Virus record (IMG/VR): IMGVR_UViG_3300017971_000588
Coordinates: 1-33,199 of that record
Reading direction: 5' to 3' (one strand)
DNA length: 33,199 nt
Source of the DNA: a virus
The position numbers and the translations under genes were made by a program. Shown here one piece after another: positions 1-33,199 of the stretch; within the stretch, counting starts at the first letter, position 1; every line of letters begins with the position of its first letter. Below the pieces are notes generated by a model. It had not been told where the DNA came from. It did no database searches and worked only from the letters and a program-made list of their open reading frames with translations.

Positions 1-150
1 CCACGAAGGTTGGCTCCGTAAAGGTTGGCTCCACGAAGGTTGGCTCCGTAAAGGTTGGCTCCACGAAGGTTGGCTCCGTAAAGGTTGGCTCCACGAAGGT
101 TGGCTCCGTAAAGGTTGGCTCCACGAAGGTTGGCTCCACGAAGGTTGGCT
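1..150. repeat. 30-bp tandem repeat encoding paired pentapeptides
   Basis: Four exact 30-bp copies (1-120), then a variant copy (121-150). Each is two 15-bp units differing at a few bases (ccacgaaggttggct and ccgtaaaggttggct). Confidence 0.95.
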
Positions 151-248
151 CCGTTTTTCTCTACACAATCTTTAACGCTTTCATATTTACCGCATACTAA
201 TACTTCATCACTATCGAATCTTGATACTATTTTAATTTGTTTTTTCAT
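1..248 (-). CDS. Pentapeptide-repeat protein, 3' end beyond window
   Basis: Partial gene from ATG 248. It starts [20 protein letters not shown], then [12 protein letters not shown], then repeats of [10 protein letters not shown] running out at base 1. It shares the N-terminal module with its two paralogues. The repeats here are almost uniform, since the DNA is a 30-bp unit, unlike the mixed repeats at 31.6 kb. Copy number and the C terminus cannot be judged. It is coupled to the gene upstream by an ATGA overlap. Confidence 0.85.
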
Positions 249-584
249 CTTGTTTCCTCACTTTTTGAAAATGCCTCTTTGATTTTATCCCAACACCAAT
301 CATTCATATAGGCTTGAGAAATTTTATCGAGTTCTTTAACTGTAAATTTATTGTTATTTCTTTCTACTATCTCAAATAAAAACTCATTGTTGTCGTAATA
401 TTTTTTTTAATCCTTCCCAGTTTGCATATCTCAAGTCTGCACCTTCCAAGTTTGCTCCTCTCAAGTCTGCACCTTCCAAGTCTGCACCGTTTTTCTCTAC
501 ATAGTCTTTCACACTTTCATATTTACCGCATACTAATACTTCATCACTATTGAATCTTGATACTATTTTGATTTGTTTTTTCAT
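245..584 (-). pseudogene. Pentapeptide-repeat gene with a frameshift at an A8 run
   Basis: From ATG 584 the frame gives the family N terminus and about six pentapeptides, ending with WEGLKKILRQQ at 384. The lost C-terminal domain is present one base over: after removing one A from the A8 run at 401-408 it reads YYDNNEFLFEIVERNN, then FTVKELDKISQAYMNDWCWD, ending AFSKSEETR at 245. This matches the paralogue at 31387-31989. It is therefore a real mutation, a programmed shift or an assembly error. The repaired stop overlaps the next pentapeptide ATG. Confidence 0.7.
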
Positions 585-790
585 CTTGTTTCCTCACTTT
601 TTGAAAATGCATCTTTGATGTTGCCTACTGTTACCATTGCCATTTTTTCCCCAACTTTAACAGGGTTATTCATCCAGTTAAGGTTGACAGTAACTAATAA
701 CTCAACCAACTTGTTAATCTGCAATCCTGTCTTTTTGCTTGCCATCAGTATCGAGTTATGCACTTCGTCACTCACATTCAATGTTTTCAT
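581..790 (-). CDS. Ribbon-helix-helix-like regulator
   Basis: 69 residues. MKTLNVSDEVHNSILMASKK and then GLQINKLVELLV show a beta strand followed by two helices, as in Arc/MetJ-type DNA-binding proteins. The rest is a short tail ending [10 protein letters not shown]. The same AFSKSEETR end appears in the pentapeptide gene that follows, a sign of duplication. GAGAGGTG precedes the ATG, and operator-like repeats overlap the promoter, so autoregulation is likely. The stop overlaps the next ATG (ATGA). Confidence 0.65.
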   Translation of the reverse strand: MKTLNVSDEVHNSILMASKKTGLQINKLVELLVTVNLNWMNNPVKVGEKMAMVTVGNIKDAFSKSEETR

Positions 791-811
791 AATTCACCTC
801 TCAATTTTTAT

Positions 812-845
812 TAACTAACATTAATTAGTTATAATTAAATATAAC
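812..845. promoter_or_regulatory. Operator-like overlapping inverted repeats
   Basis: Two perfect inverted repeats: TAACTAA-6 nt-TTAGTTA (812-831) and GTTATA-6 nt-TATAAC (828-845). They overlap each other, the -10 box and the start site. Equal 6-nt gaps suggest a dimer-of-dimers site, perhaps for the downstream ribbon-helix-helix-like protein. Confidence 0.5.
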
Positions 846-865
846 ACTATTATAGAAAAAGTCAA
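838..865 (-). promoter_or_regulatory. Promoter of the regulator-pentapeptide unit
   Basis: TTGACT (860-865), 16 nt spacer, TATATT (838-843), minus strand. It lies between the late terminator and the ribbon-helix-helix-like gene. Confidence 0.72.
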
Positions 866-891
866 GCACTTTTTTTAAATTATTTTTGCAT

Positions 892-918
892 AAAAAAGGG
901 CGGGGATCAACCCGCCCT
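892..918 (-). terminator. Terminator of the late operon
   Basis: Minus-strand AGGGCGGG / CCCGCCCT, 8-bp GC stem with 6-nt loop, followed by T6. It ends the structural-lysis transcription unit, about 90 nt after the last stop. Confidence 0.88.
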
Positions 919-1006
919 CAGAGGTGAATTGGTGCGTGTGTCATAGTGTAGGTAACACGATTGCACCTGAAAGTTTAAATATAAAAAGATGGATTTCAAT
1001 GTCAAG

Positions 1007-1333
1007 CTAAATTATAATTATTATTCCGAGTATAATTATCACCTCACCTAAGAATAACAACCCTGCACCGATATAATATTTTATGTCCGTTGACTCCTCG
1101 ATAATTTCGAGTTGTTCATTTTTCAATTCAATCATATTACTCTGTATAGTACATTTTTTTTCTAATTTTTCAACTTGATCCTGACAAATAATATAATTGG
1201 TTGAAACAGCCCGCATTTCCTTAACGAGACTTTTTGGAACGAATACGTTTGTCTCGGCGTTTACTGGTTTTGATGTTCCTGCGAATAGCATCAATATCAT
1301 CATTAATAGAAGTATCTTTGTAATCGTCTGCAT
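1007..1333 (-). CDS. Spanin-like partner with signal peptide and C-terminal membrane segment
   Basis: 108 residues. A signal peptide, ILLLMMILMLFAG and then VNA|E (cleavage near residue 26), is followed by a coil region (VEKLEKKCTIQSNMIELKN) and a C-terminal hydrophobic segment (YYIGAGLLFLGEVIIILGII). No lipobox is present, so it is not a classical Rz1 lipoprotein. A signal plus C-terminal anchor resembles unimolecular spanins except for the lipid. The start, with CGGAG 9 nt upstream, lies inside the preceding gene. A terminator follows at 892-918. Confidence 0.6.
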   Translation of the reverse strand: MQTITKILLLMMILMLFAGTSKPVNAETNVFVPKSLVKEMRAVSTNYIICQDQVEKLEKKCTIQSNMIELKNEQLEIIEESTDIKYYIGAGLLFLGEVIIILGIIIII

Positions 1334-1523
1334 TTTTTTTACTCCGTTTTAATTTTTCTAAATCTTTGTTGATTTTCTCAATTCTGATTTTGTATTTTTT
1401 TGATTTCTCGTTCAAAAATTTCAGAGCCTTTGGATGTTTATTTTTCAAAAGAAATTTCACCGCAAAAAATATAATCCCAACAACACAAAACAGAAATGAA
1501 TACCACGCTATTTTTTTCTTCAT
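1221..1523 (-). CDS. Spanin-like inner-membrane subunit (i-spanin/Rz-like)
   Basis: 100 residues. An N-terminal membrane anchor (IAWYSFLFCVVGIIFFAVKF) is followed by a basic coiled coil (KSKKYKIRIEKINKDLEKLK) and a charged tail. This type II topology with a periplasmic coil fits an Rz-type inner-membrane spanin. The 3' end overlaps the next gene by 113 nt in another frame, just as Rz and Rz1 do. GGAGG precedes the ATG. No sequence-level match to Rz is claimed. Confidence 0.55.
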   Translation of the reverse strand: MKKKIAWYSFLFCVVGIIFFAVKFLLKNKHPKALKFLNEKSKKYKIRIEKINKDLEKLKRSKKNADDYKDTSINDDIDAIRRNIKTSKRRDKRIRSKKSR

Positions 1524-1551
1524 AATACCTCCAAAAAAAATAAAAAAGTAC

Positions 1552-1579
1552 TTGACTTTTGAAAATAAATTGTTATATT
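1552..1579 (+). promoter_or_regulatory. Plus-strand promoter of a small RNA
   Basis: TTGACT (1552-1557), 16 nt spacer, TATATT (1574-1579), plus strand. It matches the form and spacing of the minus-strand promoter at 838-865. Transcription would begin near 1586. No plus-strand gene follows before the terminator. Confidence 0.65.
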
Positions 1580-1585
1580 TTTAAA

Positions 1586-1642
1586 ATGCTTAAGTTTTAA
1601 ACAATAATTATTGTTGCCCGACTGCTTGCGGTCGGGTTTTTT
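1586..1642 (+). ncRNA. Putative small RNA, about 57 nt
   Basis: Defined by the promoter at 1552-1579 and the terminator ending at 1642. It contains a perfect 16-nt palindrome, AACAATAATTATTGTT (1599-1614), then the terminator hairpin. The only ORF is four codons (MLKF) at its very 5' end, probably chance. It lies antisense to no gene: the gap between the holin-like and spanin-like genes holds it. It could act on lysis transcripts in trans, or the palindrome may bind a protein. Confidence 0.5.
1617..1642 (+). terminator. Rho-independent terminator on the plus strand
   Basis: CCCGACTGC / GCGGTCGGG, 9-bp stem with one G-U pair, followed by T6 (1637-1642). No T run follows on the minus strand, so it works only in the plus direction. 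Confidence 0.75.
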
Positions 1643-1646
1643 ATTT

Positions 1647-1982
1647 TTACCCCTTGTCAATAATTTTCTCTTTATACGCCTTGCCAGCAGTAACAACACC
1701 GCCACCGATCAATAAATACATCGACCCCTGACACCAATCTTTGAAACTCGGAGTATCAATCATCCCTAATATAACCAGCAAATTACCGATAATAAAAGTC
1801 AAAAATAATAACCCTGTCATTTTTAAAATTGTTTTTTGTACTTTGTCAATCCATTTTCCTTTGAAATCCTTTTTCAATACAGTATTTGCCTTGTCAATAA
1901 TTTTCTGCATTGCTTTGATCTCTTTCAACGCTTTTTTATTGTCAAGTTCAACTTTGATTTTTAATTTTTCTTGTTTCTTCAT
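1647..1982 (-). CDS. Probable holin with N-terminal coiled coil
   Basis: 111 residues. Residues 1-48 are a very basic coiled coil (KLKIKVELDNKKALKEIKAM). Two membrane segments follow, ILKMTGLLFLTFIIGNLLVIL (split near residue 55-73) and MYLLIGGGVVTAGKAY (about 88-103). The two-TM layout and place between DUF5675 and spanin-like genes favour a holin, which would open the inner membrane at lysis. The long basic helix is unusual for a holin. GAGG lies 8 nt before the ATG. Confidence 0.6.
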   Translation of the reverse strand: MKKQEKLKIKVELDNKKALKEIKAMQKIIDKANTVLKKDFKGKWIDKVQKTILKMTGLLFLTFIIGNLLVILGMIDTPSFKDWCQGSMYLLIGGGVVTAGKAYKEKIIDKG

Positions 1983-1984
1983 TT

Positions 1985-2401
1985 TTATACCTCGACTATT
2001 TCCAGATCGAACGAATTATATCCGTCCATACGATCCATAAATTTATTAAATGCGACACGGCTATTCAATACCGCGCGTTTCCCGCTTAAATATCCTTGAC
2101 TCTGACCGAGCAGAATACAACCTAATGAATGGTCGTCAATATTACCAGCATGAATCAAAATCTTACTTCTTTTTGGAACATCTAAAATCTCGTATGATTT
2201 CGGATATTTCATTGAACTGTATTTTTTACATTGATATGATCCTGCCGGAATACAACTGTCCGCACCATTACCACGCCACGGCGGTTCCAGTGTATAACAG
2301 AAAACACTACCATCAACTAACATTACCCCGATCGTCGCCTGACTTTGATCTGATATTTCTACGTCTTTCGGTGTTTCGAGTCTGATTATTTTTACCTGCA
2401 T
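1985..2401 (-). CDS. DUF5675-family protein (lysis region)
   Basis: 138 residues with the family's landmarks: GVMLVDGSVFCYTLEPPWRG, then SCIPAGSYQCKKYSSMKYPK, then KILIHAGNIDDHSLGCILLG at 80-99. The His and Cys of IHAGN and GCILLG are the most conserved part and look like an active site. DUF5675 proteins are usually in phage lysis modules and are suspected to act on the cell envelope, but activity is not established. A GGGGG ribosome binding site lies 7 nt upstream. No other endolysin is visible in the window. Confidence 0.85.
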   Translation of the reverse strand: MQVKIIRLETPKDVEISDQSQATIGVMLVDGSVFCYTLEPPWRGNGADSCIPAGSYQCKKYSSMKYPKSYEILDVPKRSKILIHAGNIDDHSLGCILLGQSQGYLSGKRAVLNSRVAFNKFMDRMDGYNSFDLEIVEV

Positions 2402-2549
2402 TTTTTACCCCCATAAATTTATAAATTGATCCACCGCATGCCGGGCAAAATGAACTTATATATACAACATCATTCATGCATATATCCGTCATGACAATAG
2501 AACCATTTAACCTGCAATTATCTGAATTACATCTCAATTCAACTCTCAT
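2313..2549 (-). CDS. Small zinc-ribbon protein overlapping the DUF5675 gene
   Basis: 78 residues. CNSDNC near residue 8-13 and CPAC near 35-38 form a probable zinc ribbon. The last 28 residues are basic and low-complexity (NNQTRNTERRRNIRSKSGDD). This tail is encoded by the 89 nt (2313-2401) that also encode, in another frame, the N terminus of the DUF5675 protein. The start overlaps the preceding stop as ATGA. The role is unknown. Confidence 0.55.
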   Translation of the reverse strand: MRVELRCNSDNCRLNGSIVMTDICMNDVVYISSFCPACGGSIYKFMGVKNAGKNNQTRNTERRRNIRSKSGDDRGNVS

Positions 2550-2746
2550 GATACCACCGCGATTAATATACCTGATATTAATATAAATATTGCTATCATT
2601 GTTGTAATCCAGTATTTATGATTTTGTTTATGTTCATTAAGTTCTTTTTGTGTTGAACAATCTGTTTCAAGATGTGTTTTTAACAATTCTCTCATATCGT
2701 CAACTTTTTGTTCTGTTCGTATTACGATATCCCGTGTGTTTTCCAT
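2546..2746 (-). CDS. XhlA-like membrane protein (lysis region)
   Basis: 66 residues from ATG 2746, chosen because GGAG lies 7 nt upstream and it avoids overlapping the previous gene; a longer in-frame start at 2779 exists. Residues 1-40 are a soluble coiled-coil helix (DIVIRTEQKVDDMRELLKTH). One membrane segment follows near the C terminus (WITTMIAIFILISGILIAVV). This coil-plus-TM shape is that of XhlA/haemolysin-like lysis accessory proteins. It overlaps the next gene (ATGA). Confidence 0.65.
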   Translation of the reverse strand: MENTRDIVIRTEQKVDDMRELLKTHLETDCSTQKELNEHKQNHKYWITTMIAIFILISGILIAVVS

Positions 2747-2756
2747 TTTTATACTC

Positions 2757-3389
2757 CTATGAATAATCTTCATCTGCATGATATTTCATTCTGATTCCTA
2801 TATAATGTATTCCGCTCGTTATTGAGTTATGAGCTACTGATACACCGCATATATGATTTGCAGTTAAATTATTAAATACAACTGCTAAATCAAGTTCTAT
2901 AATTTTATCTACTGTTGCAAAATTAATTGTAATATCCTCTGTCTCTGAATTTGTATCGTATGCCTCACCCTCTAATGCATATGTTGATGTCAATGTTATA
3001 GATTCCGCTGTCTCTATTGCCTGATTAATTCCGACTAATTTTAATTCGTGTACATGATTAAAATCATACGGAACAATAAAATCAAAATATCCGGTCTGAC
3101 TGCTATTGACAAGATTTGTTTTTAAATTTCCATAATGCGAATTATAATCGTTAAAACTGTAATACATATATTTTTCATCGCAATCATCAAATTGATCATT
3201 AATTGCGCAGGTTAAAAAATCACATCCTATTTTCGTAAAATTACCCACGCTATATGTATATTGAGATACCCCATACGATTCATTGAATAAATCAGATGGA
3301 ATACTGTCAACCTCAACATTGCATTGAGCCGTTTCGGATTCGCTACTGGCTAAAACTTTATTTGTAATATCATCAACATATATCCACAT
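2757..3389 (-). CDS. Tail-tip-associated beta-rich hypothetical protein
   Basis: 210 residues. MWIYVDDITNKVLASSESET opens a small N-terminal element common in proteins next to tail fibres. The rest is beta-rich and acidic, with YSVGNFTKIGCDFLTCAIND and a final SITSGIHYIGIRMKYHADED. It is the last structural-looking gene before the lysis region. No enzymatic motif. Its end lies a few bases upstream of the XhlA-like start. Confidence 0.55.
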   Translation of the reverse strand: MWIYVDDITNKVLASSESETAQCNVEVDSIPSDLFNESYGVSQYTYSVGNFTKIGCDFLTCAINDQFDDCDEKYMYYSFNDYNSHYGNLKTNLVNSSQTGYFDFIVPYDFNHVHELKLVGINQAIETAESITLTSTYALEGEAYDTNSETEDITINFATVDKIIELDLAVVFNNLTANHICGVSVAHNSITSGIHYIGIRMKYHADEDYS

Positions 3390-3397
3390 ATTAACTC

Positions 3398-3829
3398 CTA
3401 TATTGGAACTGTATATCCGTATAATCGTATTTGAGCCGTACTCAACCCAGCCCCACTTAATCGCTCGAATAAATAATAAACCGTTGTTGACGATAGTTTT
3501 TGATGCCCCATATTAACAACATATCTATTAATATTAAACGAATAAATATCTAAGTTGGCGTTAGCTACTGTACCTGTACGGGAAAGCCGACCTCTCCAGT
3601 ACGCGTTTGAAGATGGGCGCAAATATAATTGAGCTATGATTGAATCCACGTTAGATGGAACATGAGCACTCAAGTCTATTCCAGTCCACGCACCCATATT
3701 TCCCTGGGATAAATTTGTATAAATATTAATCGTGCTATCAAACATCACTGTACTATATGCCTGATCTACACGGGATTTCAATACATCATGTTCATGTGCT
3801 ATCTGTTTATAATCATAAACTTCGCTCAT
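3398..3829 (-). CDS. Tail-tip or fibre-associated hypothetical protein
   Basis: 143 residues. The helical start (YDYKQIAHEHDVLKSRVDQA) could trimerise, followed by a beta-rich body (MGAWTGIDLSAHVPSNVDSI, then AYWRGRLSRTGTVANANLDI). This head-stalk-tip layout is common for short fibres or receptor-binding proteins at the tail tip, but no family is recognised. ATGA overlap with the hub-like gene. Confidence 0.55.
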   Translation of the reverse strand: MSEVYDYKQIAHEHDVLKSRVDQAYSTVMFDSTINIYTNLSQGNMGAWTGIDLSAHVPSNVDSIIAQLYLRPSSNAYWRGRLSRTGTVANANLDIYSFNINRYVVNMGHQKLSSTTVYYLFERLSGAGLSTAQIRLYGYTVPI

Positions 3830-4941
3830 TCGTTAACCTCGAATAATAACAGATCAATTTGATCTTTTTCCCTGTTAATTTTAAATTTAAAAACCTCATA
3901 TATTTTATTTGACCAGTTTTCATCTGAAAAATTCATTCTGACAAATGTTCCTAATGTTATTAAATCTTTGTGATCCGAAAATAATGAAAGTTGACATCTC
4001 TGTTTTATGTTAGGTGTTCTTGCGAGATCACCTACATGGGATTCGCGAATAAAACTCTCCCCCATATAAACGGCGCTTGTTTTGTCTTTGAATACTATTT
4101 GATTTCCGGCCCCAGTCCTGAATTCAGATAAACTATGTGTACCAAACTTTGACCGTGACAAAGAACCGATATTATTATTAGCCGAGTCCGTCGCGGGTGT
4201 ACCACTGCTATCATAATAATCAATACTGTAATCGTTGATTAATGTACTCTCTGGGCTATCAACCGTCGGGGCTATTTTAACTTTGTTTGACGCGTCAACC
4301 CCTTTTTTATCAACATCAATCTCAAATTTAACACCGCCCGTGAACGGTGTCCAATGAACAAAATACAATTCATCTAAATGAACATATAAATCGGAATTAC
4401 TGAAATCTGCTATTTTTTGAATAGCCTCAATAAATTTAATTCCATCCGCCTGCGTATAATCAATTTTAATAAAACAGTTGTTATCGTCAAATAATGAATC
4501 GCTTGTCGTAACCGATTTTTGATTGTATTCTGTAAATCCTATTTGATCACATATATTTTTAAATGCCGATGCCGGAGTTTCCCAGTCGGCTGATGTGTAA
4601 ACTATTGCATTATTACCATACTGGAAATAACTGTTTTTAAATATCAACCGCGCCTTTTTCCCTTCATGTTTTCTGACTATGTCCCACAATATACCGCGCC
4701 ATATTTCAATACCATTTTCATCAATAATTTCTAATTCAGAATAACGCCAGTTCGCGCCATTAAATATGGAACCCTGATTATCAGGAGTAAAAAAATCATC
4801 TTCATTATCAACATTTAAAACATAATTATTTGTTATAAGTTTGCTTTTACGGAAAGTTTTTTCTTCTTCAACGTTAAAAATACTGCTCACTTTTCTCAGT
4901 GCATAAAGATCTTGTCCGAGTAATAAAACCTGTGGATCCAT
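3826..4941 (-). CDS. Tail tip/baseplate hub-like protein
   Basis: 371 residues, mixed alpha/beta: MDPQVLLLGQDLYALRKVSS, then WRYSELEIIDENGIEIWRG, then RLIFKNSYFQYG, then DGIKFIEAIQKIADFSNSDL, then NKIYEVFKFKINREKDQIDL. The sequence of hub-like beta strands, a helix near residue 170 and a final long beta hairpin fits the second tail-tip protein (Tal/gp27-like) by position. There is no lysozyme or peptidase motif. It overlaps the following gene by 4 nt. Confidence 0.6.
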   Translation of the reverse strand: MDPQVLLLGQDLYALRKVSSIFNVEEEKTFRKSKLITNNYVLNVDNEDDFFTPDNQGSIFNGANWRYSELEIIDENGIEIWRGILWDIVRKHEGKKARLIFKNSYFQYGNNAIVYTSADWETPASAFKNICDQIGFTEYNQKSVTTSDSLFDDNNCFIKIDYTQADGIKFIEAIQKIADFSNSDLYVHLDELYFVHWTPFTGGVKFEIDVDKKGVDASNKVKIAPTVDSPESTLINDYSIDYYDSSGTPATDSANNNIGSLSRSKFGTHSLSEFRTGAGNQIVFKDKTSAVYMGESFIRESHVGDLARTPNIKQRCQLSLFSDHKDLITLGTFVRMNFSDENWSNKIYEVFKFKINREKDQIDLLLFEVNE

Positions 4942-4942
4942 A

Positions 4943-7900
4943 TTAAGCCTGCTCCAACATTAAACTATATCCTGTTTTCCAATGTTCTTTTTCGTAGTTA
5001 TATATAGGTTGACTGTACTGAAATTTTGAATTAGACACCCTGCAAATTATAAAATCAACATAGTAATCATAAGTACCGCTGACAAGTTCACTATCATTAT
5101 CAATAACAGTATAAACGGTATCTGTATTTTTTTCAATCTCAAAATACTTTTCGATTGACCATGTAATTGTCGCACTAACTAACGTCGAATGCGGATCTGA
5201 CAGAGTTAATGTATCTGCTGTATTTGACAATATGTAATAGGTATATCCGTTGTATTTCAAAAAATACCCCGTCCATTCGTTAACTGTCCATGATTCACCG
5301 CTGACATATCCAGTTTTAGCCGTGGCGTTAATCACCATATTTGACCCGGAATCAAATTTAACGGCAATATTAAAACCCTTCATTTCATTTTCAACCAGCG
5401 ATTTTGTTGAATCTGTCAACGTTTTAGCCGTTGCATCAATTGTGGCACTCGTCCCGGTATCTATCAATGTTGTTGGTAATAAATGTACACGAATCAAACA
5501 TTCAGATTTTGTTTTTCCGTTTTCCCTTGTCGGAATCAAAGAAGACAAATACTGTATTTTTTTCCTTTGAGTCTCCGTTGTGTATCTATTATCCGCCCAT
5601 TTTATAGGTAATGATATTTTATGCGCTTTAGCCCATAACGATTGAGCACCTAATACATCGGTAAATTTAACCTGCCCTTTTGACATTGCATCAATATTCA
5701 TATTAGTAGGATTTACATCTAATACATATTTAGTCCATGATACATTTGTAATAGTTCTTGTTGTATCATAGGCTCCAATATCAGTTCCATCGCTTGCCGA
5801 TTCAACACATGGGCTCTCAATAAAAAAACCACCAGACTCGGATTTTAAATGAAAATCTTCATTTCCAGAAGTCAAATCTTTAAACAGCGGATCATCATTA
5901 ATATTGCTTGAGTCAGAGATATCAATATTCTCAACGGAATCCGTTATACAACAATAACTTATTTGTATTGATATTTCCGAGTAAATGCCATATATACTGT
6001 TATCATAATATATACTATTTGTTATTGTTATAACTCCTGAATTTGATTCAATATATGTACCATATTGATTTAAATAAAAAACGCAATGGTCAATAGTTGA
6101 TGTAAGGTAGTTGCTCCATAAACCAAACTTACTGTTGTTATATACTATTGATTCACTTAAAGAGTTGCCACCGTAAGCCCATTTTATACCATCGCCATTA
6201 TTATAAACAAGACAATTAGATATAATTGATTCTATATTTGTATCATTATCATATAAGTCAACACCTATACCCTGATATTCTTTAACATCACACCATCTTA
6301 TTTCTATTCCCGTGTAATTTGTGGTGTCTTCAAGATATATTGAATTATTTGTATACTCACCACCATTGAATATAATACCATTAACAACGACATCGTTTGC
6401 TTGTATTTCCAGATGTTTTAAATCAGCACCCATATCAGCACCAGACAATCCTGTTCTATAACATGGTGAGTCAGACGCTATACCGAGTTTATACGGTGTG
6501 ACGGTATCATTACAAAAAATAGGGTCACTATTGACATTCCCAGCACCGCTTGTAAATCCAGAATTTGTGACCCAACACGAATACGTTATTGTATGTGTAG
6601 ACCCTTCATCTTCAATATCATAGGTTGTATTATTATATGAAATAATGTTTCTTACTGTATATCCAGTTGTTAAAGTTCCAATATTAAGACCTTTTGAATT
6701 TGAGAAAATAGTATTATCTTCACACGTCCCACTGTCCGTACCGTTTAATTCTATACCTATTTGAGAACAGTCATATACTATATTATTTGTTATTACAGAC
6801 CCAGACGGTGAAGATGACGGCAGTAATGATATACCCCATGTACATCTACTAATTACATTCCCATCAAATACAGAACCGTCATCTGTTCCGGTTAATCGTA
6901 TTCCCCACGAACATTTCTGAATTACATTTCTTTTTATTAAACCTGAAAATGGTGCAGAATCAATTAATATTCCGTTCGTTGTTGATTGAATTGAACAATC
7001 ATATATTTCAGTATCGAGCCCTGCAGACGTGGGATTAATAGATGTTGATACACCTGTATATTGTACATTAAACCCTGATATTATGGCACTGGCAGTATTA
7101 ATAGTCATATTATTTCCACTACCTGTTAAAATTGGAATATTGCCATATGCCGGCTCTAAAGTTATTGAATTTGTAATATCCAAATCCTCATTATATTCTA
7201 AAGAATCCAAAATATTAATATATGATTTACCTCCGAGATTATCGTGTGCATGTTGTATTGTTAAAAACGGTAATTGATATGTTCCATCACCCGTTGAATC
7301 ATTCCCTGTTTTTTTAACATATATAGTATCTGTATTATTCCCATCATGCAAAATTTCCCGGCTTTCTCTTGACCCTGCCTCAACAGATTTCAATGTTGGT
7401 GTTTGTCCGAGTGAAGACTGTAAAACCGTGCTTGCATCATTTATTAATAATGTTTCTTCATATGTCGCAGAATCTAATATTTCAACAATTGTAAACGCCC
7501 CGCCTATATCATCTATAGCATCTTGAACGATAAAATACGGTAGTGACGAAGTACCTGTCGGAGTATGTCTGTCTCCGCCTATCGTTAAATCAGAATTATA
7601 ATATGTTGATGTAGTTGATGATAAATAATATACAACTGTTTTAGTATCTGCTATTGTTTCCGCTGGGAAGTTAAAAGTCAATCCTGACGGGTCAACATCT
7701 GTATCTATCGTTTCGGTTGTATCCATTGTACCACCACCGAATGAATCAACTTGAATGTAAATAGCCTTAGAATCAATGAGAGTTATTGAAGAGATGGAAT
7801 ATATAGCTCTTAATTCATTAGCATTAAATACTACATTGATCCTATCAGAAGAATCGGTTTTTAAATTAGAATATTTTACTGTATCAGTATTATCTGTATC

Positions 7901-9025
7901 AAGTACAGAAATAACAAAAGAGCCGGTAGTATCTGTAGCATATTTTAAATTTGTATTAGTTAAATCATTATATGAAATATGAACTTTATCAGATGAATCT
8001 ATATTAATTGATGAAAATCGGCCTACGTCTCCAGTACTATCTATAGTACTATCTACCCATGACCCGGATTTATTAGTTGCATATTTTAAATCCTGAGTTG
8101 ATGGAACTGTAACACCATCATAATATGATATATGCGCATAATCATTTGAATCAGTGTCAATTGATAATCCCTCAGTGACTAATCCTGCCGTAAAAATATC
8201 TGTATTAACCCAGCTACCAGTAGCATTAGTGGCATATTCGAGATTATCTGAATCGTCTGAAAAAGCTATGTGAATTTTATTCGACGTATCAACTGCTATT
8301 GAAGTTCCTATACTGGAATCACAATCACCTATCTCTGTTTTTGAAAAAGAGCCCGCTGTATTTTCTGCATATCTTATTTTTAAATTATCTAAATCTTTAT
8401 ATACTATATGTGCATAATTGTTTGAATCTAAATCTATATCTGATTCTGTATTTGTTGTAGAATTATCAACTGTAGTTGACGACCATATACCTGCAGTATT
8501 ATTTAAATAAATAACCTCATCATTTTCATTTATTAAAGCAACATGAATTTTATCATTAGAATCAATTCTCATTCTGCTATAATTTATTGAACTTGATGAT
8601 AAAATCAATTCTTTATTCCAGATATAATTCAAATTATTTAAATAGTACAATCCATTTAAAATATCATCATAATATATAATATGGGTTATACCATTTGAAT
8701 CTATATCTATAGAATTAGAATTATTACCTGTATTATCATTAAGTTTTTCTTTTACAGTATTAAAATTAAACCCGTTCAATCTTCCTGCTATAGTTTCATC
8801 GTCAATTGTTTTTATTAAAAAATTTAAATTTGAACTCGGTTCTGTTAAATCAGTAACCTGTGTTATTTCATACGGTGTACCAAATTTACGAACATATTTA
8901 GTGTTTGAGTCATTACTTGTTTCAACCGTTCGTAATGTTAAATCAGTCGTCGCACCTATAACGTTATTATCTGATTCTAAATATTCTTTTAAAAAATCAT
9001 AATCTATCTGTATTTTTTCTGCCAT
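4943..9025 (-). CDS. Very large tail-tip protein with propeller-like repeats and parallel beta-helix
   Basis: 1360 residues. After a 90-residue N terminus come seven repeats of about 47 residues (residues 100-410), each with IDxDSNxxxHIxY and then LxYATNxxGSW. Seven copies fit a seven-bladed propeller. Residues about 430-1100 resemble a DUF1565/NosD-type right-handed beta-helix (TGNDSTGDGTYQLPFLTIQ, then many short NxI/GI coils). The last 230 residues are a separate domain (QVKFTDVLGAQSLWAKAHKI), possibly the tail-attaching part. The slot after the tape measure is usually the distal tail protein. Roles in receptor or glycan binding are inferred. Confidence 0.75.
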   Translation of the reverse strand: MAEKIQIDYDFLKEYLESDNNVIGATTDLTLRTVETSNDSNTKYVRKFGTPYEITQVTDLTEPSSNLNFLIKTIDDETIAGRLNGFNFNTVKEKLNDNTGNNSNSIDIDSNGITHIIYYDDILNGLYYLNNLNYIWNKELILSSSSINYSRMRIDSNDKIHVALINENDEVIYLNNTAGIWSSTTVDNSTTNTESDIDLDSNNYAHIVYKDLDNLKIRYAENTAGSFSKTEIGDCDSSIGTSIAVDTSNKIHIAFSDDSDNLEYATNATGSWVNTDIFTAGLVTEGLSIDTDSNDYAHISYYDGVTVPSTQDLKYATNKSGSWVDSTIDSTGDVGRFSSINIDSSDKVHISYNDLTNTNLKYATDTTGSFVISVLDTDNTDTVKYSNLKTDSSDRINVVFNANELRAIYSISSITLIDSKAIYIQVDSFGGGTMDTTETIDTDVDPSGLTFNFPAETIADTKTVVYYLSSTTSTYYNSDLTIGGDRHTPTGTSSLPYFIVQDAIDDIGGAFTIVEILDSATYEETLLINDASTVLQSSLGQTPTLKSVEAGSRESREILHDGNNTDTIYVKKTGNDSTGDGTYQLPFLTIQHAHDNLGGKSYINILDSLEYNEDLDITNSITLEPAYGNIPILTGSGNNMTINTASAIISGFNVQYTGVSTSINPTSAGLDTEIYDCSIQSTTNGILIDSAPFSGLIKRNVIQKCSWGIRLTGTDDGSVFDGNVISRCTWGISLLPSSSPSGSVITNNIVYDCSQIGIELNGTDSGTCEDNTIFSNSKGLNIGTLTTGYTVRNIISYNNTTYDIEDEGSTHTITYSCWVTNSGFTSGAGNVNSDPIFCNDTVTPYKLGIASDSPCYRTGLSGADMGADLKHLEIQANDVVVNGIIFNGGEYTNNSIYLEDTTNYTGIEIRWCDVKEYQGIGVDLYDNDTNIESIISNCLVYNNGDGIKWAYGGNSLSESIVYNNSKFGLWSNYLTSTIDHCVFYLNQYGTYIESNSGVITITNSIYYDNSIYGIYSEISIQISYCCITDSVENIDISDSSNINDDPLFKDLTSGNEDFHLKSESGGFFIESPCVESASDGTDIGAYDTTRTITNVSWTKYVLDVNPTNMNIDAMSKGQVKFTDVLGAQSLWAKAHKISLPIKWADNRYTTETQRKKIQYLSSLIPTRENGKTKSECLIRVHLLPTTLIDTGTSATIDATAKTLTDSTKSLVENEMKGFNIAVKFDSGSNMVINATAKTGYVSGESWTVNEWTGYFLKYNGYTYYILSNTADTLTLSDPHSTLVSATITWSIEKYFEIEKNTDTVYTVIDNDSELVSGTYDYYVDFIICRVSNSKFQYSQPIYNYEKEHWKTGYSLMLEQA

Positions 9026-11367
9026 TATGCCTGACCTCTATTTATTAAATTAATTCCCATATCATCACCTGCCTCGACAAGTCCATTTAATAATTCTCGT
9101 GGATCTGTCTCAGGGATATTTATATTCTCTATTGTAACAACACTGCTTTTGCTGTTATTAGAATTATCAACCATTCCGCCATTCGCATATCCTGTATATG
9201 GTGAATTTGCAACGGCCATTTTTGATGTGCCTTTAAAACCGTTATTTATTGCATGTAACAATGGCAGTGTTTCGGATGTTACATTTTTTTTGCTTACAAT
9301 ATACTCTCCGCCCTCGGCTTCAACGTTTACCCCGCCCTGAGCATGTGAAGCACCTGATAACAAACCACCATCCTCGGCTTTCGGAACCAACCCGCCGTCT
9401 TCAAATATAAGCCCTATGCCACCGAGCGAAGCCATTATCGCCTTTGTTATCAATAGTTGTACAATCATTTTCCCTAATGCTATTATCATATCTTTCATAA
9501 AATCAATAAAGTTTTTTCTCCACATTTCACCAGCGAATATCATTTCTGTAATACCCTGTGCATAATTTGATACTGTTTGACCAATTGCCGTATTCCAGGC
9601 ATCTCTAAAAGCCTGTGCATTTTCTTCTGACTTTTCCCGTCTTTCCGCTTCTACTTTTGTTATTTTACCGACACCTTCTGTGTAAATTTTATTTTTATTA
9701 TATTCATGCTGTTTGTTTAATTGTTCGACTTTTATGTTGTATTCTTTTTGTGATATAAGTTTTTTATCTAAGTTATCTTTTAAATTTAACAATGCCTGAT
9801 CATACGCCTGATTTTCTCTCTCTATAGCAAGCTCTCTTTCAGACATTTCCGCTTCTCGACTTTCCTGTATATACTGATTAAATGCTTCAAGATTGGCTTT
9901 TGCTTTTTCTGTCACTCCGTTATTTTCATCTTTTGCATTGGTGTTATCGTTTGTTTTTTCAGTATCTTCTTCAAGTAGTTTTATCTTTTCTCTTATAACA
10001 TCTGCGAATCCTTTTGTCAATAATACTAATTTCTGTTCTATATCGCTACGCCCTTTTAAAGTTTTAGCGTATATATCAACTGCACTTGATTCATCCTGTG
10101 TTAATTTAATCGCCTCTATTCTGCTTTCATTTGACCCTTTCGCTAATATTGAAGCAGTTCTTGATACCTTTTCTCTACTCTCCTCTGCCCGTAGCCAAAA
10201 TCCAGCAGTTTTTAAATAATCTCTTGTCGCCTTGTCAAGCTTTATTATATCCCCTTCCTGTTCTAATAAAACATCTGTTAATTTTTCTGACCGTGTTTTA
10301 AAAAGTTCATTCTCCTGATTAACTCTTTTTTGATTAGATTGAAGTTCTTTATATCTTAAGCTAATATCTCTTATTTTCTCTACTATTTTTATTTCTATCA
10401 ATTCTTTATCAAGATTTGCTTCCCTCTCGGCCTGTTTGTTGTTATCTTTTCTTGCTTTTTCAAGTTTTTTTACAACATCTGAATGCTGACCCTGTAATTT
10501 TATTAAATCCATAGTCAAAGACGTCAAATCTTTTTCAGGGGTTAGCCATTCATTAAATTTACTTATGATAGGTGTTAAAAATGGTAAAATCTTTTGACCA
10601 AGAGCAACCCCTAAATTTTCTAAATTTGATGATAAAACTTTGCTCTGATTTGCAAAGGATTCTTGAGTCCTGATAAAATCGCCTTGAGCATCAGCCGACC
10701 CTTCCTGAATAAGTTTCAGAGCTGTTAACGCCTTAGTTTGAGCATCAACAACACCTTTGACCTTAACACCTGTATCTTCAAATATACGTTGTTTGATTGC
10801 TGTCTCATTTAATACAACACCATATTTTTTTGTTGTCTCAAAATTTCCAACAAGAGCCGATTGAATATCTGCCATAACCTGTGCAGTCGGCATATTATTA
10901 AATGAACCTAAATCAACTGACAACTTCGCAACTTCACTTGAGAATTGAGCGGCCGCTTCTCTCGATAATCCCATCGGAACGAGCAAGTCTTGAGTTGACG
11001 ACAGAAATTTTCTACTTTCAATAACAGACAACCCATAAGCTGATTCCAACTCTTTGGCCATTGCCTCGGCCTGTTTTTCAACACCTCGGAAAACAGTTCC
11101 GAATTTAGCGTTGACCTCTTGAAATTCTGAAGCCTTTTTTATACCAATTGAGAATACTTTTGTGACACCGACAACCGCACCAGCGACGGCTAACCACCCT
11201 GCTTTAAATTTTTTAAGTCCACTCTCGGACTTCTGCATGGTTTTTTGAGTTTCTTTTATATTTTTATCTGTTCCATCAACTGCTTTGTTGAATTTTTTTA
11301 ATCCAGTAATTGCCCCTTTTGAGTCCACTATTAAATCTATCTCTAATCGCTGGGTTGTTGTTGCCAT
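9025..11367 (-). CDS. Tail tape measure protein
   Basis: 780 residues. It scaffolds tail-tube assembly and sets tail length. The N-terminal 60 residues (LEIDLIVDSKGAITGLKKFN) are typical, followed by Ala/Gly-rich hydrophobic stretches (GWLAVAGAVVGVTKVFSIG) and long coiled coils (residues about 300-600, for example EKARKDNNKQAEREANLDKE). A hydrophobic region near 640-670 and glycine-rich end segments (SGASHAQGGVNVEAEGGEYI) follow. The last resembles tape-measure C termini seen in many siphophages. The stop overlaps the next gene as TAATG. Confidence 0.9.
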   Translation of the reverse strand: MATTTQRLEIDLIVDSKGAITGLKKFNKAVDGTDKNIKETQKTMQKSESGLKKFKAGWLAVAGAVVGVTKVFSIGIKKASEFQEVNAKFGTVFRGVEKQAEAMAKELESAYGLSVIESRKFLSSTQDLLVPMGLSREAAAQFSSEVAKLSVDLGSFNNMPTAQVMADIQSALVGNFETTKKYGVVLNETAIKQRIFEDTGVKVKGVVDAQTKALTALKLIQEGSADAQGDFIRTQESFANQSKVLSSNLENLGVALGQKILPFLTPIISKFNEWLTPEKDLTSLTMDLIKLQGQHSDVVKKLEKARKDNNKQAEREANLDKELIEIKIVEKIRDISLRYKELQSNQKRVNQENELFKTRSEKLTDVLLEQEGDIIKLDKATRDYLKTAGFWLRAEESREKVSRTASILAKGSNESRIEAIKLTQDESSAVDIYAKTLKGRSDIEQKLVLLTKGFADVIREKIKLLEEDTEKTNDNTNAKDENNGVTEKAKANLEAFNQYIQESREAEMSERELAIERENQAYDQALLNLKDNLDKKLISQKEYNIKVEQLNKQHEYNKNKIYTEGVGKITKVEAERREKSEENAQAFRDAWNTAIGQTVSNYAQGITEMIFAGEMWRKNFIDFMKDMIIALGKMIVQLLITKAIMASLGGIGLIFEDGGLVPKAEDGGLLSGASHAQGGVNVEAEGGEYIVSKKNVTSETLPLLHAINNGFKGTSKMAVANSPYTGYANGGMVDNSNNSKSSVVTIENINIPETDPRELLNGLVEAGDDMGINLINRGQA

Positions 11368-12047
11368 TTATTTTATCCTTTTACGCTGGCTCATTCTTGA
11401 TTTCCATTCCTGTTTCTTGCGTTCGCGTTCCATATATTCCTGTTTTGCAAAATCAAACTCATTTTCCCGCCTCATTAATAATTTAATTTTCAACAACGGG
11501 ATATTTAATCCGGTAACCGTTGGTAACGTGGCTTCAGAACTTGCTTTAAACCAGCCTTTTTTGAGGGCGTATGTATAGAGGTCTGTGATTGAGGACTCGT
11601 ATCTAATATCAGACTTCTCACTAATTCGACCTTTTTTTTTACACCATTGACATTAAATCGGTAAACATGAACGAAAATATCAATCATTTGCGGGACTTTG
11701 CAGTATTTCTCAAAATACGCCCTACTCATTCCCATAAAACCGACACTCTTTAAAAGTTTAATAAACGATCTACGGGCTTTCTTATTTGATAAACCCTGTT
11801 GTATTTGATTATACAACTTCGTCATTAAATCCTTGTCGGTGTATTCTTTGCCCTCTGTAGGCAAGGTTATATTACCGACAACGCTCTGAAAATGCTGTAT
11901 AATTTCAAGAAACTTTGGTATAAAAATATCATAGTAACGTGAAATTGACAGCATATCCAAAACGACAGGTTTTTTCTTTGGTCCAATGTGAACCACCTGT
12001 TTTTCTTCATTAAGAATCTCGATGTCTTCAAAAGTTATCTCTTTCAT
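11368..12047 (-). CDS. Tail assembly chaperone, -1 frameshift product (G-T type fusion)
   Basis: Predicted 226-residue fusion: 139 residues in frame 0, then 87 in the -1 frame. The shift site is A AAA AAG (11637-11631), the best-known slippery heptamer, within an A9 run. After slipping, the protein reads GRISEKSDIRYESSITDLYT and continues to a TAA at 11368, directly before the tape-measure ATG at 11367. The -1 frame has a TAA five codons before the site and no early ATG, so it cannot be reached except by frameshift. In lambda and most siphophages the same gene pair, G and G-T, uses this device. A missing A in the assembly is the alternative. Confidence 0.75.
11505..12047 (-). CDS. Tail assembly chaperone, short (frame-0) product
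   Basis: 180 residues from the ATG overlapping the tail-tube stop; an ATG 18 nt upstream has less context support. The first 139 residues are helical and acidic to mixed (ITFEDIEILNEEKQVVHIG, then KLYNQIQQGLSNKKARRSF), as in gpG-type chaperones that bind the tape measure. After an A9 run at 11632-11640, frame 0 continues only 41 more residues of low-complexity look. The -1 frame opens at the same point and runs to the tape-measure gene. See the longer product below. Confidence 0.75.
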   Translation of the reverse strand: MKEITFEDIEILNEEKQVVHIGPKKKPVVLDMLSISRYYDIFIPKFLEIIQHFQSVVGNITLPTEGKEYTDKDLMTKLYNQIQQGLSNKKARRSFIKLLKSVGFMGMSRAYFEKYCKVPQMIDIFVHVYRFNVNGVKKKVELVRSLILDTSPQSQTSIHTPSKKAGLKQVLKPRYQRLPD

Positions 12048-12565
12048 TATTTTCCAAATTTCCAATAAGCAAGATTCTTGTTAGTGTCCGATTCGCTTTC
12101 ATCGACCAATGCTTCGACTGTAAAAGGTATTTCGTTGTAATCTGTTCCACCTGTAGGAATTTCAGGAAAATCGGTCGACTTGCCCTGTAAAATTACAAAC
12201 TCAATACTTTTGTCGTCACGTCTTGTACCAACGAAAGTAAATTTCTTGATTGGGGGTTCAACAACATCTGTACCATAATCCAACTTGTCAAAACTCGGGT
12301 TAGATGCATCAAGTGTACCACCACGAGCCAACTGGAAAATTGAGGCTGTCCATTCCATAGCACTCAAAGAAATACCCATACCGAAACGGATTAAATCTTT
12401 ACGAACTAATGTCTGTGGAATACCCTCTAAAAATTCAGCAAATTCTGCTGTAAACTGAATAGGCTTTTCAGCACGAGTATAAAACGCTGGTAATGTTTCA
12501 TCGTCAATATAAACGTCTAAATCACCCAGAAAAAATTTGTCTTTTTCTTTTGGACTAAATGACAT
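12047..12565 (-). CDS. Major tail tube protein
   Basis: 172 residues, beta-rich: LGDLDVYIDDETLPAFYTR, then MEWTASIFQLARGG, then KKFTFVGTRRDDKSIEFVIL, then IPFTVEALVDES. Length and the beta strands around one helix fit the siphovirus tail-tube fold. Its position directly before a frameshifting chaperone gene and the tape measure is diagnostic in long-tailed phages. Its TAA overlaps the chaperone ATG (TAATG). Confidence 0.8.
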   Translation of the reverse strand: MSFSPKEKDKFFLGDLDVYIDDETLPAFYTRAEKPIQFTAEFAEFLEGIPQTLVRKDLIRFGMGISLSAMEWTASIFQLARGGTLDASNPSFDKLDYGTDVVEPPIKKFTFVGTRRDDKSIEFVILQGKSTDFPEIPTGGTDYNEIPFTVEALVDESESDTNKNLAYWKFGK

Positions 12566-13118
12566 AATTTAACTCCTCACATTTAAATTTTTTTAATTTA
12601 CTTTTTGGATTGAGATTTGTTATATTAGCCGTCCATTTGAAACGGTCAAAATCATCAACCCATTTATTTAACATACTGACAATCGCCTTGCTTTCTGCTT
12701 TGGTGATTTCAGTATTATATTTGCCCTCGTAATAATGAATTTTATCAGATACATAATAATCATATCCAATAAGATAAATATTATCAAACCCGATATACTG
12801 GGCTATTTGTAACGCCGTACACCCTGAATGTCTTGACCATCCGACCTCACGGTCAAAAACAAAGTTATAATCAACCCGATCATCTTTCAACTGTGAAATC
12901 AAAACACGATCATCTGTAATAGGATAACGGTCAATCCATTTCAAAAAATATTTATCTGCGAATACCTGATAATCAATATCAATATCCACAAAACATCTAT
13001 TGACAGCCATGACATTCCAATCAGACGGTATTAATGAAAATTCAAATTCATCAACAGAACACCCGCCCCCGATTATCAAACATGACCCTGTATTATGTAG
13101 TTCCGTAATCATCTTCAT
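12555..13118 (-). CDS. Sialyltransferase-like/DUF115-like Rossmann protein
   Basis: 187 residues. GSCLIIGGGCSVDEFEFSLI (11-30), then NVMAVNRCF (35-43), then SGCTALQIAQYIGFDNIYLI (98-117) with GYDYY following, then ITNLNPKS (166-173) match the landmark order of GT42 sialyltransferases and the related DUF115 group. In those families the glycine-rich N terminus and SGxxAL helix build the nucleotide-sugar pocket. It is shorter than CST-I type enzymes, and I cannot place the catalytic His. It sits between tail terminator and tail tube genes, overlapping both, an unusual place for a sugar enzyme. A sugar-transfer role is inference. Confidence 0.6.
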   Translation of the reverse strand: MKMITELHNTGSCLIIGGGCSVDEFEFSLIPSDWNVMAVNRCFVDIDIDYQVFADKYFLKWIDRYPITDDRVLISQLKDDRVDYNFVFDREVGWSRHSGCTALQIAQYIGFDNIYLIGYDYYVSDKIHYYEGKYNTEITKAESKAIVSMLNKWVDDFDRFKWTANITNLNPKSKLKKFKCEELNYVI

Positions 13119-13557
13119 ATGTCAAATTAATCTCAATCGTATGAACTAAATAATTACTGAACATTCGTTCCGTCGGTGTCGTTGTTGTTGCAGGCACAAT
13201 ATAACGTGGTAAACTACCAGACCCTAACTGCCGAGTACCGTCAAATTCATTAACTATCAATTCAACAAGATTATCAAAATCATTACTGGAATTGTCTTCA
13301 TCTTTCAATGAATATAAACCGACAATTTTAAAACTGTATTCACGTCGAACGAATATGCTGCCTGTTGCCTCAATCTCTGATACTGGTAAACCCTGCCATA
13401 ATATCAACCATGTATTTATACGTCCATTTGCATCTTTGAATAATTTATAAAATTCCTGCCAGTCAACTGTATTCCTGTTATATGTATGAACATTGCCTAT
13501 TCCAGTGACACTCTCAAGCCGTGTTTTAATTGCCGATTTCATATTTTCTAATGTCAT
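13093..13557 (-). CDS. Tail terminator/completion protein
   Basis: 154 residues of alpha/beta pattern: MKSAIKTRLESVTGIGNVHTY, then EYSFKIVGLYSLKDEDNSS, then LVELIVNEFDG, then HTIEINLTYEDD. Length, this order of elements and position after the gp10-like gene fit the gpU-like tail terminators, which cap the tail tube and set its end. Its 3' end overlaps the sialyltransferase-like gene by 26 nt. Confidence 0.7.
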   Translation of the reverse strand: MTLENMKSAIKTRLESVTGIGNVHTYNRNTVDWQEFYKLFKDANGRINTWLILWQGLPVSEIEATGSIFVRREYSFKIVGLYSLKDEDNSSNDFDNLVELIVNEFDGTRQLGSGSLPRYIVPATTTTPTERMFSNYLVHTIEINLTYEDDYGTT

Positions 13558-14081
13558 GACAATTTCTCCGCTACCTGTATATTAAACTGTTTGAATATCT
13601 TGTTTATTTCTGGTACAGATAATTCAAAACCTTTTTCAAAAAATTTCTGACCTTTTGTTGCTTTCTGTTTCTTCTTGCGTGCAACCAAAAATGCCACTTG
13701 TTTACTCGTAATCTTTGGATATTTTGCTCTCAATGAGGACCATAAAGCGCGTCCACCGGAACTTTTTTCAACCCATCTTTTAATTGACAGTTGACCTGTT
13801 GCCGATACAGGGGACGCTTTTCTCCCATCATTAACAGGCATTGCATATCGTTTTCCCGCAAATACTATACCAATGACGGATTGACCAGTTGATTTCACAT
13901 TACTATTTATAGAACTTCTTAAATCACCTGTCGCACCGACCGGGGCTTCGGATATTACATTTGATTCTATAATTGAAACAGCCCTGTTCATTGCCCTGAC
14001 CGCCTCCTGTTTTATTACAGCCATCCCATTTCGTAAGTCAAATAATTTAGTATTCGGCATTTTTACTTTCGCTTGAAACAT
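13554..14081 (-). CDS. HK97 gp10-like head-tail joining protein
   Basis: 175 residues matching the HK97-gp10/minor tail family: IIESNVISEAPVGATGDLRSSI, then VIGIVFAGKRYAMPVNDGRK, with basic residues near the C terminus. This protein joins the tail to the neck in siphoviruses. It overlaps the following tail-terminator gene by 4 nt. Confidence 0.8.
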   Translation of the reverse strand: MFQAKVKMPNTKLFDLRNGMAVIKQEAVRAMNRAVSIIESNVISEAPVGATGDLRSSINSNVKSTGQSVIGIVFAGKRYAMPVNDGRKASPVSATGQLSIKRWVEKSSGGRALWSSLRAKYPKITSKQVAFLVARKKKQKATKGQKFFEKGFELSVPEINKIFKQFNIQVAEKLS

Positions 14082-14083
14082 TT

Positions 14084-14428
14084 TTATCCTTTTGTATTGA
14101 TTATAATACTGACGCCACTAAAAACAGGATTCATTCCTGTGATCGTATATTTTAATCTTATATATTTTCCAAAATTATTACTGCGTATAACATTTTGACC
14201 AGCGGATGTAATTACAACAGAACTTTCAACATCATACCATGTATTATTATCGGGTGAACTTTGTAATTGAACCGTCATAGTAGGTGTATTTGATCCAGCA
14301 ACACCGCCTACATTAATATAAGCTATTAAATATTCGTGTTCAGATTTCCCTCTCGAGATTGTATTACCACTAACCGATATTGATTGATTATTAACCAAAG
14401 TTTCGGTAACGCTTAAAATCATTGACAT
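14084..14428 (-). CDS. Small beta-sandwich structural protein
   Basis: 114 residues, nearly all beta: TPTMTVQLQSSPDNNTWYDV and GKYIRLKYTITGMNP. The pattern of discoidin- or Ig-like virion proteins is clear, while an exact family is not. It is located in the connector cluster, so it is probably a head-decoration or head-tail joining component. Confidence 0.6.
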   Translation of the reverse strand: MSMILSVTETLVNNQSISVSGNTISRGKSEHEYLIAYINVGGVAGSNTPTMTVQLQSSPDNNTWYDVESSVVITSAGQNVIRSNNFGKYIRLKYTITGMNPVFSGVSIIINTKG

Positions 14429-14440
14429 ATTTTGCCTCCA

Positions 14441-15451
14441 TTAAAAAATATCTCTATCGTGAAACATGAAACTCTCTCCATAATTCCAAAAAGCGTCCAT
14501 GTCCTGTTCAATCACTTTTCCTGTAAACCTTTGTCTTATTTGTCTGTTGTATTCAGCCTCCAGCTTATCAGCCCGACTACTGGCCTCGTCGCCTCTCGTT
14601 CTGTATGAAACAACATCCGCATCAACGGTCGGATCATTTGTATTTAAATAATAATCAGCAATTGACCTCAAACATTTAGCGGCGGCTAAACAACAAACGG
14701 CATTTTTATCTGACTCAGGAACAGTAGTTCCAGAATCGTCAATAGTATTTCTCTTAGCAAATCTTACAGTAAACTCCTCACTGTCATTCGGAACTATATA
14801 TTCACGGAATCTGCACCATATATCCCCATCGTCCATTCTTGTAACTTCGTATGCATTATCATTCAAATATTGTGGTGGTACTTGACTCAATGGGTATTCT
14901 ATTTTAAATATCCACGAAAAATCATTTTCCCAGTTATTCAAACTGTCTGTTATATTAAAATATGTGTTTCCTGTACCTTCCAACTTGACCGCTTCTATAT
15001 ATGGTTTTCGTCTTGAATATTCTTTGACCGCATCTTTGATGTGCTCTTCATAATCAGAAGGATCACTCAAAATGCCCTTTTTATCCTGAACCTTTAATTT
15101 AACCAGTGAAACATATGAGGCCATTCCTGTTGTCGGGCTGGATGTTGACCTGATAAATGTTGATGCTGATAATATATTCTCAACACCATCAATAACAAAA
15201 TACCATTTATCTGTTATGCTACGACTGGATGTATTCCAGCTGGCAGATGTAATAACCTTATATGTTCCGGTTGCAATTTTCGTTATATTTGCAGTCAATA
15301 TTGTTTCAAGAATAGTCCCGCTATCAGTGTCTATAATCTCGACCTTTGTCACACTATCGGCATCAAATAAAGAACCTGTCCTGTCATATCTCAACTCAAA
15401 TCTTAAATCGAGTTGTTCATTGATAATTGCTCCGTCACGTCTTACACTCAT
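14441..15451 (-). CDS. Head-tail connector/neck protein with N-terminal beta domain
   Basis: 336 residues. The first 110 look like an Ig-like or BppU-like beta domain (NEQLDLRFELRYDRTGSLFD). The remainder is helical: KDAVKEYSRRKPYIEAVKLE, then KNAVCCLAAAKCLRSIADYY, then RTRGDEASSRADKLEAEYNR. The helical part resembles head-completion adaptor proteins of the gp6/gp15 type, which plug the portal after packaging. Its place between capsid and gp10-like genes fits. Assignment is by pattern and position. Confidence 0.6.
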   Translation of the reverse strand: MSVRRDGAIINEQLDLRFELRYDRTGSLFDADSVTKVEIIDTDSGTILETILTANITKIATGTYKVITSASWNTSSRSITDKWYFVIDGVENILSASTFIRSTSSPTTGMASYVSLVKLKVQDKKGILSDPSDYEEHIKDAVKEYSRRKPYIEAVKLEGTGNTYFNITDSLNNWENDFSWIFKIEYPLSQVPPQYLNDNAYEVTRMDDGDIWCRFREYIVPNDSEEFTVRFAKRNTIDDSGTTVPESDKNAVCCLAAAKCLRSIADYYLNTNDPTVDADVVSYRTRGDEASSRADKLEAEYNRQIRQRFTGKVIEQDMDAFWNYGESFMFHDRDIF

Positions 15452-16164
15452 TATACACCCTCGCCATTAAAGTTATCCTGTTTTATATTATCAACTTTCG
15501 TATTCGTGTCTTCAACAGTCGATTTAATAGAATCAATTTCCGTGTCTTTTGTTCCTGCCGTTAAAGTGCGTGTCGCATAAGCCCATATATCAGCAATAAT
15601 AGTGCCAAAACTTGTTAGTGTACGTGTTGAATAAGCCCAGATATCCGCAATCAATGTACCAAACGATGTCAATGTTCTTGTCGTATATGACCATATATCA
15701 GAAATCAATGTTGATAACGTTGTTATAATTGAATCGACTTTAGTTTCAATGTTTCCCGTGTCAACTAAAACATCCGAAACGTCTAATTGCAGATCATCAA
15801 CGTTTGTATCTATTGTATCAATTTTTGTTTCTATATTTGTTAAATCGGAATCCAAATCATCATTTGTATTATTCCGTATTTCGAATAATCCTGAATAATC
15901 AATCGCACCGCTCACAATAACTATATATTCAAACAGACCATTTGTATCCATTTCTCCGGCAGTGAAATCTATTGTATAATGTCCGTTATCTATTTCGTTC
16001 CAGTTATTTGTATCTATAGTTTTTGTAGTCCATGATGTCGCACCGTCTTTTCTATATTTACAAATTACATCACCAAAAACTTTTCCAGTCAATCCAGTCA
16101 AAAAATCAGATGAATCGATTAATATGACTGGTAATTCTCTTGCTACATTATTTTTTAATGGCAT
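15451..16164 (-). CDS. Virion protein with coiled coil and DIWxYxTRTLT repeats
   Basis: 237 residues. Residues 1-100 form a beta domain (TGLTGKVFGDVICKYRKDG). Residues 105-150 look coiled-coil (LTNIETKIDTIDTNVDDL). Residues 155-202 hold three 18-residue repeats built on DIWxYxTRTLTSFGT (15559-15702 in DNA). A short coiled coil closes the protein. The tryptophan-tyrosine repeat is a motif I associate with phage and prophage tail or fibre proteins. The layout (head domain, trimeric-like coil, repeat stalk) fits a short fibre or neck whisker. Its stop overlaps the next start. Confidence 0.7.
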   Translation of the reverse strand: MPLKNNVARELPVILIDSSDFLTGLTGKVFGDVICKYRKDGATSWTTKTIDTNNWNEIDNGHYTIDFTAGEMDTNGLFEYIVIVSGAIDYSGLFEIRNNTNDDLDSDLTNIETKIDTIDTNVDDLQLDVSDVLVDTGNIETKVDSIITTLSTLISDIWSYTTRTLTSFGTLIADIWAYSTRTLTSFGTIIADIWAYATRTLTAGTKDTEIDSIKSTVEDTNTKVDNIKQDNFNGEGV

Positions 16165-16904
16165 GTTAAACCTCTGTCAAAATTATATTTGTTTGCTAAA
16201 GCTCTTTTGACTGAAACAGGGAATCCCTCATTATTTCTATTATTTAATATATCTGTAATAATACTTTCGGATATTGTGTGATATACTTTGATGTTGTCAA
16301 TAACGGCATCTGCATTATTAACTGTCGTTAAATTAATATTTGAATTCCATCCTGTATTCGCATCTGCTCCTGCGGTCAATGTTGTCTCAACTATTTTAAT
16401 AGCGTTCAAATATATTCTACCTGTCACACTACCATTTAGATACGTTGAATTGCGATCCCATACAAGCAATAAATGATTATTGGTACCAGCTGTTACATTG
16501 CCTGTGCTTGCGTATGCGGTATATACTGAAACATTATATACAAATAATCCTATTCCGGATGTTTTTTGAATCACAATTCCGTATTTATGTAAACCGCCCT
16601 GATAAATAGAAATTGTATCATGAGTTGCTCCATCGCTCGGAATACCGCTAACTAAATTATAATCGGGCTTCCACCAACATTCAATAGCACCATAATCTTT
16701 CAATGTGTCATTAACGCTCGCCACACCATATCCAGCAGATGCTCCAGCCGTCGGAGAATAAAAACCATTACCAAATTTACCCGAAAGAAACGAAACATCA
16801 CCGGAATTAAATAGAGTATAATCATTACCTATTTCGCTGGATATAATACCGCCTGACTGACTCTCGAGTTTGCTCCAATTTTCAACATTATCAATTAAAG
16901 CCAT
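16155..16904 (-). CDS. LamG/concanavalin A-like lectin-fold virion protein
   Basis: 249 residues with a jelly-roll pattern of the LamG/concanavalin family: SGKFGNGFYS, then GAIECWWKPDYN, then HLLLVWDRNSTYLNG, then DAVIDNIKVYHT. These domains bind carbohydrate or serve as structural modules on virions. Position between capsid and connector genes suggests a head decoration or neck-attached protein, but a fibre-like role is possible. The C terminus overlaps the next gene by 10 nt. There is no signal peptide. Confidence 0.7.
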   Translation of the reverse strand: MALIDNVENWSKLESQSGGIISSEIGNDYTLFNSGDVSFLSGKFGNGFYSPTAGASAGYGVASVNDTLKDYGAIECWWKPDYNLVSGIPSDGATHDTISIYQGGLHKYGIVIQKTSGIGLFVYNVSVYTAYASTGNVTAGTNNHLLLVWDRNSTYLNGSVTGRIYLNAIKIVETTLTAGADANTGWNSNINLTTVNNADAVIDNIKVYHTISESIITDILNNRNNEGFPVSVKRALANKYNFDRGLTCH

Positions 16905-17122
16905 TAATAATTAAATTCCTCATCTGTCGGGATGATTTTTTTTGTATTTGAATCAATTTTTCTTTTGATCAATTTTTTCTTTTTTAAATCGCCACCACAA
17001 ATATCACAAACACCGAGTATGTTTTTATTTTTGTACACGTCTAAATCTTCGTCAGTTATTCCATACGTTATATTAACATTACCACAGTCACAAACACATT
17101 GATATATTAATTCATATCTCAT
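16904..17122 (-). CDS. Small zinc-ribbon protein
   Basis: 72 residues. CVCDCG near residue 9-14 and CDICGG near 39-44 form a likely treble zinc ribbon, followed by a very basic stretch (LKKKKLIKRKID). It is just downstream of the capsid hairpin, with a poor ribosome binding site, and its stop shares one base with the next start. Zinc ribbons of this kind are seen in small phage proteins near head genes. The role is unknown. Confidence 0.65.
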   Translation of the reverse strand: MRYELIYQCVCDCGNVNITYGITDEDLDVYKNKNILGVCDICGGDLKKKKLIKRKIDSNTKKIIPTDEEFNY

Positions 17123-17133
17123 TTATAATACCC

Positions 17134-17163
17134 AAAAGGGGCAGGCACATTATGTACCCACCC
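17134..17163 (-). terminator. Hairpin after the capsid gene (partial terminator)
   Basis: Minus-strand arms of 13 nt (17151-17163 and 17138-17150, with up to three G-U pairs) and a tight loop, then only T4. It lies 14 nt after the capsid stop. Its weak tail suggests partial termination or mRNA 3'-end protection rather than a full stop, since neck and tail genes follow with no new promoter seen. Confidence 0.55.
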
Positions 17164-17177
17164 CGTTAAATTTATTT

Positions 17178-19517
17178 TTAGCTGATTCCAGCTACGAGTC
17201 CACCATAAAGGCCACGATAATCAGATACACAACCGCCATACTCATGACGTATTTTATATCTGATTCGATCATTTGTGAATACCTGACCTACGGTAGGAGC
17301 ATCCTGTAAGAATAATTCAGGATTTTCTTTTCCATCAACAAAACCGATAACGATAGATTCGATGTCTGCTTTGTCTGCTGTCACGTACCAGTTATTCTGA
17401 TCACTTCTCAAATAGAACGCAGGAACAATAAGAGGTTCAAGAGCCTGATAGTTCGGGTTAGCACTTCTATTGTTTCCATTATTTCCAGAGGTAAGAACCT
17501 GTGGAATTGATTCTGATTCAAGTAAGATTTTAGCAGTAGAACGAAGTTCATAAGGAACGACTAAATATTTAGCCCTTAAACCTAATGTTTCGTTACTGTC
17601 TGCCTGTGCCTGATTTGCTATTGCTGTGATAGCCGCATCAAGAGTAGTATAGTCCAGATTTCCAGTAGTTGTATTTGCGTGACCGCTTGAATATACAACT
17701 GTAGAATCAGGCTGATATGTTCCACCATTAATAGCACCACTACCATAATTGAGCAGTAAATCATAAGCAAAAATAGAAAGCGTTCTATTAGCCGCAAACG
17801 CCATCTCTTTCGGGAATTTTTTGATTGCTCTTAAATCATCACCTTTGATCATTTCGCGTGTTACTGCAAACAATTTACCACGTTTTGAGGCGCTGTAATT
17901 TGCCGTAACTTCGTTCGGTGAACTATATGATGTATAAGCCGCATCTTCATTTACAACTGGTAAATTTCCGAAACCACCGATTCTTATAATATCATTTTGT
18001 TTGAAGTTTTTGACATTTTCTGTATGAATGATTTTCTTCCATGATTCTTTTACTGTAAGACGGTTATATTCCTGTGACATTCTACGATGCATTGATGTTC
18101 CAAAAGTTTCAGGAAAATCAGAAGTAACTGCTTCCTGTAAACGTCCTGTAACTTCACCATCGCCGTTCATTTGAACATATGCCTCACGAATACCGGCAAA
18201 AGGTTTAACACCGTCATATTTAGATTTTTCATCGTCTGTCGGTTCGTAACCTAACATCAAATCCATTCTCAACTGATTAAATTCTGTAGCATCTCTGCCG
18301 ATTTCAACTGGTCCCATGCCCTTTACCTCACCTGATTCTGTTAATTTAGCAAGAACATCTTTTTCAATTTTGATTGATTCTTTAAGTTTGTCCATGTCTA
18401 CGATAGAATCAGAATACTGTTTTTCAATTTTTTCTTTCACGGCTTTTGGTAAAACTTTATCAGATTCAAGAACAGCCTTCATTTCAATCTGTGATTCCCG
18501 AATTTTAACCTTGTTGATTGCCTCATCAAGTTCAGAAACTTTTTTTTCAACAGCATTAAATTTTTCAGATTCTTTTAATCTCTTAGATTCATCCATCTTA
18601 GCGATTAAAGATTTTACGGAATCATTGATTTTGTCAGTGTCTTTAATCTGAATACTTTCAATTAATTTTTTGACATCAGATTCTTTCAGTTCTTCTTTTT
18701 CATCTTCTTCTTTAGTTTCTTCTTTAGTTTCTTCTTTTTCTTCTTCTGTTTCGTCTTCTGTTTCTTCTTCGTCAGATTCTTTCAATCCTGACATTGCCAT
18801 TTTTACAAGCTCATCATCTTTAAGATCCTCAATTTTAACCCCCTCTTTGAGAGTTAATTTGTCTGCGTTTTCCCTTAGGAAACCAGCAAGAATTTTCATT
18901 AAATCCATTTTGTTTTTTCCTCGACTGTCACTTGCAGTCATTCGTAAAATTTTCCCACCTGCTGACGGGAATGTCACTATGTCAACGGAGTTTGCCGATG
19001 CAATCATTTTTACCTGAAAACATTTTCTACCTTCACATACTGCAGGCATGACCTCACCATCCGCATCAATTGAAAATCCTAATAAATCAGGATTTCCGCC
19101 TTCTACGGCGTTTTTGAAAGTCTGCTGAAAAAAAGGATCGGTCACATTAAATGTTCCTGTTAAACCCTCTTTAACACCGACTTTTTCATATTTGACGTCA
19201 TCTATCCACCCGGCTATATTTTTAGAAAATCCTTCCGGGATCTGTGCAGTATCGGGTAAATGATTTAAAATTTGATTGTCGAATTGGTAAGCAAAAACGT
19301 TAGCACCCTCAAAAACGTTGACAGCCTCTTTTAATACATCTGCAGGGTAATAAAAACCATTTTTAGATAATCCAGTTTCAATTATCATGATTTTGAATTT
19401 CTTGCCGTCTTTACTACCCTCTTGCAAAAAAATCTTATCATTGAGAATCACGTTATCAGGTATTTTATTATCTGAAATATTAAAAGATTCTTTAAATTTG
19501 TGGATTTTAAAAGCCAA
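17178..19517 (-). CDS. Prohead protease-scaffold-major capsid protein fusion
   Basis: One gene of about 780 residues (numbered from a GTG at 19526). Residues 30-200 resemble phage prohead serine proteases: SKNGFYYPADVL, H89 in QILNHLPD, and S152 in LLGFSIDADGE. Residues 205-410 are a scaffold-like acidic and coiled-coil region, with a Glu/Thr-rich run at 251-282. Residues 440-782 look like an HK97-fold capsid subunit (Mu gpT-like): REMIKGDDLRAIKKFPKEMA, then VYSSGHANT, and ending GGLVAGIS. Usually these are two or three genes, so self-cleavage is implied. The GTG is 1 nt from AGGAG; TTG at 19517 is 10 nt from it and preferred. A hairpin follows the stop. Confidence 0.88.
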   Translation of the reverse strand: MAFKIHKFKESFNISDNKIPDNVILNDKIFLQEGSKDGKKFKIMIIETGLSKNGFYYPADVLKEAVNVFEGANVFAYQFDNQILNHLPDTAQIPEGFSKNIAGWIDDVKYEKVGVKEGLTGTFNVTDPFFQQTFKNAVEGGNPDLLGFSIDADGEVMPAVCEGRKCFQVKMIASANSVDIVTFPSAGGKILRMTASDSRGKNKMDLMKILAGFLRENADKLTLKEGVKIEDLKDDELVKMAMSGLKESDEEETEDETEEEKEETKEETKEEDEKEELKESDVKKLIESIQIKDTDKINDSVKSLIAKMDESKRLKESEKFNAVEKKVSELDEAINKVKIRESQIEMKAVLESDKVLPKAVKEKIEKQYSDSIVDMDKLKESIKIEKDVLAKLTESGEVKGMGPVEIGRDATEFNQLRMDLMLGYEPTDDEKSKYDGVKPFAGIREAYVQMNGDGEVTGRLQEAVTSDFPETFGTSMHRRMSQEYNRLTVKESWKKIIHTENVKNFKQNDIIRIGGFGNLPVVNEDAAYTSYSSPNEVTANYSASKRGKLFAVTREMIKGDDLRAIKKFPKEMAFAANRTLSIFAYDLLLNYGSGAINGGTYQPDSTVVYSSGHANTTTGNLDYTTLDAAITAIANQAQADSNETLGLRAKYLVVPYELRSTAKILLESESIPQVLTSGNNGNNRSANPNYQALEPLIVPAFYLRSDQNNWYVTADKADIESIVIGFVDGKENPELFLQDAPTVGQVFTNDRIRYKIRHEYGGCVSDYRGLYGGLVAGIS

Positions 19518-19608
19518 ATCGACCACACTCCTATATTGAGTTATAGGATACTACTCTGTAGTTCGCTGGCTAATTGGAATAATCCGTTGGCTGGCTTTTC
19601 CTTGATAT

Positions 19609-19637
19609 ATAATAATACTTATTTATTTCAATGTCAA
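19609..19637 (-). promoter_or_regulatory. Late promoter B (capsid unit)
   Basis: TTGACA (19632-19637), 17 nt spacer, TATTAT (19609-19614), followed by ATATATCAAG as in late promoter A. The leader to the capsid start is about 85 nt. It directly follows a terminator, so capsid transcription starts afresh here. Confidence 0.82.
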
Positions 19638-19687
19638 GTAGTTTTTTTATATTTTTTCAGTATGTGCATTTTTTGCACATACCTAAT

Positions 19688-19723
19688 AAAAACCCCGCAT
19701 GGATAAGCAAGAACCATACGGGG
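19688..19723 (-). terminator. Rho-independent terminator before the capsid promoter
   Basis: Minus-strand hairpin with 10-bp arms (19714-19723 and 19693-19702, one G-U pair), an 11-nt loop and a T5 tail at 19688-19692. Confidence 0.8.
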
Positions 19724-19744
19724 CTAAAGGAGATCTATATGGGA

Positions 19745-20071
19745 TTAACGTCTTTCATATATGTCTTGAAATTTACCGAGATATATAAAATCTGAATTTA
19801 TCATTTTTCCCATCAAATCACTTTCATAACAACGCCCAAAATACCTGTTACTTTCCATAGGCTCTAATACAAACAGGTCATACTTTTCATTACCAGCTTT
19901 TGACAAAATGCAATATTGATTATGTTCCTGTTGTAAGTACACCCCACCTACAACAAAAGGTATTTCTTTTTCTTTTTCAATATCTTCAGAAAGATTTTTA
20001 ATCCGTTCTTTAATTCCATCAATATCATCTTGCAAACTGTCAATGTCTTTTTTTAATTGTTTTAAATTCAT
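19745..20071 (-). CDS. Coiled-coil hypothetical protein in its own transcription unit
   Basis: 108 residues. Residues 1-35 are a coiled coil (LKKDIDSLQDDIDGIKERIK). The rest is a compact beta-like domain (FVVGGVYLQQEHNQYCILSK, then KYDLFVLEPMES). It has its own promoter (20143-20170), an approximately 65-nt leader with a small hairpin at the ribosome binding site, and a terminator 22 nt after the stop. That isolation, between two late operons, suggests separate timing or dosage. Function is unknown. Confidence 0.65.
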   Translation of the reverse strand: MNLKQLKKDIDSLQDDIDGIKERIKNLSEDIEKEKEIPFVVGGVYLQQEHNQYCILSKAGNEKYDLFVLEPMESNRYFGRCYESDLMGKMINSDFIYLGKFQDIYERR

Positions 20072-20083
20072 ATTTTCACCTCT

Positions 20084-20097
20084 CCTGAAAAATCAGG
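20084..20097 (-). promoter_or_regulatory. Hairpin at the ribosome binding site
   Basis: Minus-strand CCTGA/TCAGG, 5-bp stem with 4-nt loop, whose 3' arm runs into the GGAGAGG ribosome binding site of the gene starting at 20071. It could modulate translation. The stem is short, so this is tentative. Confidence 0.35.
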
Positions 20098-20142
20098 GTT
20101 TAACCTATACCACCCATCGAAGGTTTTCTGTGTTGTTGATAT

Positions 20143-20170
20143 ATTATACACCCTATAAATAAAAGGTCAA
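20143..20170 (-). promoter_or_regulatory. Promoter for a single-gene unit
   Basis: TTGACC (20165-20170), 16 nt spacer, perfect TATAAT (20143-20148), minus strand. It drives only the gene at 19745-20071 before a terminator. Confidence 0.7.
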
Positions 20171-20179
20171 GCATTATTT

Positions 20180-20365
20180 TTAATCTTTTTTTGTTAATAT
20201 CAACCTGTCATTACTCGTAACGTCCAGCCTGTAATGAACACGTCCCTCATATTGAATCAATATTGGAAAATCTATTTTTCCCAGTTTCATTTCGCTTTCT
20301 TTGATAGCCGTTTCTGGTATGTCAATTACATCGCTTATTTTAATTTCTTTATTGTCCGAGTTCAT
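20180..20365 (-). CDS. Small hypothetical protein
   Basis: 61 residues, acidic N terminus (NSDNKEIKISDVIDIPETA), then beta-like (KIDFPILIQYEGRVHYRLDV). A GGGGG run 6 nt before the ATG serves as ribosome binding site. It is the last gene before the separate promoter at 20143-20170. No family is seen. Confidence 0.5.
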   Translation of the reverse strand: MNSDNKEIKISDVIDIPETAIKESEMKLGKIDFPILIQYEGRVHYRLDVTSNDRLILTKKD

Positions 20366-20522
20366 GCTTGGCCCCCTGTTTTAATATTCTCTGTTCACAC
20401 CGCCAAATTAAAAAAGGATTATCGTGTATAAAACACCTCGGTCTAAAGAACAAGAATACACGTTTCTTTTTCTTACAGTTGCATTTTCCGTTTTCTGTTG
20501 CGTATATACAGTTTACTATCAT
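20349..20522 (-). CDS. Small cysteine-rich ORF
   Basis: 57 residues: MIVNCIYATENGKCNCKKKK, then Arg/Phe-rich sequence with RPRCF and WRCEQ. Five cysteines (5, 14, 16, 30, 42) and a basic patch suggest a small metal-binding protein, similar in style to other phage Cys-rich peptides. Its ATG overlaps the stop of the upstream gene (ATGA) and its 3' end overlaps the next start by 17 nt. No separate ribosome binding site is visible, so it depends on coupling. Confidence 0.45.
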   Translation of the reverse strand: MIVNCIYATENGKCNCKKKKRVFLFFRPRCFIHDNPFLIWRCEQRILKQGAKHELGQ

Positions 20523-20968
20523 TCTATAGCTCCAAACTTATAAGATTCAGCTTCTAAACAAGGTTCTTTTTCATCTTCTTTTTTCAAATAACATCTATGC
20601 AAAGTTCCTTGACCATGAGTCATTTCAAACATTATGCCATGAGTCATTTCAAACATTATGCCATATTTATTAATATATTCAGTTGGAAAATCTGACTCAA
20701 TATCGGTCTTTAAATTTTCACCCTCTATTGCAGAATAAAAGAACTTCAGATACTCGTTATTTGTTACATCACCAAATAAAAACCCTTTGTTATATTCGTC
20801 ATCAAAAACATTCTCATTTTTTTTTAATTCATCAGTTAACTGTTCAAGTATATAATGAAATCGAACAGTCTTTCTAAACATCAAATTATTTTTCTGCTCT
20901 TCTTTCATCTTTTTTACACAACCATCAATAATAGAATTTATTTGCTTTTCACTTAAATTTACTATCAT
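20519..20968 (-). CDS. Hypothetical protein with 24-bp tandem duplication
   Basis: 149 residues, helical and acidic. An exact 24-bp tandem repeat (20614-20637 and 20638-20661) makes the peptide GIMFEMTH twice in a row near residue 105. The duplication keeps frame, so the gene is probably intact. The start overlaps the preceding stop by 4 nt. No domain is recognised. Confidence 0.55.
   Translation of the reverse strand: MIVNLSEKQINSIIDGCVKKMKEEQKNNLMFRKTVRFHYILEQLTDELKKNENVFDDEYNKGFLFGDVTNNEYLKFFYSAIEGENLKTDIESDFPTEYINKYGIMFEMTHGIMFEMTHGQGTLHRCYLKKEDEKEPCLEAESYKFGAIE
20614..20661. repeat. 24-bp direct tandem duplication
   Basis: Two exact copies, 20614-20637 and 20638-20661, inside the gene at 20519-20968. 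In frame, so the product gains eight residues. Confidence 0.95.
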
Positions 20969-21981
20969 TTTTTAACCCTCTCTCTTGCAAAAAATCCTTG
21001 ATCTATATTTAAAACTTTCATATTTTCAGACGGGACTTTATTTATATTTAAAGTTGCTATAGGTAAAAAGTAGTCTTTATGTCCCGCCTTATCAGGTGTA
21101 AAAACAACTCTGTCTTTGTATTTAGGTAGACTATTCTCGACTATAGCATTTAATTTATCATAGAATTTAGTATCATATTCAGGCCAGTTGACATTTATTA
21201 CTATTTTTGAATCTATACCACTCAAAACACTATTCCCCTGAATTGATAACAACGGATATGACAATACTTCATCAACCGGAAAGTTTTCAATAAAACCCTT
21301 CAATGAAACATCATTATTGATTTTAATGTCATTCGATATTCTATCCAGTTCACAATATTCTATATGTTCTATATTACGTTTTTTCATTTCTTTGATTATA
21401 TATATATGTTTTTTTACTATCCATTGACAAGGTTTTTCTTTTGTCTGTATAGCATGGATTCTTGCATCATCATGACATTCCCAGTGTAAACGCATCAACT
21501 CTGATTTTTTTAACTTCGATAAATCATAATCAATCGGCATTAAACTATCATATTTACAATCCAAGATAAACGGATTATTGAATGGTATAAACTCTCTTAT
21601 TCTATCGTCTATAGTCCTGATCAATCCGAATGATATACGTTGGCTGTTTAATATGTAGAATCCTTTATTATCATTGATTATTCCATCATTGATATTATTA
21701 AACCAAATCATCTCGGCATCAAACAACTCAACACTACCGACAACCAATTTAGTTATACATTCAACCAGTATCTGCCTTGTTTTTTTATCCAGTGAATCAA
21801 CATCAAATGTGACAACATCATTTTTAATTAATCTATCAACTATTTTTACACATAAATCAATTATCTGTTCATTCGATTTGAAATAATCATCTAAATTATC
21901 AATCAGTTTGACAAGTTCAATAAAATCTTTAATAAGTACATCATCGGCAATATCTAAATTATAATCATTCCACTTACTCAC
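20965..21981 (-). CDS. Unknown 338-residue protein with LHxxxH helical segment
   Basis: No family is named. It starts at GTG 21981 (frame MSKWNDYN), overlapping the previous stop. The N-terminal third is helical and acidic. Residues about 155-215 carry SKLKKSELMRLHWECHDDAR, then KKHIYIIKEMKKRNIEHI. This Leu-His/His helical segment ending RNIEH appears in various phage proteins as an accessory module. The C-terminal 110 residues look alpha/beta (SKIVINVNWPEYD). It is the largest gene of the insertion between head-morphogenesis and capsid genes. There is no membrane segment. Confidence 0.55.
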   Translation of the reverse strand: MSKWNDYNLDIADDVLIKDFIELVKLIDNLDDYFKSNEQIIDLCVKIVDRLIKNDVVTFDVDSLDKKTRQILVECITKLVVGSVELFDAEMIWFNNINDGIINDNKGFYILNSQRISFGLIRTIDDRIREFIPFNNPFILDCKYDSLMPIDYDLSKLKKSELMRLHWECHDDARIHAIQTKEKPCQWIVKKHIYIIKEMKKRNIEHIEYCELDRISNDIKINNDVSLKGFIENFPVDEVLSYPLLSIQGNSVLSGIDSKIVINVNWPEYDTKFYDKLNAIVENSLPKYKDRVVFTPDKAGHKDYFLPIATLNINKVPSENMKVLNIDQGFFARERVKK

Positions 21982-22288
21982 TAAATAAAGCCCTCTTTTG
22001 TTTGTTCGTTAATTCAGGTTTCAGCTCAAATAATTCAGCCATTAATTTATCAGGAACATTTTTTAAATTCGTCCGCTTGAATATCTTGTTTAACAATTGA
22101 CGTTTCTTTTTTTTTAGTTTTCTGTCTTTTTTTGCCATCATATTATTATAATGATTATTTAATGCTTTAATTCGTTTTTTATCTTTATTCAATTGAGCGA
22201 AAAACTTTCTACGTGTTCTACGTCGCCTCATTTTTCGTGGTATCTTAAATATGTCTAATAAATTAAATTTATTTTTGTCTTCTTTCAT
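21974..22288 (-). CDS. Highly basic hypothetical protein
   Basis: 104 residues, exceptionally rich in Lys and Arg. RKMRRRRTRRKFF lies at about residues 18-30 and RKLKKKKRQLLNKIFKR around 56-72, with helices between. Nucleic-acid binding is likely from charge alone. No named domain is visible. GGAG precedes the ATG. It overlaps the next gene's GTG start by 8 nt. Confidence 0.6.
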   Translation of the reverse strand: MKEDKNKFNLLDIFKIPRKMRRRRTRRKFFAQLNKDKKRIKALNNHYNNMMAKKDRKLKKKKRQLLNKIFKRTNLKNVPDKLMAELFELKPELTNKQKRALFSE

Positions 22289-22575
22289 TAATTCACGCTC
22301 CCGTTTGGTTTAATTATTTTGCTCTTTTTTACTGCGATCCCTGTTTTTGCCTGAAAATATGCATCTGATACTGGATCACTTGGAATACATGTAAACAGAA
22401 AATCTGATATACTTATTTCTACATCGTCCGGAGTTAACCCCTGTCGTATATCAAACATTATAAATGTCTTGTTTGGCATAATGACAACCGCATAAGGCGA
22501 TTTCACCGTTTTTTTATCGTCACTATCACCGATTATCCAGTCACCGTTTTTCAACTTACCGAAAATTAAATTCAT
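22288..22575 (-). CDS. Small beta-rich hypothetical protein (Lsm/SH3-like?)
   Basis: 95 residues beginning MNLIFGKLKNGDWIIGDSDD, then SPYAVVIMPNKTFIMFDI. Such openings (KLKNGDWIIG) are typical of small phage proteins predicted to fold as SH3-like or Lsm-like barrels, which is inference from pattern. It overlaps the HIT-like gene by 4 nt (ATGA). The C terminus is basic. Confidence 0.6.
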   Translation of the reverse strand: MNLIFGKLKNGDWIIGDSDDKKTVKSPYAVVIMPNKTFIMFDIRQGLTPDDVEISISDFLFTCIPSDPVSDAYFQAKTGIAVKKSKIIKPNGSVN

Positions 22576-22844
22576 TCTACACCTCTCTTAATAAACATCC
22601 AATGTGCATGACCACCTAAACTCAATTTTTCTAAATCATGGTCCTTGAACATATCCGCTTGAAATTGTTTTATATACTCTATATCTGCACTTGTAAAAGT
22701 CTCACGGTGTAACATCGATGTTACATGAAATACGTGAGGCTCTCGTTTATACCATTGCCATATCATAAAATCTTCATTGACATGTATAATCCGCACGGCT
22801 TTACGTGCTTTTGCTATCTGACAATATATGCAATCTTTTGGCAT
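22572..22844 (-). CDS. Minimal HIT-like protein
   Basis: 90 residues. CxxC at 5-8 (KDCIYCQIAKARKA), then HVNEDFMIWQW, then HVTSMLHRETFTSAD, then GGHAHWMFIKRG at 77-88 follow the order of landmarks in histidine-triad nucleotide hydrolases. The catalytic triad normally reads HxHxH; here it is H79, H81, then M83, so hydrolase activity is doubtful. The protein is also shorter than typical HIT members (about 110-150 residues). GGTGG sits 6 nt before the ATG. HIT enzymes act on nucleotide phosphoramidates or dinucleotides; a role here is inference only. Confidence 0.5.
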   Translation of the reverse strand: MPKDCIYCQIAKARKAVRIIHVNEDFMIWQWYKREPHVFHVTSMLHRETFTSADIEYIKQFQADMFKDHDLEKLSLGGHAHWMFIKRGVE

Positions 22845-23047
22845 TATGATTCCACCTTTGATTTGTCATTCCATAATTCCGTATTTAAATGAATTTCATA
22901 ATTTTCATTAATATCACCATTCTCTGTAGGATTAAAAAATTCTATACTACCGACAGTGATATTACAATCATTTTCAAATCTTCTAATCATATTATAGATA
23001 CGCTTTTCAAGAGCATGTTTTCTTTTATAAACATATTTAATATCCAT
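22844..23047 (-). CDS. Small hypothetical protein
   Basis: 67 residues, basic helical N terminus (MDIKYVYKRKHALEKRIYNMIRRFEND), then a beta-like acidic C terminus. The layout resembles small phage proteins with an N-terminal helix and a short sheet, but nothing specific is recognised. It is overlapped by one base at both ends by neighbours. Confidence 0.55.
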   Translation of the reverse strand: MDIKYVYKRKHALEKRIYNMIRRFENDCNITVGSIEFFNPTENGDINENYEIHLNTELWNDKSKVES

Positions 23048-23268
23048 TATTCACCTCTGTAATTTGGATTCTCAACCACTATAAATGACTTAACACCAGC
23101 ACGACTCTTGACCCGTGCGGTCACAAATTTTTTACTTGTATCTGTAATATCGTCAACATATTCAATAATCTCATTATCATCTTTTCTCGACGTACATATT
23201 CTGATTCTACTACCACTGATTGATCCATCTCCTGCTCGTTTAAATCTCGGATTTAATTTGTCTTTCAT
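23047..23268 (-). CDS. Small hypothetical protein, head-region insertion
   Basis: 73 residues, basic at the start (KLNPRFKRAGDGSISGSRIRI), then acidic, then beta-like (KKFVTARVKSRAGVKSFIVVENP). No recognised family. AGAGAGG precedes the ATG. The stop shares a base with the next start, so the following genes are coupled. Confidence 0.6.
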   Translation of the reverse strand: MKDKLNPRFKRAGDGSISGSRIRICTSRKDDNEIIEYVDDITDTSKKFVTARVKSRAGVKSFIVVENPNYRGE

Positions 23269-23272
23269 TTTT

Positions 23273-24133
23273 TTACCTCTCTTGTTTTAATGCCTTTGCC
23301 ATTTCAGGTGTTACCAATATACTCACGCAACCGCAATTAATTGTATTCTCGGCACTTCCAGCGGGGTCTCTCGGAAACTGTAAAGCCTCTTTTTTCCCGC
23401 CTGCTTTAGGTGAAACCATAAAAGGGTCTTCAAATGGAATTGGATTCTCTTTTGTTTCCTGTTCAATAGAACTATGCCCAGAACGTCCGTCTGGTTTATG
23501 TGACCACAACCATCTTTTCAACATGTCCGGATTTGATTCTACTATCTCACTATCACGTTGATACTTTGCGATTGATTGAGTACGCATCATTTCTGTTCTG
23601 ACTATCCGCTCGGTTTTCCAGTATTGTTGTTTGAATACTTTATTATTAATATTCTTGACAACTTCCGTCACACTGTCACCACGTGCCATGCCTAATGAAA
23701 TCTGATTACCGACTTCTTTTCTTAAATCCTGCGGTACTGTTCTTATTAATTCTCCTGTCAATGTTACATTCGCATTCAATAGCGTATCATCAACTCTAAA
23801 CGGTGTCATTGATACACCTTGAACGGAAACCAAATCATCCGCCTGATCCGTCGCAAATTCAAACATACCACTTTGACCGACTGCCAGACTATCCGCCATA
23901 TTAGCAGATAACTGATCAATCCTGAAATTGACTTGTCCTAATATTTCAGGTAACACCGATGCATCAAACGTACCAGTGCCAGCAGATAACAAGTCCTGTG
24001 AAATTTCATTCCTTGCTCTCTTTAATAGTCGTATTTGTTGTTTCATTTCAGCATTAGTAAGTTTATCCCCACCACGGATAAATTTATTAACCTTAGTTTG
24101 AAATGCTCTTTTCTCTTTTTGTGTTACTGCCAT
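23273..24133 (-). CDS. Head morphogenesis protein (SPP1 gp7 / Mu gpF-like)
   Basis: 286 residues. The C-terminal half matches the SPP1 gp7/Mu F minor head family: the conserved arginine-rich helix RIVRTEMMRTQSIAKYQ near residue 180, then KRWLWSHKPDGRSGHSSIEQE, then the end motif NTINCGCVSI. These proteins sit inside the head near the portal and assist DNA ejection or head assembly. The position right after the portal is the family's usual place. The start ATG follows the portal stop by a few bases with only a weak ribosome binding site, implying translational coupling. Confidence 0.85.
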   Translation of the reverse strand: MAVTQKEKRAFQTKVNKFIRGGDKLTNAEMKQQIRLLKRARNEISQDLLSAGTGTFDASVLPEILGQVNFRIDQLSANMADSLAVGQSGMFEFATDQADDLVSVQGVSMTPFRVDDTLLNANVTLTGELIRTVPQDLRKEVGNQISLGMARGDSVTEVVKNINNKVFKQQYWKTERIVRTEMMRTQSIAKYQRDSEIVESNPDMLKRWLWSHKPDGRSGHSSIEQETKENPIPFEDPFMVSPKAGGKKEALQFPRDPAGSAENTINCGCVSILVTPEMAKALKQER

Positions 24134-24136
24134 TAA

Positions 24137-25807
24137 TTATGATTCTTTACCATTTCCCTTGCGTCTTTTTCCATGGCATTTTGAACATTCCCAAACAACA
24201 TCAAAAGGTCTACTATAATCATTATGATGTGCTTGTGCGTTTTGGCTCCCGCAACTATGGCATTTACCTCTTTTTATCTTTCCGTCTCTTATAGCATTTG
24301 TTAATGCATTATGAGCCTTTCTTTTTTCAGGGTTGTTATCAGCCCACTTTTTTTTTTGCTTGTTATGCCTTTTTGTTTTATCTAAACTACATTTTATCTT
24401 TTTATATATATCCTGTAAGGCATTATAAGCATGCTTAGATTCTTTAATCGGTTGTTCATCGTCAATTTTTTTGTCTTCTTCTTCTGCATTAGTTTCAACA
24501 CCTAATTGATTAATCATCAATGCCATTACTCTCTGTGCTGTCTCATTGCTCAAGAATTCATCCATTACTGATTGAGATAGTGCCGGTGTTAATTTGCTTA
24601 TACTATCAGCAACAAGTTCAACGTCTTTTTTAGATGGATCCGCTAAAGTAATTTTGAATGGATAGTCTGCGACCTTCCCGGTTAACTGATCCGCGTTAAT
24701 AGCCTCTTGAATCTGATATTCAACCAGTAAAATAAACATATCACGTATAAATTTTTGACGTCGTTTAATCTGTCTTATTGTCGGTTCAGTGATCTCTTTA
24801 CTTGTTGCTCTGTTTATATCATCGCCAACTCCAAAAATCCAATGCGATGGAAAACCACTGCCACTCGTTAATTGAGTCCCGATCATTTTCATAAAATCAA
24901 CCAGATCATCGGCTGTCAATTTCGGATTCATCGCGTCCCATTTCTCTTTCTCATTATGAATGACAGATGAACCGGCTTTCGGTGGATTTATTAATAATTC
25001 CATTGCTCTGCCTGCTATATCCTGCTCGTTCGCTCCCTCAATCGTAATATCCCATAAAAAAGATAACAAAAATACAACACGTTCTGACATTGTGAATAAT
25101 GTTTTATCATATATATCCAGCCAATCCGCGATATTCAACAAATCGCTTTGACCACGTGTACCGAATGAACTTTTATTAATCTGAAACGTGAATATTTCAC
25201 CTGAAATTTTATCTTCTTTATAATTCCGTTTTATGATTTCATATTTTTTTGTATTAGGTCCATGTGATGTCTCCGATGATTTCGGATATAAATATTCCAG
25301 CTCTTCAGCATTTTCTTCATTTCGTGTAATTTTGTCAATCTGTTCAGGATCAAACGCCCCGAGTTTTACAATACCGTTAAATTCATTTACGAACGGTCTG
25401 AATATCAATTCTCCATATCTCGATAAATCTTCAAATCTCTGCCCACCGCGTTCTTCCCACTCATTAATCAGCATAAACTTGTCTATAATTTCCTGCGCCT
25501 TTTCATCTTTAAATTTAATTGAAATACCGTCCGCATAAGTGAAATCGGTCCATAATTTAATAATACGCCGAGCCTGTGGATTTCTCTCAACGAGCCAGTC
25601 CACGACCTTAATCATTTTGTCATGTTTTAATGGTGTTAAATCTCTTAATCGTGATGTCTCTGTTATACGTCGCCAGTTACTGTCCTCACGAACACGCAAA
25701 CTTGAAGCCTCTTTGAACGCTGTACTACGTTCAATATCAATAACACTTTTGAATAACTTCTTTCCTACAAAAGTTTTTAATCTACCGAAAGATTCTTTAA
25801 TCTTCAA
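24137..25807 (-). CDS. Portal protein with fused C-terminal HNH-type zinc domain
   Basis: The portal forms the dodecameric vertex through which DNA enters the head. The body (to about residue 460, numbering from 25849) looks like phage portals: WLVERNPQARRIIKLWTDF, GELIFRPFVNE, FPSHWIFGVGDD, and the TEPTIRQIKRRQKFIRDM helix. Residues about 480-568 carry an unrelated HNH-like module: NPEKRKAHNALTNAIRDGK, then C530-x2-C533, H541-H542, and C555-x2-C558-H559. This module normally occurs as a free small phage nuclease. The longest frame opens at GTG 25849, upstream of the promoter's expected transcription start. TTG at 25807, 10 nt after GGGAG, is therefore the likely start (556 residues). Confidence 0.85.
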   Translation of the reverse strand: MKIKESFGRLKTFVGKKLFKSVIDIERSTAFKEASSLRVREDSNWRRITETSRLRDLTPLKHDKMIKVVDWLVERNPQARRIIKLWTDFTYADGISIKFKDEKAQEIIDKFMLINEWEERGGQRFEDLSRYGELIFRPFVNEFNGIVKLGAFDPEQIDKITRNEENAEELEYLYPKSSETSHGPNTKKYEIIKRNYKEDKISGEIFTFQINKSSFGTRGQSDLLNIADWLDIYDKTLFTMSERVVFLLSFLWDITIEGANEQDIAGRAMELLINPPKAGSSVIHNEKEKWDAMNPKLTADDLVDFMKMIGTQLTSGSGFPSHWIFGVGDDINRATSKEITEPTIRQIKRRQKFIRDMFILLVEYQIQEAINADQLTGKVADYPFKITLADPSKKDVELVADSISKLTPALSQSVMDEFLSNETAQRVMALMINQLGVETNAEEEDKKIDDEQPIKESKHAYNALQDIYKKIKCSLDKTKRHNKQKKKWADNNPEKRKAHNALTNAIRDGKIKRGKCHSCGSQNAQAHHNDYSRPFDVVWECSKCHGKRRKGNGKES

Positions 25808-25839
25808 AATAAAGCCACTCCCAAAATTTATCTTGATAT

Positions 25840-25868
25840 ATAATAACACCTTATTATTTCGATGTCAA
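25840..25868 (-). promoter_or_regulatory. Late promoter A (portal unit)
   Basis: TTGACA (25863-25868), 17 nt spacer, TATTAT (25840-25845). With the downstream ATATATCAAG it matches the capsid promoter at 19609-19637 at 32 of 37 positions. It directly follows a terminator. Confidence 0.8.
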
Positions 25869-25888
25869 GTAAAAAATAAAATAAAAAC

Positions 25889-25923
25889 AAAAAACCCCAC
25901 ACGGTTGACAAGACCATGCAGGG
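25889..25923 (-). terminator. Rho-independent terminator
   Basis: Minus-strand hairpin with 11-bp arms (25913-25923 and 25895-25905, including three G-U pairs), a 7-nt loop and a T6 tail. It ends the short unit before the portal promoter. Confidence 0.75.
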
Positions 25924-25952
25924 CGATTTTTAAAAATCGACTTTTCAACGCA

Positions 25953-26117
25953 TTATGTTTTACATTTAATTACATTGTGTAAATAACTCATTTCTTTTTT
26001 AAAGTCTTTTCTGTCGTCTAATACCATAAATAATATTAATACAAACAATGGGTAACCAATCACATACAACGGCGATATTATCATATAGTATAAAGTTTTT
26101 CTTATTATGTTATACAT
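25953..26117 (-). CDS. Small single-span membrane protein
   Basis: 54 residues starting MYNIIRKTLYYMII. A long hydrophobic segment covers about residues 8-33, followed by a charged tail (DDRKDFKKEMS). GGAGG lies 6 nt before the ATG, inside the end of the preceding gene, and a terminator follows about 30 nt after the stop. Both support a real last gene of this unit. Orientation is likely N-in by the basic start (RK). Function is unknown. Confidence 0.6.
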   Translation of the reverse strand: MYNIIRKTLYYMIISPLYVIGYPLFVLILFMVLDDRKDFKKEMSYLHNVIKCKT

Positions 26118-26481
26118 TCTCGACCTCCAATAAATTATTATCTTTTAAGTATATCCACATTTTTGCAAGTGCATTGCATAGTTTGTTATCAATGAAACTT
26201 TCTGAAATCAGTTGAACATATATTTCATAATAAAGATACGAAGATTTCGTTTTTGGTCTATGTGCATATATCTCAAATCTGTTATACTCTAACTCTGCAA
26301 GTAGTTCTTCTGCTGTGGGGGAAGCGTACATATCATTAAATTCACTTAAATCACCACTGTCTACTAAATTATAACCATTAGCCATGTCCGAAAGAAATAC
26401 AAACAGACTATATTGTTTAAACCCTTTCTCTTTTAACTGTTTGGCTATTTCTAAATCAACTGTTATGTCTTTTAAATTCAT
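26110..26481 (-). CDS. Hypothetical protein, early or middle unit
   Basis: 123 residues, helical, acidic overall (FNDMYASPTAEELLAELEYNRFEIYA). The N-terminal KDITVDLEIAKQLKEKGFKQYS resembles proteins predicted as small phage regulators of unknown role, but no domain can be named. It overlaps the previous gene by 4 nt, and its last codons contain the ribosome binding site and ATG of the small membrane gene that follows. Confidence 0.6.
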   Translation of the reverse strand: MNLKDITVDLEIAKQLKEKGFKQYSLFVFLSDMANGYNLVDSGDLSEFNDMYASPTAEELLAELEYNRFEIYAHRPKTKSSYLYYEIYVQLISESFIDNKLCNALAKMWIYLKDNNLLEVENV

Positions 26482-26798
26482 TTCTTTATCCCCCTCTCAA
26501 TCGTGCATATATCGTTGTATATTTGTTTTGCATATACTTTGCGCATATCAATATTTTGTTCATAACGCCATTTTAAAAATAAAGAACTTTCTGAACCACA
26601 GCTCCAACCCCAAAGAAAAGACAACTCACAATATTCACAAACCTCCATGTGTCTATGACAGAACCCACAATTACTGTTTAAGTTTTTTAATTCGTCGATT
26701 TGTGAGCACCAAAGAAATAAAGAAAGCGAATCATGCCCGGTCTCATACGCTTTCTTCCATTTGATTTTACTTAATCTACACGCTTCTTTTAATGTCAT
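26478..26798 (-). CDS. Cysteine/histidine-rich hypothetical protein
   Basis: 106 residues with a dense Cys/His patch: NCGFCHRHMEVCEYCELSF, then WSCGSE (about residues 43-68). This is suggestive of one or two zinc sites. The N-terminal MTLKEACRLSKIKWKKAYET looks helical and basic and could contact nucleic acid. Its stop overlaps the ATG of the next gene (ATGA). It is the first gene after the promoter at 26816-26843. No family is recognised. Confidence 0.6.
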   Translation of the reverse strand: MTLKEACRLSKIKWKKAYETGHDSLSLFLWCSQIDELKNLNSNCGFCHRHMEVCEYCELSFLWGWSCGSESSLFLKWRYEQNIDMRKVYAKQIYNDICTIERGIKK

Positions 26799-26815
26799 AC
26801 ATTCACCTCTCTTTA

Positions 26816-26843
26816 ATTATACAACTCTAAAATAAAAAGTCAA
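26816..26843 (-). promoter_or_regulatory. Strong sigma70-like promoter
   Basis: TTGACT (26838-26843), 16 nt spacer, perfect TATAAT (26816-26821), minus strand. It overlaps the end of the exonuclease gene and lies just upstream of the gene starting at 26798, whose AGAGGTG ribosome binding site follows within 20 nt of the expected transcription start. Confidence 0.75.
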
Positions 26844-27790
26844 GTTTTCATTTTTAGTCTCTCTAAATATGTCAACATGTGTAAATACGTTTTATTGCTG
26901 ATCCTGTATTGTTTTTTACAGTCGTTGCATTTCATATTCCGTCGTATAACACCCATCGGGGTCGTATATGTTTTGTACATTTCAACATTTTCTCCGGCAC
27001 ATTCGGGGCATTCCCATTTATGACCACCTTTTAAGACCGCAAAATTTGTGTTATGCCATATATACGGTGACATCGAAAAATAAACCGCCTCCAATAATAT
27101 AACGTCATTCTCACAATATTCAACCATTTTATTTAATTGTTTTTCATCTTTATTCTCAATCACGTCAATCCACATCTGCAAACCTGTATGATCCAATTTT
27201 CTGCCCACCTGCAAAAATTGTCCGATGAAATCCAATTTATTAGATGCAAATGAAAAATACTGCCGTGCTTTTTTCAACGTGTCCAATGTCCTATATGTAG
27301 GAAACATATATAATCCATGTTCTATACAACGTGTACGAAGTTCTTTAATGTCAAAACGATCGCCATTATGACCGACTATTTCGTCCGCTTGACCGAGTAT
27401 TTTAACAAATTTCTTTATCATAACTTTGTCATCCTGATTTTTATCCCACCTCAACGAATGAACCCGATCTTCATATTGCCATTTGTATGATATACATATA
27501 ATTTTTTTTGTTTCTTTTAACATTTCAGGTCTAACATATTGTTTACCGCATCGCCACGCCCTGACTATATGATAAGACGTTTCAACATCAAAAAATAATC
27601 TTTTTATCGGTTTTTGCTTTGCCTCGATTTTAAGCCGTTTTCTCAAATTACGAACAAAACATCTGACATTTTCAAGTTCTTTATCAAGATCAAAATGTTT
27701 AATTATATCTCTTGCTATGACGGTATTATTAGGCTGAGTTTCCAGTTTAACACGCGTGAATTCTTTGACTCTCTCTGAATATCCTCTCAT
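26840..27790 (-). CDS. DEDD (DnaQ-like) 3'-5' exonuclease with C-terminal zinc ribbon
   Basis: 316 residues. An N-terminal helix-turn-helix-like region (residues 1-58) is followed by an RNase H-fold exonuclease. Its metal ligands are visible as FFDVET (D68, E70), GHNGDRFD (D147) and YCENDV (D229). There is no polymerase domain. The C-terminal part carries a zinc ribbon, CPEC (261-264) paired with CNDC (288-291). The family (YprB/DUF-type RNase H-like exonucleases) trims 3' ends of DNA or RNA; the substrate is not shown here. Overlap with the KOW-like and RNA ligase genes suggests RNA end processing. The promoter for the next unit sits across its stop codon. Confidence 0.82.
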   Translation of the reverse strand: MRGYSERVKEFTRVKLETQPNNTVIARDIIKHFDLDKELENVRCFVRNLRKRLKIEAKQKPIKRLFFDVETSYHIVRAWRCGKQYVRPEMLKETKKIICISYKWQYEDRVHSLRWDKNQDDKVMIKKFVKILGQADEIVGHNGDRFDIKELRTRCIEHGLYMFPTYRTLDTLKKARQYFSFASNKLDFIGQFLQVGRKLDHTGLQMWIDVIENKDEKQLNKMVEYCENDVILLEAVYFSMSPYIWHNTNFAVLKGGHKWECPECAGENVEMYKTYTTPMGVIRRNMKCNDCKKQYRISNKTYLHMLTYLERLKMKT

Positions 27791-27957
27791 TTTCCCTCCA
27801 TTGATTTTGCCAAATTTTTGATTTTCACCGCTCCTCTATGACGATTGATAAATGCAATATCATCTCCGGTCGTTTTATGGATCACACTTATAATATGACC
27901 CTTTGAAATTGATTTCCCATTATTATAATCAACTTTATCACCTGTTTTTAATTTCAT
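27787..27957 (-). CDS. Small SH3/KOW-like protein between RNA ligase and exonuclease
   Basis: 56 residues, MKLKTGDKVDYNNGKSISKG and onward, with a short-strand pattern: KTGDKVDY, then GHIISVIHKTTGDDIAFINRH, then GAVKIKNLAKS. The opening LKTGDKVDY and glycine-bounded strands resemble KOW/SH3-type barrels that bind RNA or the ribosome, but this is inference from a short sequence. Its ATG overlaps the RNA ligase stop (TAATG) and its TGA overlaps the exonuclease ATG (ATGA). The three genes are therefore almost certainly cotranslated. Confidence 0.65.
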   Translation of the reverse strand: MKLKTGDKVDYNNGKSISKGHIISVIHKTTGDDIAFINRHRGAVKIKNLAKSMEGK

Positions 27958-28856
27958 TATTTACCTTCCTTTTCAAATTGTTTTTCAACCAGTTTGTCTT
28001 TGTACCAATCAGGAAGTCCACGTACAACTGACCTCTCTATGTTTTTCCAAAAATGATCAAACAGTTTATCTTTTATCATGTCGGAACATTCGATCTTAAC
28101 ATCTTTTTGAACTTCTTTTATCAGCGATCCAATATCTTTGACCGACTCTGTTAACTCTCCATTATCTCTTAAATGTTGAACGGCTTTTTCAAAACGTGCA
28201 TCACTTCGTAACATTTCACATATTCCAGTTACAAGATCTGCTTTTGATGGGTTCATCAGCTTCCAATTTTTGTTATGTGTTTCCTTGAATTTTTCACTTA
28301 CATATTTTCCCATTAATGCGTGACCGTCCGCACCGAATCTACTATAATTTTTTATAACCATACCCTCAATCTTTTGACCGCCGAGAACACTATCTTTTTC
28401 AAGCAGTTCTTTAAAATCATCAATATTATCAATCGGTTTTCTGCTGATTATCGGCACTGTCTCAAATCCTAATCGTAAAGCCTCGGCCGCCTTACTCTGA
28501 TATGTTAAATAATCTTCTTGCCCTGTATCAATGTCAAATATCATTATAAAGTTTTTCGGAACTCTGTCATATGCAAGTGTATTATGTTTCGGTCTTCCCA
28601 AAAATTCACCACGGTATGTCCAGTTATTATGTAAGTGTTCTTTGATTCTCAATACAGTTTCAACCGCTGGAATAAACATTTTAACAGGATTTGTCAAATC
28701 AAGTATTTTATTTTTACTTTTACAAATCAATTCACCGTCATAAATACCGAAACTAAATTGTGAACCGTCAACCTTTTCTTCAATTAGCACATCGCCTTTT
28801 AACAAATCAGCAATCGCTTTATGTCCAAAATTATAAATTTTACCGTAACTTCTCAT
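27957..28856 (-). CDS. RNA ligase (nucleotidyltransferase superfamily)
   Basis: It would join RNA 5'-phosphate and 3'-OH ends via a lysine-AMP intermediate. In the frame opening at a GTG at 28868, motif I is EEKVDGSQ (adenylated Lys 32), motif III is YRGEFLG (85-91), motif IIIa is MIFDID (109-114), motif IV is IEGMVIKN (167-174) and motif V is MGKYV (186-190). RGEF and EGMVIK match the RNA_ligase (Rnl2-like) family better than DNA ligases. A helical C-terminal domain of about 100 residues follows. The ATG at 28856 has a GAGGTG motif 6 nt upstream and is preferred (299 residues). Phage RNA ligases often repair tRNAs cut by host defence nucleases. The stop overlaps the next small gene as TAATG. 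Confidence 0.88.
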   Translation of the reverse strand: MRSYGKIYNFGHKAIADLLKGDVLIEEKVDGSQFSFGIYDGELICKSKNKILDLTNPVKMFIPAVETVLRIKEHLHNNWTYRGEFLGRPKHNTLAYDRVPKNFIMIFDIDTGQEDYLTYQSKAAEALRLGFETVPIISRKPIDNIDDFKELLEKDSVLGGQKIEGMVIKNYSRFGADGHALMGKYVSEKFKETHNKNWKLMNPSKADLVTGICEMLRSDARFEKAVQHLRDNGELTESVKDIGSLIKEVQKDVKIECSDMIKDKLFDHFWKNIERSVVRGLPDWYKDKLVEKQFEKEGK

Positions 28857-28871
28857 TTTGCACCTCACATA

Positions 28872-28902
28872 ATTATACTAATAATTAAAAATAAAAAGTC
28901 AA
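28872..28902 (-). promoter_or_regulatory. Putative promoter for the RNA ligase unit
   Basis: On the minus strand a TTGACT box (28897-28902) and a perfect TATAAT (28872-28877) are separated by 19 nt, longer than ideal. The TTGACTTTTTAT core is shared with other promoters in the window (near 26840 and 860). It lies just after the terminase stop and just before the RNA ligase start. Confidence 0.5.
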
Positions 28903-28910
28903 GTGTTTTT

Positions 28911-30437
28911 TTATATAACACTATTCCTTTTTTCAGTGTACATCGATTTCATATTATTGCTAAATGTCTTTGTCACAATTGCCGTGTCCTGTTTCAACAT
29001 TGTATATCCGTTACTGATAACATCGACTATATCGTCATGCGAACCAGACGGAAATTCCGAACATTCCCTTATCAAATCCCTATTCCACTCTGCACGTTTT
29101 AAATAGATATTACCAGCCTGAAATATCGGCTCTAATGGTTCGGCTCTTGTTATCTTGTCTTTGGCTGGTGATATTTGCTCAACCGTTCGTAACCCTCTTA
29201 ATATCGACGCTAGATTCTCATAGGTGTCTTTATACCCAGCGATTGCCTCAATACCCACTTTGACAGTATCGCCGTCAACCTGTGCCGTCTGTAATATTAT
29301 CGGGTCCCTCTTAGGTGCTGACCATTGCCCCCGAACTAAATCTCTAATATATATCGCTGGAACTTTTACACCTTCATCATTTTCAATTTCACCTACTGCC
29401 AACAATCCGCCGACCGTATAATCAGGGTCTTGTTTTAATTGCTGTTTGCTTGTCGATGCTAAATCCCATATTCTAGCCCATCTTAAACCATCAGGAAAAC
29501 TATCTACTATTTTGATTCTGCTACAATCCAAACGTCCACCCTCTTTGATAACTGGATTACATTGTAACAATCCAGCCGATGCATATTTTCCCAAAGATGC
29601 GAATTGCTGTTTATACCACTGCTCTGGAAATCTCTCAGGAAATAAATATTTATTTTCATATTTATCACTCACGGCTGGAAATGATATAACCTCAAATACT
29701 GGAAAGTCTGGTTCGTAGTCTTCACTATCAGGATCATTCTTTTTCTTTATACGTCCGATAATGTCGTCAATATGCCACGGTGTCGCTAATATTATTGTAA
29801 CACTTACAGGGGCACGTCGAGTAAAAAACGCTTGTGTAAACCAGTCCCATTGTCTATCCCTTGTCTTTGCTGATTCCGCATCGTCCCTGTTTTTCAAATA
29901 ATCATCTATAATACCAAAATGATAGCCCTTACCAGTAATAGCACCACCGACACCAGCCCACCGAGTTTTTCCGTTCACCTTGTCTTTTCTATTTACAGGT
30001 TCAACATCCCATTTCTCAACTGAATGTGTTTTACTTGATAACTTGATATCTGGAAACACCTCTCGGAATGTCTCGGTATCTACAATAGCCCTAGAATCTC
30101 TTGACAGGTCGTGTGAGAGGTCTGCACCGTATGTACCGACTAAAACCTCTATATTCTTGAAAAGTCCTAATATACGTGGTGGTAAGTAACGAGAAACAAT
30201 CTGCGACTTACCATGTCGAAACGGGATAGTCAAAATCAAGAACACCGATCGACCTTTTCTATAACTGGCAATTGCATTGTCTATTTTATCGCATATAACT
30301 TTTGTATGTCGACCGACAATAAACGGGTCTTTCTTTTTATCGAACGTCCAACAATACCGCATAAACTCCACATGTTCACGTTTTGCAAGTTCACGGTCTA
30401 TGTCATCAACATTTATAAAAGATTTTTCTATTTCCAC
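28911..30437 (-). CDS. terL: Terminase large subunit (DNA packaging ATPase/nuclease)
   Basis: It drives ATP-dependent packaging of phage DNA into proheads through the portal and cuts the concatemer. Numbering from an in-frame ATG at 30485, the Walker A-like loop is IPFRHGKS (87-94), Walker B is FGIIDD (190-195), and the coupling motif is ATPWH (234-238). The nuclease half begins near RIWDLAS and has late acidic residues (SHDDIVD). I prefer the GTG at 30437 as start: GGAG lies 4 nt before it, while the ATG at 30485 has no ribosome binding site and its extra 16 residues are Cys-rich and unlike terminases. Length from the GTG is 508 residues, normal for the family. The gene ends just upstream of the RNA ligase promoter. 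Confidence 0.93.
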   Translation of the reverse strand: MEIEKSFINVDDIDRELAKREHVEFMRYCWTFDKKKDPFIVGRHTKVICDKIDNAIASYRKGRSVFLILTIPFRHGKSQIVSRYLPPRILGLFKNIEVLVGTYGADLSHDLSRDSRAIVDTETFREVFPDIKLSSKTHSVEKWDVEPVNRKDKVNGKTRWAGVGGAITGKGYHFGIIDDYLKNRDDAESAKTRDRQWDWFTQAFFTRRAPVSVTIILATPWHIDDIIGRIKKKNDPDSEDYEPDFPVFEVISFPAVSDKYENKYLFPERFPEQWYKQQFASLGKYASAGLLQCNPVIKEGGRLDCSRIKIVDSFPDGLRWARIWDLASTSKQQLKQDPDYTVGGLLAVGEIENDEGVKVPAIYIRDLVRGQWSAPKRDPIILQTAQVDGDTVKVGIEAIAGYKDTYENLASILRGLRTVEQISPAKDKITRAEPLEPIFQAGNIYLKRAEWNRDLIRECSEFPSGSHDDIVDVISNGYTMLKQDTAIVTKTFSNNMKSMYTEKRNSVI

Positions 30438-30511
30438 GTCGCTCCAACAAGATATAGAAAGCATACAAAAATTACAATACCGCATATACCATTTAAAAAT
30501 TGATTTGTCAT
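30428..30511 (-). CDS. Tiny membrane ORF overlapping the terminase start
   Basis: 27 codons, MTNQFLNGICGIVIFVC followed by ten more residues. It forms a single hydrophobic segment at about residues 9-24 with a short polar end. The support is contextual: AAGGAG lies 6 nt before the ATG, the best ribosome binding site in the neighbourhood, and the ATG directly follows the previous stop. Its last codons overlap the probable GTG start of the terminase, so it may work as a coupling leader peptide, or be a real small membrane protein. It is below usual gene-calling length. Confidence 0.5.
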   Translation of the reverse strand: MTNQFLNGICGIVIFVCFLYLVGATWK

Positions 30512-30769
30512 TTATAACTCCTTTTTAGTTATTTTTGTTAAATATTCCATTAAATCCAACCATGTCTCTCGGTCGCATTCGTGTTCATAATCCATCGCAA
30601 TAGGATTGTTGAAATGATTATTAATATCTTTAATCATTATTTCTGTTTCATGTTCAGGTATATTTTTCTCTGCCTTGATATAATCGGCAACCGTTTTACA
30701 GATATATGTATGTCGGCCGAGTGCATACCTCAATGCACAGGTTATCATTAAATAATAATCTTCTTTCAT
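30512..30769 (-). CDS. Small hypothetical protein upstream of terminase
   Basis: 85 residues, helical, not recognised (MKEDYYLMITCALRYALGRHTYICKTV, then DYEHECDRETWLDLMEYL). It may be soluble with two short amphipathic helices. It could occupy the small-terminase slot just before the large subunit, but no helix-turn-helix of the usual small terminase type is visible, so I do not call it one. Its TAA stop is followed directly by the ATG of the tiny ORF at 30511, and the last codons supply that ORF's AAGGAG ribosome binding site. Confidence 0.6.
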   Translation of the reverse strand: MKEDYYLMITCALRYALGRHTYICKTVADYIKAEKNIPEHETEIMIKDINNHFNNPIAMDYEHECDRETWLDLMEYLTKITKKEL

Positions 30770-31111
30770 TTACAAATCCTCTATTTTTTTAGTCATTATA
30801 TTGTACTCAATCTCGTTCATATCGTCACAATGTTCCGAGAGTATCTCAATAATTTTTTCTTTCGTTTCAAACCTTGTCTGCAATTCACAATTTGACATTG
30901 TGCATTCCTGTTCAGATAATACTAAATCATATACGGCTTGTAAACTATCTAATTCATTTTTCAATTCTGCATTCTCTTTTAGCACTCGTTCATATTCATC
31001 TATCATATTTCTAATAATCAAATCATCTACATAATTTGATTTTTCAGCATTATAATTATCTTGCCATTTTTTATAATGCACCCTTGCTTTTTCTATGTGT
31101 TCTTTATACAT
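30770..31111 (-). CDS. Coiled-coil hypothetical protein
   Basis: 113 residues, strongly helical. A long heptad-like stretch lies around residues 30-70 (IDEYERVLKENAELKNELDSL). Two cysteines sit at EQECTMSNCEL. The architecture (short coiled coil plus a few cysteines) resembles other small accessory proteins in this region. An AGGAG motif lies upstream of the ATG. It abuts its neighbours on both sides, as expected for a polycistronic unit. No function is assigned. Confidence 0.6.
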   Translation of the reverse strand: MYKEHIEKARVHYKKWQDNYNAEKSNYVDDLIIRNMIDEYERVLKENAELKNELDSLQAVYDLVLSEQECTMSNCELQTRFETKEKIIEILSEHCDDMNEIEYNIMTKKIEDL

Positions 31112-31387
31112 TTATTTCTCCTCAATCTGTTCTGTTAGGTATTTTATTATTTCTTCTGTGTTCATTCTTAAAGCACCATTTAATATATGGTTTCTTTCAA
31201 ACGCATCTAATCCAAACACCTCAAACACTTTATATTTCGGGTTAAACAGCCACTCGTAAAAGCCGATTTTATATATTTGATAATTCCCTGTCTTTGGGTT
31301 ATGGTTAAACGTAACATTTTTGTTGTCTATATTTATAACCTTGATTTCACTCTGATTATCATTATAGTATTTTATTAGTTTTTTCAT
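31112..31387 (-). CDS. Hypothetical protein following the pentapeptide gene
   Basis: 91 residues, not recognised. The N-terminal part is beta-rich and basic (EIKVINIDNKNVTFNHNPKTGNYQIYKIG). The C-terminal part is helical with MNTEEIIKYLTEQIEEK. It starts with [10 protein letters not shown] behind a GGGGGAG motif, and its ATG overlaps the stop of the pentapeptide gene by one base, so coupled translation is likely. No cysteine cluster or membrane segment is seen. Confidence 0.6.
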   Translation of the reverse strand: MKKLIKYYNDNQSEIKVINIDNKNVTFNHNPKTGNYQIYKIGFYEWLFNPKYKVFEVFGLDAFERNHILNGALRMNTEEIIKYLTEQIEEK

Positions 31388-31989
31388 TAAATCTCCCCCT
31401 TAAATCTTTTTAAATATTCATCATAACCCAAATCAGCAATTTTTTTTAATATCTTTTGTGCAGACGGTATTTTTCTTATCTTATCCCAACACCAATAACT
31501 CATATAGACTTGAGATATTTTACCGAGTTCTTTAACTGTGAATTTTTCGTTGTTTCTTTTTACTACATCAAATAAAAACTCATGGTTATCATAATAGTTT
31601 TTGGCTCCACGAAGGTCGGCTCCACGAAGGTCGGCTCCGATAAGGTTGGCTCCACGAAGGTCGGCTCCACGAAGGTCGGCTCCACGAAGGTTGGCTCCGT
31701 AAAGGTTGGCTCCGTAAAGGCTGGCTCCACGAAGGTCAGCTCTGTCAAGGCTGGCTCCGATAAGGTCTGCTCTGCGAAGGTCTGCTCCACGAAGGTCGGC
31801 TCTGCGAAGGTCTGCTCCACGAAGGTTGGCTCTGTCAAGGCTGGCTCCGCTAAGGTCTTCTCCGTAAAGATCTGCTCCGCTAAGGTCTGCTCCGTTTTTC
31901 TCTACACAATCTTTAACGCTTTCATATTTACCGCATACTAATACATTTTTACTATCGAATCTTGATACTATTTTAATTTGTTTTTTCAT
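31387..31989 (-). CDS. Pentapeptide-repeat protein (full-length paralogue)
   Basis: 200 residues in three parts. Residues 1-33 are a conserved N-terminal module ([11 protein letters not shown], then [18 protein letters not shown]). Residues 34-128 hold about 19 pentapeptides of the A(D/N)LxG type, which should fold as a right-handed quadrilateral beta-helix. The rest is a C-terminal domain containing [22 protein letters not shown]. The same N and C modules recur in the two genes at 1-584. In DNA the repeat is a 15-bp unit spanning about 31601-31895. Some pentapeptide proteins mimic DNA and protect gyrase (Qnr/MfpA), but nothing here proves that role. A GGAG motif precedes the start. Confidence 0.9.
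31601..31895. repeat. 15-bp tandem repeats in the pentapeptide gene
   Basis: About 19-20 degenerate 15-bp units (consensus near ggctccacgaaggtc). Less uniform than the array at 1-150. Confidence 0.9.
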
Positions 31990-31990
31990 C

Positions 31991-32218
31991 TTATTTCTCC
32001 TTTATGATGTTTTCAAATTTAGTTTTTAATTTTTCCCTATCTGATTTTAAAGATAAATATTTACAATCAAAGCAATATTTATCGATGTCATCATCATTAA
32101 TATAAGGGCAATGTTTGACGCATACATAATCATCAACCGCATTATACATTCTTTCAATCAAATCGATATAGTCAATTGTTTTCCTATTTCTTAATTCGTT
32201 AAATATTTCTTTATCCAT
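31991..32218 (-). CDS. Small cysteine-containing hypothetical protein
   Basis: 75 residues with four cysteines in the middle ([11 protein letters not shown], then KYCFDCKYL), a spacing compatible with a metal site. The ends are helical and charged. A GGAGAGG motif precedes the ATG by a normal distance. It ends 2 nt before the pentapeptide-repeat gene, so the two are probably translationally coupled. No family is recognised. Confidence 0.6.
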
Positions 32219-32243
32219 TATCCTCTCCTAACATGTGATCCTT

Positions 32244-32702
32244 TTATGAATCAATAATCTTGTTGGCTGTTTCTATTATTGAATTGTTATACTCACTAAA
32301 ATCAAAATCTTCTGTTTCAAGATTCATTAAATCATCAATCATAATCTTTAAATTGCTAATATCCTTTTCTGTTAATTTAACATTATCCATATACACACCC
32401 CCTATTGCTTTGAGTATTTTGGCTTTTACTCTTTCTTGAAGCTCAATCTTCTCATAATTAGCACATTCATAAGGCAAATCTTCTTCTGTTCCTTCACATT
32501 TTGCTCCACAATCTGAACAGGGGCATAATTCATCATCAACAACACTCAACACCTTTTTCAACTTTGCGTTTTCTTCTCGCAGGGCTGTTTCGAGGTCTTT
32601 GACTTGATTTTGATAATCTAATAAATCAGGTGGGAAAAATCCATCGGTTTCATGTATATTCCTATCCCTTATATCTTGTATTTTCTTTTCTATTTCTTGC
32701 AT
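32244..32702 (-). CDS. Cysteine-cluster, coiled-coil hypothetical protein
   Basis: 152 residues. The N-terminal 50 residues look coiled-coil (EIEKKIQDIRD, then DLETALREENAKLKKV). A cysteine cluster follows, CPCSDCGAKC and then YECANYEKIEL, about residues 60-85, plausibly binding zinc. The rest is helical and acidic. A GGAG motif lies 5 nt before the ATG. Such small Cys-cluster proteins with leucine-zipper-like starts are common in phage accessory regions and have no settled function. It is part of the minus-strand accessory run. Confidence 0.65.
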   Translation of the reverse strand: MQEIEKKIQDIRDRNIHETDGFFPPDLLDYQNQVKDLETALREENAKLKKVLSVVDDELCPCSDCGAKCEGTEEDLPYECANYEKIELQERVKAKILKAIGGVYMDNVKLTEKDISNLKIMIDDLMNLETEDFDFSEYNNSIIETANKIIDS

Positions 32703-32711
32703 GAGGTCTCC

Positions 32712-32903
32712 TTATTTGATTTTTAATATTTTTTTAAAATTTTTTTCAATTTCATTTACCATCGCTAACGCACCTTTACCAAATTCAGTGTTACCCCAAG
32801 CAAACTTTCTAAAAACAACGTCATACATGTCTAATATTGTTTTCTCTGAATCCAAAGTTTTTAGATTTAATCTTATTTCATCTTGTAATTTCTTATAATC
32901 CAT
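32712..32903 (-). CDS. Small helical hypothetical protein
   Basis: About 63 residues, not recognised. It is charged and probably all-helical, with no cysteines and no membrane segment. Two in-frame ATGs exist, at 32909 and 32903. The second sits 8 nt after a GGAGG motif while the first is only 2 nt from it, so 32903 is the better start. It is the first complete gene of a run of small, closely spaced accessory genes upstream of the terminase, probably cotranscribed. No role can be assigned. Confidence 0.6.
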   Translation of the reverse strand: MDYKKLQDEIRLNLKTLDSEKTILDMYDVVFRKFAWGNTEFGKGALAMVNEIEKNFKKILKIK

Positions 32904-32915
32904 ATACATTACCTC

Positions 32916-33199
32916 CTATAACTGGACTTCGCCTATAACTCTGATTTTCTTTGCACGAACTTTGCCATCCTGTACTGTTATAATATCAGCTAAATCTACC
33001 TCGACGGATATTAATGTATCACCTTCACCCCAATAATTCGGTTCGGATATATGTATTCCGCTTCCGCATGACGCTGATTTATCTTTGTTGTAATTTTTTA
33101 CTGATTTAAGTTTTTATATATATCGATGGTTAATTTATTGTGTTCTATTCTGGCATCTCCGTAGACCAGTGCATTTTCGAAAACCCATGTATCTCCGTA
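32916..33199 (-). pseudogene. Frameshifted YGDA-repeat protein with rIIB-like C-terminal domain, 5' end outside window
   Basis: Two minus-strand frames form one apparent protein. The upstream frame, from the window edge, reads a repeat of the type YGDxWVxxNAxVYGDAxI, common in phage repeat proteins. It hits a stop just after an A5 run at 33111-33115. One base back, the next frame continues with CGSGIHISEP and ends with KVRAKKIRVIGEVQL. This resembles the C-terminal domain of many phage rIIB-like or hexapeptide-like proteins, which I recognise only by pattern. Adding one A to the run would join the halves smoothly. The gene may be decayed, or the run may be mis-assembled. The stop at 32916 lies just upstream of the ribosome binding site of the next gene. 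Function is unknown. Confidence 0.55.

Follow-up and report, generated by a model that had tools for sequence, protein, structure and literature searches.

The portal gene of an uncultivated phage lineage, known from a 33,199-base virus record (the window, meaning the whole stretch of DNA analysed; genome 34% GC), is a genuine lineage-specific gene fusion in which the reading frame passes from a portal protein directly into an HNH-type module that phages normally encode as a free protein. Arguing by analogy with solved portals and known nucleases, we lean toward reading the module as a captured nuclease gene, now tolerated as a DNA-contacting extension of the portal crown that is perhaps useful and has weak or no nuclease activity. 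Three observations bear directly on capture, which the first-pass annotation had already proposed: the fused frame, the absence of the module from related portals, and the lack in the fused copy of both the N-terminal zinc finger and a start codon. Coordinates of the gene, its parts and its neighbours are collected in Table 1.

Table 1 Features of the portal-HNH fusion gene and its neighbours in the window.
Feature	Position	Strand	Basis or remark
Portal-HNH fusion gene	24137..25849	(-)	570 codons counted from GTG
Portal core, residues 63-484 (clip, stem, wing, crown)	24398..25663	(-)	phrog_10963, structures, relatives
Junction zone, residues 485-500	24350..24397	(-)	Alignment with unfused portals L226, L227, L228
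HNH-fold module, putatively captured (residues 488-570; predicted to have a basic helix and a second helix ahead of a zinc-stabilised beta-beta-alpha core)	24140..24388	(-)	phrog_2340, AlphaFold2
Predicted zinc/active-site core: C530, C533, H541, H542, D544, Y545, P548, W553, C555, C558, H559; R563	24161..24262	(-)	63 free homologues
A10 run in module linker	24348..24357	(-)	A AAA AAG slip site
MuF-like minor head protein	23273..24133	(-)	phrog_2468, E 2e-23; starts 3 bases after fusion stop
Large terminase	28911..30485	(-)	phrog_38, E 3e-72; upstream of portal, same strand

Authenticity of the fusion and its absence from related portals

The fusion frame runs uninterrupted for 570 residues with no internal stop, and a genome search likewise returned an open frame of 575 with no stop. 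Translation probably begins downstream of the listed GTG; a TTG at 25807 (residue 15) is preferred because a GGGAG ribosome-binding site lies ten bases upstream of it (window 25805-25849) and because it better fits the portals of relatives. The same in-frame fusion is present in a second assembly, viral contig L001 (IMGVR 3300017963_001193), which aligns colinearly with the window along 10,309 bases with a single mismatch, located outside the fusion gene; zero sequence variation was seen in this gene within the lineage (two assemblies). No ATG, GTG or TTG occurs in frame beyond residue 445; we therefore rejected a separate internal start, and by ordinary initiation the module would be made only as part of the fusion. 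We likewise rejected an RNA element, such as a group I intron, at the fusion site, as Rfam gave no match in the window, and since the portals of relatives end at the junction, no downstream exon is missing there.

The linker of the module contains a run of ten A residues at which a -1 shift would meet a stop after about 2 residues, leaving a portal without the module. This is the longest such run in the window, where 1.7 runs are expected by chance. Given that number, the several other slip-like sites and the AAA-rich lysine codons (84% AAA in the genes counted), we make no claim of programmed slippage, possible as it is.

The portal identity of the larger part is supported by both profile and structure. 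A profile search assigns residues 54-477 to the portal family phrog_10963 (E 4.2e-28), and the solved portal of phiCD508 (9gb3) is recovered at E 1.6e-7 with a profile built from 47 relatives; the whole fusion protein had no match in the PDB by Phmmer. An AlphaFold2 model of the fusion protein (mean pLDDT 79, lower in the tail) shares its core fold with the lambda portal (Z 23.2 over 364 residues) and also matches the SPP1 gp6 and T4 gp20 portals. In most rows the structural match stops at residues 453-477, corresponding to SPP1 gp6 residue 470 and T4 gp20 residue 516, and thus the module follows the crown. The portal core extends to about residue 484, with the portal's own tail perhaps reaching 497. 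Directly downstream lies muF, as in SPP1-like phages.

Portal scans of viral contigs yielded 108 distinct frames that include the portal C-terminus. A CxxC motif in the portal tail was found in this lineage only, and the module was absent from the other 107 distinct frames as well as from further portals beside MuF relatives (MuF-based scan), which agrees with the initial view that such a fusion is unusual. Scanning viral contigs for portal, terminase, MuF and module, together with one genome scan, returned fused relatives from the same lineage only. Whereas the fused portal carries the module, the examined relatives have short tails (median about 31 residues) of variable length and sequence, with no zinc or HNH domain seen. 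The closest portals, L226 (40% identity, with a terminase 53% identical), L227 (45%) and L228 (45%), end at the junction with a stop that overlaps or abuts the muF start, and the insertion therefore sits at the portal-muF boundary. A stop separating portal from HNH domain in relatives, which had been named as a finding that would count against the fusion, was not seen; these three have no HNH module at all. A match in L228 that seemingly reached residue 524 was rejected, as its portal frame stops at the junction.

Several features of the surrounding genes and of other portals were recorded alongside. Between the large terminase and the portal, the window encodes an RNA ligase (PF09414) and a PolB-type exonuclease (26840-28868), unlike L227, where the portal directly follows the terminase. 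A 782-codon frame at 17178-19526 has apparent prohead-protease-like N-terminal and capsid-like C-terminal parts and is related to an 896-residue frame in an Omnitrophota MAG (L229). A pentapeptide-repeat protein (ADLRGA-type) is encoded at 31387-31989, and the other record end (1-151) has repeats of about 80-88% DNA identity. Elsewhere, a further C-terminal portal fusion was noted in a relative (L081 2936-5395, and L082), whose 263-residue extension resembles, by eye, a tail of ADP-ribosyltransferase type (YRGIRVPA motif). The portals of L193, L195, L215 and L217 have in common a C-terminal extension of 110-134 residues that terminates close to AADLLGFA/ADVLGFA and has no relation to the HNH module.

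The module and its free phrog_2340 relatives

Residues 463-568 match phrog_2340, a phage endonuclease family, over profile positions 54-165 of 171 (E 8.1e-18, whole protein). In a genome search the module matched the same family at E 4.2e-21 and none of 14 control genomes did, arguing against a chance match. The motifs NPEKRKAHNALTNAIRDGK, C530-x2-C533, H541H542 and C555-x2-C558-H559 lie where they had first been noticed. The annotated span, which began at 24420, was slightly too wide: the module proper begins near residues 488-500 (about 24388-24350) and has a length of ~83 residues. The HMM search against HNH families that had been suggested as a check was answered by phrog_2340; neither the module nor its free relatives matched a Pfam HNH model, and hence the HNH label rests on the PHROG and the predicted fold. 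Searches with a module profile otherwise gave zinc-ribbon-like chance matches only.

Members of phrog_2340 are mostly free proteins of 130-170 aa composed of an N-terminal CxxC..CxxC finger, a basic linker and a C-terminal domain. Sf6 gene 26 and the proteins of Vibrio phage D96a and kayvirus (I-KsaII) share the C-terminal domain with the module at about 38-59% identity, with the same invariant residues; they differ in having the zinc finger, usually an H-x3-H end, and no attachment to a structural protein. In the fused copy the finger is absent and the portal stands in its place. The module is a fragment of the family and not a full member.

Comparison with 63 free homologues showed that the fused copy keeps all ten invariant or near-invariant positions (C530, C533, H541, H542, Y545, P548, W553, C555 and H559, with D544 near-invariant). 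It departs at position 554, with Glu versus Leu in 96% of free homologues, and at position 563, with Arg versus His in 60 of 63 (95%), so that the H-x3-H end is lacking. Judging from colicin E9 and similar HNH enzymes, the histidine at 563 would be a metal ligand, and on that analogy its loss would probably weaken cleavage by the module. The copy may still cut, because the remaining 3 homologues carry Arg, Asp or Gly at this position and T4 endonuclease VII functions without an equivalent histidine. The module has a net charge of +14 versus a mean of +7.4 in free homologues, an excess that may merely mirror the lysine-rich coding of an AT-rich genome.

An AlphaFold2 model of the module in a 100-residue construct (pLDDT 92) shows helices at 2-35 and 37-51, strands at 69-72 and 81-84, and a helix at 86-98, a predicted topology that fits the beta-beta-alpha metal (HNH) fold. 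In a second-look structural alignment, 11 of 23 solved structures were HNH nucleases (among them I-E HNH Cascade, GVE2 HNH, P1 Ref, EcoKMcrA, Cap5 and T5 SciA), with every Z below 4, and Foldseek against the PDB gave a best E of 1.0. Among viral structure models, the best matches to the module were phage proteins whose annotation is uncharacterised, HNHc or endonuclease VII, with the top one from phage ACG-M12, whose free copy belongs to the module family. The absence of a family from the Foldseek and VIA lists was not counted as evidence against that family.

The genomic setting of the free copies bears on where the module came from. Genes of SSB type or Erf/RecT type were present in the fetched flanks at 37 of 68 free-copy loci, usually directly adjoining, a count that is a lower bound (eleven query proteins) and that includes many close relatives of Sf6, which are not independent events. 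One family member, I-KsaII, has its gene within an intron of kayvirus polA. The domain is thus carried by phages both in recombination clusters and as a mobile element. Partial support for the suggested homing-type nuclease comes from this one intron-encoded member and from the lineage-specific insertion at a gene boundary; no intron RNA was found in the window, and the SSB, Erf and RecT neighbours indicate recombination as much as homing. Nuclease genes are common near essential phage genes (PMC10448857), and in SPP1 the HNH protein gp36.1 is encoded after SSB (PMC6316719).

No fusion to a structural protein was found among the sampled free copies; a 320-residue frame in L141 was rejected as a fusion, being an upstream open-frame extension across an SSB gene. 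Erwinia phage Papaline (L087, OQ818704.1 52738-52986) has the module spread over two overlapping frames, part of it in sequence that carries no annotation, and its record contains four matches.

Location of the module and competing readings of its role

The likeliest course of events begins with a free phrog_2340-type nuclease gene entering the portal-muF boundary in an ancestor of the lineage. The captured gene would have lost its start codon and N-terminal zinc finger, and the portal stop would have been removed, in an order that we can only suppose. Each portal subunit would now end in ~83 residues made up of the linker helix and HNH-fold core. Portals have crown, wing and stem inside the capsid, with the crown touching packaged DNA (PMC9958956). 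GFP attached to the T4 portal C-terminus is located within the prohead, and procapsids containing four to six of these subunits have served in packaging assays (PMC10893049). As portal C-termini lie in the crown, the module is expected inside the capsid, away from the motor at the outer clip. By homology with solved portals, up to twelve copies would hang from the crown around the DNA channel exit, where a positively charged, zinc-stabilised module could contact incoming or packaged DNA with weak or no cleavage. It is this location that makes a DNA-contacting crown extension the best reading.

A less probable alternative, which nonetheless deserves weight, is that the module is a neutral passenger, the product of a recent accidental fusion tolerated at variable portal tails and without function. 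The variability of portal tails among relatives, the restriction of the module to one lineage and the changes at positions 563 and 554 are all consistent with it. A passenger would be less expected to have retained the ten invariant zinc and core residues, to have kept an 83-codon frame open in a genome of this GC content, or to give a well-ordered AlphaFold2 fold, although a recent origin would also account for the retention, the open frame and the order alike.

That the module is a working part of packaging, as the first-pass annotation had entertained, fared worse, and we regard it as improbable. Here the module would nick or trim branched or terminal DNA at the portal, in the manner of T4 endonuclease VII or HK97 gp74. 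T4 endonuclease VII associates with the portal, binding gp20, and releases stalled branched (Y-shaped) DNA (PMC9958956, PMC10893049). Like the module's predicted core, this protein (gp49) is a zinc-stabilised beta-beta-alpha nuclease with a similar CxxC..H..D..CxxC spacing and a link to the portal; it differs in being a separate protein that acts on DNA stalled at the prohead. Aligned with its core (CxxC..DHDH..CxxCN), the module profile gave 31% identity over 35 columns, a weak, motif-level relation (E 0.018, hhalign probability 2.6%) that is suggestive only. Endonuclease VII PHROGs also pick up some free members of the family, largely by way of the N-terminal finger, and the frequent SSB, Erf and RecT neighbours of free copies would also suit a nuclease of this kind.

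HK97 gp74, which assists terminase at cos (PMC9410871), is likewise an HNH-fold protein encoded in the packaging region, but it is a free protein near terminase and cos and not part of the portal. No similarity to the module was found (hhalign probability 0.3%, 12 columns; a different PHROG set), and T4 MobC gave no profile match to it. The idea of a packaging nuclease is further weakened by the expected position of the module inside the head rather than at the motor, and by the loss of the histidine at 563. A more specific form, which we hold to be slightly more doubtful still, is an active structure-selective nuclease in the portal ring, a covalent version of the T4 endonuclease VII-portal link that, as DNA is packaged, would clear branches or set DNA ends. 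Truncated subunits arising by A10 slippage could also yield mixed rings.

Very unlikely, in our estimate, is a head-loaded effector, in which the portal C-terminus would bring an enzyme into the capsid for use at infection. The portal is expected to remain in the virion, which counts against such delivery, no separate module product is evident, and a nuclease beside the packaged genome would be hazardous. There are precedents in its favour: Nudix, 2H and ADP-ribosyltransferase domains on portal or MuF proteins have been described and proposed as injected effectors (PMC9503650), and the L081 portal has its 263-residue extension. These fusions resemble the present one in placing an extra enzyme-like domain on a head protein, and differ in that they are presumed injected effectors, whereas here the fold is a DNA-binding or DNA-cutting one. 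Scarcely credible, finally, is an assembly or frame error, a worry raised at first pass: the A10 run in the linker does carry an indel risk, but the second assembly agrees, and with 9 or 11 A the module would be without any start codon.

Implications for portal evolution and packaging

Portal fusions with other enzyme domains have been described before (PMC9503650); an HNH-portal fusion was not found in the literature searched, although an earlier description may exist. Portals are strongly constrained, and a fusion giving each subunit an additional DNA-binding fold shows the tolerance of the crown end. It also shows how nuclease genes located at gene boundaries can be absorbed into parts of the virion. 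An active module would couple a recombination-type nuclease physically to the channel used for packaging, and would allow a direct test of the link proposed between portals and junction-resolving nucleases.
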